From NCBI RefSeq assembly GCF_900638025.1, contig NZ_LR134481.1:868001-932000 (forward strand): DNA of 64,000 nucleotides. The letters are read 5' to 3'. The first letter of the stretch is position 1. Every line of letters starts with the position of its first letter. The position numbers and the translations under genes were made by a program. Positions 1 through 64,000 of the stretch are shown here, piece after piece. The stretch comes from Haemophilus parainfluenzae (GTDB lineage: Bacteria; Pseudomonadota; Gammaproteobacteria; Enterobacterales; Pasteurellaceae). A model generated the notes under the pieces. The model did not search any database. It was given only the letters and a program-made list of their open reading frames with translations, and had not been told where the DNA came from.

Positions 1-79
1 CGCGTGATGTATCATTCGATAGGGCGATTAGCGTACTTTCACTCATTACATCTTCTAAATCTTGTGCCGTGATATACAT
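1..79 (-). CDS. Mu gp36-like head-completion protein (DUF1320), N-terminal part
   Basis: The minus strand from 79 reads MYITAQDLEDVMSES and stays open to the window edge. The start ATG overlaps the stop of the upstream gene as TAATG, a sign of translational coupling. The N-terminus resembles the MYIT-x-x-DL start of the DUF1320 family (gp36 of Mu), which follows the capsid gene in this phage group and is thought to act in head completion or head-tail joining. Only 26 codons are visible, so the assignment rests on position plus this short start. Confidence 0.6.
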   Translation of the reverse strand, partial: MYITAQDLEDVMSESTLIALSNDTSR

Positions 80-387
80 TACTTATCTTTACCTTTGCTT
101 GATTTTGTGGTTTCGCCCGCTTCTTCGCCTGGCTCTTCCGCAGACGTTTCAGCGGTTGCTTCTTCCGCATCACTTTCAACCTGTTCAGCTGCGGTATCAT
201 CGCTTGCGGTCTGCTCAGCTTGCTTGCGTTGCTCGCTGTTAGTTTCAGCCGGCTTAATGTAAATCGCGAGCTTGTCGGCTTCTTCTTCGGTCAGCTCAAT
301 AACATCGTTTTGCTCATATCGCTTGCCGTTGTGTAAGATTGCCATCGCCGCGGCGACTAAAAATGCCGTTTTTTGTTTATCTGACAT
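79..387 (-). CDS. Mu-like phage small protein after capsid (HI1506/DUF7210-like)
   Basis: A 102-residue protein. Residues 15-45 form a short beta-rich domain (ILHNGKRYEQNDVIELTEEEA) like the small capsid-linked domain found beside major capsid genes in FluMu-type phages. The rest, from about residue 50, is a very acidic, Glu/Ala/Thr-rich tail ending in Lys residues, probably disordered. A ribosome site AAGGGTG precedes the ATG. It sits between the capsid gene and the gp36-like gene. Exact role is unknown; a head decoration or accessory role is inferred from position. Confidence 0.6.
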   Translation of the reverse strand: MSDKQKTAFLVAAAMAILHNGKRYEQNDVIELTEEEADKLAIYIKPAETNSEQRKQAEQTASDDTAAEQVESDAEEATAETSAEEPGEEAGETTKSSKGKDK

Positions 388-432
388 AATTCACCCTTAA
401 AATAAGTTGAAATTAAACCGCACTTAAATCGC

Positions 433-449
433 GTTTAAATGCGGTTCAA
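433..449. repeat. Dispersed prophage motif TTTAAA-TGCGG-TTYAAA, copy 1
   Basis: TTTAAATGCGGTTCAAA lies in the gap between the capsid stop and the next gene. Near-identical copies lie at 7900-7916 and 16199-16215, always in a gene gap and just before a ribosome site. Meaning unknown. Confidence 0.5.
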
Positions 450-457
450 ATTGGGGG

Positions 458-1384
458 TTAAATACAACCTTTGATTAAGTAACCCGCAGATTTACCCACG
501 ATGTATGGTTTATTGATATCGGTCGTGCGAACGATTTCAACTTTGCCACCCACTTCTGGGTAAGTATCTACATATAAGCCTTTTTTGCGGCGTACGGTAT
601 AACCAAATGATGGTTCGTAGATGTTTTGTTTTTGCTCTTTTGATGGCGGCGCAACATAAGCCAACACAATGGCTTTCGACCAAATATCTTTCAACTCACC
701 GCTTTCTTCGTACACGGCTTCACCAACCACAACACGATCTACTTTGATTAATTTTGCAAAGTCTTCCGGCGTTAATACGGCAGTTGCCACGTATTTGATT
801 TTTTCCAACACTTTCGGGTGTTCGCTTAATACTTCCCATACATCACCAGAAATTGCGCACACGTTCGGTTTACGACCGGTCGAACGTTTAATTGCACGAA
901 TACCGGTTTTAATCACACCAATAGGGTCTGAATTAGGGTCGGTAAATTGAGACGTGCCGCTTAAGGTCACTTTGTTTGTGGTTTCGTAATTAGCTTCGTT
1001 TAAAGCTAAGTCCGCACAAGCTTTTTCACGACCAAGCACGATGACATCTTGTGTCACACCTGTCGCAAATTGGCGTAATGGATAAACATCTTCGGTTTCA
1101 TTCACTTCGCGAATGTCGATTGGGTATTCGATGTCGTTTTCTTCTAAAACAACGGTCAATGAGCCAATGTCTTCCGGCGTTAAGCGATTTGATGCTGCAC
1201 GAAGCTCACGTTTTGTGGTTTGTAAACGGAACGCTAAGCGACCGAATGTAGGGATTTTGCCACCTTCTTTTTTAGCTTCTGCGATAGGGAACAACACTTC
1301 GGAAATCATGTTGCCGTTGTAATAACCTTGCGCAAGTTCGGTTAATACCGGGTCAACCACGCGTTGTTTTGATAAATCAGTCAT
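458..1384 (-). CDS. Major capsid protein of Mu-like phage
   Basis: A 308-residue protein directly after the protease/scaffold gene, where Mu-family phages encode the major head subunit (gpT in Mu). The sequence does not look like Mu gpT as I remember it, but segments such as AISGDVWEVLSEHPKVLEKIK and the C-terminal EIVRTTDINKPYIVGKSAGYL resemble capsid proteins of other transposable phages. An HK97-type fold is expected but not shown. Ribosome site AAGGAGCAAATGC precedes the ATG; 11 bases separate it from the scaffold stop. No cleavage site is evident. Confidence 0.75.
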   Translation of the reverse strand: MTDLSKQRVVDPVLTELAQGYYNGNMISEVLFPIAEAKKEGGKIPTFGRLAFRLQTTKRELRAASNRLTPEDIGSLTVVLEENDIEYPIDIREVNETEDVYPLRQFATGVTQDVIVLGREKACADLALNEANYETTNKVTLSGTSQFTDPNSDPIGVIKTGIRAIKRSTGRKPNVCAISGDVWEVLSEHPKVLEKIKYVATAVLTPEDFAKLIKVDRVVVGEAVYEESGELKDIWSKAIVLAYVAPPSKEQKQNIYEPSFGYTVRRKKGLYVDTYPEVGGKVEIVRTTDINKPYIVGKSAGYLIKGCI

Positions 1385-1395
1385 GCATTTGCTCC

Positions 1396-1842
1396 TTATT
1401 GAGTGATTGCGTTAAATGCGGTTGTGTAGCCCACATTGTGTTCTTTCATATAAGCGCGGACTTTTTTGTCCATATCAATGGACTCAGCGCTTGTGCCTTC
1501 GGCGTATTCCACCGTGCCGTCTTCTGCGGTTGTGGCATTTTCTTTAGTAGCCACCTCGTTAAATTCAACGATAGCGGGCTGTGCTTCTAAAAACGCCTTG
1601 ATTTTTCCGTGTAGGCTTTCACCTTCACCGAATTCAACCACACCGCCAGCTGCAGTTGTTGAACCGAGATTTAATAAATCAATGGCCTGTTGTTTTGCCA
1701 CCGGGGCTAATTTGCCCGCTTTTACTAAACCCTCGGCAAAGTCGGCATTGTCAGCTTTGGCTTGGTTAAGTGCTGCTTCAGCTTTTTCGGCTTTCAACTG
1801 TTGGTTTTCTGCCTTGAGCTGTTCAATTTCTTCAGGGGTCAT
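1396..1842 (-). CDS. Internal in-frame scaffold protein (Mu gpZ equivalent)
   Basis: Inside the protease gene an ATG at 1842 is preceded by a perfect AAGGAG (1856-1851) with an 8-base spacer. Initiation here gives a 148-residue protein starting MTPEEIEQLKAENQQL, that is, exactly the coiled-coil scaffold without the protease. In Mu, gene Z lies in frame within gene I in the same way. The start and ribosome site are seen; use of the start is inferred. Confidence 0.7.
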   Translation of the reverse strand: MTPEEIEQLKAENQQLKAEKAEAALNQAKADNADFAEGLVKAGKLAPVAKQQAIDLLNLGSTTAAGGVVEFGEGESLHGKIKAFLEAQPAIVEFNEVATKENATTAEDGTVEYAEGTSAESIDMDKKVRAYMKEHNVGYTTAFNAITQ

Positions 1843-2499
1843 TTCAGGTTCTCCTTGTGGTTCTGAAGGTTGTTCTAAAGTGGGTTCGTTAAAACTAGGA
1901 ATAGGCGAGCCGACTTCCGCTTGATTGATACGTCTATATTCGTTTCGGATAGACTCTTCTTGCACGCTTAACACGAGATAGTCCGGGATGGCTTTATCGG
2001 CCTCTTCCTGGCCGTGCGTGCCAATAAACCAATCGCGCAAGCGACGCCAAAGGCTGGCTTCTGCCCAATCAGAAAAATCAACCACGCCTTGCTCGTCTTC
2101 AGCAAATTCCGGGTTGCGTAGGCCTTTTACGGCTGGCGGCATCGCGCCTAAAAATCCAACATGGCGCAAATATAAATTGCCAGGGCAAGGGTTGTTTGGG
2201 CTGTCAGCTAAATAAAATGATGATGAGACTTTTTTGAATCGCCCTTTATCTACCATTTCGGCAAATTCAGGATCTACCTGGTCGAATTCGGCTTTTAATA
2301 CATCGCCGTCTAATTCAAGGCGTTTTACCCAACCATACGCGGGTGCATTGTGTTTAGGGTGACCAATCACCGCTGGGGACTCATGAAAGTTTACGTTGTA
2401 GGCGTTAACCGCTTGTTGCAAATCTTCCGTGGTAATTTCCACTTCTAAGCCATTTGCATCGGTGCGTTTGCCCGCTTTGAAAATCTCAATTAATTGCAT
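1396..2499 (-). CDS. Mu gpI-type head maturation protease with C-terminal scaffold
   Basis: I chose the ATG at 2499 (MQLIEIFKAG), which has GAGG seven bases upstream; the frame is open a few codons further up but without a better site. The 367-residue product has the Mu protease signature in the first 110 residues: IGHPKHNAPAYGWV around residues 45-58 and VSSSFY around 91-96, with the Ser probably catalytic. From about residue 219 the protein becomes a coiled-coil, Glu/Lys/Ala-rich scaffold. The protease processes the scaffold during head assembly in Mu. An internal start for the scaffold alone is listed separately. Confidence 0.88.
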   Translation of the reverse strand: MQLIEIFKAGKRTDANGLEVEITTEDLQQAVNAYNVNFHESPAVIGHPKHNAPAYGWVKRLELDGDVLKAEFDQVDPEFAEMVDKGRFKKVSSSFYLADSPNNPCPGNLYLRHVGFLGAMPPAVKGLRNPEFAEDEQGVVDFSDWAEASLWRRLRDWFIGTHGQEEADKAIPDYLVLSVQEESIRNEYRRINQAEVGSPIPSFNEPTLEQPSEPQGEPEMTPEEIEQLKAENQQLKAEKAEAALNQAKADNADFAEGLVKAGKLAPVAKQQAIDLLNLGSTTAAGGVVEFGEGESLHGKIKAFLEAQPAIVEFNEVATKENATTAEDGTVEYAEGTSAESIDMDKKVRAYMKEHNVGYTTAFNAITQ

Positions 2500-2747
2500 A
2501 GGGTATCCTCGTTTGAATACCGCTAGCATAGAGAAAAAATGCGGACTTGAATTTTAAAGTGGTTGAAAGAATAAAAGAGGGATTTTTGACGCGGGATTAA
2601 AATGCACTTTATCTTTAAATTTAAAACGCTTTAAATGGCGTTCAAATCGCTTCAAATCGATTTAAATTTTTTTAGTCGATAAATTGCATTAATTTTAAAT
2701 AAAAGCTCTGTGGCGCGAATTTGTGGCGTTATTTTAATTTTTTGCTT

Positions 2748-3212
2748 TTACTTTAAATTTTTGTCAATTTGTCGTTGTAAAAGTGCGGTGGATTTCTTCA
2801 GAAGTTTTTGCCCGTCACTTTCGTTGATACCTAACCATGGGCGCGCTGGAATTTTAACTTTACGACCACGCCCGGCGTTTCCACCGAATTGATGTAGGCG
2901 CGCATATTTCGCGTCACTACCAAACTCAACATGGTCGTTGTCGTAATTATATGCGGTTCGGTCTGATAGGTAACCATCTTGGCGTAAAATCTTTGTGCTT
3001 TTACCGCGTTTCATTTTTAACGCTTTCGTGCGGGGCGATAAAGCTTGCCAGCGATTACCTTTTGGATCAATCTCTGCTTTAAAGCGGGCATCATGAATTT
3101 TTTTCAATGTTTCGCCCAGCAAACCATACAACTGACGTGGCTTTTCTAATTGATTTGCAATGCTTGTCAATTTCCGAATGGCTTGATTATCGTTAATGGT
3201 AATCTTTAACAT
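2748..3212 (-). CDS. Mu gpG-like virion morphogenesis protein
   Basis: A 154-residue basic protein matching the phage virion morphogenesis family (gpG of Mu, gpS of P2). Family traits seen: an N-terminal helix region, DPKGNRWQALSPRTK around residues 49-63, a central SDRTAYNYDNDHVEFGSDAKYARLHQFGG segment (about 82-110) and PARPWLGI (about 122-129). In Mu gpG acts in tail or head-tail completion. The ribosome site is weak (AAGAG). The 218-base stretch downstream (2530-2747) before the protease gene is AT-rich with TTTAAA repeats and no gene. Confidence 0.85.
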   Translation of the reverse strand: MLKITINDNQAIRKLTSIANQLEKPRQLYGLLGETLKKIHDARFKAEIDPKGNRWQALSPRTKALKMKRGKSTKILRQDGYLSDRTAYNYDNDHVEFGSDAKYARLHQFGGNAGRGRKVKIPARPWLGINESDGQKLLKKSTALLQRQIDKNLK

Positions 3213-3221
3213 AATTTTCTC

Positions 3222-3250
3222 TTGATAAAAATAATGCCTGGGCGTATAGT
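3222..3250 (+). promoter_or_regulatory. Strong sigma-70-type promoter facing the cloverleaf RNA
   Basis: TTGATA (3222-3227), a 17-base spacer, and TATAGT (3245-3250). Expected start is about 3257, the first base of the cloverleaf's core closing stem. It points opposite to the late operon. Confidence 0.6.
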
Positions 3251-3253
3251 GAA

Positions 3254-3335
3254 ATTGCGGTGGGGGTTTCCTACTGGAAAGGTTGCTTGGCGAAAGCCCG
3301 CATTATCCTGTTCGAATCAGGCGAGCCACCGCAAT
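3254..3335 (+). ncRNA. Candidate tRNA-like cloverleaf RNA in F-G gap
   Basis: A perfect 10-base inverted repeat, ATTGCGGTGG (3254-3263) with CCACCGCAAT (3326-3335), encloses three further hairpins in tRNA order. Arm 1 is TTTCC-TACT-GGAAA (3267-3280). Arm 2 is TGC/GCA plus GGC-GAAA-GCC (3284-3302), a GNRA tetraloop instead of an anticodon loop. Arm 3 is CCTG-TTCGAAT-CAGG (3307-3321), whose GTTCGAATC matches the universal T-arm loop of tRNAs. It is not a standard tRNA: no 7-base anticodon loop, three extra bases before the acceptor 3' strand, no encoded CCA. It exactly fills the space between the G start and F stop. No terminator follows, so a processed end is likely. Alternatively it is an mRNA element of the late transcript. 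Confidence 0.5.
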
Positions 3336-3337
3336 AA

Positions 3338-4594
3338 TTACAACTCTCCATATAGCACTTCAAAACGTCCTAACGCACTTAAATCTTCTAGCCGACTTGC
3401 TGTTCTAACCATGTTTAATTTGTGTGGTAGTTTCTTGCCGCTCAACGCGTCTTTTAGCTTAATTTCATAGTCCATTTTAACTGCCACTTTGCCTTGTTCG
3501 GTTTCATAGACGAATAACAGGGTCGGTTGTTTTTGTTGGCTGTCCAATAAAATCGCTTTCGGGTGGCGCAGTTTTTCCGGTAACTGTTCCCAAAATTCTA
3601 CCGGCAAGCTGATGCCTTTTGCTTGTTTGGTATCGCGTAATGCATGCAGCACATCTTCATCACGCACGGCGATTACCGCACTCTGCGGGGCTTTTTCTAA
3701 ATAGTCGAGTTTAGTTAATACCGGTTCAGGAATTGCCCCCACATACTTCATATTGCCACGTGCGACTTTTTGCTGGCTGACTGTATCAACCATTTCTTTC
3801 ATCGCGCCGTTTAATAACACCATGGCTTTTGGGTTCTTCAATACGTCATCAATTAACAGGCTCGCTAAATGCGGCTCCGCGTTTGTCATTTTTTGCAATA
3901 ACAGCTTGTCCACGTCCACATCGCGGGATTGGGTGAGGCGTTCAAAGTTATACGGCGCAAAACCCACATCATAACCTTTTGGCACACGCACCGTGCGAGG
4001 ATTACCGGAACGCACGCCCACCAGTTTTTCTTCCCATTCGATTTCAGGTGATTGGCTGACGGTTTTACCCATTTCGGCTAAATCGTCTTCATCATGCGCT
4101 GATACAGTGCAGTGGCAACCGTACGCTTTGATTGGGTAGTAATAGCGCCAAAACGGATCTGTGGCCGGTAGAATTGTGCCGTCTAACGCGATATGCTCCT
4201 CGCGTGGATATTCATTATCATGGTGGTGATATTCCCAATAAGGCAATACATCGACCAAATCCAAATGCTGTGCCAAGCGCCCACGGTTATATGCGCCATA
4301 AACGTTGGTGTCGTAAATAATCCGTGTGCGCCAGTTTCGCCCGCCGTTATATTGCCAGCCGGTATTTGCCACGATTTCATCAAAACGCTTGCGAAATCCC
4401 TCTAAGGTTTCACCATTTGCAATGGCATCGTCTACTGCTTCGCGAAATGCGGTCAACACTTCATTACGGTTTGCGCCGGCCACCATAAAAAAGTAGTCGT
4501 GTTCTTCACCCAGCACGTCTAAATAGCTATTAGTAGGCAAATTGAGTTTCTTCTCAAAATATTTGACCTGCTCTTCAAAAGTGAATTTACTCAT
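3338..4594 (-). CDS. Mu gpF-like minor head / head morphogenesis protein
   Basis: I use the ATG at 4594 (MSKFTFEEQVKYF), one base past the portal stop; in-frame ATGs at 4609 and 4633 would overlap the portal gene. The 418-residue product carries the Phage_Mu_F domain in roughly residues 55-180: a conserved Trp/His/Asp pattern ending in LDGTILPATDPFW and YGCHCTVSAHDEDDL, typical of SPP1 gp7/Mu F minor head proteins. These are few per virion and help procapsid assembly and DNA delivery. It lies between portal and G in standard Mu order. Confidence 0.88.
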   Translation of the reverse strand: MSKFTFEEQVKYFEKKLNLPTNSYLDVLGEEHDYFFMVAGANRNEVLTAFREAVDDAIANGETLEGFRKRFDEIVANTGWQYNGGRNWRTRIIYDTNVYGAYNRGRLAQHLDLVDVLPYWEYHHHDNEYPREEHIALDGTILPATDPFWRYYYPIKAYGCHCTVSAHDEDDLAEMGKTVSQSPEIEWEEKLVGVRSGNPRTVRVPKGYDVGFAPYNFERLTQSRDVDVDKLLLQKMTNAEPHLASLLIDDVLKNPKAMVLLNGAMKEMVDTVSQQKVARGNMKYVGAIPEPVLTKLDYLEKAPQSAVIAVRDEDVLHALRDTKQAKGISLPVEFWEQLPEKLRHPKAILLDSQQKQPTLLFVYETEQGKVAVKMDYEIKLKDALSGKKLPHKLNMVRTASRLEDLSALGRFEVLYGEL

Positions 4595-4595
4595 T

Positions 4596-6023
4596 TTATT
4601 TACGCTCATCTTCAACGGATTGACGGCCAGCAAAGTGTGCTGTTGTTGATGCCCACGCCATCACCTTGCCATATTCTGCAAAGCTCAACTCAGGGATCAA
4701 ACTGTCTAATTGGTTGCGAAAATCTTCCAGGCTTTCTGCTTGTGATAGCTTATCCTGGATGGTTTGCAGCCATTCTTCCACAAAGGGTTCACCTTCTACT
4801 TCTAGCTGCTCCCCAATGGTTTCCACGATAGTTTTAGGAATCGCCTCGGCGAAATCGGCCGTATTTTTGGCCGCACTTTTTTCAGGTGCGGAAACTACAA
4901 TATCGCCTTCTTCAAACCCATAGGTTCGCATGATGTATTGCTCGGTGAACTGGACGCCTAATCCCGCCAATAATCCGTCACGCTCGGCTTGTAATTTATC
5001 AATGCTTTCCTGTTCGTAAAGCTCAAATGTCGGCAGCGTGTCCACGTGGAAATTTAACTCACAAATCCAGGCTAATAATTGGTTAAATACGCCTTCAACC
5101 ATGCTGGCATCATCATCGCGAATATCGCGGGTCACTTCTAAGCCTGCCGTTGCACTTGCACGATTTGCTTCGGCTTCTGTGGTTTGATTTTGCCCCAATA
5201 ACGCGATGGCAATTTCTGATTTACAGTAGCGCAAGAAATCATCAAACACTTGTGATGAACCGCCTTTACTTCCACTTTCAAGCATATCAATAGAGCTGTC
5301 GTCCGGGATAGCCGCCACGGCTGTGCCGAGCATTTTTTCCATGCTATCTAACAACTCATCAATTTCATGGGCGTTAGCGTTTCGTGGGTATTTACCTACC
5401 AACCACGGCGAGCCGTATTTTTCAGCAAACTCTAGCCAAAACTTGAACCCGCCTTTCTTAAAAGTGGCCGCCCAAAAACACATCGCCAGGTCGGCGCGAC
5501 CGTATGGGTTCATGTAGTCGGCTTGTTGGGTGGCGAGTAAAAATTTCTTTTCCGGCACAATGCCGCCATTGCGGTTCTCTTTCGTGCGCAGCATTAAACG
5601 GTTTTCTTCATCAAATACAAACCACTCTTGTGGTTTTCCGACTATTTCAGTTGGGAGTAATAATCCGTTCTCACTTGCCCACATTACCTCAAGTACCTGG
5701 TAACCGAACAGGGTGGCGTCTAAAATTTGATTGATGATTTGACTTACCGGTAAACGGTCAAAAAGAGAGGCCAGGATTTCATCTGTTTTTTCATTCCCGG
5801 TTGGGGTAATGCGCCACTCTAAACCTTTAATAGCGGCTTTACGGCGGCGAACACAACCGCCCACATGGCTATCTGACAAAATTTCGCGATAGACTGAAAT
5901 GTCGCGCCCCATTTTCTTCAACACAGGATCAGGGTTTGGGAGATAGTGCATAAACGACCAAAAGTCGATAGCCTTCGCGCGGGTAGCGATGACGCCGATT
6001 AAATCTTGTTTTTTTGTTGTCAT
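4596..6023 (-). CDS. Portal protein (Mu gp29-like, DUF935)
   Basis: A 475-residue protein of the DUF935 portal family: MHYLPNPDPVLKKMGRDISVYREI near the N-terminus, RRRKAAIKGLEWRITP (about 59-74), LFGYQVLEVMW (about 104-114), and FGLEFAEKYGSPWLVG-like wing residues mid-protein. The dodecameric portal forms the DNA entry vertex of the head and docks the terminase. It starts two bases after the terminase stop, indicating coupled translation in the packaging block. Confidence 0.9.
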   Translation of the reverse strand: MTTKKQDLIGVIATRAKAIDFWSFMHYLPNPDPVLKKMGRDISVYREILSDSHVGGCVRRRKAAIKGLEWRITPTGNEKTDEILASLFDRLPVSQIINQILDATLFGYQVLEVMWASENGLLLPTEIVGKPQEWFVFDEENRLMLRTKENRNGGIVPEKKFLLATQQADYMNPYGRADLAMCFWAATFKKGGFKFWLEFAEKYGSPWLVGKYPRNANAHEIDELLDSMEKMLGTAVAAIPDDSSIDMLESGSKGGSSQVFDDFLRYCKSEIAIALLGQNQTTEAEANRASATAGLEVTRDIRDDDASMVEGVFNQLLAWICELNFHVDTLPTFELYEQESIDKLQAERDGLLAGLGVQFTEQYIMRTYGFEEGDIVVSAPEKSAAKNTADFAEAIPKTIVETIGEQLEVEGEPFVEEWLQTIQDKLSQAESLEDFRNQLDSLIPELSFAEYGKVMAWASTTAHFAGRQSVEDERK

Positions 6024-6025
6024 AA

Positions 6026-7330
6026 TTAATATCCTTGGGTCATTTTACGACTTGTTCGTTGTTTACGGCTGTATGCCTTGACCGGTTGCATAACCGCCTC
6101 TGTTGCGGCGGTTAAAGCTAAAAAGCATGCCCATGTTCGGTCGGCGTGACCGTTGCTGTCGCTTTCTGCGGTAAAGCGTGGCTGGCCATTGCTTCCTGTT
6201 ATTTTTTTGAGTTTGTGTAAATCTTCTCGCAAATCGCTATTGCCTTGCGGAATGCGAATTTTGCGGTCTTCAAAGGCTGTTTTACCAATCGTCGCCATTT
6301 TGAGTTTGGTGGATACGTTAAAGAGCGTGCCTTGAATACGTTTACCGTGTTCATACTGCGCATCTTCCACCATTTTTTCACCCATTCCGGTTTGGTCGAG
6401 ATTACCGCCCACAACGTGATATTGTTTCATCACTCGGTTGAGTTCTTCCAACTGCTCGCGCAATGGCACGCGTTTGAGTGTAATTAGCTCACGCGTCCAA
6501 TAAATATCGCCGACCAACTCCAACACCCAAATGACGGTTAAGTCGCCACGCGCGGCAATATCCATCCCCACAAAACACGAGCCACCTTGATAGAGTTCAG
6601 GCTTGCCTGCGTCGGGGTGTTCCACGCCGTCGATAAGGTCGTAAGAAAGCCATGCACTTGCTTCGTCTAACCACTTGAGTTCGAACTCTTGCGCCCACGC
6701 GTCTTCATCATTTAAACCGCGACGGAGTTGGTCAATATCACGTGGTAAGCCGTCCGCTACCGCTTGATAAATATCAACGGTATGGCGTGACCATTCAGTG
6801 TTGTCTAGGTCAGTCATCAATTCATAAAATTTATTACCCTTGCCATTAGGTGTTGATACCACGCGCAACTTCCAACCGGCAGAAATAACTGGGAACAACG
6901 CTTTCCAAATCTCTCGGCTATCCGCATGGAAAGCAAACTCATCTAGGAATACATTCGCTGAGAAACCACGTGCTGTATCTGGGTTGGCTGGAAGTGCGGT
7001 AATTTTTGAGCCGCCTGGGAAAACAACTTCGAGTGCGTTGATTGTTGAATTGAACGGCACTTCTAATACTTCACAAACCATGCCTAATGCTTCAAGGTGG
7101 CGTTTTACCCCCTCGTTCATCGCTTCTTTTGCCTGACGTTCCCCGCGAGATAAGATCACCCAGCGCGTGCGTTCACCCTTGGCTTCAGCCTCCAAACAAT
7201 CCATCACAATTTCAAAGGTGGTCGTAAATGTTTTCCCCGTCTGACGAGCAAACATAGCCACCTTGAACCGGCTCTTATCATTTAGCCAGTTTTTTTGATA
7301 GTTATAGAGAACGGTTTTATTCGATGCCAT
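6026..7330 (-). CDS. Terminase large subunit (Mu gp28-like)
   Basis: A 434-residue packaging motor and nuclease. Walker A ARQTGKTF is at residues 28-35 and Walker B NVFLDEFAF around 126-134 with D130/E131. The RNase H-like nuclease domain begins near residue 250 with CFVGMDIAARGDLT. It cuts and pumps phage DNA into heads through the portal. The length is a little shorter than the 500-550 residues common in the family, mainly at the C-terminus. The gene overlaps the small-subunit gene by 14 bases. Confidence 0.93.
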   Translation of the reverse strand: MASNKTVLYNYQKNWLNDKSRFKVAMFARQTGKTFTTTFEIVMDCLEAEAKGERTRWVILSRGERQAKEAMNEGVKRHLEALGMVCEVLEVPFNSTINALEVVFPGGSKITALPANPDTARGFSANVFLDEFAFHADSREIWKALFPVISAGWKLRVVSTPNGKGNKFYELMTDLDNTEWSRHTVDIYQAVADGLPRDIDQLRRGLNDEDAWAQEFELKWLDEASAWLSYDLIDGVEHPDAGKPELYQGGSCFVGMDIAARGDLTVIWVLELVGDIYWTRELITLKRVPLREQLEELNRVMKQYHVVGGNLDQTGMGEKMVEDAQYEHGKRIQGTLFNVSTKLKMATIGKTAFEDRKIRIPQGNSDLREDLHKLKKITGSNGQPRFTAESDSNGHADRTWACFLALTAATEAVMQPVKAYSRKQRTSRKMTQGY

Positions 7331-7889
7331 AAACTGCTTTTACCATTTGTTGCACATCTTCAAGGCTCACACCTTGTTGTTTGCCTGCTTCTTCCACTGC
7401 TTCTGCCGCACGTTTAATCGTTTCTTGGCGAATCGCTTGTTCACGTTTGAAACTCAGGCTTTCCGCCTGTTCTAAGCGTTGCACCGCACTAGCTAAGAGC
7501 GCGAGAGATTTCGGATCTGCTGCTTGTCCGCTTTCACTCATACCGATTGAGGTCTCAAAAGCAAGATTCTTCACAATCTCCATCAACAGTTTGCCGATGT
7601 CACTGCTTGGCGCTTCGCCGAATTGTTTCGTCCAAATCTCCGCCACCTCACGCGCATTGCGGATTTTGCTTGCCATTTGTTCCATGCGGTTGGCATAGCG
7701 GTTTAAGCCTGTTTTACTTAATAGTGCGGACTCCGGCAAGCCACAGTCACGAATTAAATCGTTAATTTCTTCTAAAATTTGTGCTTGTGAGAACTGCTTA
7801 TCGCGCAACATCATGGCGAGTTGGGTTTTGATATTAGGTGGTAATAAATCCACCTTACTGGCGCGTCCGCGTGTGGTTTTATCCGTCAT
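7317..7889 (-). CDS. Terminase small-subunit-like protein (Mu gp27, DUF3486)
   Basis: A 190-residue DUF3486 protein: N-terminal GRASKVDLLPPNIKTQLAM, a helix-turn-helix-like region at about 30-70, then long Glu/Lys helices, and a C-terminal SLEDVQQMVKAVYGIE. In Mu-type phages it precedes the large terminase and is taken as the DNA-recognising small subunit. Ribosome site AAAGGAGG is strong. Confidence 0.82.
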   Translation of the reverse strand: MTDKTTRGRASKVDLLPPNIKTQLAMMLRDKQFSQAQILEEINDLIRDCGLPESALLSKTGLNRYANRMEQMASKIRNAREVAEIWTKQFGEAPSSDIGKLLMEIVKNLAFETSIGMSESGQAADPKSLALLASAVQRLEQAESLSFKREQAIRQETIKRAAEAVEEAGKQQGVSLEDVQQMVKAVYGIE

Positions 7890-7899
7890 TTAAACCTCC

Positions 7900-7916
7900 T
7901 TTAAATGCGGTTTAAA
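7900..7916. repeat. Dispersed prophage motif TTTAAATGCGGTTTAAA, copy 2
   Basis: Perfect copy, TTTAAA either side of TGCGG. It covers the stop codon of the winged-helix gene and abuts the ribosome site of the DUF3486 gene. Confidence 0.5.
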
Positions 7917-8202
7917 CTTTGGGTAAAGGTTTTTTCACACCTTCCACAACAGCTTCGCCGTTTGCCACGTCTAAGCCGCGTTGCGTAATTTTCGCAATCA
8001 TAAAGCCGTTACTAAGGCGTTCGATTTGCACTAAGCCTTGTTCTTCCAGCCAGTTCAAATGATTACGAACTAAATCGCGGCTGATGTTGTGACCATACAA
8101 CGCCAAGCAATCGTCAAGAATAGATTCATTGGCGTCATACCCAGCGTCCACAAGGGAGCGCAGAATTACTAAACGTTGGTCTTTAATAAAAATATCTCTC
8201 AT
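7912..8202 (-). CDS. Mu gp26-like winged-helix protein
   Basis: A 96-residue protein predicted to be a winged helix: helices at about 8-22 and 27-37, then ISRDLVRNHLNWLEEQGLVQIERLSNGFMIAKITQRGLDVANG, a recognition helix followed by a beta wing (about 40-84). In Mu-family phages a small winged-helix protein (gp26) sits just before the terminase genes. Role unproven; it may bind DNA during packaging or regulate late genes. Confidence 0.72.
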   Translation of the reverse strand: MRDIFIKDQRLVILRSLVDAGYDANESILDDCLALYGHNISRDLVRNHLNWLEEQGLVQIERLSNGFMIAKITQRGLDVANGEAVVEGVKKPLPKV

Positions 8203-8204
8203 CG

Positions 8205-8531
8205 TTACCCCTTAACGCGCTCTTCAATGAGCAATGCGACTTGATGGCTTAGCGTGGAAAGGCGTGCATTGGTGGTGTTGGTATCGCCCTTGATTTCGGT
8301 CATTAAAATACGCAATGTGGCCAAATCTTCTTTTGTCGGCAAGTGTTCGAGCGTGTCTTCCACTTTGGTTAAGCGTTGTTCCACTTCATCAATATTCTTG
8401 CGGATTTCGTCAATCTCACTGCGTTTTGGGTATTTGCTGTCCATAGATAACTTCATGCCAGCCCATACCGACCCCATCACCGTGGCAACTAAGCCCCAGT
8501 GTTTTTGGATAAATTCCAGTAAATCCATCAT
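8205..8531 (-). CDS. Mu gp25-like membrane-anchored coiled-coil protein (DUF2730)
   Basis: A 108-residue DUF2730 protein. An N-terminal membrane segment (about residues 11-28, HWGLVATVMGSVWAGMKL) is followed by a long coiled coil (about 38-105). Function in Mu is not established. It starts at ATGATG with a GAGG site, overlapping the zinc-finger gene stop by ATGA. A 25-codon reading frame at 8745-8822 has a similar N-terminus, suggesting a duplicated membrane anchor. Confidence 0.78.
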   Translation of the reverse strand: MMDLLEFIQKHWGLVATVMGSVWAGMKLSMDSKYPKRSEIDEIRKNIDEVEQRLTKVEDTLEHLPTKEDLATLRILMTEIKGDTNTTNARLSTLSHQVALLIEERVKG

Positions 8532-8776
8532 TTTTCCTCGACCCTTTCATTTTTATATTTTTTCTTAATCCACCGCACATGACATTTGGTACAACGCTTA
8601 CAATCTTCGACAAAGCGACGCTTTTCGGGAATTTTCCCTCCACAGTCAATACACCATTTCACTCGCATTACCGCGCGTTTTTCTTGATAATCGACTATGC
8701 GTTGTAATGCTTGTATTAGCTCTTCAGGCGTGGCTTCTTCCAATTTACTTTTCACTTTTAGCCCCGCCAATCGCAA
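8528..8776 (-). CDS. Zinc-finger protein, TraR/DksA-type C4, start unclear
   Basis: The frame encodes up to 82 residues with a C4 zinc finger: CIDCGGKIPEKRR then CKRCTKCH (about residues 42-66), the pattern of the DksA/TraR family common in Mu-like phages. DksA/TraR proteins bind RNA polymerase through its secondary channel. No ATG exists at the front: possible starts are TTG at 8776 or GTG at 8755, neither with a good ribosome site. A well-initiated frame at 8822 overlaps it and would fuse to it after a one-base change, so the true protein may be longer. Confidence 0.65.
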   Translation of the reverse strand: MRLAGLKVKSKLEEATPEELIQALQRIVDYQEKRAVMRVKWCIDCGGKIPEKRRFVEDCKRCTKCHVRWIKKKYKNERVEEK

Positions 8777-8822
8777 CCACGATTGCCCAATGGCGTTGGA
8801 TAAACTCCAGTGTTTCTAGCAT
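8745..8822 (-). CDS. 25-residue membrane peptide frame, perhaps the front of the zinc-finger gene
   Basis: ATG at 8822 overlaps the spanin stop as TAATG and has AAGGAAG eight bases upstream. The peptide MLETLEFIQRHWAIVVAIGG (plus AKSEK) closely resembles the anchor of the DUF2730 protein (MMDLLEFIQKHWGLVATVMG). It stops at 8745 inside the zinc-finger frame. Removing one G from the GGGG run near 8764 would join the two frames into a protein of about 97 residues. It is either a real tiny gene, a programmed shift, or a mutation. Confidence 0.5.
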   Translation of the reverse strand: MLETLEFIQRHWAIVVAIGGAKSEK

Positions 8823-9043
8823 TATTTAACTTCCTTCTTTTGGCATATTTTTTCATAAGTCAAGTTATGATTAAGCACCTGCCGCTTAGTTTCTTCGGTG
8901 TCTTTACGGCTTGGATAAATCAGGCCGAATGCTGAACATCCGCTAGTCTTCACGGAAATAACCTTTTGACTGCAGCTGCTCATCAACAGACTTGCTAGAC
9001 AAAGTGCGGTTAGTTTCAGTAATGTTTTTTGCAGTGTTTGCAT
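8822..9043 (-). CDS. Rz1-like outer-membrane spanin lipoprotein
   Basis: A 73-residue lipoprotein: signal sequence MQTLQKTLLKLTALCLASLL then MSSC lipobox with Cys at residue 24. The mature part is short and polar with a second Cys (CSAFGLIYPSRKDT), as in o-spanins. Its first 101 bases overlap the end of the i-spanin gene in another frame, the usual Rz/Rz1 layout. It bridges to the inner-membrane spanin to fuse the membranes at lysis. AGGAG precedes the ATG. Confidence 0.78.
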   Translation of the reverse strand: MQTLQKTLLKLTALCLASLLMSSCSQKVISVKTSGCSAFGLIYPSRKDTEETKRQVLNHNLTYEKICQKKEVK

Positions 9044-9194
9044 TTTCTAACTCCTGTGCGACTGCGGCCGCTTCACGTTTTACGAATTCGATCTCTTCTT
9101 GCTGCTTGCGAATTTTGGCCGCTTGCACGCGACCATGGATAAACACACCAGCCAAAACGGCGAAAGCCGCCCCAACAATATAAAGATTAATCAT
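8943..9194 (-). CDS. Rz-like inner-membrane spanin (DUF2681)
   Basis: Start chosen at ATG 9194 (MINLYIVGAAF) with AAGGGGG upstream; the frame is open further but without such a site. The 83-residue product has one N-terminal membrane segment (about 3-20) and a periplasmic coiled coil (about 25-70), the form of an i-spanin. DUF2681 proteins hold this place in Pasteurellaceae Mu-like phages. The gene overlaps the holin-region gene by 8 bases and the Rz1-like gene by 101. Confidence 0.75.
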   Translation of the reverse strand: MINLYIVGAAFAVLAGVFIHGRVQAAKIRKQQEEIEFVKREAAAVAQELENANTAKNITETNRTLSSKSVDEQLQSKGYFRED

Positions 9195-9423
9195 TGTTGC
9201 CCCCTTGGCTATTTCTGTTTTGCATCGCATTGGCGAAGCCTTTCGTTGCTGCGCCACCGCCGCAAAAAATAGCAAATGTCGTAAACAACTCGCCCACATA
9301 ACTACGATCCAACCATACGGTATAGACCAGCACACCGGCCATTAATAGCGCACCAAAAAACTGGATGAACGCAGTCGTTGATAATCGTCCATCATTGTTG
9401 GTGATCAGTTCTTTCATTCCCAT
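9187..9423 (-). CDS. Small membrane protein of lysis module (DUF2644-like), possible holin
   Basis: ATG 9423 (MGMKELITNNDGRLST) has AAGGA eight bases upstream. The 78-residue protein has two membrane segments (about 18-36 and 42-60) with a Gly-rich turn and a polar tail. It resembles DUF2644 proteins of Haemophilus phages. Its place between amidase and spanins makes a holin or antiholin role likely but unproven. It overlaps the upstream membrane-protein gene by 32 bases. Confidence 0.65.
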   Translation of the reverse strand: MGMKELITNNDGRLSTTAFIQFFGALLMAGVLVYTVWLDRSYVGELFTTFAIFCGGGAATKGFANAMQNRNSQGGNND

Positions 9424-9760
9424 TTTCTTTTTCCTTTTTGAAATAACATTTTTGCGCTGAAACATACCCCCATAATGTCAGTACGCTCGCGCAGAAAAAA
9501 TAACCGTAATAGGCCAACATTAAGCCCAGCAGCGTATTGGTTACTATTTCCCAATAAAACTTGGCTCTTGTATATTGGTATAGAGAAGAAGTACCACATA
9601 AAAGTGCCAACAACGAAATCGCTGTAAAAAAGTAAAACAACCACTCATAGGCTTGAACAAGGTTCTTTATTGCAAGCTCATTGGCAGATATAAAGCCGCC
9701 AAAAATCATGATCTCCCATAACACTGAAAACAGTGTGATGCCACGTACTTCTCGTTCCAT
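9392..9760 (-). CDS. Four-helix membrane protein of lysis module
   Basis: Two ATGs lie in tandem; the one at 9760 (MEREVRGITLFSVLW) is six bases from GGAG and is preferred. The 122-residue product has about four membrane segments (near 8-25, 37-55, 68-86, 90-105) and a charged C-terminus. I do not recognise the family. Position suggests a holin-like or pinholin-like part in lysis timing. Coupled to the preceding 46-residue gene by overlapping stop and start. Confidence 0.6.
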   Translation of the reverse strand: MEREVRGITLFSVLWEIMIFGGFISANELAIKNLVQAYEWLFYFFTAISLLALLCGTSSLYQYTRAKFYWEIVTNTLLGLMLAYYGYFFCASVLTLWGYVSAQKCYFKKEKENGNERTDHQQ

Positions 9761-9900
9761 CATGGTCTCCAACGTGCATAAAAAACGGTGGCGGCGGTCA
9801 TGCCTTTATTTACAACTCGGTTGCGTTGCGCGTTATTGCTTGATTTCCAGCCGCGTGAAAATGATTTTTTAGACTTTGCTGAATAGGTTGGTGCGCTCAT
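9760..9900 (-). CDS. Short basic protein of lysis module (46 residues)
   Basis: Begins MSAPTYSAKSKKSFSRGW and ends VFYARWRP. AAGGGG lies seven bases before the ATG; the start is three bases past the amidase stop; the stop overlaps the next start. These translation signals support a real gene despite its size. It is rich in Lys, Arg and Ser with no membrane segment. Function unknown. Confidence 0.6.
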   Translation of the reverse strand: MSAPTYSAKSKKSFSRGWKSSNNAQRNRVVNKGMTAATVFYARWRP

Positions 9901-9903
9901 TTA

Positions 9904-10455
9904 CTACCCCTTATATAAGTGTTCTGTGTTGATAATTTGCTCGGAATCAAGCCACGTCCAAACATCAAAACAAGGACAGTCTTTAATCCACTCATTCGGA
10001 GTGATTGTGCCGTCACCATTAACGTCCGGACTCAAATCACGATGTCCACAAATGCGTGCGCTGGGGTGCTCGCTCTCTAATTTTTGCAATAATTTGTGCA
10101 AGGCAAGCCATTGTTTTTCGGTATATTCACCATGGTTTTTGCCAGTTGTGGTAATACCACCAACAAGACAAATGCCTAGTGAGTGTTGATTATGGCCTTT
10201 CACGTGCGCGCCAATTTCGCCAACCATTCGGCCTGTTTCAACCGTGCCGTCGGTGTCAATTACAAAGTGATAGCCAATATTAGGCAGGTGCGGGTTGAAT
10301 TTTTTGGCTAAAATTGGGTCGCGTTTAAACCCGCGTTGTGAGTGCCAGTCATTAATACGTTGAGCGGCAGTTTGATTAACTGTTCTGAGTTGCTTGCCGT
10401 TACGAGTAGCGGAGCAATGGATCACAATTTTTGTGATAGGTAAGGATAAAGACAT
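9904..10455 (-). CDS. Phage endolysin, N-acetylmuramoyl-L-alanine amidase
   Basis: A 183-residue Amidase_2 (T7 lysozyme-type) enzyme that cuts the MurNAc-L-Ala bond to release phage. Zinc ligands by family pattern: H13 (KIVIHCSAT), H138 (ICGHRDL) and C160 (KDCPCFD). Between the last two sits an EF-hand-like loop, D144-x-N-G-D-G-T-I-x-x-x-E155, seen in several phage amidases. There is no signal peptide, so it needs a holin. It is the first enzyme gene of the lysis block. Confidence 0.92.
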   Translation of the reverse strand: MSLSLPITKIVIHCSATRNGKQLRTVNQTAAQRINDWHSQRGFKRDPILAKKFNPHLPNIGYHFVIDTDGTVETGRMVGEIGAHVKGHNQHSLGICLVGGITTTGKNHGEYTEKQWLALHKLLQKLESEHPSARICGHRDLSPDVNGDGTITPNEWIKDCPCFDVWTWLDSEQIINTEHLYKG

Positions 10456-10533
10456 AAAAAAACTCCTTTTGTAAGACTAAAAAGGAGTTTAAAACAGGCT
10501 CGTTTGTTTTGATTTTAAATTGATTTAAAGACG

Positions 10534-10971
10534 TTATTTGCGCATAAATTCAAATTCTTTCATTACTTCGCCCATATTAATACTTTCAGGCAGCGGAAGC
10601 CCAAATGTGTCTTTATAATTGCCTAGCATTGACACATATTTCAATTCTTCATCGTATAGGCTCATAGCTTTGCCATTGAGAGCATAGAAGCGTTTAACAG
10701 GATCTTTTACTTTATCATAATAAAAAACATACAACGATGATGGCGATTGCCCAATGGCAATGTAATTGCACGCTAGATAATAATGCTCTCCAATTTTTCT
10801 ACTTTCACAAGTCGCAGCTTTATCACTGTCTTTAGGAAGTAGTTTATAAAGATTTAGTTTTACATCTGATATTTCTGATGATGTTGGAGCGTTTGAGTCT
10901 TGTTCCTCTGAACAAGAGGATAATAAACAAGCAAGCGCACCTGTTAAAAGCATAGAGAGTATTTTTTTCAT
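10534..10971 (-). CDS. Prophage lipoprotein, possible lysogenic-conversion cargo
   Basis: A 145-residue predicted lipoprotein: MKKILSMLLTGALACLLSSC with lipobox Cys at residue 20, then a Ser/Glu linker and a globular part of about 110 residues with two Cys (about 55 and 68) that may pair. I do not recognise the family. It lies between the Mor activator and the amidase, where Mu has middle/late boundary genes. A membrane lipoprotein here may be a cargo gene altering the host surface or blocking superinfection; that is inference. Confidence 0.7.
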   Translation of the reverse strand: MKKILSMLLTGALACLLSSCSEEQDSNAPTSSEISDVKLNLYKLLPKDSDKAATCESRKIGEHYYLACNYIAIGQSPSSLYVFYYDKVKDPVKRFYALNGKAMSLYDEELKYVSMLGNYKDTFGLPLPESINMGEVMKEFEFMRK

Positions 10972-11035
10972 TATTTATCCCTTAAATTGGCAAAAGCAAT
11001 GTACTAATAATACCTTTAATTTAATTTTATTCATA

Positions 11036-11062
11036 TAAAAAACGCCCTTTCGGACGTTTTTT
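11036..11062 (-). terminator. Terminator after Mor gene
   Basis: Hairpin AACGTCC-GAAA-GGGCGTT followed by a T run on the minus strand, 15 bases past the Mor stop; A run on the other side makes it roughly bidirectional. Confidence 0.75.
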
Positions 11063-11076
11063 CTCACTTTTAGCGG

Positions 11077-11457
11077 TTACGCATTGCCAAACATATCAAA
11101 CTGACGTCTTGCAATTTCTTCTTTTGTGATTTTCTTCACAATCTGATAAATCCACTGCATTGACACATTGTATTTTCGCGCAAGTTCACGGTGATTTGTG
11201 CCGTTGAATTCGTTAAAAATTTTACGGTCACGCTCGTTTAGTAATAAAACAAGGTTGCGCGGGATATAAATCACCTCACCGCCCCAGCATTGTGCGATAT
11301 GGTTTGCCACTTCAATGCTGATTTGCTGGGCGAGTTTTGGCTCAATATCAGCGATTTTTTCTTTAATTTTTACTTCTGTATGTTTTGCTAAATCCGCCAA
11401 AATTTCAGGCGCTTTCTCATTAAACGTTTCAATTTGTTCATTGCTTGCATTCAACAT
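11077..11457 (-). CDS. mor: Mor/C-family middle-late transcription activator
   Basis: Start taken at ATG 11457 (MLNASNEQIETF) with AGGGG upstream; a GTG at 11484 is the alternative. The 126-residue product has the Mor family layout: N-terminal dimerisation helices, GGEVIYIPRNLVLLLNERDRKIFNEF (about 60-85), then a helix-turn-helix HRELARKYNVSMQWIYQIVKKI (about 90-111). In Mu, Mor activates the middle promoter and C the late ones. Only one such gene is visible here, and it directly precedes the lipoprotein and lysis genes, so it may do both jobs. Confidence 0.9.
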   Translation of the reverse strand: MLNASNEQIETFNEKAPEILADLAKHTEVKIKEKIADIEPKLAQQISIEVANHIAQCWGGEVIYIPRNLVLLLNERDRKIFNEFNGTNHRELARKYNVSMQWIYQIVKKITKEEIARRQFDMFGNA

Positions 11458-11476
11458 AGCCACCCCTACTGGTTGG

Positions 11477-11501
11477 ACGATCACTATCGTTCAAAATTAT
11501 A
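11477..11501 (-). promoter_or_regulatory. Mor promoter -10 with operator-like dyad at the start point
   Basis: Minus-strand TATAAT (11501-11496) has no good -35 box. A dyad ACGAT-CACT-ATCGT (11477-11490) covers the expected start point. This suggests a regulated or activator-dependent promoter. Confidence 0.45.
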
Positions 11502-11583
11502 GCGATTTTACAATGCGTTGTGCGGATTATTTTTGCAAGTCAAGTCTTTGCTTGAAAATAATTACTTGATTTATAAATAAAAA

Positions 11584-11601
11584 AACCGCCTTTCGGCGGT
11601 T
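11584..11601 (-). terminator. Terminator at end of early operon
   Basis: AACCGCC-GAAA-GGCGGTT followed by TTTTTTATT on the minus strand, just past the stop of the zinc-ribbon-like gene and before the Mor promoter. It separates early genes from mor. Confidence 0.8.
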
Positions 11602-11610
11602 GAAAAAAGT

Positions 11611-12153
11611 TCATTTTTGCTGTTTATCTTTCCACTCTTTCCATACATCATAGCCTGGCAAGTGTTCCACCGGTTGGCCTAGCTGATAAAAACGCTCAAT
11701 ATATAAAATGGTGTTTTCAATATCATCATTGCCGTGATTGGCGCGCTCTGCCTGTTGGCGTTCCGCGTTGTTTACGGCTGCCGAGCCTGTACCGGAAAAG
11801 AGTGGTCGGTTCGTTTCCATCACTTGCATTAAGTAGCGGTGATTGTTAAGCGGGGCGAGATTTCGGCTTTCTCGGCGCTTTTTCTGCACTGAATTGACCG
11901 TTTCACTCAAACAGTGGGCTAATAATTGAGAAGGCGGGAATAAATCTAGCACTTCGCGCATTAATTTAACCGCTCTTGAGTTGCTTAGCGCTGATTTATC
12001 CGGGCGAAATAGTGCAATGTATGAAACCAAAGGACGGGCTACGCCATATTTTAACTCGGTGAGCAGCCCTAAAATTTCGCGCCCAGCTTCATCTTCTAAA
12101 AGTTGGTCTAAATGAATATCGGAGTGGCATACAGGACAGCGGCATAATTTCAT
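11611..12153 (-). CDS. Uncharacterised prophage protein with CxxC zinc-ribbon start
   Basis: ATG 12153 (MKLCRCPVCHSD) has AAGGGGG upstream and overlaps the preceding stop as ATGA. The 180-residue product starts with Cys-x-Cys-x-x-Cys-His, perhaps half a zinc site, then a helical region with Arg/Lys (about 85-115) and a polar middle. I do not recognise it beyond a resemblance to early-region proteins of Haemophilus Mu-like phages. Last gene of the early operon; DNA binding is a guess. Confidence 0.6.
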   Translation of the reverse strand: MKLCRCPVCHSDIHLDQLLEDEAGREILGLLTELKYGVARPLVSYIALFRPDKSALSNSRAVKLMREVLDLFPPSQLLAHCLSETVNSVQKKRRESRNLAPLNNHRYLMQVMETNRPLFSGTGSAAVNNAERQQAERANHGNDDIENTILYIERFYQLGQPVEHLPGYDVWKEWKDKQQK

Positions 12154-12617
12154 ACATTCCCCCTTGCTTGCCAACGTTTCAACATTTCCAACACTAATGA
12201 CGCCATTTGATTATCCAGCGCACCTACGTTCAAAATTTGAATATTCTGACCACGCTTTTGATAAATTGGGTTCACTACACCGCGTACCCACGCATTTAAT
12301 GCGCGTTCTGAGCCGTCGCGCAACATGCCTTGTTTGCCCATTTCAATCCAAATGGCACGGATTTTATGGGTAATGTTGCTTTTTACCACGGCTTTTTTCG
12401 TACGTGGGCTATAGCGGTAGCCATTTTTTACAGTGGTGCGAAAGCCTTTGGCTTCCATTTCCGTTAATACTTTTACTAATTCACTAATCGTCATTTTAGT
12501 GCTGCTGGTTTTGCCAGTAATATTTTTCAGCAACATCCGATAACTTAATTCATCCATGCGTAACTGTTGTTTGGCAATGTGGATCAGCTGAATCGCCTTT
12601 TCTTTGGTTAATCGCAT
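12150..12617 (-). CDS. GemA-like early regulator (Mu gp16, DUF1018)
   Basis: A 155-residue DUF1018 protein: KEKAIQLIHIAKQQLRMDELSYRMLLKNITGKTSSTKMTISELVKVLTEMEAKGF at residues 5-59 is the family hallmark, followed by basic residues and a C-terminal helix. In Mu, GemA is reported to alter host gene expression and DNA supercoiling. Strong AGGAG site. A 90-base gap upstream contains an inverted repeat (12644-12696). Confidence 0.85.
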   Translation of the reverse strand: MRLTKEKAIQLIHIAKQQLRMDELSYRMLLKNITGKTSSTKMTISELVKVLTEMEAKGFRTTVKNGYRYSPRTKKAVVKSNITHKIRAIWIEMGKQGMLRDGSERALNAWVRGVVNPIYQKRGQNIQILNVGALDNQMASLVLEMLKRWQARGNV

Positions 12618-12643
12618 TCTTTTCTCCTGTAAAACACATTATT

Positions 12644-12696
12644 CAGCCCATTTCATCTAACTTATTCGAGGGGGTAGGGGAGATTTGAATGGGCTG
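12644..12696. repeat. Inverted repeat in gap before GemA-like gene
   Basis: CAGCCCATT (12644-12652) and AATGGGCTG (12688-12696) flank a purine-rich GAGGGGGTAGGGGAGA tract. Could be an RNA hairpin in the early transcript or a protein site. Confidence 0.4.
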
Positions 12697-12706
12697 TAAA
12701 TGGGTT

Positions 12707-12928
12707 TTATTCCTCATTAACGGTTTCTACATCTTTCCAAATTGGCTTCATCATCTTGCTACCATCATCATAAAATGACGTTATTTCGATAAATTTTCTC
12801 TGTAGAATTAGCTCCCCGTTTTTCCGTTTAAATAATCTATATTCATTAGACTCTTTTATAGATTTCATAGATGGTCTAATTCTAAAGTCATTTGAAATAA
12901 CTAAATTTTCAACATTAAACTCTCTCAT
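12707..12928 (-). CDS. Hypothetical early prophage protein (73 residues)
   Basis: ATG 12928 (MREFNVENLVIS) follows AGGTGAAA; a GTG six bases up is also possible. Predicted mostly beta with charged turns, YRLFKRKNGELILQRKFIEITSF, then a KPIWKDVET tail. No family recognised. It lies directly after a 23-codon frame in the early operon. Confidence 0.5.
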   Translation of the reverse strand: MREFNVENLVISNDFRIRPSMKSIKESNEYRLFKRKNGELILQRKFIEITSFYDDGSKMMKPIWKDVETVNEE

Positions 12929-12934
12929 TTTCAC

Positions 12935-13006
12935 CTATCTCCCCAATCTCATTCTCAACCCTGGAAACCCATCCGAACACTTAATCCATCCATTGTTTTC
13001 ACTCAT
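12935..13006 (-). CDS. 23-codon frame, partial copy of the 56-residue gene upstream
   Basis: ATG 13006 has AAGGAG upstream; the peptide MSENNGWIKCSDGFPGLRMR ends LGR. Its last third (PGLRMRLG) and the underlying DNA CAGGGTTGAGAATGAGATTG are repeated at the end of the 13480-13650 gene. Probably a remnant of a duplication with recombination; translation is possible but function doubtful. Confidence 0.4.
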   Translation of the reverse strand: MSENNGWIKCSDGFPGLRMRLGR

Positions 13007-13009
13007 TTT

Positions 13010-13483
13010 CTACTCCTTTTCTTTGTAACTTGGATATTCAGATCTCAAAATCCGATAACAATTTGTCTTTAACTCAAAAATGCTTCTCGGTAGAGCGTTA
13101 ATAGGTAAGGTTTTACAGGCTTTACCGGTGTCGTCCATACCATACGGTACACCGATTGCGCGCCAACATCGTGCGGCGTGTACCGCTGCGTCTTTAACCA
13201 CATCCGAGTTAATCACAAAGCTATTTGGCCCAATGCGTTGTAATAAAACACCTTGTGCCATAAGCTTTTTAACTCGCCGTCTAAATTGACTTTCGCTTAA
13301 TCCGGAGCCTGCAATAAGTTGGCTTACACTCAATATTGCAAAGTCTTCTGCTCTTTCCTCTGCGCGCTCATCGCTATACGTGCCAACGCTACCACCGATA
13401 TAAGTTACCAAGGTGTGTTGTGCGATGCGGTCTAATGTTTCATCCCAGATATACTCAAGGATATGTTCGTCTAGCACTTTCAT
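13010..13483 (-). CDS. Early prophage protein with helix-turn-helix domain
   Basis: A 157-residue protein. Residues 52-80, LSVSQLIAGSGLSESQFRRRVKKLMAQGVL, form a helix-turn-helix followed by a possible wing (LLQRIGPNSFVIN). N-terminal part is acidic and helical. Start overlaps the preceding stop as ATGA. Likely a DNA-binding early regulator or replication helper; no close family known to me. Confidence 0.6.
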   Translation of the reverse strand: MKVLDEHILEYIWDETLDRIAQHTLVTYIGGSVGTYSDERAEERAEDFAILSVSQLIAGSGLSESQFRRRVKKLMAQGVLLQRIGPNSFVINSDVVKDAAVHAARCWRAIGVPYGMDDTGKACKTLPINALPRSIFELKTNCYRILRSEYPSYKEKE

Positions 13484-13650
13484 ACTTTCCCCAATCTCAT
13501 TCTCAACCCTGGCAACAAATTCTGCACATTCCCCACATAAACTGCTGCGTGTTGATTTTGCCCTGTGCGAAGATAGGTTTGTGCTTTAATAAGCTGCATT
13601 GCTGCTTGTTGCAATATTTCATCCAACCGCATTTTTTCTTGCTCAGTCAT
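13480..13650 (-). CDS. Small early protein (56 residues)
   Basis: ATG 13650 follows GGAGGAAGT and overlaps the preceding stop as ATGA; the stop overlaps the next start likewise. The product, MTEQEKMRLDEILQQAAMQL onward to NLLPGLRMRLGKV, is helical. Coupled on both sides, so very likely translated. Function unknown. Confidence 0.6.
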   Translation of the reverse strand: MTEQEKMRLDEILQQAAMQLIKAQTYLRTGQNQHAAVYVGNVQNLLPGLRMRLGKV

Positions 13651-13811
13651 ACTTCCTCCACTTCAACCACATCGTCAATTTCTGTAATGGTGTGCGGCAG
13701 TTTATTTACATCGCATACATTTAGGTCGCACATATCTAAAACTTGTTCGTTGCTTTCTGCTTCAACAACGGCTTCTACTAAACAGTAAAAACGTGCTATA
13801 TATTTCGCCAT
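13647..13811 (-). CDS. Small acidic early protein (54 residues)
   Basis: ATG 13811 follows a strong GGAGG. The product begins MAKYIARFYCLVEAVVEAES, continues with two Cys (CDLNVC), and ends in an acidic tail TEIDDVVEVEEV. Stop overlaps the next ATG. No family recognised; an anti-restriction or host-takeover peptide is possible but unproven. Confidence 0.58.
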   Translation of the reverse strand: MAKYIARFYCLVEAVVEAESNEQVLDMCDLNVCDVNKLPHTITEIDDVVEVEEV

Positions 13812-13820
13812 AATTTCCTC

Positions 13821-14015
13821 CTAGAAAGGTTTTCTAATTACTCGGTCACAAAATGCGCCACGCCATTTGCACCATTCTTTATTTTTTTGGCCGCTCGCAT
13901 TTAGCTCTGCGATTGCCCATTGTTCCTTGGCATCTTGTAAGTCGCCTTGGCGTTCACTTTCTGCCGCTTTTTCACTGTAATATTTGAAGCGGTTAAACTT
14001 GTGGATGTTTTCCAT
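13821..14015 (-). CDS. ANR-family small regulator
   Basis: A 64-residue protein matching the ANR (Aar-like) family: FNRFKYYSEKAAESERQGDLQDAKEQWAIAELNA and NKEWCKWRGAFCDR, with the typical W and two C residues. In enteric pathogens Aar binds AraC-type activators; in phages the role is unclear. AAGGA site precedes the ATG. Family call is from memory of the pattern. Confidence 0.7.
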   Translation of the reverse strand: MENIHKFNRFKYYSEKAAESERQGDLQDAKEQWAIAELNASGQKNKEWCKWRGAFCDRVIRKPF

Positions 14016-14095
14016 TTTTTGTTTCCTTTTATGGTTGGTTAAAACTTATTATGAACGCCCCTTAAATTAGGGTTTAAAGAGCGTTTAAATAGGCT

Positions 14096-14182
14096 TTATT
14101 CCTGGTCTAATAAGCCCACGATTAGGCTTAGAATTACCCCGATAATCAAATAGGACACCGGGTTCAATGCCCAGGCCGGCAT
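14096..14182 (-). CDS. 28-residue single-span membrane peptide
   Basis: ATG 14182 overlaps the gam stop as TAATG and has AGGAGG seven bases upstream, one of the best ribosome sites in the window. The peptide MPAWALNPVSYLIIGVILSL, ending IVGLLDQE, is one membrane helix with a proline-rich front. Likely expressed early with gam. It could modify a membrane complex or act in exclusion; function unknown. Confidence 0.62.
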   Translation of the reverse strand: MPAWALNPVSYLIIGVILSLIVGLLDQE

Positions 14183-14703
14183 TATTTCGCCTCCTGTTCA
14201 AAAGGGGTGATCACAAAATCTTCCACGCCGGTTTTAATTGTTACACCCGCCACCGTTGCGGCTAAGTCAGGCTCATTTAATATGGCCTCTTTGTTGATTT
14301 CTTCCTTGGTGCGAACAAAACGAACCAGGCCTAACGTGTGCAAACTTTCAATCACGCTCTCTGTGCCGCGAATAACAACTGACGGTGGGCGTTGACGCCA
14401 TTGCACTTCACCTGTGTTAAATGAACCAGTTTTTGTTTTGCCATTTTGGGTGAGTTCATCACGTCGGCTTTCACACCATGCTTGCACCGCATCTTGTTTT
14501 GGTGCGAGCTTTTCTTTCACTTCGTTCATGAGTGGCGCGTATTCTTCGGTAATGGCCGCTAATTTGTCGTTTTGTTCGATTGCCAAACGCTCTAATTCAC
14601 GGTTTAAATCGCCGATCTCCTTGATTGCCGTTTCCACTTCATCGCGCGTTTGATAACGCACTGCAAAGGTGTCGGTTTTAATTCGGGTTGCTTTTTTAGC
14701 CAT
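14182..14703 (-). CDS. gam: Gam host-nuclease inhibitor
   Basis: A 173-residue Mu Gam family protein. Gam is a Ku-like dimer that binds DNA ends and blocks RecBCD-type exonucleases during transposition. Seen: long coiled helices (residues 20-85, ETAIKEIGDLNRELERLAIEQ), FNTGEVQWRQRPPSVVIRG (about 99-117), and C-terminal INKEAILNEPDLAATVAGVTIKTGVEDFVITPFE. Overlaps the preceding gene by 8 bases. Confidence 0.93.
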   Translation of the reverse strand: MAKKATRIKTDTFAVRYQTRDEVETAIKEIGDLNRELERLAIEQNDKLAAITEEYAPLMNEVKEKLAPKQDAVQAWCESRRDELTQNGKTKTGSFNTGEVQWRQRPPSVVIRGTESVIESLHTLGLVRFVRTKEEINKEAILNEPDLAATVAGVTIKTGVEDFVITPFEQEAK

Positions 14704-14944
14704 GGTTTTCTCCTGTTGTTTTAGTTGTAAAATCTGCTAACACTTCGTTGCCTTTGAGGTAAATCATTTCCCAAGTTGGATGGAAGAATGCTTGACCACC
14801 CGAATCTAATTTCACTTTGATTTTGCCGTTACAAAATCCAATGATTTTTCCACTATCTTGACCGCACTTAATGTTCAGTCCTTTTCGTAAGAAAGGGAGA
14901 GCATAGGTTTCCATGATGTATTCTCTCTGCCAATTTGTAGTCAT
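14696..14944 (-). CDS. Hypothetical early protein with SH3-like fold
   Basis: An 82-residue protein. Residues 18-62 (LPFLRKGLNIKCGQDSGKII through GGQAFFHPTWEMIYL) look like a small beta-barrel of KOW/SH3 type common among phage early proteins. AAGGAG lies before the ATG. Function unknown. Confidence 0.6.
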   Translation of the reverse strand: MTTNWQREYIMETYALPFLRKGLNIKCGQDSGKIIGFCNGKIKVKLDSGGQAFFHPTWEMIYLKGNEVLADFTTKTTGENHG

Positions 14945-14954
14945 TGTTTGCTCC

Positions 14955-15281
14955 TTAATGTAAATAACTGCGCCAAATTACCTTGATGCCTTCGACCATC
15001 ATTTGATATTCGGCAAAATGCACGCCATCGTTGCCTTGGATATACGCAAGCGCCTGACCTGTTTTCTCTAATTTCTTCGTTAATGCGTTCGGCTCAATGC
15101 GCACGCGCGGTTTGATTTTGTCAAACTCAATGCTTAATACATGCAAGCCCATTTTGTTTAACTCAAACACGCACTTTTGGGTTTGCGATAAGTAACCTAG
15201 GGCGATTTTGTTGCATCCACCAAACACTGGATGTGGTTTAGTTTGCTCGCGCAAGGTGTTATTTTTTGTAATGCTTGTCAT
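14955..15281 (-). CDS. Hypothetical early protein after B gene
   Basis: A 108-residue basic protein. Start overlaps the B stop as TAATG with GGAG upstream. Contains GCNKIALGYLSQTQKCVF and RVRIEPNALTKKL, and a conserved-looking C-terminus EYQMMVEGIKVIWRSYLH. Similar small proteins follow B in Haemophilus Mu-like prophages. Function unknown. Confidence 0.6.
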   Translation of the reverse strand: MTSITKNNTLREQTKPHPVFGGCNKIALGYLSQTQKCVFELNKMGLHVLSIEFDKIKPRVRIEPNALTKKLEKTGQALAYIQGNDGVHFAEYQMMVEGIKVIWRSYLH

Positions 15282-16187
15282 TAGTTCGCTCCTTTCATTT
15301 GTGCTTGGGCGGTTAAAATTAGGTCTAGTGTGATGACAGTGCCTTGTCCTTTCGCTGTCATGCCGGCTAGGCGTAAATATTGCGTTAAAGCGCGTAAGCC
15401 GCCCGCCTTGCCGCCGATGTCATAAAGGACAGTCATTAAATCCTTGTCGGCTATATCAAGCCCCCAGGCTTGCGCGATGGCTTTAATATCGCCTTTTGTG
15501 CTGGCTTTAACGCCGCAGTTGTTACCAATTCGTGACCATAAACGCGCGTATTCATGCGCCTGGTTTACGCCGCCTTGTATGCGGGTATAAACTTTATCGT
15601 TACCAATTAGTGCAAAGCCTACTTCGGCTTCTTCTTGGATAATTCGGATCTCTTCTAACGCGTCATAAGGAAGGTGGTCGCTTTCATCAATGATGACCAA
15701 GCCCTGTGTGCCTTTGAGTTTTTTAGTAATTAGGCGTGATAGGCGGTCTTTACGGCGTGGCGCATCGTTAATGCTTAACTCAAGGGCTAACTCATACAAA
15801 ATACTGCTTAATGTTGCGCGCGCTGGGCTTGCGGTAATCATCCACACGTTTTGGTTAGTCTTGGCATGCTTTTGTTTTACCCACACCGCTCGCGCCGTAA
15901 ACGGTCACCATGGTTGGCAAAATCTTGGCCATATCTAACGCTGAAAAAACTTTTTTGGCGGTCGGAATTTCGATAAAGTGCGGTGCTTCCACAAACACTT
16001 TTTCTTTTTTCTCGCGGGTTGAAAGCCAGTTTTTTAATGCGACTTCTACGTTTTCAACGTTCCCGGTGTAAGTGCCTTTTAAATATGCACTCAACGCCCC
16101 GGCAGAAATCCCAGCTTGCGCGGCAATTTCGCGCTGCGTGTGGACTTGGTTGTCTAAAAGTTGTTTGATTTGTTCAATTAAAGTCAT
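15281..16187 (-). pseudogene. Transposition target-selection ATPase B, split by frameshift
   Basis: MuB is the AAA+ ATPase that captures target DNA for transposase A. The first frame (16187-15855) has the N-terminal helix-turn-helix (TQREIAAQAGISAGALSAYL) and Walker A YGASGVGKTKA, then stops after CQD. The rest continues in another frame with NVWMITASPARATL, Walker B GLVIIDESDHL and the C-terminal domain to 15281. Alignment with Mu B suggests loss of 11 bases between direct repeats GCCAAGACTA. The second frame has only a poor internal GTG. Likely inactive unless a programmed shift or sequence error is involved. Confidence 0.85.
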
Positions 16188-16198
16188 GTTTAACGCTC

Positions 16199-16215
16199 CT
16201 TAAATGCGGCTTAAA
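16199..16215. repeat. Dispersed prophage motif TTAAA-TGCGG-CTTAAA, copy 3
   Basis: CTTAAATGCGGCTTAAA covers the transposase stop codon, just upstream of the B ribosome site; compare 433-449 and 7900-7916. Confidence 0.45.
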
Positions 16216-18181
16216 GCCCTTTTTCTTCTTTCAGCATGGCTAATCCTTTACGCCAGCCTTGTTCAAAATAGTTGGTATCTTCATCGTCATCTAATACCGC
16301 TTCGTGTTTGCGCACTGCGTTACCTTCTTGTCGGAATAGCTCGATGATTTTCGGCTCCGGTGCGTCTTCTTCCTCGAATTGAGGCTGATAACGCGCTGCT
16401 TCTTGTGCGTTCATCGTAAGCTGTGCTTTTGCCGCCAATTTGTTAGCTTTTACAAATTGTTTACGGGCTTTGTCATGCTCACGGCCTGCCGCTTTATCGC
16501 CGAATGCCACCTTAGCGGTACATTCTGCCTCGGCTAAGAACACACCTTCCAAGCTGTACACCCACACTTTGTTGTGTAAATCTGCCGGGTCGAATTTCAC
16601 GACTACTTTGCGGTGAGCTGTGCCGATAAGATCCGTTGCTTGATAACGGTTGCGGCGTTCGTTGACTTTGCCGCCTACATCCAGTTCAAACGTGCCGTCT
16701 TTCTTCAAGGTTGTAGCTTCGCTCATTAGCATTAAGAAACGCATTTGCTCCATGCTTGCCTTGCGGATATGTGCTTTAGCGTAATCACGCTCAAAAACTT
16801 GCGAAAAGCTATACACACCTTGGCAAATTTCGGTTTCCCGTTCTTCGCGCTCATTGAATGTGCGGATGCCATCTTCTAACGCTAAAATAAAGGTCTCATA
16901 GTCCACGCCATCTTTGCCGCCGTTATAGTTGTCCGGTTGGTTGTTGACGTTTTCCCCTGCAAAGAAACCGGCTAATTTAGGGTGTTTATCAATTAATTCA
17001 CCTAAACCGCCTACACCGAATGCACGCTCAACAGGTTTTGCTTGCCCGTGGCCTTTGCCGAATTGCACTGAAGTCCAAAACAGCTCAATGCCTAAAAGTG
17101 GAATAATCCCTGTCACATCGTCTTCTTTAACCTTGAAGCGGTAGCGGTTTTTTACGCCCCCAGTCATCCATTTGTTTGCCGCGGCTCGGGTGTTATCAAT
17201 GGTGCATTTTTTCGGAATGCCGTATTTCCAAATCAAATCCATTAAACTCAATCGGATGGCATCACTGTTTTCGCTCAAATCGGTGCGATAGGCTAAGATT
17301 TTGCGGGTGCGAATGTCTTGCCAGAACCATGTTTTAGGGCGCACAATGTCACCGTTATGCCAACGCACAAAGACGTTATGTTGATAACCGTCGCCGTTGA
17401 TCCATTCCATGGCTTCAAGCCCTTCAACAGAACGTTGCATAGATGGATAAAATTGGCTTAGGGCGTATTCGCCATCGCGCAAAAACACTTGATGTGTTTT
17501 AGGAATTTCACGTTCAATTTTGCGTTTTACGCCGCTTGCCGATGGAATCGACCATCCGTTTTCACGGGCGGCACGTTTTAAGCGTTCGTAGCAACTACCG
17601 AATTGTGGGCGTTCGTTGCGGAAATAGTCTGCTTTGAAGGCTTCCCACGCTTCAGGTGTGAACTCTGCTTCTTTGCCGGCTTTTTTGTTGTTATGTTTAT
17701 CCAACAACAACAACGGCAACCAATCAGAGCGTTCAAACGACCGCACTTTGTAATACCAACGTTTGAGTGAGCCTTTCGCCACCTCAAATTCAAGCGCAAC
17801 CATGTCTAACGCCATCATCAATGCCACGTTGTGGCGCACGAGGTCATCTAACTTGTGCAATGGAATAAGTTTTGCTTTCGCATCTTCCTTTTGTTTTTCG
17901 GTCGCTTTATCAAAGGGTTTCCAGATCACTTCAGGAAGGTAATTCAATTCTTTGGTAGTTTCTGAAACATCAGAAATTTCCACCGCACGTTGTTTTAATA
18001 AAAGCTCTGCTTGGGTTTCTTGTGGGAGAGAGGTGAAGGCGTATTCGTAGCCTACACCACGGATACCTTGCACTTGACGCTTCTCCCAATTTTCCACTCT
18101 TGCCCTTTTGTTAATTCCCTGAGGGGAACTAGGCATAGTTTCTAAATCAGTGAGTTGTTGAGCAGAAAACCACATTTCCAT
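16211..18181 (-). CDS. Transposase A (MuA family, DDE)
   Basis: Start taken at ATG 18181 (MEMWFSAQQL) next to AGGAGG; a second ATG at 18175 is possible. The 656-residue enzyme catalyses strand transfer of phage DNA. Domains: N-terminal MuR-type DNA-binding domain (about 1-65) also present in the repressor; end-binding region (about 70-240); DDE core with D264 (INGDGYQHNV), D329 (CTIDNTR) and E385 (AKPVERAF), spacing as in Mu A; C-terminal part contacting B. Catalytic motifs are intact. Ner stop is 8 bases upstream. Confidence 0.95.
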   Translation of the reverse strand: MEMWFSAQQLTDLETMPSSPQGINKRARVENWEKRQVQGIRGVGYEYAFTSLPQETQAELLLKQRAVEISDVSETTKELNYLPEVIWKPFDKATEKQKEDAKAKLIPLHKLDDLVRHNVALMMALDMVALEFEVAKGSLKRWYYKVRSFERSDWLPLLLLDKHNNKKAGKEAEFTPEAWEAFKADYFRNERPQFGSCYERLKRAARENGWSIPSASGVKRKIEREIPKTHQVFLRDGEYALSQFYPSMQRSVEGLEAMEWINGDGYQHNVFVRWHNGDIVRPKTWFWQDIRTRKILAYRTDLSENSDAIRLSLMDLIWKYGIPKKCTIDNTRAAANKWMTGGVKNRYRFKVKEDDVTGIIPLLGIELFWTSVQFGKGHGQAKPVERAFGVGGLGELIDKHPKLAGFFAGENVNNQPDNYNGGKDGVDYETFILALEDGIRTFNEREERETEICQGVYSFSQVFERDYAKAHIRKASMEQMRFLMLMSEATTLKKDGTFELDVGGKVNERRNRYQATDLIGTAHRKVVVKFDPADLHNKVWVYSLEGVFLAEAECTAKVAFGDKAAGREHDKARKQFVKANKLAAKAQLTMNAQEAARYQPQFEEEDAPEPKIIELFRQEGNAVRKHEAVLDDDEDTNYFEQGWRKGLAMLKEEKGL

Positions 18182-18189
18182 ATATCCTC

Positions 18190-18402
18190 CTACTCGTAGC
18201 GAGTCGGCCATATTTCTTCTGGTTTCATTCCAACAAAATCAGCAATAATTTTTTCGCCTTTTGGGTATTTGCGATCTAATACATTGCCTAAAGTTCTAGG
18301 GTGCAAACCTGCTTCTATAGATAGTTGAGATAGGGTTTTTCCTTTCTCTTTTATCATTGCAACGATGAAGGCTCGGTGCATATCCTTTTTACTCTTTTTC
18401 AT
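18190..18402 (-). CDS. ner: Ner-like early negative regulator
   Basis: A 70-residue Ner/Nlp-family protein: basic N-terminus, helix-turn-helix KTLSQLSIEAGLHPRTLGNVL (about 22-42), and KYPKGEKIIADFVGMKPEEIWPTRY typical of the family. Ner dampens early and repressor promoters in Mu. First gene of the early operon, about 50 bases after the promoter start; ribosome site AAGGATAG. Confidence 0.9.
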   Translation of the reverse strand: MKKSKKDMHRAFIVAMIKEKGKTLSQLSIEAGLHPRTLGNVLDRKYPKGEKIIADFVGMKPEEIWPTRYE

Positions 18403-18447
18403 AATGTGCTATCCTTATTCGCTAGATTAAGTCTTAGGTGTTATTCT

Positions 18448-18505
18448 TTAGAAACTATGGAAACTATACGCCTAAGTTTTCAGAAACTCAAGTGGTTTCT
18501 GAAAA
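18448..18505 (-). promoter_or_regulatory. Early promoter Pe with overlapping repressor operators
   Basis: Minus-strand TTGAGT (18491-18486), 17-base spacer, TATAGT (18468-18463). The -35 box lies in the loop of a large dyad, TTTTCAGAAAC-TCAAGTG-GTTTCTGAAAA (18477-18505), and the -10 box overlaps two direct GAAACTAT repeats (18451-18458, 18460-18467). The layout fits repressor control. Confidence 0.7.
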
Positions 18506-18574
18506 ATAATGTGATTATTTTGCAAGTTCTTTTAAAGTTCTTTAATAATCAATTAATTAGATATGTTTAATGTT

Positions 18575-18593
18575 TAGAAACTAAGGTTTCTGA
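18575..18593. promoter_or_regulatory. Third operator, before the repressor gene
   Basis: AGAAAC-TAAG-GTTTCT (18576-18591) shares the half site of the large dyad at 18477-18505 and ends a few bases before the repressor ribosome site AAAGGTGG. Probable autoregulation. Confidence 0.6.
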
Positions 18594-18604
18594 AAGGTGG
18601 CTTT

Positions 18605-19303
18605 ATGGGAAACTCTAAAGAATGGTTTTCAGCAAATGAATTAAAAGACTTGGAAGGATTACCAAATTCCCCTCAAGGGATAAACAAGAGAGCAAGAACT
18701 CAAAACTGGAAAAAGAGAGAGAAGGACGGAGTACAGGGCGGTGCGCTTGAATATCATGTGTCATCGCTTCCACCAGCGGTACAAAGGGAGTTGGGCTTTT
18801 ACCCCACTGAAACGCGAACGCTTGTCCCGGATATTGCTGAAACAGTAGGACGTTATGTGAAAGAGGCGATAAATAAGCCCACCGAGCTTGTTAGTGTGCC
18901 TTTTTATAAGACATTTGCCTCAGCGGGCTTTGGTGCGTTTAATGATGACGTGTATGAACCTGATGATTTTGTGGGGCTAAGCGCGCGCTGGTTGCAGCAA
19001 CGCGGCCTTCAAAAGAATAAGCTGGCATTTATTCTAACCTCTGGTGATAGCATGACCCCAACTATCCACCACGGTGATATGTTATTAATCAACCGTGCCG
19101 TAACCACGCCGCGTGATGGGCAGATATATGTTATCCGTTCTGGCGATCAGCTTTGGGTTAAGCGCGTCCAGGGTATTCCTGGCGGCATTCGCTTGATTAG
19201 CGATAACAAAGAAATCTACGCCCCGATAGAGCTGAAGTTTGAAGATAATTTAAACTTTGAAGTGTTGGGCCAGGTTGTTTTCATCGGCCACGACTTAATT
19301 TAA
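18605..19303 (+). CDS. Prophage repressor, LexA-like S24 family with MuA-type DNA-binding domain
   Basis: A 232-residue repressor on the opposite strand. Residues 1-65 form a MuR winged-helix domain strikingly like the start of transposase A (both have SPQGINKRAR and a WF-S-A front). The C-terminal half is a self-cleaving S24 peptidase: Ala107-Gly108 cleavage site (FASAGFGAF), Ser149 (SGDSM) and Lys186 (LWVKRV). So lysogeny is probably released by RecA/DNA damage, unlike the ClpXP-controlled repressor of Mu itself. Operators lie just upstream. Confidence 0.9.
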   Translation: MGNSKEWFSANELKDLEGLPNSPQGINKRARTQNWKKREKDGVQGGALEYHVSSLPPAVQRELGFYPTETRTLVPDIAETVGRYVKEAINKPTELVSVPFYKTFASAGFGAFNDDVYEPDDFVGLSARWLQQRGLQKNKLAFILTSGDSMTPTIHHGDMLLINRAVTTPRDGQIYVIRSGDQLWVKRVQGIPGGIRLISDNKEIYAPIELKFEDNLNFEVLGQVVFIGHDLI

Positions 19304-19335
19304 AGATTTAAACCTAAATTTAAAGCCATTTAAAC

Positions 19336-19523
19336 CGCGTTTAATGTTTCCCATTTTTAGCGGTTAAACTGCCAATATTTAGAAAAATTTTCTCATTTCA
19401 TTATTTCTGTTTTTAACTAATAAAAAAGGGGCTGGCACGCCGCCAAGCCCCGTTTTATCTATATTCATCCCGCTTATTCCCGAAAATTCCCGCCCAATCC
19501 CTATTTGTTTTTATGTTTCTCAT
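19336..19523. promoter_or_regulatory. Likely transposase-binding repeats at phage left end
   Basis: On the minus strand GAGAAACATAAAAAC (19523-19509) and GGGAAACATTAAACG (19353-19339) share the core GAAACATWAAA, the sort of repeat expected at L1 and an inner L site for transposase A. Confidence 0.4.
19428..19456 (+). terminator. Terminator after repressor gene
   Basis: GGGGCTGGC-loop-GCC(A)AGCCCC followed by GTTTT; located between the repressor stop and the phage end. Confidence 0.7.
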
Positions 19524-19540
19524 ATTTAATGGTTGGATAC

Positions 19541-19546
19541 AGCACC
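19541..19546. other. Predicted prophage left terminus and target duplication
   Basis: Minus-strand phage DNA is predicted to start TGTATCC at 19541; the adjacent host bases 19542-19546 (GCACC) should be the 5-base target duplication and recur at the unseen right end. Confidence 0.45.
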
Positions 19547-19575
19547 TTAAAAGTGCGGTCTTTTTTTCGCTCATT

Positions 19576-20790
19576 TTAACCGACAACAAAAGGTAAATAA
19601 CCCGCTCGGATGGCAAAAGGAATTGAAGTAATAATCACCCCAAGCACCAATACAAATACTAACAATGCTTTACCGCCCCATACTCTGTATGGCAAGTTTG
19701 GATGAATTGAGCGTGCTTTCCAAACTAATGTTACCGGTAAAAGCACTGCGTAGAACGCGAACATTTGACCAGCATAACCCAGCGCGAGAATAAAACCTTC
19801 CGGATAGAAAAGGGAAAAAAGCACTGGGGGAATAAAGGTCATTAAACCTAATGAAATACGCCCTGCATGAATATCAAAAGATTGTTTGAGTAAGTCTTCG
19901 ATACATTCTAATAAACCTAATGCCACCCCTAAGAATGAAGTGACCAATGCTAAAGTGGAGAAGATTTTTACCGCATTCGCAATAATTGGGCTTTGGGTTA
20001 TTTCTAAGGTTGCTTTCACCAAGCCATTTAACGTGGCGTCTTCACGTAAAATTTGTAAAAACTCATTTTGGCTGAGTAAGCCGTGCGTCGAAAGCTGCCA
20101 TAAAAAGTAAGCAAATAATGTGATGCCAGAACCCACTAAAATCGCAATGCGTAATGATTTTACGTTGCCGTCTAAGTATTTATTTAAACTTGGAATGGAA
20201 CCGTGGAAACCAAATGCCGTGAAAAATACAGGGCTTGCAGAAATAATTAAAGCGTTATCAATTGGCATCGCCATTAAGTTATCAAATTTGATGTTAGGTA
20301 GCATTAACGCAAGCACTAAAATAAAAGCAATAATCATCACAAAGAATAATACGCGATTGATTTTATCCACGCTGTGGGTGCCGATGACAATAAAACTACC
20401 GAAGAAAATGGTGAATACAAGCACCGCGATTTTGTTCATGATGTCTTTATCGCCCATGGCTGGGAGTAAATCCATTAATAAGGAACCGCCACCACTCACA
20501 TAAGCAGCAATCAAGGCATATAAAAAGACAATTAAAACCGCAGTGGAAATAATTCGCCCTGCTTGACCAAAATATTGTGCAGCAAGTGTGCCGATCCCTG
20601 CATCGCTGTCAGCAGTTTGATACAGTTCCACGAATAAAAGTGCGGTGAAAGTAAGCACCGCCCACAATCCAAGCAATAAGAAAACAGTCGCCGTTAAGCC
20701 AATCCCCGCAGAGGTGAGAGGCATTGCCAACATCCCCGCCCCAATCATGGTTCCTGCAACAAGTAAGGTACTTCCCACGGTCTTGTTCAT
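19576..20790 (-). CDS. tyrP: Tyrosine-specific transport protein (HAAAP family)
   Basis: A 404-residue inner-membrane permease with about 11 membrane segments. The front, VGSTLLVAGTMIGAGMLAMPLTSAGIG (residues 5-31), is the hallmark of the hydroxy/aromatic amino acid permeases; similarity is closest to TyrP. It moves tyrosine with protons. It is the first host gene beside the prophage, with its stop about 35 bases from the predicted phage end, so the gene is intact but its 3' flank was the insertion target. TnaB or Mtr-type specificity cannot be excluded. Confidence 0.85.
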   Translation of the reverse strand: MNKTVGSTLLVAGTMIGAGMLAMPLTSAGIGLTATVFLLLGLWAVLTFTALLFVELYQTADSDAGIGTLAAQYFGQAGRIISTAVLIVFLYALIAAYVSGGGSLLMDLLPAMGDKDIMNKIAVLVFTIFFGSFIVIGTHSVDKINRVLFFVMIIAFILVLALMLPNIKFDNLMAMPIDNALIISASPVFFTAFGFHGSIPSLNKYLDGNVKSLRIAILVGSGITLFAYFLWQLSTHGLLSQNEFLQILREDATLNGLVKATLEITQSPIIANAVKIFSTLALVTSFLGVALGLLECIEDLLKQSFDIHAGRISLGLMTFIPPVLFSLFYPEGFILALGYAGQMFAFYAVLLPVTLVWKARSIHPNLPYRVWGGKALLVFVLVLGVIITSIPFAIRAGYLPFVVG

Positions 20791-20966
20791 TTTATCTCCC
20801 TTAGGTTGTAATAATAAATTTACGATGATTGTATTTTAATCTTTACAGTGTGTAAAGTAGGAGAAACAAAATTCTTCTACAAAATGTACGGTAGAAATGA
20901 CTGCACTTTCCCGATAAAATAGCCGGCAAATCAATTAAGACAAGAGACAATAGTAGGAGAGCGCTT

Positions 20967-21830
20967 ATGATTTATAGTATGACAGCCTTTGCACGCCTTG
21001 AAATTAAGAAAGATTGGGGCGATGCAGTTTGGGAAATTCGTTCGGTTAACCAACGTTATTTGGAAAACTTTTTTCGCTTGCCAGAGCAATTCCGTGGCTT
21101 GGAAAATGCTTTGCGTGAGAAACTTCGTCAAAATCTCACTCGCGGTAAAATTGAATGTTCATTGCGTATTGATAGCAAAAAACAAGCGGCGGCTGAGCTC
21201 AATTTAAATAAAGAATTAGCGAATCAAGTTATCCAATCTTTACAATGGATTAAGTCGCAAGCTGGCGAGGGCGAAATCAATTTAACGGATGTGTTGCGTT
21301 ATCCCGGCGTGGTAGAAGCGGCTGAGCAAGATTTAGATGCGATCAGTCAAGATTTGTTGACAGCTTTTGATGAATTGTTGGTGGAATTTATTGCAATGCG
21401 TGGACGTGAAGGCGAAAAATTGCAAGCCATTATTCAACAACGTCTTGATGGCATTACGGTAGAAGCTGAAAAAGTGCGGTCACAAATGCCGGCGGTTTTA
21501 CAATGGCAGCGTGATCGTTTATTGCAACGTTTTGAAGAAGCGAAGATTCAACTCGATCCACAACGTGTCGAACAAGAAATGATTTTATTGGCGCAACGTG
21601 TGGATGTGGCGGAAGAATTAGATCGTCTGCAAATGCACGTGAAAGAAACCAATAATATCTTGAAAAAAGGTGGGGCAGTGGGCCGTAAACTGGATTTTAT
21701 GATGCAAGAACTTAATCGTGAATCGAACACGTTGGCATCTAAATCCATTAATGCCGATATCACCGCTTCCGCTGTGGAATTAAAAGTATTAATCGAACAA
21801 ATGCGTGAGCAAATTCAAAACCTTGAATAG
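20967..21830 (+). CDS. yicC: YicC-family endoribonuclease
   Basis: A 287-residue protein: MIYSMTAFARLEIKKDWGDAVWEIRSVNQRYL at the front is the YicC_N signature and LEELDRLQMHVKETNNIL-like DUF1732 C-terminal region ends in FMMQELNRESNTLASKS. YicC enzymes are ring-shaped endoribonucleases that act on small RNAs. GTAGGAG ribosome site. Eight bases separate it from ygfZ, suggesting co-transcription. Confidence 0.92.
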   Translation: MIYSMTAFARLEIKKDWGDAVWEIRSVNQRYLENFFRLPEQFRGLENALREKLRQNLTRGKIECSLRIDSKKQAAAELNLNKELANQVIQSLQWIKSQAGEGEINLTDVLRYPGVVEAAEQDLDAISQDLLTAFDELLVEFIAMRGREGEKLQAIIQQRLDGITVEAEKVRSQMPAVLQWQRDRLLQRFEEAKIQLDPQRVEQEMILLAQRVDVAEELDRLQMHVKETNNILKKGGAVGRKLDFMMQELNRESNTLASKSINADITASAVELKVLIEQMREQIQNLE

Positions 21831-21838
21831 GAAAAATC

Positions 21839-22678
21839 ATGGCAACATTTATTTCATTAAACCACTATGATTTGGTGGAAGTGGCGGGCGTGGATGCGGA
21901 GAAATATCTGCAAGGCCAATTAACTTGTGATGTGGTGTATTTAGCAGTTGGTACTTCAACGCTTACAGCACATTGCGATCCTAAAGGCAAAATGCACTCG
22001 TTGTTCCGCTTAATTAAGCTTTCAGCAGAGCAGTTTTTGATTTTAATGCCGAAAGCTTTATTAGCTCCACTCGATCAGTTAAAAAAATACGCGGTGTTTT
22101 CAAAAGTCACTTTCCAAGTATTGGATTGGCAAATTGTCGGCTTGATTGGTGAAAAGTGCGGTCGAATTCATGCGCAGATTGAATTAGATATTGATGAAAA
22201 TCGTGCAATTTTGCTCAATCCTACAACGTTAGCTGTCACCTTTAATGGCGATGAAAAACAATGGCTTTGTGCGGATATTCAAGCGGGCTTACCAAGCTTG
22301 AGCGCGGAAACGCAAAATGAATTTATCCCGCAGGCATTAAATCTACAAGAGATTGAACAAGCAATTTCTTTTACTAAAGGGTGCTATATCGGGCAAGAAA
22401 CTGTCGCACGAGCCAAATATCGTGGCGCCAATAAACGTGCGATGTATGTGCTTTCGGGGGAAACCACGGTTACACCGAAAATCGGCAGCGAAATAGAAAT
22501 GCAGTTAGAAACAACTTGGCGTAAAACGGGCACGATCGTAAGTGCGGTTAATTTTGACGGCGTTTTATGGTTACAAGTGGTGATGAATAACGATTTAGAA
22601 GAAGGGATGCATTTCCGTTTACCTGAAGATGGAACTGTTCTAAAAATTGAATCTCTTCCTTATTCCATAAATAGCTAA
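21839..22678 (+). CDS. ygfZ: Folate-binding YgfZ, iron-sulfur cluster repair protein
   Basis: A 279-residue GcvT-like protein. The YgfZ signature KGCYIGQETVARAKYRG is at about residues 179-195, including the conserved Cys. It uses tetrahydrofolate to help maintain certain iron-sulfur enzymes such as MiaB. A shorter form than the E. coli protein (326 residues). Followed by a hairpin terminator. Confidence 0.92.
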   Translation: MATFISLNHYDLVEVAGVDAEKYLQGQLTCDVVYLAVGTSTLTAHCDPKGKMHSLFRLIKLSAEQFLILMPKALLAPLDQLKKYAVFSKVTFQVLDWQIVGLIGEKCGRIHAQIELDIDENRAILLNPTTLAVTFNGDEKQWLCADIQAGLPSLSAETQNEFIPQALNLQEIEQAISFTKGCYIGQETVARAKYRGANKRAMYVLSGETTVTPKIGSEIEMQLETTWRKTGTIVSAVNFDGVLWLQVVMNNDLEEGMHFRLPEDGTVLKIESLPYSINS

Positions 22679-22709
22679 AAATAGTTCCTTTTAATCTGTT
22701 TTACACTTA

Positions 22710-22745
22710 AAAATCCTTGGTAAAGTTAACCTTTGCAAGGATTTT
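22710..22745 (+). terminator. Terminator of yicC-ygfZ
   Basis: AAAATCCTTG (22710-22719) pairs with CAAGGATTTT (22736-22745), followed by TT. Confidence 0.75.
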
Positions 22746-22862
22746 TTCGTTATATGATTTTATCATGAAAATTTATTTTCTATCACAATTCCTGTATTTT
22801 TATCAGATTTTTTGAATGGTTAAAAAATTGTTATAATAAAAGGTGAAAATGTTAAAAAATTA

Positions 22863-22911
22863 TGAGATCTTTGTCACATTTTTAACAAATTCCACTAAAT
22901 AGTGGTATAGG
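22863..22911 (+). promoter_or_regulatory. lctP promoter with CRP-like site
   Basis: TGAGA-N6-TCACA (22863-22878) matches one CRP half site fully. Next come TTAACA (22882-22887), an 18-base spacer and TATAGG (22906-22911), giving a start about 50 bases before the ATG. CRP control of lactate uptake is inferred. Confidence 0.45.
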
Positions 22912-22970
22912 CTTTTTCCTCAAAAACCCATAGAATACGCGCAATTTTTAGTTATATAAGAGGATTAAGT

Positions 22971-24572
22971 ATGACTCTATCTTTTATTCTTAGTGTTTTT
23001 CCCATCATTTTATTAATTTATTTAATGGTAAAGCGTAATGCATTACCTTCTTATGTTGCATTACCTTGGATTGCAACTTTAGTGATGGGCGTTCACCTTC
23101 TTCATTTTAATACCGACATCGTAACGATTAGTGCGAATGTGACTGCTGCTATTGTGGCTGTTCAAACACCAATTACGGTGATTTTTGGGGCGATTCTGTT
23201 TAATAAATTTTCAGAAGTATCTGGTGCAACCGATACGATGCGTAAATGGTTAGGCAATATTAACCCAAACCCAGTTGCACAATTAATGATTATCGGCTGG
23301 GCATTTGCTTTTATGATTGAAGGCGCAAGTGGCTTTGGTACGCCAGCTGCGATTGCCGCACCAATTTTAATGGGATTAGGTTTTAATCCATTAAAAGTCG
23401 CCATGTTAGCTTTGGTGATGAACTCAGTTCCGGTTTCTTTTGGAGCAGTAGGTACACCAACTTGGTTCGGTTTTGGTCCGTTAAAATTAGATTCAAAATC
23501 GATTCTTGAAATTGGCTCGATGACAGCGTTTATTCACTCCATTGCGGCATTAGTGATTCCATTGATGGCATTACGCATCATGGTGACCTGGAAAGAAATC
23601 CGTCAAAATATTGTTTTTATTTATATCAGTGTATTTTCTTGTATCATTCCTTTCGCCATCATAGCTCAATTTAACTATGAATTCCCATCATTAGTGGGTG
23701 GCGCAATTGGTCTCTTTATTTCTGTATTTGTAGCGAATAAAGGTATTGGTTTAGCGAAAGTTGAAAACAAGTTAGATAATAATGCGGTTAGTGCGGGCCA
23801 AGTTGCTAAAGCATTACTCCCTACTGGTTTATTAATTTTATTCTTAATCGTTACACGTATTCCTGAATTAGGCTTAAAAGGCTTAATGAATAACAAAGAT
23901 GTGTGGTTCTCCACCGTGTTAGGTTCATTAGGTACATTTGAAGTCAGTAAAGGTTTAATTTTTAGTTTGAAAAATATCTTTGGTTCAGAAGTAAGTGAAA
24001 GCTATAAACTACTTTATGTGCCTGCGTTAATCCCATTTGTCATTACCGTATTAATTTCATTACCACTTTTCGGCGTGAACTTCAGCAGAGCAAAAGGTAT
24101 TTTTAGTGCAAGCTTAAGCCAAGTAAAAAATCCATTTATTGCCTTAATGGGAGCCTTAGTGATGGTAAACTTGATGTTAGTAGGTGGCGAGCATTCGATG
24201 GTGAAAATCATCGGTCGTACCTTTGCAGAAGTGACCGGTAGTGACTGGACAATCTTCTCATCCTTCTTAGGTGCGGTAGGTGCATTCTTCTCGGGGTCAA
24301 ATACGGTATCTAACTTAACATTCGGTAGCGTACAATTATCGACCGCTGAAACCACCGGTTTATCTGTGACCTTAATTCTTGCGTTACAATCAGTCGGTGG
24401 AGCGATGGGTAACATGGTATGTATTAATAATATCGTAGCCGTTTCTTCCGTATTGAATATTCAAAACAAAGAAGGAACAATCATTAAGACTACGATTGTA
24501 CCAATGGTCGTTTACGGTATCATTGCAGCCCTTTGCGCAAGTTTCTTAATTCCGCTATTCTATGCGCTCTAA
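22971..24572 (+). CDS. lctP: L-lactate permease
   Basis: A 533-residue inner-membrane protein of the LctP family with about 12-14 membrane segments. Motifs: EGASGFGTPAAIAAPILMGLGF near residues 114-135 and SVQLSTAETTGL/ALQSVGGAMGNMVCINNI toward the end (about 450-490). It imports lactate with protons. AGAGG site before the ATG. It heads a run with lutABC, giving uptake plus oxidation in one locus. Confidence 0.95.
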   Translation: MTLSFILSVFPIILLIYLMVKRNALPSYVALPWIATLVMGVHLLHFNTDIVTISANVTAAIVAVQTPITVIFGAILFNKFSEVSGATDTMRKWLGNINPNPVAQLMIIGWAFAFMIEGASGFGTPAAIAAPILMGLGFNPLKVAMLALVMNSVPVSFGAVGTPTWFGFGPLKLDSKSILEIGSMTAFIHSIAALVIPLMALRIMVTWKEIRQNIVFIYISVFSCIIPFAIIAQFNYEFPSLVGGAIGLFISVFVANKGIGLAKVENKLDNNAVSAGQVAKALLPTGLLILFLIVTRIPELGLKGLMNNKDVWFSTVLGSLGTFEVSKGLIFSLKNIFGSEVSESYKLLYVPALIPFVITVLISLPLFGVNFSRAKGIFSASLSQVKNPFIALMGALVMVNLMLVGGEHSMVKIIGRTFAEVTGSDWTIFSSFLGAVGAFFSGSNTVSNLTFGSVQLSTAETTGLSVTLILALQSVGGAMGNMVCINNIVAVSSVLNIQNKEGTIIKTTIVPMVVYGIIAALCASFLIPLFYAL

Positions 24573-24584
24573 AATAGAGGCAAA

Positions 24585-24613
24585 AAGCAACCGTACTTTA
24601 TCGGCGGTTGCTT
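24585..24613 (+). terminator. Hairpin between lctP and lutA
   Basis: AAGCAACCG pairs with CGGTTGCTT, followed by AACTTTT. May be a partial terminator setting the lctP to lutABC ratio. Confidence 0.55.
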
Positions 24614-24668
24614 AACTTTTATCGAATATTTTACTTTTTATTTTCTATTACTGTTGGAGTAATTATTT

Positions 24669-25400
24669 ATGAACGTAAATTTCTACGTTACCTGTATTGC
24701 TGACGTAGTAAAGAGCGGTGTGGCGAAAAACACCGTATTACTACTGGAGAAACTCGGTTGTAATGTTATCTTCCTTGAAAAACAAGGCTGTTGCGGGCAA
24801 CCTGCATTAAACAGCGGTTATACCAAACAAGCCATCCCTGGCATGAAAAACTTAGTCGAAACCTTTGAAGTGAATGATTATTCCATCGTTGCCCCTGCAG
24901 GTTCCTGTGTTTATGCGATTAAAAACTATCCTGACTATTTCACCAAAGTGGGTGAATTAGATTGGGCAGAGCGCGCTAAAAAAGTGGTGGATCGTTTCTG
25001 TGATTTAACCGATTTTATTGTCAATAAACTTGGTGTAACGGATGTCGGCGCATATCTGCCAGGTAAAGCAGTTTATCACCCTTCTTGTAGCTTATCTCGA
25101 AAATTAGGTATTGTTGATGAGCCCATTGCGCTTTTAAAAGGAGTGAAAGGTTTAGAATTGCTTCCTATTCATAATCAGCAAACTTGCTGTGGTTTTGGGG
25201 GAACTTTCTCTGTGAAAATGGCAGAGATTTCTGGCGAAATGGTGAAAGAAAAAGTTGAGCATATCGAAGAGGTTGAACCGGAATATTTAATCGGTGCAGA
25301 TGTCAGCTGTTTATTAAATATTGGTGGTCGTTTACAACGTGAAGGTAGCCATATCAAAGTGATGCACATTGCTGAAGTATTAATGCAAGGGGAGAGATAA
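24669..25400 (+). CDS. lutA: Lactate utilization protein A (LldE/YkgE)
   Basis: A 243-residue CCG-domain protein. Two Cys-rich motifs, QGCCGQPALNSGY (about 40-52) and TCCGFGGTFSVK (about 172-183), are those of heterodisulfide-reductase-like subunits that hold iron-sulfur centres. With LutB and LutC it oxidises L-lactate to pyruvate. One base separates it from lutB. Confidence 0.95.
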   Translation: MNVNFYVTCIADVVKSGVAKNTVLLLEKLGCNVIFLEKQGCCGQPALNSGYTKQAIPGMKNLVETFEVNDYSIVAPAGSCVYAIKNYPDYFTKVGELDWAERAKKVVDRFCDLTDFIVNKLGVTDVGAYLPGKAVYHPSCSLSRKLGIVDEPIALLKGVKGLELLPIHNQQTCCGFGGTFSVKMAEISGEMVKEKVEHIEEVEPEYLIGADVSCLLNIGGRLQREGSHIKVMHIAEVLMQGER

Positions 25401-25401
25401 T

Positions 25402-26814
25402 ATGTCACTAAAAACCAGTCATCTTCCTTTTAAAGCGCGTGTCGATCATGAAGTGCATAACACTATCATGCGTAAAGCGGTAGTGAAAGCCCAAGAAACT
25501 ATTGGTGCTAACCGTCAAAAAATGGTGGACGAATTAGGTCATTGGGAAGAATGGCGTGATTTATCTAAACAGATTCGTAACCATGTTTTAGCTAATTTAG
25601 ACGCCTATTTGTATCAATTGAGCGAAAAAGTGATTGAAAATGGCGGTAAAGTGTATTTTGCTGAAACAGCCGAAGAAGCGAGTGCTTATATTCGCAAAGT
25701 AGCATTAGAGAAAAATGCAAAGAAAATCGTAAAATCCAAATCCATGGTGACAGAAGAAATCGGTTTAAATGATGTGCTTGAAAAAGAGGGCATGCAAGTG
25801 ATCGAAACCGATTTAGGGGAATATCTATTACAAATTTCAGGTGATAAACCGTCCCATATCGTTGTGCCAGCAATTCATAAAGATCGTCACCAAATCCGCA
25901 AAGATTTAGCTGAGCGACTCGGCTATGAAGGTGAGGAAACTCCAGAAGATATGACGAGTTTCGTACGTAAAAAAATTCGTCAAGATTTCTTAGAAGCGGA
26001 TATCGGTATCAGTGGTTGTAACTTTGCCGTTGCGGAAACCGGCTCAGTTTGTTTGGTGACAAACGAAGGTAACTTACGTTTAGCGACGACATTGCCGAAA
26101 ACGCATATTGCCGTGATGGGAATGGAGCGTTTAGCGCCAACTTTCCAAGAAGTGGATGTGTTAATTACGATGCTTGCTCGTAGTGCGGTAGGGGCGAAAT
26201 TAACCGGTTATAACACATGGTTAACGGGTCCTCGTGTTGCAGGTGAAACTGATGGACCTGAAGAATTCCATTTGGTTATCGTGGATAATGGTCGTTCAGA
26301 TATTTTAGCTTCTGAATTCCAAGAAGTTTTACGTTGCATCCGTTGCGGCGCCTGTTTGAATACCTGTCCGGCATATCGTCAAATCGGTGGTCATGGTTAT
26401 GGTTCTATTTACCCGGGTCCAATTGGTGCAGTGATTTCTCCATTACTAGGTGGCTACGATGAGTTTAAAGAATTGCCGTATGCTTGTTCATTATGTAATG
26501 CGTGTAACTCAGTCTGTCCGGTGCGTATTCCATTAGCACAGTTAATCTTAAAACACCGCGAGAAAATGGTAGAGTTAGGTAAAACTCCTGCGATGGAGCG
26601 TTTATCTATTTTTGGTTTCACCACAGCCAATGCTAACCCAACACTATGGAAAGCTGGTGTGAATATTGGAGCAAAATTAGCGGGTAAGTTGATTAAAAAT
26701 GGGAAAGCACCAATCACATTTGGCGCATTGGGTGAATGGACAAAAGCACGAGATTTACCACAAGCAGATGGTGAAAGTTTCCGTCAATGGTTTAATAATA
26801 GAGAGAGAGGATAA
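25402..26814 (+). CDS. lutB: Lactate utilization iron-sulfur protein B (LldF/YkgF)
   Basis: A 470-residue protein with a LUD domain in the first 300 residues and two 4Fe-4S motifs: CIRCGACLNTCPAYRQ (about 313-328) and CSLCNACNSVCP (about 363-374). It passes electrons from lactate oxidation. GGGGAGAG site. Coupled to lutA and lutC. Confidence 0.95.
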   Translation: MSLKTSHLPFKARVDHEVHNTIMRKAVVKAQETIGANRQKMVDELGHWEEWRDLSKQIRNHVLANLDAYLYQLSEKVIENGGKVYFAETAEEASAYIRKVALEKNAKKIVKSKSMVTEEIGLNDVLEKEGMQVIETDLGEYLLQISGDKPSHIVVPAIHKDRHQIRKDLAERLGYEGEETPEDMTSFVRKKIRQDFLEADIGISGCNFAVAETGSVCLVTNEGNLRLATTLPKTHIAVMGMERLAPTFQEVDVLITMLARSAVGAKLTGYNTWLTGPRVAGETDGPEEFHLVIVDNGRSDILASEFQEVLRCIRCGACLNTCPAYRQIGGHGYGSIYPGPIGAVISPLLGGYDEFKELPYACSLCNACNSVCPVRIPLAQLILKHREKMVELGKTPAMERLSIFGFTTANANPTLWKAGVNIGAKLAGKLIKNGKAPITFGALGEWTKARDLPQADGESFRQWFNNRERG

Positions 26815-26819
26815 TAAGC

Positions 26820-27518
26820 ATGGATTTACAAAATCGCGAAAATTTTCTTAATAAATTAGCGGCGAAAATGGGTAAAGCCCGTGCTATCGTACCTGAACCG
26901 ATGGACGCACCAGTCAATACATACCCAACTGAGCGTTTAACCCATTTAAGCGCGGTTGATTTAGCGAATGAATTTACCAATTCAGCTAAAACCATGATGG
27001 TGGACGTAAATGTGTGTAAAGAGTCTGATGCAGTACAAACCTTACTTGCTCTCTGTGAAAAATATGGCGGCGGTAATGTTGTGCTTAATTCCGATGAAAG
27101 ATTGACCGTACTTGGTATTCCTGCGGCGCTTGAAGCGAAATATACTTGCTATACATGGTCACCAGAAACGGCACAAGATAATATTAGTTTTTCTGAAAAA
27201 GCTAATCTTGGTGTGGTTTATGCAGAATATGGTTTGGCGGAAACTGGCGGAATCGTCTTATTCTCTGACGCAGATCGTGGACGTTCAGTGAGTTTATTAC
27301 CTGAAAAATCAATTGTTGTTGTACGTAAAAGCCAAGTACTACCACGTGTTGCACAAGTGGCGAAAGTATTACACGATAAAGCACAACAAGGCGAGCGTAT
27401 GCCATCTTGTATCAATATTATCTCAGGTCCAAGTTCAACCGCAGATATTGAATTGATTAAAGTGATTGGCGTACATGGTCCAGTAGCAAAAATCTATTTA
27501 GTCATTGATGACTTATAA
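26820..27518 (+). CDS. lutC: Lactate utilization protein C (LldG/YkgG)
   Basis: A 232-residue LUD-domain protein; core includes GVVYAEYGLAETGGIVLFSDADRGRSVSLLP near residues 138-168 and NIISGPSSTADIELIKVIGVHGP near 200-222. Third subunit of the LutABC L-lactate oxidation system. Followed by a strong terminator. Confidence 0.94.
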   Translation: MDLQNRENFLNKLAAKMGKARAIVPEPMDAPVNTYPTERLTHLSAVDLANEFTNSAKTMMVDVNVCKESDAVQTLLALCEKYGGGNVVLNSDERLTVLGIPAALEAKYTCYTWSPETAQDNISFSEKANLGVVYAEYGLAETGGIVLFSDADRGRSVSLLPEKSIVVVRKSQVLPRVAQVAKVLHDKAQQGERMPSCINIISGPSSTADIELIKVIGVHGPVAKIYLVIDDL

Positions 27519-27535
27519 GAATCATCCATGATGAA

Positions 27536-27561
27536 AAGAGAGAAATATAATGTTCTCTCTT
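27536..27561 (+). terminator. Terminator of lut operon
   Basis: AAGAGAGAA-loop-TTCTCTCTT then a run of T. Confidence 0.8.
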
Positions 27562-27615
27562 TTTTTATTTTTTTAAAATCCGCTATAATTCTGAAAAACT
27601 CATGAATTGAACACT

Positions 27616-28734
27616 ATGACTTATTATCTTGGCATTATGTCTGGCACCAGCCTTGACGGGGTGGATATTGCCCTTACTGACATCCAATCGAATCAAACCA
27701 AATTAATTGCGGCAGATTTTACGCCGATGCCGACAAATTTACGCGAAAAAGTGACCGCACTTATTCAATCGGGTGAAACGTCGTTACAAGCATTGGGTGA
27801 ACTCGATCATCAATTTGGCTTGCTTTATGCCGATTGCGTCAATGATTTTTTACGTAAACACCAGTTAAAGCCAGAACAGATTGATGCCATTGGCTGCCAT
27901 GGTCAAACAGTGTGGCATTCCCCAAAAGGTCAATTTCCGTTTACCATGCAAATTGGTGATATGAATTTATTAGCCGCTAAAACAGGCATTACGGTCGTTG
28001 GTGATTTCCGACGCAAAGATATGGCGTTTGGTGGACAAGGGGCGCCTTTAGTGCCGGCTTTTCATCAAGCGGTCTTTTTTGAGCCTCACTGGGCAACGGT
28101 GGTGCTGAATATTGGCGGTATTAGCAATGTATCGTTATTGATACCCGAACAGCCTGTCATTGGCTTTGATACGGGAACGGGTAATACCTTGCTCGACCAA
28201 TGGATCGAAAAACATCAAGGTAAAGCTTACGACAAAAATGGTGAATGGGCGGTTTCAGGTCAAGTGAATCCAGATTTGTTAGCGGCATTATTAGATGAAG
28301 ATTTCTTTCAACTGCCACCACCAAAAAGCACGGGGCGTGAATTATTTAATTTGGCTTGGCTAGAGAATAAAATTCAAAAAATAGCAGGCAAAACGACCGC
28401 ACTTTTACCACAAGATGTGCAAGCCACCTTGGCTGAATTTACCGTGCAAAGCATTGTTTTAGCCCTTAATAATATTCAGACGACATTACCATGCAGATTA
28501 CTTGTTTGTGGCGGAGGTGCTAAAAATCAGGCGATCATGAATGGTTTAAAACAGGCATTACCAAATTGGCGTATTCAACTGACGACGGAATTAGAACTTG
28601 ATATCGATTATGTGGAAGCGGCAGCTTTTGCTTGGTTGGCTTATCGTCGTATGCATAATTTACCCGCGAATTTGCCGAGTGTGACGGGCGCCACAAGTGC
28701 GGTCAGTTTAGGAGCGATTTTTCCAAAGGAATAA
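27616..28734 (+). CDS. anmK: Anhydro-N-acetylmuramic acid kinase
   Basis: Start at ATG 27616 ([20 protein letters not shown]); no strong ribosome site. The 372-residue kinase opens the anhydro ring of anhMurNAc and makes MurNAc-6-phosphate in cell-wall recycling. Motifs: MSGTSLDG at the front, [29 protein letters not shown] (about 134-153), and GFDTGTGN. Three bases separate it from murQ, the next enzyme of the pathway. Confidence 0.95.
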
Positions 28735-29646
<912 letters not shown>

Positions 29647-29656
29647 GCAAAAATAA

Positions 29657-29681
29657 AACGCTAGGCATCAAACCTAGCGTT
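29657..29681. terminator. Bidirectional terminator between murQ and mutase
   Basis: AACGCTAGG-CATCAAA-CCTAGCGTT flanked by A and T runs. Confidence 0.85.
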
Positions 29682-29706
29682 TTTTATTATTTAATAGTTT
29701 GCTCAA

Positions 29707-31365
29707 TTAGCAATCCTGTTTGCCGTAAGCATCTTGACGAAGGATTTGACGAACGCCTTCATCAAATTGTGCTAAAACTTGATCCGCGTCTTTTGGATCT
29801 TTACCGCGAGCATCAAGATAGAACTTGATTTTCGGTTCAGTACCAGATGGACGAACGATTAAGCGGCTACCGTTTTCTAATACGAATACAAGGATGTCGC
29901 TTTGGCGATCAGTTTTAGTGTGGTCGATGAATTGTGCCACTTTAACACCACCTACTTCAGCTGGAGGCGTGTTACGAAGTGCGGTCATTAATTTACCGAT
30001 TTCAGATAAATCGCTTACACGGATAGAAATTTGACCACTTACATAAGCACCGAATTCTTGTGTGAAGTCATTGGCGTAATCCGCTAAGGTTTTACCTTGT
30101 GCTTTTAAGTGACGCACTAAATCTAAGAATACGATCGCCGCTGAAATACCGTCTTTATCGCGTACTTTATCTGGGTCTACTAAGTAACCAAGCGCTTCTT
30201 CGAAACCGAATAATAAGCCTTGAACTTTACCGATGTATTTGAAACCAGTTAAGGTTTCTTCTGATTGGAAGCCGTATTTTTTCGCAATTTCAGCAAGTGC
30301 TGGAGAAGATACTAAAGAACACGCTAATACGCCTTTCTCGCCTTTTGCATGGTATTGTTTTGCTAAATACCAACCTAAGAAGCAACCTACTACGTTACCG
30401 TGTAAAGGTTTCCAGTTACCTTGTGCATCTGGAACAGCCACTGCTAAACGGTCTGCATCAGGGTCATTGGCAATAATGAATTCCGCATTGTGTTCTTTTG
30501 CCACTTTAATGGCTAAATCTAATGCACCTTTTTCTTCTGGGTTAGGGAAGTTTACTGTTGGGAATGTGCCATCTGGCCATACTTGTTCTGCCACAATATG
30601 AGGTTGTGGAAGACCTGCTTTGGTTAAGGTTTTGCTTAATACTTCATAGCCTACACCATGCATTGCGGTATAAACGTAGTTAATGTCTGATTTAGGCTCT
30701 TTAGCAAGAGAAGCGGTTTTTTCGATATAAGCATTAACTACTTCATCATCTAACACCACATAATCTTGGCTACGTGGTAAATCTTTTACATTGCCCGCTG
30801 CGACTTTATCGATCAAGGCTGCGATATCTTTGTCAGCAGGAGAAACGATTTGGCCACCGCCGTTCGCTTTACCTAAATAAACTTTATAACCGTTATCTTC
30901 CGGTGGGTTGTGGCTTGCGGTAACCATAACACCCGCAGTGGTGTCAAAATATTGGATTGCGTAAGCTAATACTGGAGTGGGTAATTTACGTGGAAGTAAG
31001 TAAGCTTTCACGCCTGCACCCGCCATGATTTCAGCGGTATCACGTGCGAAAACATCAGAGTTTTTACGACCGTCGTAACCAATCACGATAGAAGGTCGTT
31101 TGTCGTAATCTTTTAAATAATCCGCTAAACCACCTGCTGCTTGTGCTACTAAAACACGGTTCATCCCCATAGGGCCTGCTTGTAATGGTCCACGAAGCCC
31201 TGCAGTACCAAATTGTAAACGGCCACTAAAGCGAGCTTGTAATTCAGATTGTGCTTTTTTATCACCATTTTTCGCCGCAGTTAAAAGTGCGGTTAATTCT
31301 GCGTGAGTTTCTGCATCAGGATCTTGGTTTAACCAGTTTTGTGCAATATCAAAAAGCGTTGTCAT
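29707..31365 (-). CDS. Alpha-phosphohexomutase (phosphomannomutase/phosphoglucomutase)
   Basis: A 552-residue enzyme of the PGM2-like branch. Active-site phosphoserine loop TASHNPPEDNGYKVYLG near 143-160; metal loop ANDPDADRLA near 300; sugar loop GFEEALGYLVD near 393; phosphate loop RPSGTEPKIKFY near the end. It interconverts hexose 1- and 6-phosphates for LOS and glycogen sugars. H. influenzae has a close homologue annotated as phosphomannomutase; real substrate not decided by sequence. Confidence 0.88.
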   Translation of the reverse strand: MTTLFDIAQNWLNQDPDAETHAELTALLTAAKNGDKKAQSELQARFSGRLQFGTAGLRGPLQAGPMGMNRVLVAQAAGGLADYLKDYDKRPSIVIGYDGRKNSDVFARDTAEIMAGAGVKAYLLPRKLPTPVLAYAIQYFDTTAGVMVTASHNPPEDNGYKVYLGKANGGGQIVSPADKDIAALIDKVAAGNVKDLPRSQDYVVLDDEVVNAYIEKTASLAKEPKSDINYVYTAMHGVGYEVLSKTLTKAGLPQPHIVAEQVWPDGTFPTVNFPNPEEKGALDLAIKVAKEHNAEFIIANDPDADRLAVAVPDAQGNWKPLHGNVVGCFLGWYLAKQYHAKGEKGVLACSLVSSPALAEIAKKYGFQSEETLTGFKYIGKVQGLLFGFEEALGYLVDPDKVRDKDGISAAIVFLDLVRHLKAQGKTLADYANDFTQEFGAYVSGQISIRVSDLSEIGKLMTALRNTPPAEVGGVKVAQFIDHTKTDRQSDILVFVLENGSRLIVRPSGTEPKIKFYLDARGKDPKDADQVLAQFDEGVRQILRQDAYGKQDC

Positions 31366-31495
31366 GATGTTTTCTCCTTGTAAAAAGTAATTCTGGATAG
31401 ACTAACGGAAAATGGATCGGATTAAAACGACTATTTTTCTTTTTTCCTGAAAAGATAAGCTTTTTTTGATCGCAATCGTTTTCTAATAAAATAAA

Positions 31496-31520
31496 AACAG
31501 CGTAAAATATTCACGCTGTT
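31496..31520 (-). terminator. Terminator of lldD
   Basis: AACAGCGT/ACGCTGTT hairpin with a T-rich 3' side on the minus strand. Confidence 0.7.
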
Positions 31521-31549
31521 AAATGATTTTAGATTATGAAATTTAAAAT

Positions 31550-32692
31550 TTATTTGCTGAAATCCACTAACGCATCACGAGTAATATCTGTGATATTCTT
31601 ATTGCTTGTTAGCGTCATTGCTACACGCATTTCTTTATGAAATATATCGAGCATATTCTCTACGCCGCGTTGACCATCTGCTCCAAGAGCATATACAAAA
31701 GAACGACCAATCATAGTAGCATCAGCACCTAATGCGATCATACGTACTACATCTAATCCATTACGAATACCACTATCTGCAAGAATTTTTATATTACCTT
31801 TGACTGCATCAGCGACATAAGGTAAAGCTTGAGCTGTTGATGGCGTACCATCTAGTTGTCTACCTCCATGGTTGGATACCACGATCCCATCAGCACCAAA
31901 GCGAACAGCATCTTTAGCATCTTCAGCATCTAAAATACCTTTGATAACCATAGCACCATCCCAATAATCACGTATCCATTCTAAATCTTTCCACGAAATA
32001 GAAGGATCGAAGTTGTCAGTTAACCAACCAATGTAATCATCTAACCCTACTGGTTTACCCATATATTGAGAAACATTACCTAATGTAAATGGACGCCCCT
32101 TCATGAGCATATCGTAAGACCATAATGGATGAGTGAAGCCTTGTAATGTTCGACGAAGCCATTTATATTCGCCACTCATGCCTGAATGCATATCACGATA
32201 ACGTGCACCAGGGGTTGGCATATCTACAGTAAAGACCAATGTCTTACAACCTGCTGCTTTTGCTCGTTCGAGCGCATTTTTCATAAAGCCTCGATCTTTT
32301 AGAACATAAAGTTGGAACCACATGGAACGTTTGAGTGTTGGAGCTACTTCTTCAATTGGACAAATTGATACAGTTGAAAGCGTAAATGGAATACCTTTGT
32401 TATCGGCAGCTTTTGCGGCTTGAACTTCACCACGACTTGCGTACATGCCACATGCACCTACAGGAGCCAATACTAACGGCATAGAAAGCTTTTCACCGAA
32501 TAATTCAATTTCAGTATTTAATTGAGACATATCATTGAGCACACGTTGCCGTAATGCTATGTTAGATAGATCGCTTACATTACGTGTAAGTGTATGTTCG
32601 GAATAAGAGCCACCATCAGCATAATGAAACATAAATGGAGGAACCTTACGTTTAGCAACTTGACGATAATCGTTTGCGGATGAAATAATCAT
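31550..32692 (-). CDS. lldD: FMN-dependent L-lactate dehydrogenase (quinone)
   Basis: A 380-residue alpha-hydroxyacid dehydrogenase. FMN and catalytic residues: [19 protein letters not shown] (about 71-89), the catalytic-His motif [14 protein letters not shown] near 272-285, and [28 protein letters not shown] near the end. It feeds electrons from L-lactate to quinone at the membrane. It is separate from lctP-lutABC, so the strain has two L-lactate oxidation systems. Confidence 0.95.
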
Positions 32693-32790
32693 ATTTACCT
32701 CATTATTAATGATAACTATTATCTTCTATTGTAAGTTAAATTCATTAATAAAGGTATTAGTTTTTGAAGATTTGTAATTGGGCAATAAAA

Positions 32791-32821
32791 AATGCACGAT
32801 TTTCCATCGGAATCGTGCATT
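32791..32821 (-). terminator. Terminator of lipoprotein gene
   Basis: AATGCACGATT pairs with AATCGTGCATT; T run on the minus-strand 3' side. Confidence 0.8.
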
Positions 32822-32852
32822 TAATTGATTTTGATCGTGAAGAGTGAAATTA

Positions 32853-33422
32853 CTAAAGGAGGAGAGCTGAACCCCATTTAATAATATCAAAGAAGAATTT
32901 GTTTTGATTGGTGGCAATACCATCACCCGTTTTCTTCAATGTACCATCGTCATTTTTGGTTTCATCTACCATGCCATTTATATATTGACCTTTTACGACA
33001 TCTAAATCTTCTTTGGCTTGAGTTCGTAAGATTTGACATGCTTTAGGATCTAACGAGTCAACATCCCCGACTTCTGTACGGAATTTCTTAAATTGATAAG
33101 TTGCGTAATTCATTGATTTTTCATCTTTTTGAATCATTTTCACATAGTTTTCCCCGATGATTTTTTCTAACGGATAGAAAAAGACATATTGGGAATGAAT
33201 GTAGCTATCTTCTTTAGCGAAGTGTTGTTGTTGAATTCGGGTCAAATTCGGATAGATACATTGTTCAGCTTGTTTACTTGACGTTGCCCATTTTCTTGCA
33301 TTTACGTCAGAAAGTAGATAATCAGCTTGTGCAAATTCTGCAGGGATCGACGATTGTGATGAGCTAAATAAACCACAAGCACTTAAGAGTACAGTTGCGC
33401 CGAAAATAATAAATTTTCTCAC
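32853..33422 (-). CDS. Pasteurellaceae lipoprotein of unknown function
   Basis: A 189-residue predicted lipoprotein starting with GTG after AAGGAAAT. Signal [17 protein letters not shown] has its lipobox Cys at residue 16, then a Ser-rich linker. The globular part (about 28-189) has two Cys (about 55 and 130) and many charged residues. I believe it belongs to a Pasteurellaceae-restricted family (DUF5358-like), but cannot name a function. Confidence 0.7.
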
Positions 33423-33574
33423 TTAAATTTCCTTATAATATCTAGATTGCCAAAATTTTAGCAACAACAATCTGATTGTAAAGTGATTATCTAATAGCGA
33501 CGTGATTTTCTTTCCCGAAGTAAAAAACTTCCGTTATAATGACCGCACTTTTTACACTTATAAAGGAAAGAACA

Positions 33575-34432
33575 ATGCAAAATCCAAAAGATGATGTTTT
33601 ATATGCACCAGTTGAGTGGGTTGATCATAGCGAAGGTTATACTGATATTCGTTTCCACAAATCGACTGATGGTATTGCAAAAATTACGATTAATCGTCCA
33701 GAAGTGCGTAACGCATTTCGACCGCAAACAGTTAAAGAAATGATCCATGCTTTTTCTAACGCTCGTTTCGATGAAAAAATTGGCGTGATTGTGTTAACCG
33801 GTGAAGGCGAAAAAGCATTCTGTTCTGGTGGTGACCAAAAAATTCGTGGTGACTACGGCGGTTACAAAGATGAAAGCGGTGTACATCACTTAAATGTATT
33901 GGATTTCCAACGTGATATTCGTACTTGTCCAAAACCAGTTGTAGCAATGGTGGCTGGATATGCAATTGGTGGCGGCCACGTACTTCATATGTTATGTGAT
34001 CTAACCATTGCAGCAGAGAATGCGATTTTTGGTCAAACTGGTCCTAAAGTAGGTTCATTTGACGGTGGCTGGGGTGCAAGCTATATGGCGCGTTTAGTTG
34101 GTCAGAAAAAAGCTCGCGAAATTTGGTTCTTATGCCGTCAATATAATGCGCAAGAAGCATTAGATATGGGCTTAGTGAATACAGTCGTGCCTTATGCTGA
34201 TTTAGAAAAAGAAACCGTGCGTTGGTGCCGTGAAATGTTGCGTAACAGCCCAATTGCGTTACGTTGCTTGAAAGCTGCATTGAATGCGGACTGTGATGGT
34301 CAATCAGGTTTACAAGAACTCGCGGGTAATGCAACCATGTTGTTCTATATGACTGAAGAAGGTCAAGAAGGTCGTAACGCGTTTAACGAAAAACGCGCAC
34401 CAGACTTCAGCAAATTCAGACGTAATCCTTAA
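33575..34432 (+). CDS. menB: 1,4-dihydroxy-2-naphthoyl-CoA synthase
   Basis: Start at ATG 33575 ([15 protein letters not shown]) with AAAGGAAAG; 285 residues, the usual MenB length. Crotonase fold: [14 protein letters not shown] (about 40-53), [16 protein letters not shown] (about 84-99), [23 protein letters not shown], and the oxyanion and catalytic region [15 protein letters not shown]. Makes DHNA-CoA for menaquinone. menC lies two genes on, separated by a glycosyltransferase. Confidence 0.97.
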
Positions 34433-34442
34433 TTTTGACATA

Positions 34443-34484
34443 AAAAGTGCGGTTCAAAATCAGTGTGTTTTTAACCGCACTTTT
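34443..34484. terminator. Uptake-signal inverted pair (terminator) after menB
   Basis: AAAAGTGCGGTT (34443-34454) and AACCGCACTTTT (34473-34484). Two DNA uptake signals in inverted pair. Confidence 0.8.
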
Positions 34485-34527
34485 GAAAATATATTGAAAT
34501 TTTTATTGCTATTTGGAAATTATTTTT

Positions 34528-35298
34528 ATGGGTTGCGAGAAACAATATAATTACATTATTAGTTTAATCAAAGAAACTAAACGTCGCAAACATATTGAAC
34601 AAGAATTTGGTCAGCAAAAAATCCCTTTTTCATTTTTTGATGCGGTCACACCAGATCGTATTGAGGATGTTGCAAAGAAATTTAATATTACTTTAGATCG
34701 GTCACCAAACGCCAAATTATCGGATGGTGAAATTGGTTGTGCATTAAGTCATATTGCGTTATGGGATCTGGCAGTAGAAAATAATTTAGACTATATCAAT
34801 ATTTTTGAAGATGATATTCACTTAGGTGAGAATGCGAAGACGTTATTAGAGGTTGATTATTTGTCTGATGATGTTGATGTGCTAAAGCTTGAGGCTAATG
34901 GAAAAATGGTATTTCGTAAGCCTAAAGTAGTAAAGTGTAATAGAAAGATTTACCCTATCACATTTAAGCAGTCAGGAACTGCAGGTTATACAGTAACGGC
35001 AAAAGGTGCGAAATACCTTCTCAAACAGATAAAAAATAAACCGCTTGAAATTGCAATTGATTCTCTTATCTTTGAGGATTTTTTAAATTTAAAGGATTAC
35101 AACGTGGTACAGCTTTCACCAGGTATTTGTGTACAAGATTTTGTTGTGAATCCAGATAAACCTTTTGAAAGTAGCTTGCAAAAAGGGAGAGATTTAGTTC
35201 ATGAAAATCAGACAAAATTTTCAGTGGTTGAAAGAATAAGAAAAGAAATTATTAGATTAAAGCGTAAATTATTTATGAAACACGTGTCTTTTAAATAA
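34528..35298 (+). CDS. Glycosyltransferase family 25 (LOS-type galactosyl/glucosyltransferase)
   Basis: ATG 34528 gives 256 residues. GT25 signatures: [19 protein letters not shown] at the front, [16 protein letters not shown] (about 68-83), and the metal-binding [10 protein letters not shown] (about 95-104); [17 protein letters not shown] (about 153-169) fits too. Family members such as LgtB, LgtE and Lex2B add sugars to lipooligosaccharide in the cytoplasm. The gene stands alone between menB and menC, has low GC, and is flanked on both sides by uptake-signal dyads, hinting at gain by transformation. Donor and acceptor sugars unknown. Confidence 0.88.
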
Positions 35299-35301
35299 GG
35301 G

Positions 35302-35336
35302 AAGTGCGGTTAAAAAATTATTTTTTAACCGCACTT
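35302..35336. terminator. Uptake-signal inverted pair (terminator) after GT25 gene
   Basis: AAGTGCGGTTAAAAAA (35302-35317) and TTTTTTAACCGCACTT (35321-35336), a 16-base stem with a 3-base loop. Confidence 0.85.
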
Positions 35337-35357
35337 TTGTCCTTCAAGGAGAACAAA

Positions 35358-36347
35358 ATGAGAATTAAATCATTTAATCTTTATCGTTATTCTATTCCAG
35401 TAGACAGTCAATTGATTCTACGTGAACGTTTTTTAAAACATCGTGAGGGACTCATCGTTCGAGTCTCTTGTAGCCGTGAAGGGTGGGGGGAAATATCTCC
35501 TTTACCAGGATTTAGCGAAGAAACTCTTGAACAAGCGCAAGAGCAAGCCATTGAATGGTTGACGAACTGGTATCATGCAAGCTGCGAAGCGCCAAGAGTT
35601 CCACTTGACGGTTGTTATCCTTCTGTTGCCTTCGGTATTAGCACGGCGATGGATGAGATGAAACGTTATTTAAATGAGGAAGGTAACTATCATACCGCGC
35701 CTTTGTGCTATGGTGATCCTGATGAGTTATATGCAGAACTTAATCAAATGTCAGGTGACAAAGTGGCTAAAATCAAAGTAGGCATGTATGAAGCGAATCG
35801 TGATGGTTTGATTACGGATATGTTTCTTGAAGCGATTCCTGATTTGCAATTACGTCTAGATGCGAATCGTCAATGGACATTAGAAAAAGCCTTAAAATTT
35901 GCTGAAAAAGTAAAACCACAACATCGTTCACGGATTCAATTTTTGGAAGAACCTTGTAAAACCCGTGAAGAAAGCCGTCAGTTTGCAGCTCAAGCAGGCA
36001 TTAATATTGCTTGGGATGAAAGTGTGCGTGAGCCAGATTTTCTTTTAGAAAAAGAACCGCACTTAAGTGCCATTGTGATTAAACCAACACTGATTGGTTC
36101 TCTACAAGATTGTCAAAAGCTGATTGCGCAAGCACATAGTTTAGGCATAAAAGCAGTGATTAGCTCGAGCATTGAAAGTAGTCTTGGATTAACGCAACTC
36201 GCTCGTATCGCAGCACAATATACACCCAATGTGACGCCAGGATTAGATACGTTAAATTTGATGCAACATCAAGTATTACGTGCGTGGCCAGGCTCAGATT
36301 TACCGATAATTGATTTAAATTCAGAATTTATTACCAAAATTGTCTAG
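35358..36347 (+). CDS. menC: o-succinylbenzoate synthase
   Basis: ATG 35358 ([18 protein letters not shown]) has AAGGAG; 329 residues. Enolase-superfamily enzyme that dehydrates SHCHC to OSB in menaquinone synthesis. Catalytic Lys in VAKIKVGMY (about 136), metal ligands in LDANRQW, LEEPCK and WDESVRE, second Lys in [11 protein letters not shown] (about 240). Normal length. Confidence 0.95.
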
Positions 36348-36407
36348 AGATACGACCACCATTACACAAAAAATCGCTATAATTCGCACAAGTTAAAGGA
36401 TGTGAAA

Positions 36408-36860
36408 ATGTCAAAAAAATTCAATATTTTGCTGTTAAATGGCCCGAACTTAAATATGTTGGGCGCAAGAGAGCCGAAACATTATGGTTCGCTTTCGTTA
36501 TCTACCATTGAAGAAAATGTGGCAAAACTTGCGGTGCAGCATGATGTGAATTTGGCGTGCTTTCAAGCAAATAGCGAAGAAAAGTTAATCGATAAGATTC
36601 ATCAAAGTTTTCAGAAAGTGGATTTTATTTTAATTAACCCAGCAGCTTATACGCATACTAGTGTTGCATTGCGTGATGCGTTGCTTGCTGTGTCAATTCC
36701 TTTTGTTGAAATCCATTTATCTAATGTACATAAGCGCGAGCCATTCCGTCACCATTCTTACTTTAGTGATGTGGCTGAAGGGGTGATTTGTGGGTTAGGT
36801 GCGAAAGGCTATGAGTTTGCTCTCCAATTCGCGTTAGATTTTTTAAATAAAAAAGCATGA
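36408..36860 (+). CDS. aroQ: 3-dehydroquinate dehydratase, type II
   Basis: ATG 36408 ([19 protein letters not shown]) after AAAGGA; 150 residues. Third step of the shikimate pathway. Motifs: [19 protein letters not shown] with catalytic Arg and Tyr, [17 protein letters not shown] (about 75-91), [20 protein letters not shown] (about 100-119) with catalytic His. In H. influenzae it also sits between menC and accB. Confidence 0.96.
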
Positions 36861-37019
36861 TTTTTTCACAAAATTTGCGTATTTTCGCAGAAATTTATCG
36901 CAAAGTGTGTAATTTTGCGGTAATCTTTGTCGCACAAAAATATTCATCAAAATGGCTGCACTTTGGCGTAAATTCTGAAAGCGTGGTTAAAAATTTATTA
37001 TTATTCTTAGGAAGAACGT

Positions 37020-37475
37020 ATGGACATTCGTAAAATCAAAAAACTGATTGAATTAGTAGAAGAGTCAGGTATCACTGAATTAGAAGTGCAAGAAGAAGAG
37101 GGTACAGTACGTATTAGTCGAGCAGCTCCAGCCGTTGCACAAGGTGCAATTCAATATGCTGCTGCACCGGTAGTACCTGTTGCAGCTGCTGCCACACCAG
37201 TATCGGTGGCGCCAGCTGAAGTGGCGGTGGTAGAGGTATCTGGTCACCAAGTGCGTTCACCAATGGTAGGGACATTCTACCGTAGCCCAAGCCCAGAAGC
37301 GAAAGCTTTCGTAGAAGTGGGACAAACAGTCAAAGTTGGCGATGCACTTTGTATCGTTGAAGCGATGAAAATGATGAACCGTATTGAAGCAGATAAAGCT
37401 GGTGTGGTGAAAGCAATCTTGGTGAGCGATGGCGAAGCGGTTGAATTTGATCAACCATTGATCGTTATTGAATAA
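37020..37475 (+). CDS. accB: Biotin carboxyl carrier protein of acetyl-CoA carboxylase
   Basis: A 151-residue BCCP. N-terminal [18 protein letters not shown], an Ala/Pro/Val-rich linker (about 35-72), then the biotinyl domain with Lys117 in VEAMKMMN as the biotin site and the thumb [13 protein letters not shown]. It carries carboxyl groups from AccC to AccA/D in fatty-acid synthesis. A hairpin lies between accB and accC. Confidence 0.97.
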
Positions 37476-37490
37476 TCCCTATTAATCTGA

Positions 37491-37512
37491 AATGGCGAGA
37501 GTTCTCGCCATT
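37491..37512 (+). terminator. Hairpin between accB and accC
   Basis: AATGGCGAG-AGTT-CTCGCCATT then TTTC. Likely an attenuator that lowers accC relative to accB. Confidence 0.65.
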
Positions 37513-37534
37513 TTTCACACAAGTAGAAATTGTT

Positions 37535-38881
37535 ATGTTAGAAAAAGTTGTGATAGCTAACCGTGGTGAAATTGCACTACGTATTTTGCGTGCCTGTAAA
37601 GAATTAGGCATTAAAACCGTGGCGGTTCACTCTACCGCTGATCGTGATTTGAAACATGTATTACTGGCAGATGAAACAGTCTGTATTGGACCTGCGCCAT
37701 CTGTAAAAAGTTATTTGAATATTCCAGCCATTATTGCAGCCGCAGAAGTAACGGGTGCAGATGCTATTCACCCTGGTTATGGTTTCCTTTCTGAAAATGC
37801 AGATTTTGCAGAGCAAGTTGAGCGTTCTGGTTTTATTTTTATTGGTCCAACAGCAGACGTCATTCGTTTGATGGGGGATAAAGTTTCTGCGATTAAAGCA
37901 ATGAAAAAAGCGGGCGTGCCTTGTGTACCGGGTTCAGATGGTCCAGTAGGTAGCGATATCGCAAAAAATAAAGAGATTGCAAAACGTATTGGTTATCCAA
38001 TTATTATCAAAGCATCTGGCGGCGGCGGCGGTCGTGGTATGCGCGTGGTACGTAATGAAGATGCACTTGAAGAATCTATTGCGATGACCAAAGCTGAAGC
38101 AAAAGCAGCGTTTAACAATGATATGGTTTACATGGAAAAATATTTAGAAAATCCACGCCATATTGAGATTCAAGTTTTAGCGGATACACACGGTAATGCA
38201 ATCTATCTTGCTGAACGTGATTGTTCTATGCAGCGCCGTCACCAAAAAGTTGTGGAAGAAGCACCCGCACCAGGTATTACCGAAGAAGTTCGTCGTGATA
38301 TTGGTTCTCGCTGTGCGAAGGCTTGTGTTGAAATTGGCTATCGCGGTGCAGGTACATTTGAATTTTTATATGAAAATGGTGAGTTCTATTTCATCGAAAT
38401 GAATACTCGTATTCAAGTAGAACACCCAGTAACAGAAATGATCACCGGTGTAGATTTAGTGAAAGAACAATTGCGTATTGCGGCTGGCTTACCACTTTCT
38501 TACAAACAAGAAGATATTAAAGTGAAAGGTCATGCGATTGAATGTCGTATCAATGCAGAAGATCCAAAAACATTCTTACCATCTCCAGGTAAAGTGGCAC
38601 ACTTACACTCACCAGGTGGTTTAGGCGTTCGTTGGGATTCTCATGTGTATGGTGGTTATACTGTTCCTCCGCATTATGATTCTATGATCGCAAAATTAAT
38701 CACATACGGTGATACTCGTGATGTTGCAATCCGTCGTATGCAAAATGCATTATCAGAGACGATCATTGACGGTATCAAAACAAATATCCCACTTCATGAA
38801 CTCATTCTTGAAGATGAAAACTTCCAAAAAGGTGGTGCAAATATCCACTATTTAGAGAAGAAATTAGGGATGCATGATTAA
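37535..38881 (+). CDS. accC: Biotin carboxylase subunit of acetyl-CoA carboxylase
   Basis: A 448-residue ATP-grasp enzyme that carboxylates BCCP biotin. [20 protein letters not shown] at the front; Gly-rich ATP loop [15 protein letters not shown] near residues 159-173; [24 protein letters not shown] near 286-309 with the metal and biotin-site residues. Length equals the E. coli enzyme (449). Confidence 0.98.
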
Positions 38882-38889
38882 AATGAAAC

Positions 38890-38907
38890 GGCTAACGTAA
38901 GTTAGCC
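38890..38907 (+). terminator. Terminator of accC
   Basis: GGCTAAC-GTAA-GTTAGCC followed by ATTTTTAT. Confidence 0.75.
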
Positions 38908-38942
38908 ATTTTTATATCTTTTTGATCATTAATATATTTTCT

Positions 38943-38972
38943 TTGAAAAGATATCTTAAGTCTCTTTATAAT
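38943..38972 (+). promoter_or_regulatory. Promoter of surface lipoprotein-Slam locus
   Basis: TTGAAA (38943-38948), 18-base spacer, TATAAT (38967-38972); start about 30 bases before the ATG. No clear Fur box seen. Confidence 0.6.
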
Positions 38973-39005
38973 ATGCACCTATTTATTTTTACCTAAGGAA
39001 AAACA

Positions 39006-40217
39006 ATGAAATTTAATCTCTCTAAATTAAGTTTAACCATTCTTGCAACTGTAACGTTAGCCGCCTGTGGAAGTAGCGGTGATAGCAATACTCAACCAGC
39101 TGAGCCAGTAAAACCAACTGAGCCAGTAAAACCAGCTGAGCCAGTAAAACCAGCTGAGCCAGTAAAACCAGCTGAGCCAGTAAAACCAGCTGAGCCAGTA
39201 AAACCAGCTGAGCCAGTAAAACCAGCTGAGCCAGTAAAACCAGCTGAGACAGTGAAACCAGCTGAGACAGTGAAACCAGCTGAGACAGTAAAACCAGCTG
39301 AGACAGTGAAACCAGCTGAGACAGTGAAACCAGCTGAGACAGTGAAACCAGCTGAGACAGTAAAACCAACTGAGTCACTAAAACCCACTGAACAAGTAAA
39401 ACCCACTGAACAAGTAAAACCAGCTGATCCAGTGAAGCCAACTGAGACAGTGAAACCAGCTGAGCAAGTAAAACCAGCTGAGCAAGTAAAACCAGCTGAA
39501 CAACCAAAATCTGAAGAGCAAATTATGTTTAGCCGAGTAGGATTTGAAGTTAACAAAGAGAATAGCGTAGTTACCACAATTGAAAGACAAATACATGATG
39601 ATAATAACGTGAATCTTGTTAATGTTGAAGGTCAAGCAATTGAAATTATTCCATCAGGGTATTACGAACGTCCCGGATTCATTGGAATTAATGCAAAAGA
39701 ACTGCTAGAGGAGTTTTCTCCTAAATCGCAACGTAGTGTTAGCGGTAAAAACTATAAGAACATTCGTTGGGGAACGTTTACAGATCCTTCGCTGAACTCT
39801 TATTATCATGTTGCATTCGGTGTAAATCCAACAATAGAAATGCCTCAATCAGGTATAGTCAATTATACCGGATATGGTAGTCATTTAGAGGCAGCTAAAA
39901 AAGAGGGATATTTCTTATCATCAGCCAGACTTACTGCAAATTTTGCAGATAAAACACTAAATGGAACAATTTCTTTAGCGAAAACAGGTTTTAATGATGT
40001 CCTCGTATCAAATGATATTGCTGGGGGGGCTCTTTCTCCTGAGATACATTTCGATGATGTTTCCTTATTTGCCAAAATTCAAGGTAATAAATTTAGAGGA
40101 ATAAGCGATAAAGGTGTTCATACCGAAGGTGGGTTCTATGGAAAAGATGCTGAAGAGGTCGCAGGAACTTACAAAGGAAAAGATGTTATGGGTGTCTTTG
40201 GTGCTAGAAAAAATTAG
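39006..40217 (+). CDS. Slam-dependent surface lipoprotein with hexapeptide-repeat stalk
   Basis: A 403-residue lipoprotein: signal with lipobox LAAC (Cys at residue 21), then about 23 tandem hexapeptides of E-P/T-V-K-P-A type (about residues 33-170), then a 230-residue C-terminal domain. That domain ends in GGFYGKDAEEVAGTYKGKDVMGVFG, the signature of the TbpB-type beta-barrel used by Slam substrates such as TbpB, HpuA and fHbp. The next gene encodes a Slam. So the protein is probably displayed on the cell surface on a long Pro-rich stalk and binds a host ligand, perhaps a haem or iron carrier; ligand unknown. Confidence 0.85.
   Translation: MKFNLSKLSLTILATVTLAACGSSGDSNTQPAEPVKPTEPVKPAEPVKPAEPVKPAEPVKPAEPVKPAEPVKPAEPVKPAETVKPAETVKPAETVKPAETVKPAETVKPAETVKPAETVKPTESLKPTEQVKPTEQVKPADPVKPTETVKPAEQVKPAEQVKPAEQPKSEEQIMFSRVGFEVNKENSVVTTIERQIHDDNNVNLVNVEGQAIEIIPSGYYERPGFIGINAKELLEEFSPKSQRSVSGKNYKNIRWGTFTDPSLNSYYHVAFGVNPTIEMPQSGIVNYTGYGSHLEAAKKEGYFLSSARLTANFADKTLNGTISLAKTGFNDVLVSNDIAGGALSPEIHFDDVSLFAKIQGNKFRGISDKGVHTEGGFYGKDAEEVAGTYKGKDVMGVFGARKN
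39102..39515 (+). repeat. 18-base coding tandem repeat (about 23 units)
   Basis: Two main unit types follow each other: GAGCCAGTAAAACCAGCT and GAGACAGTGAAACCAGCT, with diverged units at the 3' end. Units keep the frame, so copy-number change would alter stalk length, not switch the gene off. Confidence 0.9.
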
Positions 40218-40235
40218 AAAATTTTTGTAAATTGT

Positions 40236-40258
40236 AAAGCAAGCCTTTGGCTTGCTTT
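40236..40258 (+). terminator. Hairpin between lipoprotein and Slam genes
   Basis: AAAGCAAGCC-TTT-GGCTTGCTTT followed by ATTTTTC. Slam expression probably depends on read-through, keeping translocator below substrate. Confidence 0.7.
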
Positions 40259-40281
40259 ATTTTTCTTTATAGGAATAAAAA

Positions 40282-41730
40282 ATGACTTCACAATCTAAAC
40301 TTGTTTTATTTTTAAGCTCCTCATTATTGCTTAGTTCATTCTCTTTTGCAGTAGAGAAGTCTCCTCAACCTCGGGATGAGCGGTTTGATGATCAGCTTCA
40401 GCTTGCGAAACCTGACTTATCCAGTCAAAAGCCACAAATTTCAGAGAAACGCGATGATAAACATACACTTTCTATGACGAAAGAAGAATTGGCAAAACAT
40501 CCTGATTTAATCGTACGAGGATTGATTCCTGCAGTGTTGCAAAATAACGGTGAAGCCGTTCAACTATTATTACCGTTATATCAAGATTTGCCTAAACAAG
40601 ATTCATTTTTACTTGAGTGGGCGAATGCGATTAATGCTCGCGAAGAGGGGCGCTTTTCAGAAGCGGTAACTCGTTATCGTACGCTATTTTCTCAAGATTC
40701 AACCATTCTTCCGTTACGTTATCAGTTAGCACAGGCACTCTTTTTTAACAATGATAATGAGGCGGCCAAAGACCAATTCCAAAAACTGAGAGCTGAACAA
40801 TTTTCACCTGAGTCTATCGTCATGATCGACCAATATCTTTCGGCGCTTAATCGCCGAGATCAGTGGAAGTTTCAGGGTGGTCTGAGTTTCTTAAACGAAA
40901 GTAATATTAACAATGCACCAAAAGCAGGCACTCGCATTGGAAATTGGAATGCCTGGGCGCGCGAAAGTGCCACAGGTTTTTCTTATTTTGCGGATGCAGA
41001 GAAAAAATGGTCATTACCCCATAATTATTTCACTAAATTTTCTATTGAGGGGAGTGGGAAATATTACTGGGATAATAAAAAATATAATGAATTTAATGGT
41101 AGAGTTGGCGCTGGATTAGGTTATCAAACAGCACGTTTTGAGATGTCATTAATGCCATTTACAGAAAGACGATGGTATGCAGGAGGCTCATCAGGGAGTG
41201 AGTCAATGAAGCAGTATTCGAAAAATTCAGGTGCTCGTTTAGATTTAATCTATTGGCTGAATGAAAAGTGGCAAATGTCAACCGCACTTGAATATGGTGA
41301 ACAGCGTTATAACACGCGTAAACATTTGAATGGCAATAACTATCTTTGGTCGAATACGTTATCTTATTTTCCTAAGAGTGGTCAATTTTGGTTCGTAGGC
41401 GCTGATTATAATCGTGAAAATACACGAGATGAAGACAATGCTTATCAACGTAAAAACCTCCGTTTAGGTTGGGGGCAAGAGTGGGGATGGGGGATTTCAA
41501 CCCGAGTTTCCCTTGCGTATGCACGTAGAATTTATAAAGGTGCTGATTTATTTAATATTCGTCAGAAAAATAATGAATATCAATCAGCAGTAACATTATG
41601 GCATCGTGATCTTTACTTTTTAGGAATCACGCCTAAAATTACATGGTCTTATCAAAAAGTGTCAAGTAATCACCCATTTTATCGCTATGATAAAAATCGT
41701 ATTTTCTTAGAAATGGGTAAGACTTTCTAA
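40282..41730 (+). CDS. Surface lipoprotein assembly modulator (Slam, DUF560)
   Basis: A 482-residue outer-membrane protein. Signal peptide about 1-23, periplasmic TPR-type helical domain about 55-190 (LIPAVLQNNGEAVQLLLPLY; WANAINAREEGRFSEAVTRYR; LPLRYQLAQALFFNNDNEAAK), then a C-terminal beta-barrel of about 285 residues ending in Phe (IFLEMGKTF). This is the Slam layout: it moves particular lipoproteins, or secreted hemophilin-like proteins, across the outer membrane. Genetic pairing with the preceding lipoprotein identifies its likely substrate. Confidence 0.9.
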   Translation: MTSQSKLVLFLSSSLLLSSFSFAVEKSPQPRDERFDDQLQLAKPDLSSQKPQISEKRDDKHTLSMTKEELAKHPDLIVRGLIPAVLQNNGEAVQLLLPLYQDLPKQDSFLLEWANAINAREEGRFSEAVTRYRTLFSQDSTILPLRYQLAQALFFNNDNEAAKDQFQKLRAEQFSPESIVMIDQYLSALNRRDQWKFQGGLSFLNESNINNAPKAGTRIGNWNAWARESATGFSYFADAEKKWSLPHNYFTKFSIEGSGKYYWDNKKYNEFNGRVGAGLGYQTARFEMSLMPFTERRWYAGGSSGSESMKQYSKNSGARLDLIYWLNEKWQMSTALEYGEQRYNTRKHLNGNNYLWSNTLSYFPKSGQFWFVGADYNRENTRDEDNAYQRKNLRLGWGQEWGWGISTRVSLAYARRIYKGADLFNIRQKNNEYQSAVTLWHRDLYFLGITPKITWSYQKVSSNHPFYRYDKNRIFLEMGKTF

Positions 41731-41742
41731 CTGGAGGTAATT

Positions 41743-41997
41743 ATGGATTTATCACAACGTTATAAACAAGCCGCTAAGGAGGCGCGTTGGGCATTAGGTT
41801 TAGCTATTCTTTATGTCATAGGATGGTGTGTTTGTGCTTATTTACCTAAGGACTCGCCTGGGCCAATAGGTTTTCCGTTGTGGTTTGAATTATCCTGCAT
41901 TTATTTACCTATTTTGTTTGTCGTCATTGGGTATTGGATTGTCAAAATTGTCTTTTTAGATATTCCACTAGATGTTGAGCCAAAGGAGAATAAATAA
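41743..41997 (+). CDS. yhdT: YhdT family membrane protein (DUF997)
   Basis: An 84-residue protein with two membrane segments (about 14-34 and 47-69) and PKDSPGPIGFPLWFELSCIYLPI between them, the DUF997 hallmark. Its stop overlaps the panF start (TAATGA), as in E. coli and H. influenzae, so it may be a small partner of the PanF symporter. Confidence 0.9.
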   Translation: MDLSQRYKQAAKEARWALGLAILYVIGWCVCAYLPKDSPGPIGFPLWFELSCIYLPILFVVIGYWIVKIVFLDIPLDVEPKENK

Positions 41998-43421
41998 TGA
42001 ATTTAGGTATTATTCTTCCATTAATTATCTATTTAGCTTTTATTTTCGGCGCCGCATTATTTGCTTATACCAAACGCGTAAAAGGTGATTTTTTGACTGA
42101 ATATTATGTGGGAAATCGCTCAATGACGGGCTTTATACTCGCTATGACAACCGCTTCTACTTATGCGAGTGCTAGTTCCTTTGTCGGGGGGCCAGGGGCT
42201 GCTTATAAGTATGGGCTAGGTTGGGTGTTACTCGCCATGATCCAAGTGCCGGCTGTTTGGTTAGCCTTAGGCGCATTGGGTAAAAAGTTTGCATTACTTT
42301 CTCGTGAAACCAATGCGCTTACTATCAATGATTTATTTCTCTATCGTTATAAAAATAAATATCTCGTTTGGATTTCCAGTCTAGCATTGTTGCTTGCTTT
42401 CTTTGCTGCTATGGTTGTGCAATTTATTGGTGGAGCAAGATTGCTCGAAACCACGATAGGGATTCCTTATACTCACGCCTTACTTATTTTTGCCTTAACG
42501 GTTGGCATTTATACGTTTATTGGTGGTTTCCGAGCCGTCGTATTAACTGATACGATTCAAGGTACGGTAATGATTTTTGGCACAATTGTGCTATTAGTGG
42601 GCGTTATTTACCATCTCGGTGGCGTAGAAAGTGCGGTCAATAAATTAACTGAAATTGATCCGAGTTTAGTGAGTCCTTACGGCCCGAATGAGATGCTCGA
42701 TTTTCAATTTATGGCATCGTTTTGGATCCTAGTCTGTTTCGGTGTGGTTGGTTTACCACATACAGCCGTGCGTTGTATGGCTTTCAAAGATAGTAAAGCC
42801 TTACATCGAGGCATGCTCATTGGTACGATTGTCCTTTCAGTCATTATGTTAGGGATGCATTTGGCGGGCGCTTTAGGGCGTGCCGTTGTGCCAGATTTAA
42901 CGGTGTCAGATAAAGTCATTCCAACCTTAATGTTGGAAGTGCTCCCACCTATTGTTGCAGGAATTTTCTTAGCCGCGCCGATGTCAGCGATTATGTCCAC
43001 AGTTGATGCGCAACTCATTCAATCCTCCTCAATTTTTGTGAAAGACTTATATCTTGCGAGCAAACCTGAAGCCGCGAAGAATGAAAAACGAATTAGCCGT
43101 ATTTCATCGGTCATTACACTGATTTTATCGGCGTTGTTAATTCTCGCTGCTCTCAATCCACCTGATATGATTATTTGGTTGAATTTATTTGCTTTCGGGG
43201 GATTAGAAGCGGCATTCCTTTGGGTGATTGTATTAGGCATTTATTGGGATAAAGCAAATGCAGCAGGGGCAATAAGTTCAATGGTGGTGGGATTAAGCAG
43301 TTATGTGCTGCTGACTCAATTTGGTATCAAACTATTTGGTTTTAATGCGATTGTGCCTGCACTTGTATTTGGTTTGATTGCTTTCATCTTGGGTAACCAA
43401 TTCGGCGCAAAAAAACAGTAA
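41997..43421 (+). CDS. panF: Sodium/pantothenate symporter
   Basis: A 474-residue SSS-family transporter with about 13 membrane segments; TTASTYASASSFVGGPGAAYKYGLGWVLL (about 51-79) holds the sodium-site residues and GGFRAVVLTDTIQG (about 176-189) is a family hallmark. Imports pantothenate for CoA. H. influenzae has the same panF-transporter-prmA order. Confidence 0.94.
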   Translation: MNLGIILPLIIYLAFIFGAALFAYTKRVKGDFLTEYYVGNRSMTGFILAMTTASTYASASSFVGGPGAAYKYGLGWVLLAMIQVPAVWLALGALGKKFALLSRETNALTINDLFLYRYKNKYLVWISSLALLLAFFAAMVVQFIGGARLLETTIGIPYTHALLIFALTVGIYTFIGGFRAVVLTDTIQGTVMIFGTIVLLVGVIYHLGGVESAVNKLTEIDPSLVSPYGPNEMLDFQFMASFWILVCFGVVGLPHTAVRCMAFKDSKALHRGMLIGTIVLSVIMLGMHLAGALGRAVVPDLTVSDKVIPTLMLEVLPPIVAGIFLAAPMSAIMSTVDAQLIQSSSIFVKDLYLASKPEAAKNEKRISRISSVITLILSALLILAALNPPDMIIWLNLFAFGGLEAAFLWVIVLGIYWDKANAAGAISSMVVGLSSYVLLTQFGIKLFGFNAIVPALVFGLIAFILGNQFGAKKQ

Positions 43422-43437
43422 AAATGGACCGCACTTT

Positions 43438-44313
43438 ATGGTTTATCAAATCCTAGCATTGTTTATTTGGAGTAGTGCCTTTGTTGCCGCTAAATACACC
43501 TTTACAATGATGGACACCATTTTGATGATCCAAGCTCGCTTATTAATGGCAGCGATTATTGTGATGCCACTCTTTTTTCGTCGTTGGAAAGGCGTGTCTA
43601 AACCGATGCGAAAACAGCTTTGGTGGCTAGGTTTTTTCAACTATACTGCGACCTTTTTGCTGCAATTTATTGGTCTAAAATATACGAGCGCGGCGAGCGC
43701 AACAACCATGATTGGATTAGAACCATTATGTGTGATTTTTGTAGGACATTTTTTCTTTCAAGATCGTGCGAAATGGTATCATTGGGTGTGTGGGGCTTTT
43801 GCCTTTTTAGGCGTGGCCATTTTAATTCTAGGCGGGCAGGGAAATGAAGGCGCAAGTGAAATTAGCTTATTGGGTTGCTCCTTAGTGGTGGCGGCAAGTA
43901 TTGTATTTGCTTGTTGCTTGCGTTGGACGAAAAAAGTGGTGGCAACGGTTTCAGCACAAGCCTATACATCCATTTCGATTGTGTTAGCAAGCATCACCAT
44001 GCTGCCATTTACTTTATTGCTGACGGAAAACTGGGATATCCATTTTAACTGGCTTGGTTTCTTCGGTTTGATTTATCTCGGCGTAGCATGCAGTTGGTTT
44101 GCTTTTTGGTTATGGAATAAAGGCTTAAATTCAGTGGATGCAAAAATCTCGGGAGTTTTGACCGCACTTGAGCCGATTTTTGGTGTCTTTTTGGCAGTAT
44201 TATTACTCAACGAAGAGGTTTCACTTGTTTCAGCGCTTGGGATTATCATTATTGTGGTTTCAGCCCTGGGCGTAAGTTTATTACCCAGATGGTTACACAA
44301 AGAAATTAATTAA
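43438..44313 (+). CDS. EamA/DMT-family transporter
   Basis: ATG 43438 (MVYQILALFIWSSAFVAAKY) is used; 292 residues, two EamA repeats and about 10 membrane segments. Substrate unknown; relatives export amino acids or metabolites. No good ribosome site; an uptake signal lies right before the start. The frame is open upstream into panF. Confidence 0.85.
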   Translation: MVYQILALFIWSSAFVAAKYTFTMMDTILMIQARLLMAAIIVMPLFFRRWKGVSKPMRKQLWWLGFFNYTATFLLQFIGLKYTSAASATTMIGLEPLCVIFVGHFFFQDRAKWYHWVCGAFAFLGVAILILGGQGNEGASEISLLGCSLVVAASIVFACCLRWTKKVVATVSAQAYTSISIVLASITMLPFTLLLTENWDIHFNWLGFFGLIYLGVACSWFAFWLWNKGLNSVDAKISGVLTALEPIFGVFLAVLLLNEEVSLVSALGIIIIVVSALGVSLLPRWLHKEIN

Positions 44314-44325
44314 AAGGAAAAGAAG

Positions 44326-45213
44326 ATGGCGTGGATTCAAATTCGCTTAAATAGTACAAATGAAAAAGCCGAGAAAATTAGCGACTTTTTAGAAGAAATT
44401 GGCTCAGTTTCGGTCACATTTATGGATAGCCAAGATACGCCGATTTTTGAACCACTTCCAGGCGAAACGCGTCTGTGGGGAAATACCGATGTGATTGCAT
44501 TGTTTGATGCTAAAACCGATATGAATGAAATTGTGAGTTTGCTTAAACAAGCACATCATTTAGATGAAAACACCGCTTACAAAATTGAGCAAATCGAGGA
44601 TAAAGATTGGGAACGTGAATGGATGGATAACTTCCACCCAATGCAATTTGGTCAACGTTTATGGATTTGCCCAAGCTGGCGTGAAGTGCCGGATCAAAAT
44701 GCGGTTAATGTGATGCTTGATCCTGGTTTAGCTTTTGGGACAGGGACCCACCCGACAACTGCACTTTGTTTAGAGTGGTTAGATGGTTTAGATTTAACAG
44801 GCAAAACAGTGATCGATTTTGGCTGTGGCTCAGGAATTCTTGCCATTGCAGCCCTTAAATTGGGGGCAAAAAATGCAATCGGTATTGATATCGATCCACA
44901 AGCGATTCTTGCCAGTCGTAATAATGCGGAACAGAATGGTGTTGCAGATCGTCTGCAACTTTTCTTATCCGATGATAAGCCTGCTGATTTAAAAGCAGAT
45001 GTTGTTGTGGCAAATATTCTGGCTGGACCATTAAAAGAACTTTACCCGATTATATCTCAATTAGTGAAAGAGGGTGGTGATCTTGGATTATCAGGCATTT
45101 TAGAAACGCAAGCGCAATCGGTATGCGATGCCTATGCGCAATCGTTTGATTTAGATCCTGTGGCGGTGAAAGAGGAATGGTGCCGTATTAAAGGTAAATT
45201 AAAATCGGCTTAA
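44326..45213 (+). CDS. prmA: Ribosomal protein L11 methyltransferase
   Basis: A 295-residue SAM enzyme that trimethylates L11. N-terminal L11-binding domain (1-55), then SAM motif [21 protein letters not shown] near residues 164-183, [14 protein letters not shown] (about 133-146) and post-motif NILAGPL (about 229-235). Typical length. Confidence 0.96.
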
Positions 45214-45260
45214 TTTCTTTTTGTCAATTAAAAAAGTGTATTTTTTGAACAAATTTCCCT

Positions 45261-45288
45261 TTGCAAAAAAAAGAAAAATGCGTAATAT
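45261..45288 (+). promoter_or_regulatory. dusB-fis promoter
   Basis: TTGCAA (45261-45266), 16-base spacer, TAATAT (45283-45288), then GC-rich AGCACCCC, a discriminator typical of growth-rate-controlled promoters such as fis. Confidence 0.55.
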
Positions 45289-45359
45289 AGCACCCCTTGT
45301 CGGTTGCTATTGTGGCCTGACTTGCTGGAGATAGGACTTGTAATTGGGGATAACATAAA

Positions 45360-46340
45360 ATGCGAATTGGTTCTTATGAATTAAAAAATCGTATTTTATT
45401 GGCACCCATGGCAGGTATCACGGATCAACCTTTTCGACGTTTATGTGCCCATTACGGTGCGGGATTAACGTTTTCAGAGATGATGTCCACCAACCCACAA
45501 GTTTGGCATACAGATAAATCGAAACTTCGTTTAGCACATAGTGAAGAACTAGGATTAAATGCGGTGCAAATCGTAGGTTCTGATCCTTTAGAAATGGCCC
45601 AAGCTGCAGCAATTAATGTAGCCTATGGCGCTGAAATTATCGATATCAATATGGGTTGTCCCGCAAAGAAAGTGAATCGAAAACTGGCGGGCTCTGCACT
45701 TCTTCAATTTCCCGATTTAGTGGAGAAAATTTTAAAAGAAGTCGTGAATGCCGTTGATGTGCCTGTGACGTTAAAAATTCGCACAGGGTGGGATAAAGCA
45801 AATCGAAACTGTGTGCAAATCGGCAAAATTGCAGAACAATCTGGTATTCAGGCTTTAACCATTCACGGGCGGACGAAAGAATGCTTATTTGAAGGTGAAG
45901 CGGAATACGACAATATTCGAGCAGTGAAACAATCAATTTCAATTCCAATCATTGCGAATGGTGATATTGATTCTGCCTCGAAAGCGAAAAAGGTACTTGA
46001 GTATACAGGTGCTGATGCAATAATGATCGGTCGTGCCGCACTAGGCAATCCATGGCTTTTTCAAGCCGTTGAGGCTTTAGTGGAACATGATTCGATAATT
46101 CAAACACCAAGTTTGCGTGAAAAGTGCGGTCATATTTTGCGTCATATTCAGGAACTCCATCAGTTCTATGGTGAGCAAAAAGGCTATCGAATAGCCCGTA
46201 AACACGTGGCTTGGTATTTACAGGGAATTCAACCCGATTCCGTTTTTAGACAGACTTTTAACGCAATTAATGAACCGAAAGAGCAGTTAATTGTGCTGGA
46301 AGATTTTTTAAATTCAATTTTGGATAAAGAAAAATGTTAG
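45360..46340 (+). CDS. dusB: tRNA-dihydrouridine synthase B
   Basis: A 326-residue flavoenzyme. [22 protein letters not shown] at the front binds FMN; catalytic Cys in [17 protein letters not shown] (about 98-114); [17 protein letters not shown] and [12 protein letters not shown] (about 223-234). Makes dihydrouridine in the tRNA D-loop. Overlaps fis by 7 bases. Confidence 0.96.
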
Positions 46341-46633
46341 AACAACAACGTAGTCCGTCTGAAGCGTTAACCGTTTCAGTTTTAAACTCTCAATCACAAG
46401 TAACAAACAAACCATTACGTGATTCAGTAAAACAAGCTTTACGCAATTACTTATCACAATTAGATGGTCAAGATGTGAATGATCTTTACGAATTAGTATT
46501 AGCGGAAGTTGAACACCCGATGTTAGATATGATTATGCAATACACCCGCGGTAACCAAACCCGTGCAGCTAACATGCTCGGTATCAACCGTGGTACATTG
46601 CGTAAGAAATTGAAAAAATACGGTATGGGCTAA
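46334..46633 (+). CDS. fis: Fis nucleoid-associated regulator
   Basis: A 99-residue protein; C-terminal helix-turn-helix [27 protein letters not shown] is nearly identical to enteric Fis. Binds and bends DNA, regulates rRNA promoters and recombination. It is also a known host factor for several mobile elements. Confidence 0.98.
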
Positions 46634-46650
46634 TTAAAATTAGCAAAAAG

Positions 46651-46675
46651 AAAGGCGAACATGATGTTCGCCTTT
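46651..46675. terminator. Bidirectional terminator between fis and tonB
   Basis: AAAGGCGAAC-ATGAT-GTTCGCCTTT flanked by A and T runs. Confidence 0.85.
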
Positions 46676-46679
46676 TTAT

Positions 46680-47480
46680 TTATTGAATGGTGAAACTAAT
46701 TGGTACGCTTACTGAAGACGCAAATCCAGCAGGTTTTGGACCGACAGGTCTCGCACTTCTTACAGCTTCAAGTGCTGCATTATCTAAGCTTTCATCACCA
46801 GAAGATTTAGTGACACGCTCTCCAGACAGAGAACCATCTGCTCCAACACTAAAACTGACACTAACAATACCTTGTTTACGCATCATTTTAGCACGTGCAG
46901 GATATCGCTTATGCCGTTCAATTTCACGTCGAATAGCTACTCTATAGGCATTATGCTCATCTGTATTGGCTCCAGAACCACCTTGAATACCATTTGGGCC
47001 AGGTTGACCAGTAGTTGTCGCTTTAGAATTTGCCGTAGCCGTCGAATTAACATTCTTATCGCCAATCGGTAAATTCTTCGGCATTTCTACCGCTTTCTCT
47101 GCTTTTACCTCATTTTTAGGTTTTTCTTTTGGCTTCTCTTTCGGTTTTGGTTTCGGTTTTTCTATTGGTTTTTCTGGCTTTTTCTCAGGTTCTTTTTTCT
47201 TCTCAGGCTCTGGTTTCTTCGTTGGATCCGCAACGACTTCCTGTTTTTCAGGTTCCGGTTCTGCCTGTTGAGGTTCAGGTTCCGGCTCAGGAGCGGGTTC
47301 TTCCACTCGCATTCCTTGAATCATTTCCATCGAAATTGTCGTGGATATTTCACCTGGAACATTACTCGCCGCTTCATGTGGCGTATGCCAATTCCAAAGC
47401 AATCCGCCTATAATTGCACCATGAATTAATAGAGAAATAAGCAAGCTTAATAGTGATCGTTTAGCTTGTTGGCTGTTCAT
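46680..47480 (-). CDS. tonB: TonB energy transducer
   Basis: A 266-residue protein: N-terminal membrane anchor with [18 protein letters not shown] (about 11-28) holding the conserved SxxxH, a long Pro/Glu then Pro/Lys stretch (about 60-135) spanning the periplasm, and a C-terminal TonB domain (about 180-266, [18 protein letters not shown]). Powers outer-membrane iron and haem receptors. Last gene of exbB-exbD-tonB. Confidence 0.96.
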
Positions 47481-47953
47481 TGACTACGTCCTACTCCAAC
47501 GCCTCCGCTTGCAACTCCACCCACTTCAGGCGTATTTTTTGATTCATTTCCTTGAGTCGTTTTGCTTGGGGCGCCTTTATCTTTCATGGAAACAATGGCG
47601 ACATTTTTGATTTCATTTTTCGATAACATATCGGTAATGGTCACGAAATCTTGGAAAGATGCTTCTGCATCAATTTTTAATGTAACTTTCTGATCTTTAT
47701 TCCAACCAGCGATCTCTTTTTCAAGCGCTTCTTGCGAGATTAGTTTATCATTAAAATAAAGCTGTTTATCTGCCGTCACGGTTAATAATTTGGCTAATTC
47801 ATCTGATTTGAATGCGACCGTTGAACTCGCTTTTGGTACATTGACTTGAATTTTTCCTTGAGAAATAAAGGATGCGGTGATCAACACTATCGCTAATAAC
47901 ACCAACATAATGTCGATGAAAGGAATGATGTTAATTTCATCAAATTTTTTCAC
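47477..47953 (-). CDS. exbD: ExbD, Ton motor subunit, with glycine-rich tail
   Basis: GTG start after AAGGAA. 158 residues; N-terminal [23 protein letters not shown] with the proton-site Asp (about residue 14) and a periplasmic domain to about 125. An unusual tail of about 30 residues rich in Ser, Thr and Gly ([14 protein letters not shown]) follows. Overlaps tonB by 4 bases. Confidence 0.95.
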
Positions 47954-47955
47954 GA

Positions 47956-48408
47956 TTATTCCTTATTTTTTTGAGCGTTTAATACTTTCCATTTCAATAG
48001 GTTAACTTCTACTTTACGACCTAAGCCGTTATAGAGCATCATGGAAGGAATCGCGACTAAAATACCTAATGCGGTTGCTTTTAATGCAAGAGAGAGGTGC
48101 ATCATAATAGCACCGGCATCGACTTCGCCATCGCCATGGCCAATTTGGTAGAAAGTCAATAAAATTCCAATTACTGTACCGAGTAAGCCAACATAAGGCG
48201 CATTGGCACCAACAGTGGAGATTACGGTCATATTACGATTTAAATCAATTTCAAGTGCGTGAATATTAGAATATTTCGCTACGTTCACACGCTTTAAAAA
48301 GAGAAAACGCTCAATCACAGCGCTGAGCATGATTACACTCATCAGAAGTAGAAACCCGATAATTATGTAATCACTATATTGTTGTAAAAAATCAAAAAGT
48401 TGTAGCAT
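47956..48408 (-). CDS. exbB: ExbB, Ton motor subunit
   Basis: A 150-residue MotA/TolQ/ExbB-family proton channel with three membrane segments; [20 protein letters not shown] (about 62-81) and [22 protein letters not shown] (about 107-128) are diagnostic. Shorter than E. coli ExbB, as normal for Haemophilus. Two bases from exbD. Confidence 0.96.
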
Positions 48409-48446
48409 TTGATAGTCCTTGTATGGCTAATAAAAACAAATTAGAT

Positions 48447-48461
48447 TGAGAATGAATTTCA
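48447..48461 (-). promoter_or_regulatory. Candidate Fur box upstream of exbB
   Basis: TGAGAAT-G-AATTTCA resembles the 7-1-7 Fur site TGATAAT-n-ATTATCA (11 of 14). About 40 bases before exbB. Iron control of the Ton system is well known. Confidence 0.4.
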
Positions 48462-48529
48462 ATTAGATGTGAATTCTATCAAATGGAAAATAGAGCGTAA
48501 ATATAAATTAAAAAAATGAGTATTTTTTT

Positions 48530-48564
48530 AACCGCACTTTGGGGTAAATCAGAAAAGTGCGGTT
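48530..48564. terminator. Uptake-signal inverted pair after bcp
   Basis: AACCGCACTTT (48530-48540) and AAAGTGCGGTT (48554-48564); terminates bcp on the minus strand. Confidence 0.75.
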
Positions 48565-48579
48565 GTTTTGAGAGGTATT

Positions 48580-49047
48580 TTAAAGGGGTTGTAGATAATC
48601 TAAGACGACTTGATGATGTTCACCCGTTTTGAATTTATCAAAAACATGTTGAATTTTGCCTTGTTCATCAATGAGAAAGGTAATACGATGAATACCATCA
48701 TAAACACGACCCATAAATTTCTTTTCTCCCCAGACGCCAAATTGTTCTGCAACCTGGTGATCTTCATCAGAAAGTAAGGTGAAATTGAGTGCTTTTTTCT
48801 CGACAAATTGAGCGAGTTTTTTGGGTGCATCTGTACTGATGCCTAAAATGACAACACCTAATTTTTCTAATTCACTTTTAGTATCACGTAAACCACAGGC
48901 TTGAGCTGTACAGCCCGGCGTTAATGCTTTTGGGTAAAAATACACGAGTACTTTTTTACCTTTGAAATTGCTAAGTGAAACAGGTTGATTGTCTTGATTT
49001 AAGAGTGTGAATTGGGGTGCTAAATCACCTACTTGTAATGTTTTCAT
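48580..49047 (-). CDS. bcp: Thiol peroxidase, Bcp/PrxQ family
   Basis: A 155-residue peroxiredoxin. Peroxidatic Cys46 in LTPGCTAQACGLRD with resolving Cys51, the PrxQ five-residue spacing. Reduces hydroperoxides via thioredoxin. Normal length. Confidence 0.95.
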   Translation of the reverse strand: MKTLQVGDLAPQFTLLNQDNQPVSLSNFKGKKVLVYFYPKALTPGCTAQACGLRDTKSELEKLGVVILGISTDAPKKLAQFVEKKALNFTLLSDEDHQVAEQFGVWGEKKFMGRVYDGIHRITFLIDEQGKIQHVFDKFKTGEHHQVVLDYLQPL

Positions 49048-49162
49048 AAAAAATCCTTAAAAATGTGAAAAATAATTTGTAAATTTAAACTATTTTAGCG
49101 ATTATAACTCAGTATTTTCAAATATTATTGTTAAACGCAGAATAGATGTAAATGGAGAGCTT

Positions 49163-50059
49163 ATGACTATGCAAAACCCTTTATTTTCAGGCAGTATTGT
49201 TGCTTTAGTAACCCCGATGGATAACCATGGAAACATTGATTTTGAAACATTAAAAAAACTTATTGAATTTCATATTGATGCGGGTACTGATTCGATTGTA
49301 TCTGTGGGCACAACAGGAGAATCTGCGACATTAAGCATTGAAGAAAATGTAAAGGTGATAGAAAAGACAGTTGAGTTAGCGAAAGGTCGTATCCCAATTA
49401 TCGCGGGTACTGGTGCAAATGCAACAAGCGAAGCTATCGTGATGACAAAATTATTGCGTGATAGTGGTGTGGCGGGTTGCTTATCTGTTGTCCCTTACTA
49501 CAATAAACCGACTCAAGAAGGCATGTTCCAACATTTTAAAGCGATTGCAGAATGCACGGATTTACCACAACTTCTTTATAATGTGCCAGGTCGTACCGGC
49601 AGTGACATGAAACCTGAAACTGTGGCACGTTTAGCGCAAATTGATAATATTGTGGGGATTAAAGAAGCAACTGGCGATTTAGCTCGCATCACTGCGATTA
49701 AAGGATTAGCCGGTAAGGATTTTATTGTATTAAGCGGTGATGATGCCACTGGGTTAGATGCCATCAAATTAGGTGCAGAGGGAGTCATTTCAGTGACAAA
49801 TAACCTTGCTGCAAAAGACATGGCGGCAATGTGTCGTTATGCTTTAGCGGGCGATTTTGCAAAAGCAGAAGAAATTAATGCTCGTTTAATGCCTTTACAT
49901 AAGAATTTATTTATTGAATCAAATCCAATTCCAGTCAAATGGGCAGCATATCGTTTAGGCTTAATTAAGACTCCACATTTACGTTTACCACTTACCGTGT
50001 TAAGCGAAGGCGCGCAAGTCAAAGTAGAAGAAGCATTAAAAGTTGCTTGTTTGATTTAA
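49163..50059 (+). CDS. dapA: 4-hydroxy-tetrahydrodipicolinate synthase
   Basis: A 298-residue TIM-barrel aldolase; lysine and diaminopimelate pathway. [11 protein letters not shown] (about 48-58), Tyr139 in [10 protein letters not shown], Schiff-base Lys167 in [16 protein letters not shown] site; a second ATG two codons in is possible. Confidence 0.97.
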
Positions 50060-50065
50060 TGAATT

Positions 50066-50089
50066 AAAGGGTTGTTTTTACAGCCCTTT
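50066..50089 (+). terminator. Hairpin between dapA and bamC
   Basis: AAAGGGTTGT/ACAGCCCTTT with one G-T pair; weak T tract, so perhaps leaky. Confidence 0.5.
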
Positions 50090-50161
50090 AAACTTTCAGC
50101 TCTTTTATTTGTCAAAGAGCGGTCATTATTCTAATTATTTTTTATTGAAAGGATTTAAGGA

Positions 50162-51163
50162 ATGAAAAAAATCGTACTGAGTTTAGTCGTGTTAGCATTG
50201 CTATCGGCGTGTACAAACAACGTAGAAAAAATGCAGACAGCTAACGATACTTATCAAGATTCTGATCGTGAAACACCAAGCTTTTCTCCTTTAGCAAATG
50301 GTGGTGTTACATTGCCGAAAACTGATCCAACTTATAAACTTCCTCAGCTTAATGGAAAAAAAGAACGCGTGGATATTCGTCCGCCTTCAACCCCATTAGC
50401 GATTATTAAAAATTCTTTAACACAATTTGATGGCGAACGTGCATTAATTGTTTATACGGATGCACAAGCAGAGCTTTATAATCTTAAGCAAGTTGAGCGT
50501 TTATTAAAAGAAGAAGGTACGAATTCGACTTTAAATGGTGCGGTATTAATTAGTGATTGGGCGCCAACGGGTCGTGCAGATGATAAAGCCAATACAGAGA
50601 TTCGTTATAAAGTAGAACAAGTGACAGCGAAAGACGCAAGTGCACTAGCTGTTTCGGTAGAGCAAATGCGCCATGACGGCGTAATTTATACGCCAAATCA
50701 AGTAAATAAACAGCGATACGCATCCGATCGTTTAAATCGTTTTATTTCTGCGATCACTAACGCTTATAACAAACAACAACAAGACTTAACCGGCACGTCA
50801 ACGATGCCTTTTCAATCGAGTGTAATTACTGATACGAATGGCAGAATGGCATTAGGTATGAATGCAAGTTTTGCTCAAGCATGGCAACGTTTAGGTTCGG
50901 TTTTACCGAAATTAGGCTTTAAAGCGACATCGGAATCGGCTGGCCGTGGTTATCGAGAATTGAAATATAAACCATTGGATAAACAAGCGTGGTTACGCTT
51001 AGGGGCAAGTCAACCTCATTTAGAAAAAGGCGTTTACCAAATGCAAATCTTAGCCGTGGGTAAACAAAGTGCAGTTATCATTACTGATGAAAAAGGTAAT
51101 ACATTACCAAATGACGCGGCTCAATCGCTCTATTCGGCATTAAATGTCTTGCTAGCACGATAG
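50162..51163 (+). CDS. bamC: BamC (NlpB) outer-membrane assembly lipoprotein
   Basis: A 333-residue lipoprotein; signal MKKIVLSLVVLALLSAC with lipobox Cys at 17, an extended N-terminal part (PSFSPLANGGVTLP; RVDIRPPSTPLAII), then two helix-grip domains. Subunit of the Bam complex that inserts outer-membrane proteins. dapA-bamC linkage is conserved in gamma-proteobacteria. Confidence 0.94.
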   Translation: MKKIVLSLVVLALLSACTNNVEKMQTANDTYQDSDRETPSFSPLANGGVTLPKTDPTYKLPQLNGKKERVDIRPPSTPLAIIKNSLTQFDGERALIVYTDAQAELYNLKQVERLLKEEGTNSTLNGAVLISDWAPTGRADDKANTEIRYKVEQVTAKDASALAVSVEQMRHDGVIYTPNQVNKQRYASDRLNRFISAITNAYNKQQQDLTGTSTMPFQSSVITDTNGRMALGMNASFAQAWQRLGSVLPKLGFKATSESAGRGYRELKYKPLDKQAWLRLGASQPHLEKGVYQMQILAVGKQSAVIITDEKGNTLPNDAAQSLYSALNVLLAR

Positions 51164-51225
51164 TATGAGTTAAGAAAAAAAGTGTGGTTCAATTGAGTTG
51201 ACCGCACTTTTTTATTAGAAAAAAT

Positions 51226-51522
51226 TTATTCAGCTTTCACGCCTAAGTTACCTATTTTTACGCCGAGATTACCGAGTGAAACTGGATCCAAATAATCTCC
51301 TAAGAATTTGAATAACTCGTCTAATTGGGTAAATGAGCGTTTGATTTTTACTTGATCTTCTACTTTACGCACAAATTCATAACGCACATTTTCGTCTTCA
51401 AAATAAGCCGTGAGCGTGAGATAAATGGTTTCAAAAAAGTGGCTTTGAGCCCCTTCTTCACCCGGGTCACTGATACGGACATTCCAAGTATTGTTAAATA
51501 AAATTTCTGTTTTGATTGACAT
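51226..51522 (-). CDS. Conserved Pasteurellaceae protein of unknown function
   Basis: A 98-residue protein, beginning MSIKTEILFNNTWNVRISD, mostly beta then helical, ending with two repeats of the form LGNLGVKIG/LGVKAE. Probably the DUF5377 family limited to Pasteurellaceae. No function known. An imperfect uptake-signal hairpin separates it from bamC. Confidence 0.65.
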   Translation of the reverse strand: MSIKTEILFNNTWNVRISDPGEEGAQSHFFETIYLTLTAYFEDENVRYEFVRKVEDQVKIKRSFTQLDELFKFLGDYLDPVSLGNLGVKIGNLGVKAE

Positions 51523-51547
51523 ATAGACTTCCTCTGTTTGTTATTTT

Positions 51548-51802
51548 TTATACTGAAATTGAAACGAAAAACCCGATGATAAAATTTCTGAAATCAAAAA
51601 CTTTATCATCGGGCTTTTCAAACCAATTGCTCGCATATTTTGCTTTTCGTTGGTAACTGCCTTTGCCTTTACGTTTTTTCTCAACGCGTTGGCAGAATAA
51701 TTTGTCGTGTAATAGTGCCATCACAGCATTATCTTTCACGACTCCTTTGGCGTGTTGATAAATGGGCTGATTCTCAACCGCACTTTTTGTTTTTTTTGTC
51801 AT
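51548..51802 (-). CDS. arfA: Alternative ribosome-rescue factor ArfA
   Basis: 84 residues encoded. [39 protein letters not shown] (about 15-53) is clearly ArfA: it enters stalled ribosomes and recruits RF2. A 12-base perfect hairpin followed by a T run (51567-51613) lies inside the coding region from about codon 63, so most transcripts should lack a stop codon. As in E. coli, tmRNA would then destroy the product when trans-translation works, and ArfA would appear only when it fails. Confidence 0.9.
51567..51613 (-). terminator. Intragenic terminator/RNase III hairpin in arfA
   Basis: Plus-strand arms CCCGATGATAAA (51572-51583) and TTTATCATCGGG (51602-51613); minus-strand T run follows, still within the reading frame. 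Confidence 0.85.
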
Positions 51803-51867
51803 ATTAACCTCTAAAAAATTGCCGTGAAGTGTTTCACGGCAAGTTATTATAGCGAAAATGAATAGAA

Positions 51868-52218
51868 TTACAAAATGGCGAGTACGCTTTCAGGCGGTCG
51901 TCCAATTTTGGCTTTTTCACCTTTTACCACAATCGGGCGCTCTAATAAGGCTGAATTTTCACTGATGGCTTTTAATAAATCATCATGAGTTAATGCAGGA
52001 TTATCTAACCCTAATGATTGATAAAGCTCATCTTTGGTACGCATCATTTTTCTAACATCATCTAATCCTAATTTATTAGCCAGTTGCTGTAATGCTTCAA
52101 CAGAGTAGTGTTGTTGTAAATAAAGTTCGATAGTCGGTTGAATGCCCTTTTCTTCTAATAAAGCTAGGGTTTCACGGCTTTTTGAACAGCGTGGATTATG
52201 ATAAATCTTAACAGACAT
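51868..52218 (-). CDS. ArsC/YfgD-like thioredoxin-fold reductase
   Basis: A 116-residue ArsC-family protein; nucleophilic Cys10 in [13 protein letters not shown] and the [16 protein letters not shown] segment near the end. Like YfgD it may not be a true arsenate reductase, as no ars genes are near. In the genome family it often lies beside perM, as here. Confidence 0.88.
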
Positions 52219-52312
52219 AACGTTTCCTTCTATTTTATGTTGAATGAGTGGATATAGGATTGATTTAAATTTTAACTTATAATGACAAAAAATACTTGTT
52301 TAGGAAGACTTT

Positions 52313-53359
52313 ATGTTTGAAATGCTAAAAAATTGGTATAGCCGCCGCTTAAGCGATCCGCAGGCGATGGGGCTACTTGCCATTTTGTTGTTTGGCTTTA
52401 TTGCGATTTATTTCTTTAGTGATTTAATCGCCCCGTTACTGATTGCCATTGTATTAGCATATTTATTGGAAATGCCGATTAACTTCCTGACGAAAAAATT
52501 AAAGTTTCCTCGAATGCTCGCCACGTTAATTATTTTTGGTGGCTTTCTAACCTTGGCGTTATTAATTTTCCTTGGGCTTGTGCCAACACTATGGAATCAA
52601 ACGATTTCCTTATTAAGCGATTTGCCAGCCATGTTCAATAAATTACATGAATGGTTGTTAGCCCTTCCTGAGCATTATCCTGAACTCATTGATTACACCA
52701 TGATTGACACTTTTTTTAGTGCGGCTCGAGCGAAGATTTTGGGCTTTGGTGAATCTGCGGTGAAATTGTCGATTACCTCATTAATGAACCTTGTATCACT
52801 GGGTATTTATGCATTTTTAGTGCCATTAATGATGTTCTTTATGCTGAAAGATAAAAGCGAACTTCTTGCGGGTGTAAGCCGATTTTTGCCTAAAAACCGT
52901 CTTTTGGCCTCTAAAGTATGGAATGAAATGCAGCAACAAATTGCGAATTATATTCATGGCAAGTTGTTGGAAATTTTGATTGTTGGCGTAGTGACTTACA
53001 TCATCTTTTTAAGCTTTGGTTTAAATTATCCGTTGTTGCTTTCTGTTGCCGTTGGGTTGTCTGTATTAGTCCCTTATATCGGTGCAGTATTGGTGACGAT
53101 CCCTGTTGCTTTAGTTGCGATGTTCCAGTTTGGCATTTCCCCAACGTTTTGGTATTTGATTGTGGCCTTTGCGGTAAGTCAACTTCTAGATGGAAACCTG
53201 TTAGTACCGTATTTATTCTCTGAAGTCGTTAATTTACATCCTTTAGTAATCATTATTTCGGTGCTGATTTTCGGTGGATTATGGGGGTTCTGGGGCGTAT
53301 TTTTCGCTATTCCATTGGCAACGCTCGTCAAAGCTGTACTGAATGCATTGCCGGATTAG
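52313..53359 (+). CDS. perM: AI-2E family permease PerM
   Basis: A 348-residue inner-membrane protein with about 7-8 membrane segments; [16 protein letters not shown] (about 170-185) and [49 protein letters not shown] near the end are typical of the family (TqsA/PerM). Substrate not known. Confidence 0.88.
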
Positions 53360-53381
53360 ACATAATTAAAACGATAAAAAG

Positions 53382-53403
53382 AAAGCTGACGAAAGTCAGC
53401 TTT
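53382..53403. terminator. Bidirectional terminator between perM and trmO
   Basis: AAAGCTGAC-GAAA-GTCAGCTTT with A and T runs. Confidence 0.88.
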
Positions 53404-54133
53404 TTTGTTCTTTTAATTTCTGGATATCCAGAATTTCGACACAGTCTGTTGTCCCCGCTTTAATACGCCATTTAATATTAAATTCGTACAGACTAATACC
53501 GTAAATACGATCGGTTTCTTTACCTTGTTGATAAGCCGGGCGGGGATCTTGTGCGATCACTTCTGTAATAAATCTCGCTAAGTGCGGTCGGTTTTTGTGA
53601 TATTTTTCAACTGCACTTTGGGCGATTTCTGTAAATTCTACGTTTAATTTTGCAGGTGGTTTTTCTTGCGCAAAACTTGATTTTGCCTCAGGTTCGCTAT
53701 CAGCATAGGCAATATAAGGCTTAATATCAAAAATAGGTGTACCATCTACAAGATCCACGGAACCCAAATGCAGAAAAACACGTCCATGAATACATTCCAC
53801 TTGGCGTAATTCAACTTTGGATAAGCCTAGCGGATTAGGGCGATGCGTAGCGCGTGAAGCAAATACACCGACACGTTGATTGCCCCCTAAACGAGGAGGG
53901 CGAACAGTGGATTGCCATTTTCCATGGGGTACTTTGTCAAATTGGAAAATAAGCCAAAGATGGCTAAATTGCTCTAATCCTCTAACCGCTTCTGGTGTAT
54001 TATACGGAGGAAGCAGTTCCACGATGCCAATGCCATCCTGTACTAAATCTGGTTGGCGTGGCACTGAGAATTTTTCTTTGTAAGGCGTGTGAATCACCGC
54101 AATTGGGTGAAGAGTCAGTGTTAAATCATTCAT
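53396..54133 (-). CDS. trmO: tRNA (t6A37)-N6-methyltransferase TrmO
   Basis: A 245-residue protein of the TsaA/TrmO family: N-terminal beta-barrel with [36 protein letters not shown] (about 88-106) and a smaller C-terminal domain with [17 protein letters not shown]. Uses SAM to methylate t6A37 of threonine tRNAs. Confidence 0.93.
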
Positions 54134-54194
54134 AAAAAGGCAATTTCCGTGTAGAATACGCCCTTTATTGTAATCAAAAGTGCGGTCAAAAAAA

Positions 54195-55106
54195 ATGACA
54201 AATCATAAATTGAAAATGTGGTGGGAAACCGCTCGTCCAAAAACCTTGCCTTTGGCGTTATCTTCTATTTTTACTGGTTCGGCATTGGCATATTGGGCGG
54301 ATAAAGAAAGTTTTAATCTCACCGTGATGTTACTTTGCTTGCTCACCACCCTTTTATTGCAAGTACTTTCTAACTTTGCTAACGATTATGGCGATCATCA
54401 AAAAGGGTCAGATACCGAAGAACGTATTGGGCCTTTACGTGGTATTCAGCAAGGTGCAATTTCCGCGAATGAGCTTAAGTGGGGCCTAATTTTAATGGCG
54501 GTGGGTTCATTTTTCTCAGGTGCATTCTTAATTGGTATCGCATATCAAAACCTAACAGATTTATTGGCCTTTGCAGGTTTGGGCATTCTTGCCATTATTG
54601 CTGCCATTACTTATACCGTTGGAGCGAAACCTTATGGTTATTTAGGTTTAGGCGATCTGTCAGTGCTGCTCTTTTTTGGACTATTAGGTGTAGGTGGAAC
54701 TTACTATCTCCAAACTCACAGCATTGATAGCTTAATTACTTTACCTGCGCTTGGCTCTGGTCTATTAGCAACAGCAGTTTTAAATATCAATAACTTACGA
54801 GATATTGAGCAAGATGCGAAAGTAGGAAAAAATACCCTGGTTGTGCGTATTGGTCCGAAGAAGGGACGTATTTATCACTGTGTTTTATTAAGCGTTGCCG
54901 CTTTATGTTATATGCTATTTGCAGCATCAACAGCATTTAGCCCTTGGCATTTCTTATTTTTACTGGCATTTCCACTGTTATTAAAACATGCGTTATTTGT
55001 TTATCGCAGCAAAGAGCCTACGGTGTTGCGTCCGATGTTGGCTCAGATGTCAATGATTTCTTTATTTATCAATATCTTGTTTAGTTTAGGCTTGCTTATC
55101 GGCTAA
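54195..55106 (+). CDS. menA: 1,4-dihydroxy-2-naphthoate polyprenyltransferase
   Basis: ATG 54195 ([20 protein letters not shown]); 303 residues, UbiA family with about 8-9 membrane segments. Asp-rich sites [11 protein letters not shown] (about 63-73) and [19 protein letters not shown] (about 196-214). Attaches the isoprenoid tail in menaquinone synthesis. Third men gene in this window, well away from menB and menC. Confidence 0.94.
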
Positions 55107-55151
55107 ATCGGCTTATACTAGAGAAAAAATTTTAACGACAAGGGGTACATT

Positions 55152-55649
55152 ATGTATATCGATACTTCAGAACTTTGTGATATTTATGCTGATCAAGTAG
55201 ATGTGGTTGAGCCAATTTTTTCTAGCTTTGGTGGAGTCAGCAATTTCTACGGCAAAGTGACGACAGTAAAATGTTTTGAAAATAATGGATTAATTGCCGA
55301 AATTCTCGAAGAAAATGGTAACGGCAGAGTGCTTGTCATCGATGGTGGTGGTGCTGTACGCCGTGCTTTAATTGATGCTGAGCTTGCACAACTTGCCGCA
55401 GATAATGACTGGGCGGGCATTATTGTTTACGGTGCCGTGCGTCAAATTCAACAGCTTGAAAATATTGATATTGGTATTCATGCACTCGCACCAATTCCTG
55501 TTGGCGCAGAAAATAATAATCATGGTGAAAGTGATCTTCCAGTGAATTTTGGTGGCGTGACATTCTTCCCTGAAGATTATATTTACGTGGATTTAACCGG
55601 CATTATTCTTTCACAAGAAGCGTTAGATTTAGAAGATTTTGAAGAATAA
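55152..55649 (+). CDS. rraA: RraA, regulator of ribonuclease E activity
   Basis: A 165-residue RraA protein: [26 protein letters not shown] and [25 protein letters not shown] (about 58-82). Trimeric inhibitor of RNase E in the cytoplasm. A menA-rraA neighbourhood is known from E. coli too. Confidence 0.95.
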
Positions 55650-55673
55650 TTTTAAAATTTATGATCGTTTTAT

Positions 55674-55697
55674 AGTGTGGTTAGAAATAACCGCACT
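55674..55697 (+). terminator. Terminator of rraA with one uptake signal arm
   Basis: AGTGTGGTTA-GAAA-TAACCGCACT followed by a T run. Confidence 0.75.
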
Positions 55698-55812
55698 TTT
55701 TTTGTTTGAAATTTTTTGAACAAGATCACATTTTAAATATTTGTAAGTTGCAAGTTTGTAACATTCATTTAACATCATAAATGGTTCATTTGCAATCAAT
55801 TTGGAGGGGCCT

Positions 55813-57198
55813 ATGAACGAAACAAACATAACAAAAGATTATAAAAGTGGAATTATCTTTCTGCTTGCGATAATCTGTTTTTCTATCTTATTAAAATTTC
55901 TACCTTTCACACCTAAGGAAAATGCGGGTTTAGCATTATTAGCCTTTGTGGCTATTCTTTGGTTAACTGAAGCACTGCATGTAACAGTGACTGCGCTATT
56001 AGTCCCATTGCTTGCTATTGCACTTGATTTGGTCACAACGAAGCAAGCTTTAGTGGCTTTTGCTGATCCAACCATTTTCTTGTTCTTTGGTGGTTTTGCT
56101 TTAGCGACAGCCTTGCACATGCAAAAGCTTGATAAAATGATTGCGAATAAAATCATGGCAATGGCTCGCGGCAATTTATTTGTTGCCGTGATGTATCTTT
56201 TCTCTATTACTGCTTTTCTTTCTATGTGGATGAGCAATACTGCAACAGCAGCCATGATGTTGCCTTTAGCCATGGGGATCTTAAGTCAACTTGATAAAGA
56301 AAAAGAACACAATACTTATGTTTTCGTATTATTGGGTATTGCATATAGTGCGAGTATCGGTGGGATGGGAACATTAGTGGGTAGTCCACCAAATGCTATT
56401 GTCGCAAGTAACTTACATTTAACCTTCTCTGATTGGTTATGGTATGGCTTGCCAATTATGATTATTTTGATGCCATTAATGGTAGGTACACTTTTCATTG
56501 TATTTAAACCAAAACTTAATTTACGTTTTGATCAAAACTTTGAACGTATTGAAATGAATGGTCAGCGCATTTTAACGCTTGTGATTTTTGCTGTGATTGC
56601 GCTCTGCTGGGTATTCAGTAGCTATATTAATCCAATGATTTCAGGTGTATTTGGTCTTGCCAAAAATATCGGTAGTTTTGATAGTGTGGTTGCATTACTT
56701 GCTGCTGTGATTATTTGTTCAACAGGGGTAGCAAATTGGAAACAAATTCAAGAAAGTACTGATTGGGGCGTATTGATGCTTTTCGGTGGTGGTTTAACCT
56801 TGAGTGCGGTGTTAAAAGATTCTGGTGCAAGTAAAGTTTTAGCTGACGGTATTGTATTCTTAGTTCAAGGACAACATTACTACCTCATTGGTTTATTGGT
56901 CGCGACCTTCATTATTTTCTTAACTGAATTCACTTCCAATACGGCAAGTGCTGCATTATTAGTACCAATCTTTATTTCCATCGCACAATCTCTTGGTATG
57001 CCGGAAATTGGTCTTGCGTTAATCATCGGTTTAGGTGCATCTTGTGCCTTTATGTTACCAGTGGCGACACCGCCAAATGCAATCGTATTTGGTACGGGTG
57101 AAGTTCGTCAAAGTGATATGATCAAAGTTGGATTTATCTTAAATGTTGTATGTGTATTAGTCATTGCGACAATAGGGTATTATTTCTGGTTGAATTAA
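55813..57198 (+). CDS. SLC13/DASS sodium-coupled anion symporter
   Basis: ATG 55813 after GGAGGGG; 461 residues, about 11-12 membrane segments. Two SNT-type sodium motifs, WMSNTATAAMMLPLA (about 142-156) and EFTSNTASAALLVPI (about 376-390), plus GGMGTLVGSPPNAIV. Similar to VcINDY and an H. influenzae homologue; likely imports C4-dicarboxylates or citrate. Exact substrate unknown. Confidence 0.9.
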   Translation: MNETNITKDYKSGIIFLLAIICFSILLKFLPFTPKENAGLALLAFVAILWLTEALHVTVTALLVPLLAIALDLVTTKQALVAFADPTIFLFFGGFALATALHMQKLDKMIANKIMAMARGNLFVAVMYLFSITAFLSMWMSNTATAAMMLPLAMGILSQLDKEKEHNTYVFVLLGIAYSASIGGMGTLVGSPPNAIVASNLHLTFSDWLWYGLPIMIILMPLMVGTLFIVFKPKLNLRFDQNFERIEMNGQRILTLVIFAVIALCWVFSSYINPMISGVFGLAKNIGSFDSVVALLAAVIICSTGVANWKQIQESTDWGVLMLFGGGLTLSAVLKDSGASKVLADGIVFLVQGQHYYLIGLLVATFIIFLTEFTSNTASAALLVPIFISIAQSLGMPEIGLALIIGLGASCAFMLPVATPPNAIVFGTGEVRQSDMIKVGFILNVVCVLVIATIGYYFWLN

Positions 57199-57213
57199 TC
57201 ATACAATATGGAT

Positions 57214-57247
57214 AAAAGGGCTTGTTATATATTCAACACGCCCTTTT
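57214..57247. terminator. Bidirectional terminator between symporter gene and plsB
   Basis: AAAAGGGC...GCCCTTTT with TGTT/AACA extending the stem. Confidence 0.75.
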
Positions 57248-57264
57248 ATTATTAGAAGTATTGA

Positions 57265-59718
57265 TTATTTATCTTCTTTAGATTTATCTTCTTCTATTTC
57301 AATCACAACTTCATCGGCTTTATCTGCAGCACCATTGATTGTTAAGCAAACCTCACTAGAAATTAAGCGCTCTAAGATTGAGGCTAGCTCATCTAATTTT
57401 TCTTTATTATCCTCGAAATAACCCTCTTCTTTCAAATTAGCAATAAAGGTGGAAAAGACGGCTTTATCGAAGAATTCCGGTGCATTAATACCATGTAATA
57501 CGGAAAGACGCTGTGCCACCAATTGGCTTTCCTTTTCTAGTAAACCACGAGCAATTTCAGGGTCTCTACGTAAAATACTCACTGTAATATAGTAGCGTTG
57601 TAAGATTTCACGTATACCCGCAGACCAAAGTTGTAAAATACGAACTTTAGAACGGTTGATAGACAAGAAATTATCATTCGCTTGGATAACTTCTTGACGC
57701 GCAAATTCACCAATAATGGCTTTAATTTGTGTATTTAATTCTTCTTCATTGAAATGAAGGAAGAGTTCGCCTTTCAAGAATGGATAAATTTTACGTATTG
57801 CATCTAATAATAAATCTTTTTGGATCGCTTCATAATGTAAAACGATACTTGCAACAAGTGAAGGCAATACAAATAAATGCTGAATATTATTGCGATAATA
57901 AGTCATAAGAACCGCTGAATTACGTTCTAAGCGAATGATTTCGCCGAAGTTATCTTTTTCAACCAATACCCCTACACGGTCTAAACTTAGTACATGATCA
58001 AGCATCGCTTTTGGTGTATCAGTTGGCAGTACCACATCAGTAGAATAAGGTACATTCTGCAACATTTCTTGATAGCTAGAGAGTTGCTCTAATAGCTGTT
58101 CATGAGAAAGTGCACGCTGACGAGAAGAGAGTAGAGTGGTCCCCACTAAATTCATCGCATTAACAGCAGCAGCTTTATTAATATTCACCATCACTTGATT
58201 AGAAACAGACCCAACCGCATGGTTAAACCAGTGTGGTTTATCTTCATGATATTGTTCTTTCCACTCTGGATAATGATGATTGAGATAATTGGAAAGTGTA
58301 ATTGGCTCACCGAAATTCACAAAACCCTGACCTAAATTACGCAATTTTTTAATCACTCGCAAAACTAAGCCCGCATTTTCTTTTTCTTTTGCGGCACCAC
58401 GTAATTCTTTCGCATAAGTGTCCACTTCTAATACGTGCTCATAACCGATATACACGGGCACCACAGAAATTGGACGCGTTTGGTTATGCTGAAGTGCTTG
58501 TAGCGTCATTGACATCATACCGGTTTTCGGTGCAAGCAAGCGACCTGTACGAGAACGACCACCTTCAATGAAGTATTCGACGGAATAACCGCGGTGGAAT
58601 AATTCGCCTAAATACTCACGGAAAATTGCAGAATAAAGACGATTACCTTTAAATGTTCGGCGAATAAAGAATGCGCCCCAGCTGCGGAATAAAGGACCTG
58701 CTGGCCAGAAGTTTAAGTTGATCCCTGCTGCAATATGTGGCGGTACAAGACCTTGGTGATAGAGCACATAAGAAAGTAATAAATAGTCAATGTGGCTGCG
58801 GTGACAAGGCACATAAACAATCTCATGACCTTCTAGTGCCAGTTTACGCACTCGATCTGCGTTTTGAACATTAATGCCAGAATACAGTTTGTTCCATAAC
58901 CAGCGTAAGAAGCGATCTGCAGCGCGAAGGCTCGAGTGGCTTACATCTGCAGCAATTTCATGAAAAATTTTTTCGGCTTCAGCGTAGGCTTTCTCGTGGC
59001 TGATATTTTTTGATTTTGCCTCATCTTCAATCGCATTTTGGATTGCTTGGGAATTTAATAGTTTATTAAACATGGCTTCACGGTTTGGTAAACGAGGACC
59101 TGTCGCAGAAATGCGTTGTTTAGCAAAGTGTATTTTAGCGACGCGAGCCAGTTTTTGCGCAATTTTTTCATCTGAACCGTGTTTATTTACCATGTAACGC
59201 AAAGAAAGCGCTTGAGAAAAACGCACAAAAGTGTCACGTCCAAACCAAATCGCTGCAAAGGTTTTTTGAATACCGTTTAATAAGCGAAGATTCGGTAAAC
59301 CTGCTTTATCTTCTTTACCCGGAGAACGGCCCCAAAGCACAGAAACAGGAATGAGTTGCACATCTAAATTGACAACATCATGGTGTAATTCTAAGTATTT
59401 ATTGAATACCTTTACCGTTTCATCTTTTGCGCCTTTTGATTTAAAAAAACGGCGCCCTTCATCCAAATAGACATAACGCGGTAATGCTACGCCATCAATC
59501 ACGTTTTTTTCAGCGGGATCAGGTAAACCGACACTCAAGCAGTTACGGCGAAAAATCACGAAGTCAGTTTGAGAGGTGTAAGGTAAAACATAAAGAATAG
59601 GTTGATTGATGTTGAGTTGAAGCTCTTCGATAGGTTGGGCAGGAATAGGATTATTTTTCACTAAAACTGAAAGTGGAAATTCCAATAATTTACGATAAGT
59701 ACTTACGATGCCAGACAT
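57265..59718 (-). CDS. plsB: Glycerol-3-phosphate acyltransferase
   Basis: ATG 59718 ([21 protein letters not shown]) matches the E. coli alignment start and has AGAG upstream; an ATG nine codons earlier lacks a site. 817 residues. Acyltransferase motifs: [12 protein letters not shown] (about 305-316) with the HX4D catalytic pair, and [16 protein letters not shown]. First step of phospholipid synthesis at the inner membrane. C-terminus is a short acidic tail. Confidence 0.96.
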
Positions 59719-59893
59719 AATAAACGTTCTCTTTTTGTTAGACATTTGCTAGGTATTGTGAGGTATTTTAACATATTAGCCACATTAAATTCTAAAATTT
59801 TATATTGGAGATTTATGGGAGATAACTCTAGAATAAGAGAAAAATAGACCGCATTTTTATCTCTCAAAAATAGTTGTTGCAATTAAATTCTTT

Positions 59894-59930
59894 ATGTATA
59901 TACTGACAGGATTTCTGTATAAAGAAACAG
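59894..59930 (+). promoter_or_regulatory. Two SOS (LexA) boxes upstream of lexA
   Basis: ATGT-N8-ACAG (59894-59909) and a perfect CTGT-N8-ACAG (59915-59930), the double-box layout of lexA autoregulation. Confidence 0.85.
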
Positions 59931-59938
59931 GGGTGTAT

Positions 59939-60562
59939 ATGAGACCATTAACTGCCAGACAACAAGAAGTGCTGGAACTCTTAAAACGTCATCTAGAAAC
60001 GACAGGTATGCCGCCTACGAGAGCTGAGATTTCTCGGGAATTAGGTTTTAAATCCCCGAATGCGGCAGAAGAACACTTAAAAGCGCTTGCCCGTAAAGGC
60101 GCAATTAAAATAGTGGCAGGTGCTTCTCGTGGTATCCGTATTATTGATGACACAGCAAATGATGAGAAAGAAGGCTTACCACTCATTGGTCGTGTGGCCG
60201 CTGGCGAGCCGATTTTGGCTGAGCAACATATTGAAGGTACTTATCGTGTTGACGCTAATATGTTCAAACCTCAAGCTGACTTTTTATTAAAAGTATATGG
60301 CCAATCTATGAAAGATATCGGTATTTTAGATGGTGATCTTCTTGCTGTGCATAGTACAAAAGATGTGCGAAATGGACAGATTGTTGTTGCCCGAATTGAA
60401 GATGAAGTGACAGTAAAACGCTTAGAACGCAAAGGTTCTGTTATTTATCTGCATGCAGAAAATGAAGAGTTTCAACCGATTGTGGTGAATCTTGAGGAAC
60501 AGCCTCATTTTGAAATTGAAGGGATTGCAGTAGGAATTATACGTAATAACGCTTGGATGTAA
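59939..60562 (+). CDS. lexA: LexA repressor of the SOS response
   Basis: ATG 59939 ([15 protein letters not shown]); 207 residues. N-terminal winged helix ([26 protein letters not shown], about 25-50), cleavage site Ala88-Gly89 (RVAAGEPI), Ser123 (YGQSMKD) and Lys160 (TVKRLER). Host SOS activation would also be the likely trigger for the prophage S24 repressor. Confidence 0.97.
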
Positions 60563-60567
60563 TGATG

Positions 60568-60608
60568 AAAGTGCGGTGAGAAAATGAAGTATTTTTTGAC
60601 CGCACTTT
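60568..60608. terminator. Uptake-signal inverted pair after lexA
   Basis: AAAGTGCGGT (60568-60577) and ACCGCACTTT (60599-60608). Confidence 0.7.
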
Positions 60609-60683
60609 GCCTATTCTGGCTATTTGCCATTCGGCTTATTGCTCTCTATAATGCCAAAAAATTTTCAAATCAAGGAAGGAAAC

Positions 60684-61508
60684 ATGCAGTTTTCCAAAAT
60701 GCATGGCCTTGGCAATGACTTTGTCGTTGTTGATGCTGTGACGCAAAATGCCTATTTTACCCCTGAAACTATTAAACGCTTAGCGGATCGTCATCGTGGC
60801 ATTGGTTTTGATCAGCTTTTAATTGTTGAGCCACCTTATGATCCAGATTTGGATTTCCATTATCGTATTTTCAATGCAGATGGCAGTGAAGTGTCACAAT
60901 GTGGAAATGGGGCAAGATGTTTTGCGCATTTTGTGACCTTAAAAGGGCTGACTAATAAAAAGGATATTGCAGTAAGCACGCAAAAAGGAAAAATGATTTT
61001 AACGGTAAAAGAAGATGGGCAAATTCGTGTCAATATGGGTGAGCCGATTTGGGAACCCAATAAAATTCCTTTTACTGCCAACAAATTTGAAAAAAACTAT
61101 ATTTTACGTACCGATGTTCAAACGGTGCTTTGTGGTGCAGTATCAATGGGCAATCCACATTGTGTTGTTCAAGTGGATGATATTGAAACGGCCAATGTAG
61201 CAGAGTTAGGTCCATTATTAGAAAATCACGAACGTTTTCCGGAAAGGGTAAACGCTGGATTTATGCAAGTCGTCAATCGTAACCACATTAAATTGCGTGT
61301 ATATGAACGTGGTGCAGGTGAAACGCAAGCGTGTGGCAGTGGTGCTTGTGCGGCAGCGGCTGTTGGAATTATGCAAGGTTTACTTGATAACAAAGTGCAG
61401 GTTGATCTACCTGGTGGTAGCTTGCTTATTGAGTGGGAAGGCGTAGGTTCGCCGCTTTATATGACGGGTGATGCTACTCATATCTATGATGGCAACATTC
61501 ACCTTTAA
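60684..61508 (+). CDS. dapF: Diaminopimelate epimerase
   Basis: ATG 60684 ([17 protein letters not shown]) after AAGGAAGG; 274 residues, the standard length. Catalytic Cys pair in [13 protein letters not shown] (about 71-83) and [14 protein letters not shown] (about 215-228). Converts LL- to meso-DAP for peptidoglycan and lysine. Confidence 0.97.
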
Positions 61509-61524
61509 TCTCTTCTAATCGAAT

Positions 61525-61557
61525 AAAAAATGTGTGGAAACTATCCACGCATTTTTT
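61525..61557 (+). terminator. Terminator of dapF
   Basis: AAAAAATGTGTGGA-AACTA-TCCACGCATTTTTT; bidirectional. Confidence 0.85.
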
Positions 61558-61559
61558 AT

Positions 61560-61867
61560 TTATTGTTCAACTTCCACATCACGCTGATTTAATAGTTGCG
61601 TTGGACGGTTATTTTTCCCTTCCATTTCTTCTATTGCGGTAATTTGTGCTTTACTTGCTTGAATAGGTGCTTTAAAAATGGTCCAAGCTACGTTTTCACT
61701 ACAAGGTGGAGTAGTGAGCGATCCATTTAAGGGAAAATGAGCCATCTTTTTTGGCATTAGCGCTTGAGTATCAAGCGGTTGAGCCAATTTTTAGTGAGTT
61801 TTTTCTAAACGACTGGCGCTAATGCTGGATTAGCTTCACCTTCATTGGTCATTAGACGAGTCTTCAT
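61560..61867 (-). pseudogene. Remnant of alpha-carbonic anhydrase
   Basis: The minus strand keeps the last third of an alpha-class carbonic anhydrase: FPLNGSLTTPPCSENVAWTI and NNRPTQLLNQRDVEVEQ to 61560. Upstream, in another frame (61867-61805), MTNEGEANPALAPVV matches the segment that normally precedes it, ending at a stop. The N-terminal part with the zinc histidines is absent in the 160 bases beyond. So the gene is truncated and frameshifted. The rest of 61868-62026 shows no gene. Confidence 0.85.
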
Positions 61868-62026
61868 AAGGCACCTCTTCTTTCTTGTGGTGTATGCCTC
61901 ATCGATTCTACTTGTTATGTTAGATAACTTTTTGATTTTGGACAAGTTTTGTTTGAGTGTTGAACTCATCGTGCAAGTGAGGATTATGCTAAAAAAGCCG
62001 TCGATTCTGAGCGCACTTTTTTAGCA

Positions 62027-62953
62027 TTAGTTCAGTCTATTTCTTAGATCTTCTGCAGTTTGACAGGTTTTAATTCGCTCAAAAACGATATTTGCTTCAG
62101 GATATTCTTTATTGAGATAGCGTAGCCATTGTTTGATGCGGGCAACATGATAAAAACCGGAATCATGGAAATTTTCCATTTCCGCATATTTTTGCAAGAT
62201 CTTTTGAATATCCGCCCAAGGCATTTTTTCGCAATTTTGTTTGAGTACAAGGCTTAAGTTTGGGATATTTAATGCACCACGCCCGACCATTAGATCTTCA
62301 CACTCGGTCGCTTTTAAACATGCTTGACCATCTTCCCAACGCCAAATTTCACCATTAGCAATTACAGGGATCGCCAAGTGAGATCTCACTTCACCGATTT
62401 TTTCCCAATTAATGCGATCGGCACGATAGCCATCGACTTTGGTTCGGCCGTGAATGGTGATTTCAGTCGCGCCACCTTGTTGTACTGCATCGGCAATTTC
62501 AAACGCTTGTGAAGTACAATCCCACCCTAATCGTACTTTAACGCTAACAGGCAAGTGGCTAGGTACAGTTTGTCGTAAGGCTAGAGTCGCTTGATAAATT
62601 AATTCAGGTTGTTTGAGTAGGGCTGCACCTCCGTTATTGCCATTAACGGTCTTAGAAGGACAGCCACAATTTAAATCAATACCATGTGATCCAAGCTCAA
62701 TGGCACGATGGGCATTTTCAGCAAGACAGTTCGGATGTTGACCTAAAAGTTGGACACGGACAGGTGTTCCAGAAGGTGTAAAACCCTGATTTTTGAGTTC
62801 AGGGCAAAGACGATAAAAGACCTTTTCAGGTAAGAGTTGATCTACCACGCGGACAAATTCGGTGATGCAGAGATCGTATTCATTCACTTCGGTTAAAAGC
62901 TGGCGAACGAAAGGATCGAGCACCCCTTGCATGGGAGCGAGGATAACACGCAC
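62027..62953 (-). CDS. dusC: tRNA-dihydrouridine(16) synthase
   Basis: GTG start; 308 residues. [16 protein letters not shown] at the front (FMN), catalytic Cys in [20 protein letters not shown] (about 94-113), [18 protein letters not shown] and [12 protein letters not shown]. The DusC-type LAPMQGVLD start separates it from DusA and DusB. Overlaps the djlA stop as TAGTG. Confidence 0.94.
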
Positions 62954-63819
62954 TATTTCCAGCCTTTCACTTTACAAATTAAATCGTAAGCAGCTTGGAT
63001 TTGTTGTGCCTTTTCTTTAGCCATTTCCATCATTTCTGGCGGTAAGCCTTTAGCCACTAATTTATCCGGATGATGTTCATTCATTAAACGACGATATGCA
63101 CGTTTTACAGCATTACGGTCATCGCTTTCACTCACACCCAGTACTTTATAAGCATCACTTAATGTTGGACCTGAAGATTGTTGGTATCCGCCTTGTTGTT
63201 GGTATTGATAGCCACCTTGCTGTTGATTGCCACCTTGTTGGTATTGGCGATAGAATCCACCTTGCGTAAATTGACGAGCTGCAATTTCCATTGCCAGCAT
63301 TTGCTCAAACTGCATACGGGAAAGACCAAGCTCTTCAGCCACCACATAAAGGACTTCTTTTTCTGAGTCATGTAATTGAGAATCAGCAAATGCGGCTTGC
63401 ACTTGTACGTGCAAGAACATTCTCAGTAAGTCAGCACGTTGTCCACATCCAATACGAAATTCGCGAATCACTTGACGTAGTGGAAAATCTGTTGCTTTAC
63501 CTCGACTAAAAGCCTCTTGAGCAAGTTTACGATGACTCTCATCTAATTGCATCTGATTCATCAACTGATTCGCCAGTTGAATATCTTCTTCCGTCACACG
63601 ACCTTTGGATTTACTCAAATGCCCAAGTACCGCAAAAGTAGTTTGCATGAAAAGTGCTTGTCGGGTCGTTTTTTTCTTAAAAAAGCTTGAGTTAACAGAA
63701 CCCATCTCATAAAGTTTTTTATCTGCGATTGAGCCTAAAATGAGTCCAGCGATGGCACCGAAAAAACCACCCCATTTGAAACCTAAAATAACCCCGATAA
63801 TCTTTCCAAAAAAATACAT
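62953..63819 (-). CDS. djlA: Co-chaperone DjlA
   Basis: A 288-residue protein: N-terminal membrane segment with Gly-rich [21 protein letters not shown], a TerB-like helical domain (about 50-170), a Gln/Gly/Tyr-rich linker (about 185-220) and a C-terminal J domain with HHPDK (about 258-262). Stimulates DnaK at the inner membrane. The linker has Q-rich repeats (YQQQGGYQ) that may vary in length. Confidence 0.94.
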
Positions 63820-63867
63820 TCTCTTCCCCTAAAGTGCGGTCAAAAAATAAGTCTTTTTGACAATAAT

Positions 63868-63889
63868 GGGCAGACGTAAATGTCTGCCC
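63868..63889. terminator. Hairpin between djlA and pyrE
   Basis: GGGCAGAC-GTAAAT-GTCTGCCC; T tracts on both sides are weak. Confidence 0.55.
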
Positions 63890-63930
63890 TTACATTAATA
63901 TGGCATTTTTCTTATTTTTCAAGTAGCAAA

Positions 63931-64000
63931 TTACACACCATAACTTTCACGATAAGCCCGCATTGCTGGCAAATATTGCTGATAATCGGCTTCGTTTTCA
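63931..64000 (-). CDS. pyrE: Orotate phosphoribosyltransferase, C-terminal end
   Basis: The last 22 codons read ENEADYQQYLPAMRAYRESY then GV-stop, close to the E. coli PyrE end (LAAVKAYREEFGV). H. influenzae also has pyrE beside djlA and dusC. The rest lies past the window. Confidence 0.75.
   Translation of the reverse strand, partial: ENEADYQQYLPAMRAYRESYGV

Follow-up and report, generated by a model that had tools for sequence, protein, structure and literature searches.

An RNA gene that no tRNA or Rfam search recognizes lies in the late operon of a Mu-like phage in the window, the 64,000-nucleotide stretch at positions 868001-932000 of a 2.06-Mb Haemophilus parainfluenzae genome. We consider it almost certain that this copy of the family that we call R1 is a real gene, read from the plus strand between the head genes gpF and gpG. 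Sequence comparison across the family establishes its own predicted promoter, its conserved fold and its fixed place in the gpF-gpG gap. These features support the promoter-driven, plus-strand, tRNA-like and presumably non-decoding RNA that a preliminary description of the DNA had proposed.

The RNA gene in the window

The late operon is encoded on the minus strand in the order of terminase, Portal_Mu, Phage_Mu_F and Phage_tail_S/gpG by Pfam. The right-hand late-operon neighbour of the RNA gene is a gpG-like virion morphogenesis gene (2748-3212, minus strand; PF05069, Phage_tail_S, E 8.6e-32). On the other side lies a gpF-like minor head gene, 3338-4633 on the minus strand in the list of open reading frames (PF04233, Phage_Mu_F, E 1.8e-15), with its aligned start probably at 4600; its stop codon is 2 nt from the outer stem of the RNA. 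On the plus strand, the promoter described earlier is present, with the -35 hexamer TTGATA at 3222-3227 and the -10 hexamer TATAGT 17 nt further on at 3245-3250. The RNA unit itself, assigned on its fold, its homologues and a covariance model, extends over 3254-3335 of the plus strand. The R1 model matches it at 3256-3333 with 85.3 bits, this copy (L001) being among the 57 sequences from which the model was built. Transcription is predicted to start at about 3254-3257, the base of the outer stem.

The 10-bp closing stem of the preliminary description is also in place. The 5' strand of this acceptor-like outer stem, ATTGCGGTGG at 3254-3263, pairs with the 3' strand, CCACCGCAAT at 3326-3335, which is followed by AATT and not by CCA. 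Inside the stem, alignments A1 and A3 place a 3-nt insertion, GGG at 3264-3266, that is absent from canonical tRNA and separates the outer stem from the U8-equivalent at 3267. The U8-equivalent and the D-arm together take up 3267-3282, as judged from the alignment to tRNA-Gln and from near-invariant columns, the pieces of the D-arm being CC at 3270-3271, the loop TACTGGAAA at 3272-3280 and GG at 3281-3282. Where a tRNA has its anticodon arm, a hypervariable middle hairpin at 3285-3301 carries a GAAA loop (3292-3295). The T-arm, CCTG-TTCGAAT-CAGG at 3307-3321 with its loop at 3311-3317, is defined by the T-stem pair counts, and the linker CGAG at 3322-3325 (CRAR in the family), consisting of one T.C mismatch position and 3 extra nt, leads from the T-stem to the outer stem. 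The minimum-energy fold of the unit has the four-stem shape, in agreement with the three inner hairpins reported before, their loops at 3272-3275, 3292-3295 and 3311-3317 and the T-loop last.

By itself, the window sequence is weak evidence for an RNA gene. The plus-strand fold has a z of -1.83, with 7 of 200 shuffles equally stable or more, and the minus-strand fold is, in relative terms, the more stable one (z = -3.05; 0 of 200 shuffles match it). Promoter-like sites in 2 kb number 5, compared with 3.8 expected. The RNA stands above chance because other phages have homologues in the same gap, because the stem covaries and because the promoter recurs. No terminator-like site was found on the plus strand between 3335 and 3676, and therefore the 3' end in the window phage is not set by the sequence.

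The R1 family and the gpF-gpG gap

Two exact pattern scans of IMG/VR, yielding 70 and 93 stretches, gave 99 viral loci. R1 is present in 85 of them, in 91 copies, and the other 14 have no element. All 91 copies adjoin gpF and lie on the strand opposite to gpF/gpG; both genes were detected within 1.2 kb for 83 copies, and gpF only for 8. Six of the loci carry more than one copy, and tandem duplications are found, for example, in L010, L012, L047, L064 and L068. A pattern scan of GTDB genomes returned 60 stretches, 28 of which have the element by the pattern test; the remaining 32 were set aside, among them L141, a possible true copy truncated by the end of its contig. The GTDB copies are mostly from Pasteurellaceae, with others in Neisseria dentiae, N. 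bergeri, Eikenella, Cardiobacterium, Pelistega and Psychrobacter. L024 and L071, which share the T-arm, were rejected as genuine phage tRNA-Cys and tRNA-Tyr.

With the covariance model, 21 of 140 Pasteurellaceae genomes have a best match of at least 76 bits. At E <= 0.01 the number is 24; among these, the matches in G341 and G468 are tRNA-Gln, and the unexplained one in G401 (L206, 28 bits) is no tRNA. R1 was likewise detected in 8 of 83 Neisseriaceae genomes at E <= 1e-5, in Cardiobacterium, in 2 of 80 Psychrobacter genomes and in 1 of 268 genomes of the family of Pelistega, these last three being genomes already known to carry it. Among the 27 Pasteurellaceae genome matches that were made loci, 26 are near gpF, 25 of these also near gpG, and one (L211) is near neither.

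Among 394 genomes of the order, 7 had matches, those of G136 being two copies in tandem; the short matches in G215, G323 and G302 were taken as chance, that of G215 (L013, 24.4 bits) consisting of T-arm letters within an open reading frame. By blastn, the sole INPHARED phage with a homologue is Pasteurella phage AFS-2018a, where an unannotated copy lies between the 'head morphogenesis' and 'virion morphogenesis' genes on the opposite strand. Six Prevotella Lak matches at E 0.1 in the same search cover the AT-rich promoter side only and were discarded. The Pasteurella phage copy had no blastn match among PLSDB plasmids or complete E. coli genomes.

We also searched with gpF as the bait, using an alignment (A2) of 7 rows, six from R1-bearing phages and the seventh from B3, and kept the best 79 of 563 matches by similarity. 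Within these 79, gpF is at least 56% identical to that of the window in 25 loci, 22 of which carry R1 above 80 bits, while the other three have a different tRNA-like RNA in the gap: the RNA that we call RNA-B in L425 and L427, and a remote R1 relative in L433. R1 is further found at 82-83 bits in three Cardiobacterium-type loci of the 79 (gpF 44-45%) and at 51.5 bits in L446 (gpF 34%); the remaining 50 of the best 79 have no R1 match at E <= 1.

Promoters were called upstream of the element at a score of at least 9 of 12. By this consensus match, a sigma-70-like promoter equivalent to that of the window precedes 69 of 88 distinct elements, compared with 4.7 in letter shuffles, although the 88 elements are related and hence do not represent 88 independent events. 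In 40 of these 69 promoters, 5-7 nt separate the end of the -10 hexamer from the stem, the most frequent spacing. Second tandem copies are among the 19 elements without a promoter by the rule. A T-tail directly follows the outer stem in 5 of the 88 elements, and the Cardiobacterium copy in L097 has a GC hairpin and seven Ts just downstream.

The preliminary description had looked to conserved promoters and to compensatory changes in all four stems as support for a plus-strand RNA. The former were found as just described, and the latter in part. In the 57 distinct sequences of A1, the outer stem is 93.0% paired, and all 8 modelled pairs have changes on both sides. Its covariation score is 0.476, compared with 0.121 in shuffles (0 of 500 reach it) and 0.04-0.12 in slid controls. 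Across R1 elements, its length is mostly 6-16 bp and its sequence is free. The middle arm also exhibits compensatory changes, with 78-82% of cells paired (82.0% in the 57-sequence alignment). The T-stem is invariant in A1, in part because most rows were fetched by the T-arm pattern; with the remote members L216, L220, L446 and L520 added (A3, 23 sequences), it is 100% paired and 3 of its 4 pairs have changed on both sides. In contrast, the first stem, TTTCC/GGAAA, has no compensatory change in either alignment and is broken in several subfamilies, even though the proposed hairpin and its loop are present in the window. This hairpin pairs in 87.0% of cells and the D-stem in 70.3%; the D-stem has some compensatory changes in 2 of its 4 pairs, but pair 14-28 fails to form in 19 of 22 sequences. 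The pair counts are thus split, and on account of the tRNA alignment we prefer to read the region as a putative tRNA D-arm, CC-(WACTGGAAA)-GG.

The GAAA middle loop, another element of the preliminary description, is present in the window but is no feature of the family, in which the middle hairpin is hypervariable. Among 45 distinct middle arms, closures of the GNRA type number 13 on the plus strand and 3 on the minus strand, and UUCG closures 2 and 0, counts which are in favour of the plus strand. T-arm motifs are antisense in 79 of 110 distinct gaps and sense in none, most of these gaps having been fetched by the motif. The T-loop TTCRAAY, closed by G53-C61, is near-invariant in both the 57 sequences, where the rows are largely motif-selected, and the 23 sequences. 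The columns equivalent to U8, A14, G18, G19 and A21 are invariant or at least 90% conserved.

Other RNAs occupy the same gap. RNA-B, a second tRNA-like RNA, lies antisense at 3776-3975 in L425 and L427 behind an R1-like promoter, and in Psychrobacter (L217) at about 8500-8640, adjoining an R1 copy. Many phage tRNA-Leu genes have exactly its T-arm, GTGGG-TTCRARY-CCCAC. It may also form a pseudoknot, GGGAACG/CGTTCCC, which changes to GGGAGCG/CGCTCCC. A 185-nt RNA-B query matched 12 of 140 Pasteurellaceae genomes, where the matches are the promoter common to R1. Separately, a sub-threshold 17-nt tmRNA match was seen in the RNA-B of L425. The remote R1 relative, at L433:3781-3852 (24.8 bits) and L520:1414-1485 (minus strand), is called a tRNA with the anticodon tta by ARAGORN and stands behind an R1-type promoter; this anticodon would read the stop codon UAA. 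The gap of L101, a contig of the same type as L144 from Cardiobacterium valvarum, contains three RNAs, R1 being flanked by two more with the T-arms GGTGG-TTCGAAT-CCGCC and GCAGG-TTCGAAT-CCTGC.

After deduplication, gaps without R1 in distant Mu-like phages have TATAAT-like hexamers near gpG, 14 of 28 antisense and 5 sense, compared with 4.7 in shuffles. Intrinsic terminators are antisense in 9 of 23 such gaps and sense in 0, with 1.0 in shuffles. IMG/VR scans of two conserved gap sequences found CTACTGCACAGTATCCGA in 15 stretches and the B3-type in 6, with gpF on the opposite strand in 21 of 21 and gpG likewise in 20. In L528-L541 and L478, a short RNA-like unit has a CTACTGCACAGTATCCGA core, a UUCG or GNRA hairpin and a -10-like hexamer, and in most cases a GC hairpin with a T-run. 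The B3-type antisense unit stands behind TATAGT or TATAAT in the gap of phage B3 (L177, after 2730) and in L542-L547; the B3 gap is 123 nt long, and ORF34 (99 bp) is annotated on its other strand. The two genes abut or lie within 2 nt of each other in MP48 (D3112-like), H72, Bhz63, Ps60 and PhiR68_1, and Mu has no room at the gpG side, the side that was inspected. In longer gaps (for example L060, L188 and L168), small ORFs recur on both strands with the look of a general moron site and no common partner.

R1 copies also exist outside head operons, with no common neighbour gene. One Pelistega genome has three. Two of them adjoin an AlbA_2-like ORF together with genes resembling those of type I restriction, and the third is near a comM-like gene, these neighbours being identified by reading translations and sequence. 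The first two are situated within L215:7729-14190, between the AlbA_2/Schlafen-like ORF and putative HsdR, HsdS and HsdM genes. Two Psychrobacter genomes have one copy each, and in G756 a remote relative lies beside umuDC-like genes. Since no partner gene is shared outside the gap, the partner is probably supplied by the host.

Relation to tRNA and to other known RNAs

ARAGORN calls no tRNA or tmRNA in the window, and 4227 Rfam models at the gathering score give 0 matches in the window and ten related loci. With E up to 10, the RNA region has only four unrelated, chance-like Rfam matches, and even at this threshold the tRNA model RF00005 fails to find the window copy. Such an RNA, of which the preliminary description knew none in Mu-like phages, is absent from Rfam, and nothing on it was found in the literature we could search, which was mostly open-access with most subscription journals outside it. 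We describe R1, on the basis of these comparisons, as an apparent tRNA-like RNA, or phage small-RNA moron, with neither an Rfam family nor a tRNA call.

On 369 genomes of the class, the R1 model found the window copy, the relative in G756 (44.2 bits) and 32 weak matches of 25-31 bits. The 28 weak matches that were made loci, from 28 other genomes, are all tRNA-Gln(UUG) genes by ARAGORN; those of G677, G512, G558 and G696 are outside this set. In the genome of the window, where RF00005 lists 57 tRNAs, the model was run on 35 loci with 38 distinct tRNAs, and only tRNA-Gln was found at E < 0.01 (20.0 and 19.1 bits). The next matches have 13.8 bits (not a tRNA) and 13.3 bits (a tRNA called Trp). 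Besides the ordinary tRNA-Trp, this genome has a further tRNA of 74 nt at G000:C1:1617401-1617471 (L293) that is called Trp(cca). The idea that R1 derived from tRNA-Gln is weakened by plain alignment to the 38 tRNAs, which picks Gln only for the D-arm of Neisseria. What these alignments point to is that the R1 core is a tRNA elbow with no single isotype favoured, and very probably the RNA folds as such.

The resemblance to tRNA-Gln(UUG) comprises the equivalents of U8, A14, G18-G19 and A21, of which all but U8 lie in the D-arm region of R1 by the alignment, together with the TTCGAAT T-loop, a short variable loop (ATTA in R1 and ATTC in tRNA-Gln) and, for the Neisseria variant, a D-arm near that of tRNA-Gln. 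Unlike tRNA, however, R1 has an acceptor-like stem set off from the rest by a 3-nt insertion on each side (RGG before U8 and CRAR after the T-stem), and its T-stem has 4 bp instead of 5. The outer stem is neither fixed at 7 bp nor directly stacked, and the middle arm is hypervariable and often closed by a tetraloop, instead of having 5 bp with a 7-nt loop. CCA is also lacking, with AATT in the window and varied letters elsewhere, whereas the tRNA-Gln of the same genome ends in GCCA.

Another non-canonical tRNA-like RNA is tmRNA, from which R1 differs in having no tag reading frame; the ARAGORN tmRNA search was negative in the window and in the scanned loci. For most known phage regulatory sRNAs, such as the E. 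coli Pas sRNAs as a kind, the mode of action is base pairing, and they are not known to have a tRNA shape. R1 resembles these sRNAs and prophage morons in having its own promoter, sometimes a terminator, and a place between structural genes, but differs in its tRNA shape. Mu-gpT-DE RNA of Rfam is a structured RNA near Mu-like gpT genes. Both it and R1 are structured RNAs of Mu-like head operons, although R1 stands at another gene junction and has no Rfam match. Like phi29 pRNA, R1 is a small phage RNA, here beside portal and terminase genes, but it has no match to Rfam and is also found outside phage head operons.

Possible function and significance

The gene would be stand-alone, apart from the late mRNA, and driven by a sigma-70-like promoter of its own on the strand opposite to the operon. 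Transcription from the base of the outer stem would yield an RNA of about 80 nt, with a D-loop/T-loop corner, an acceptor-like stem offset by the 3-nt insertions and, where the anticodon arm would be, an expendable hairpin. Made in the lysogen, this RNA may present its elbow in trans to a host tRNA-binding factor. Candidates for this factor are an enzyme that processes or modifies tRNAs, the translation machinery, and a tRNA-targeting nuclease or toxin. Since the elbow is fixed while the charging and decoding ends are free, we infer that R1 is bound through the elbow. Action in trans is probable in our estimation. That R1 is specifically an elbow decoy is possible, though we favour this with reserve. 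The whole reading, that of a stand-alone prophage sRNA which mimics the tRNA elbow in trans as a decoy or competitive binder, is tentatively proposed from the comparisons above, at somewhat less than an even chance.

Such binding fits the pattern of conservation. In a base-pairing RNA one would expect a preserved seed, and in a cis element a preserved location and signals on the strand of the mRNA, whereas a relic would lose its pairing. The best-surviving alternative, itself unlikely, is a trans-acting base-pairing sRNA, for which the fold would be a stabilising scaffold and the middle loop or the linkers would pair with host or phage mRNAs. Known phage sRNAs are likewise stand-alone promoter-driven genes, the linkers GGTT and ATTAT are well conserved, and the middle loop varies between phages as if retargeted. 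The best-conserved letters, however, are those of the D-loop/T-loop core, which engage each other in a tRNA fold, and the middle loop has no conserved seed, many of the loops being closed tetraloops.

The consistent orientation of R1 against gpF/gpG (91 of 91 IMG/VR copies) could instead imply antisense control of the late operon, in which transcription that runs from this promoter through gpF in the lysogen would shut down late transcription or be shut down by it. The absence of a terminator between the window RNA and gpF is compatible with this, as are the other gap RNAs, which are antisense too. Such control does not need a tRNA fold, though, and terminators precede gpF in relatives and in unrelated occupants (T-tails in 5 of 88 R1 elements; 9 of 23 R1-less gaps). 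Moreover, R1 copies exist without gpF. In the window, where the RNA unit itself stops 2 nt short of the gpF stop codon, an antisense role is conceivable. Overall, we judge this explanation to be less probable still.

That R1 is a degenerate tRNA gene or a selfish repeat without present function could be argued from the remote members L433 and L520, which are near real tRNAs, from the tandem duplications and from the fact that not all Mu-like phages carry it. Decay, however, would hardly leave an outer stem that changes freely under strict pairing, and the core is near-constant where gpF is 33-45% identical to that of the window, with the promoter kept; a relic is therefore improbable.

Even less credible is a cis element of the minus-strand late mRNA, in which a series of hairpins would serve processing or would uncouple the translation of gpF from that of gpG. 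Mirror-image stems do form on the minus strand (z = -3.05), and the gap lies between cotranscribed genes. Yet the T-loop, the D-loop, the GNRA loops and the promoters fit the plus strand only, and the strand bias of the T-arm motifs noted above (79 of 110 gaps antisense and 0 sense, most of them motif-fetched) points the same way. The processing element of the late transcript suggested in the preliminary description is accordingly unlikely, the tRNA-like signatures being confined to the opposite strand. Its further suggestion of a packaging or virion RNA, prompted by the portal and terminase genes close to the gpF-gpG gap, is highly improbable, considering that the copies of Pelistega, Psychrobacter and G756 are not in phage head operons and that some phages have no room in the gap (MP48, H72, Ps60, Bhz63 and PhiR68_1; Mu likewise, as inspected at the gpG side).

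Returning to the elbow mimic, a wider proposal concerns the gap itself. Because different RNAs lie antisense in the same gap, the junction looks like an RNA cargo slot. In its full form, the proposal is that the gpF-gpG junction would be a slot dedicated to antisense small RNAs, with occupants exchangeable under a shared promoter (R1, RNA-B and the L433/L520 type, and elsewhere the B3-type and the 'CTACTGCACAGTATCC' type). The cargo in Pasteurellaceae, Neisseriaceae and Cardiobacterium would be non-decoding tRNA mimics that serve as decoys for tRNA-binding or tRNA-cutting host factors, defence nucleases included, and the fast change of the stem and the middle arm would reflect an arms race. 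We put this forward as a speculation that is rather doubtful in its entirety.

If the elbow reading is correct, temperate phages carry RNAs that imitate the common corner of tRNA while giving up charging and decoding, and prophages would have a new route onto host tRNA metabolism or tRNA-cutting defences. One short gene in one slot, with natural variants, would then be a simple handle on the host partner. A slot with different RNA families would also predict where gene finders miss further phage small RNAs.
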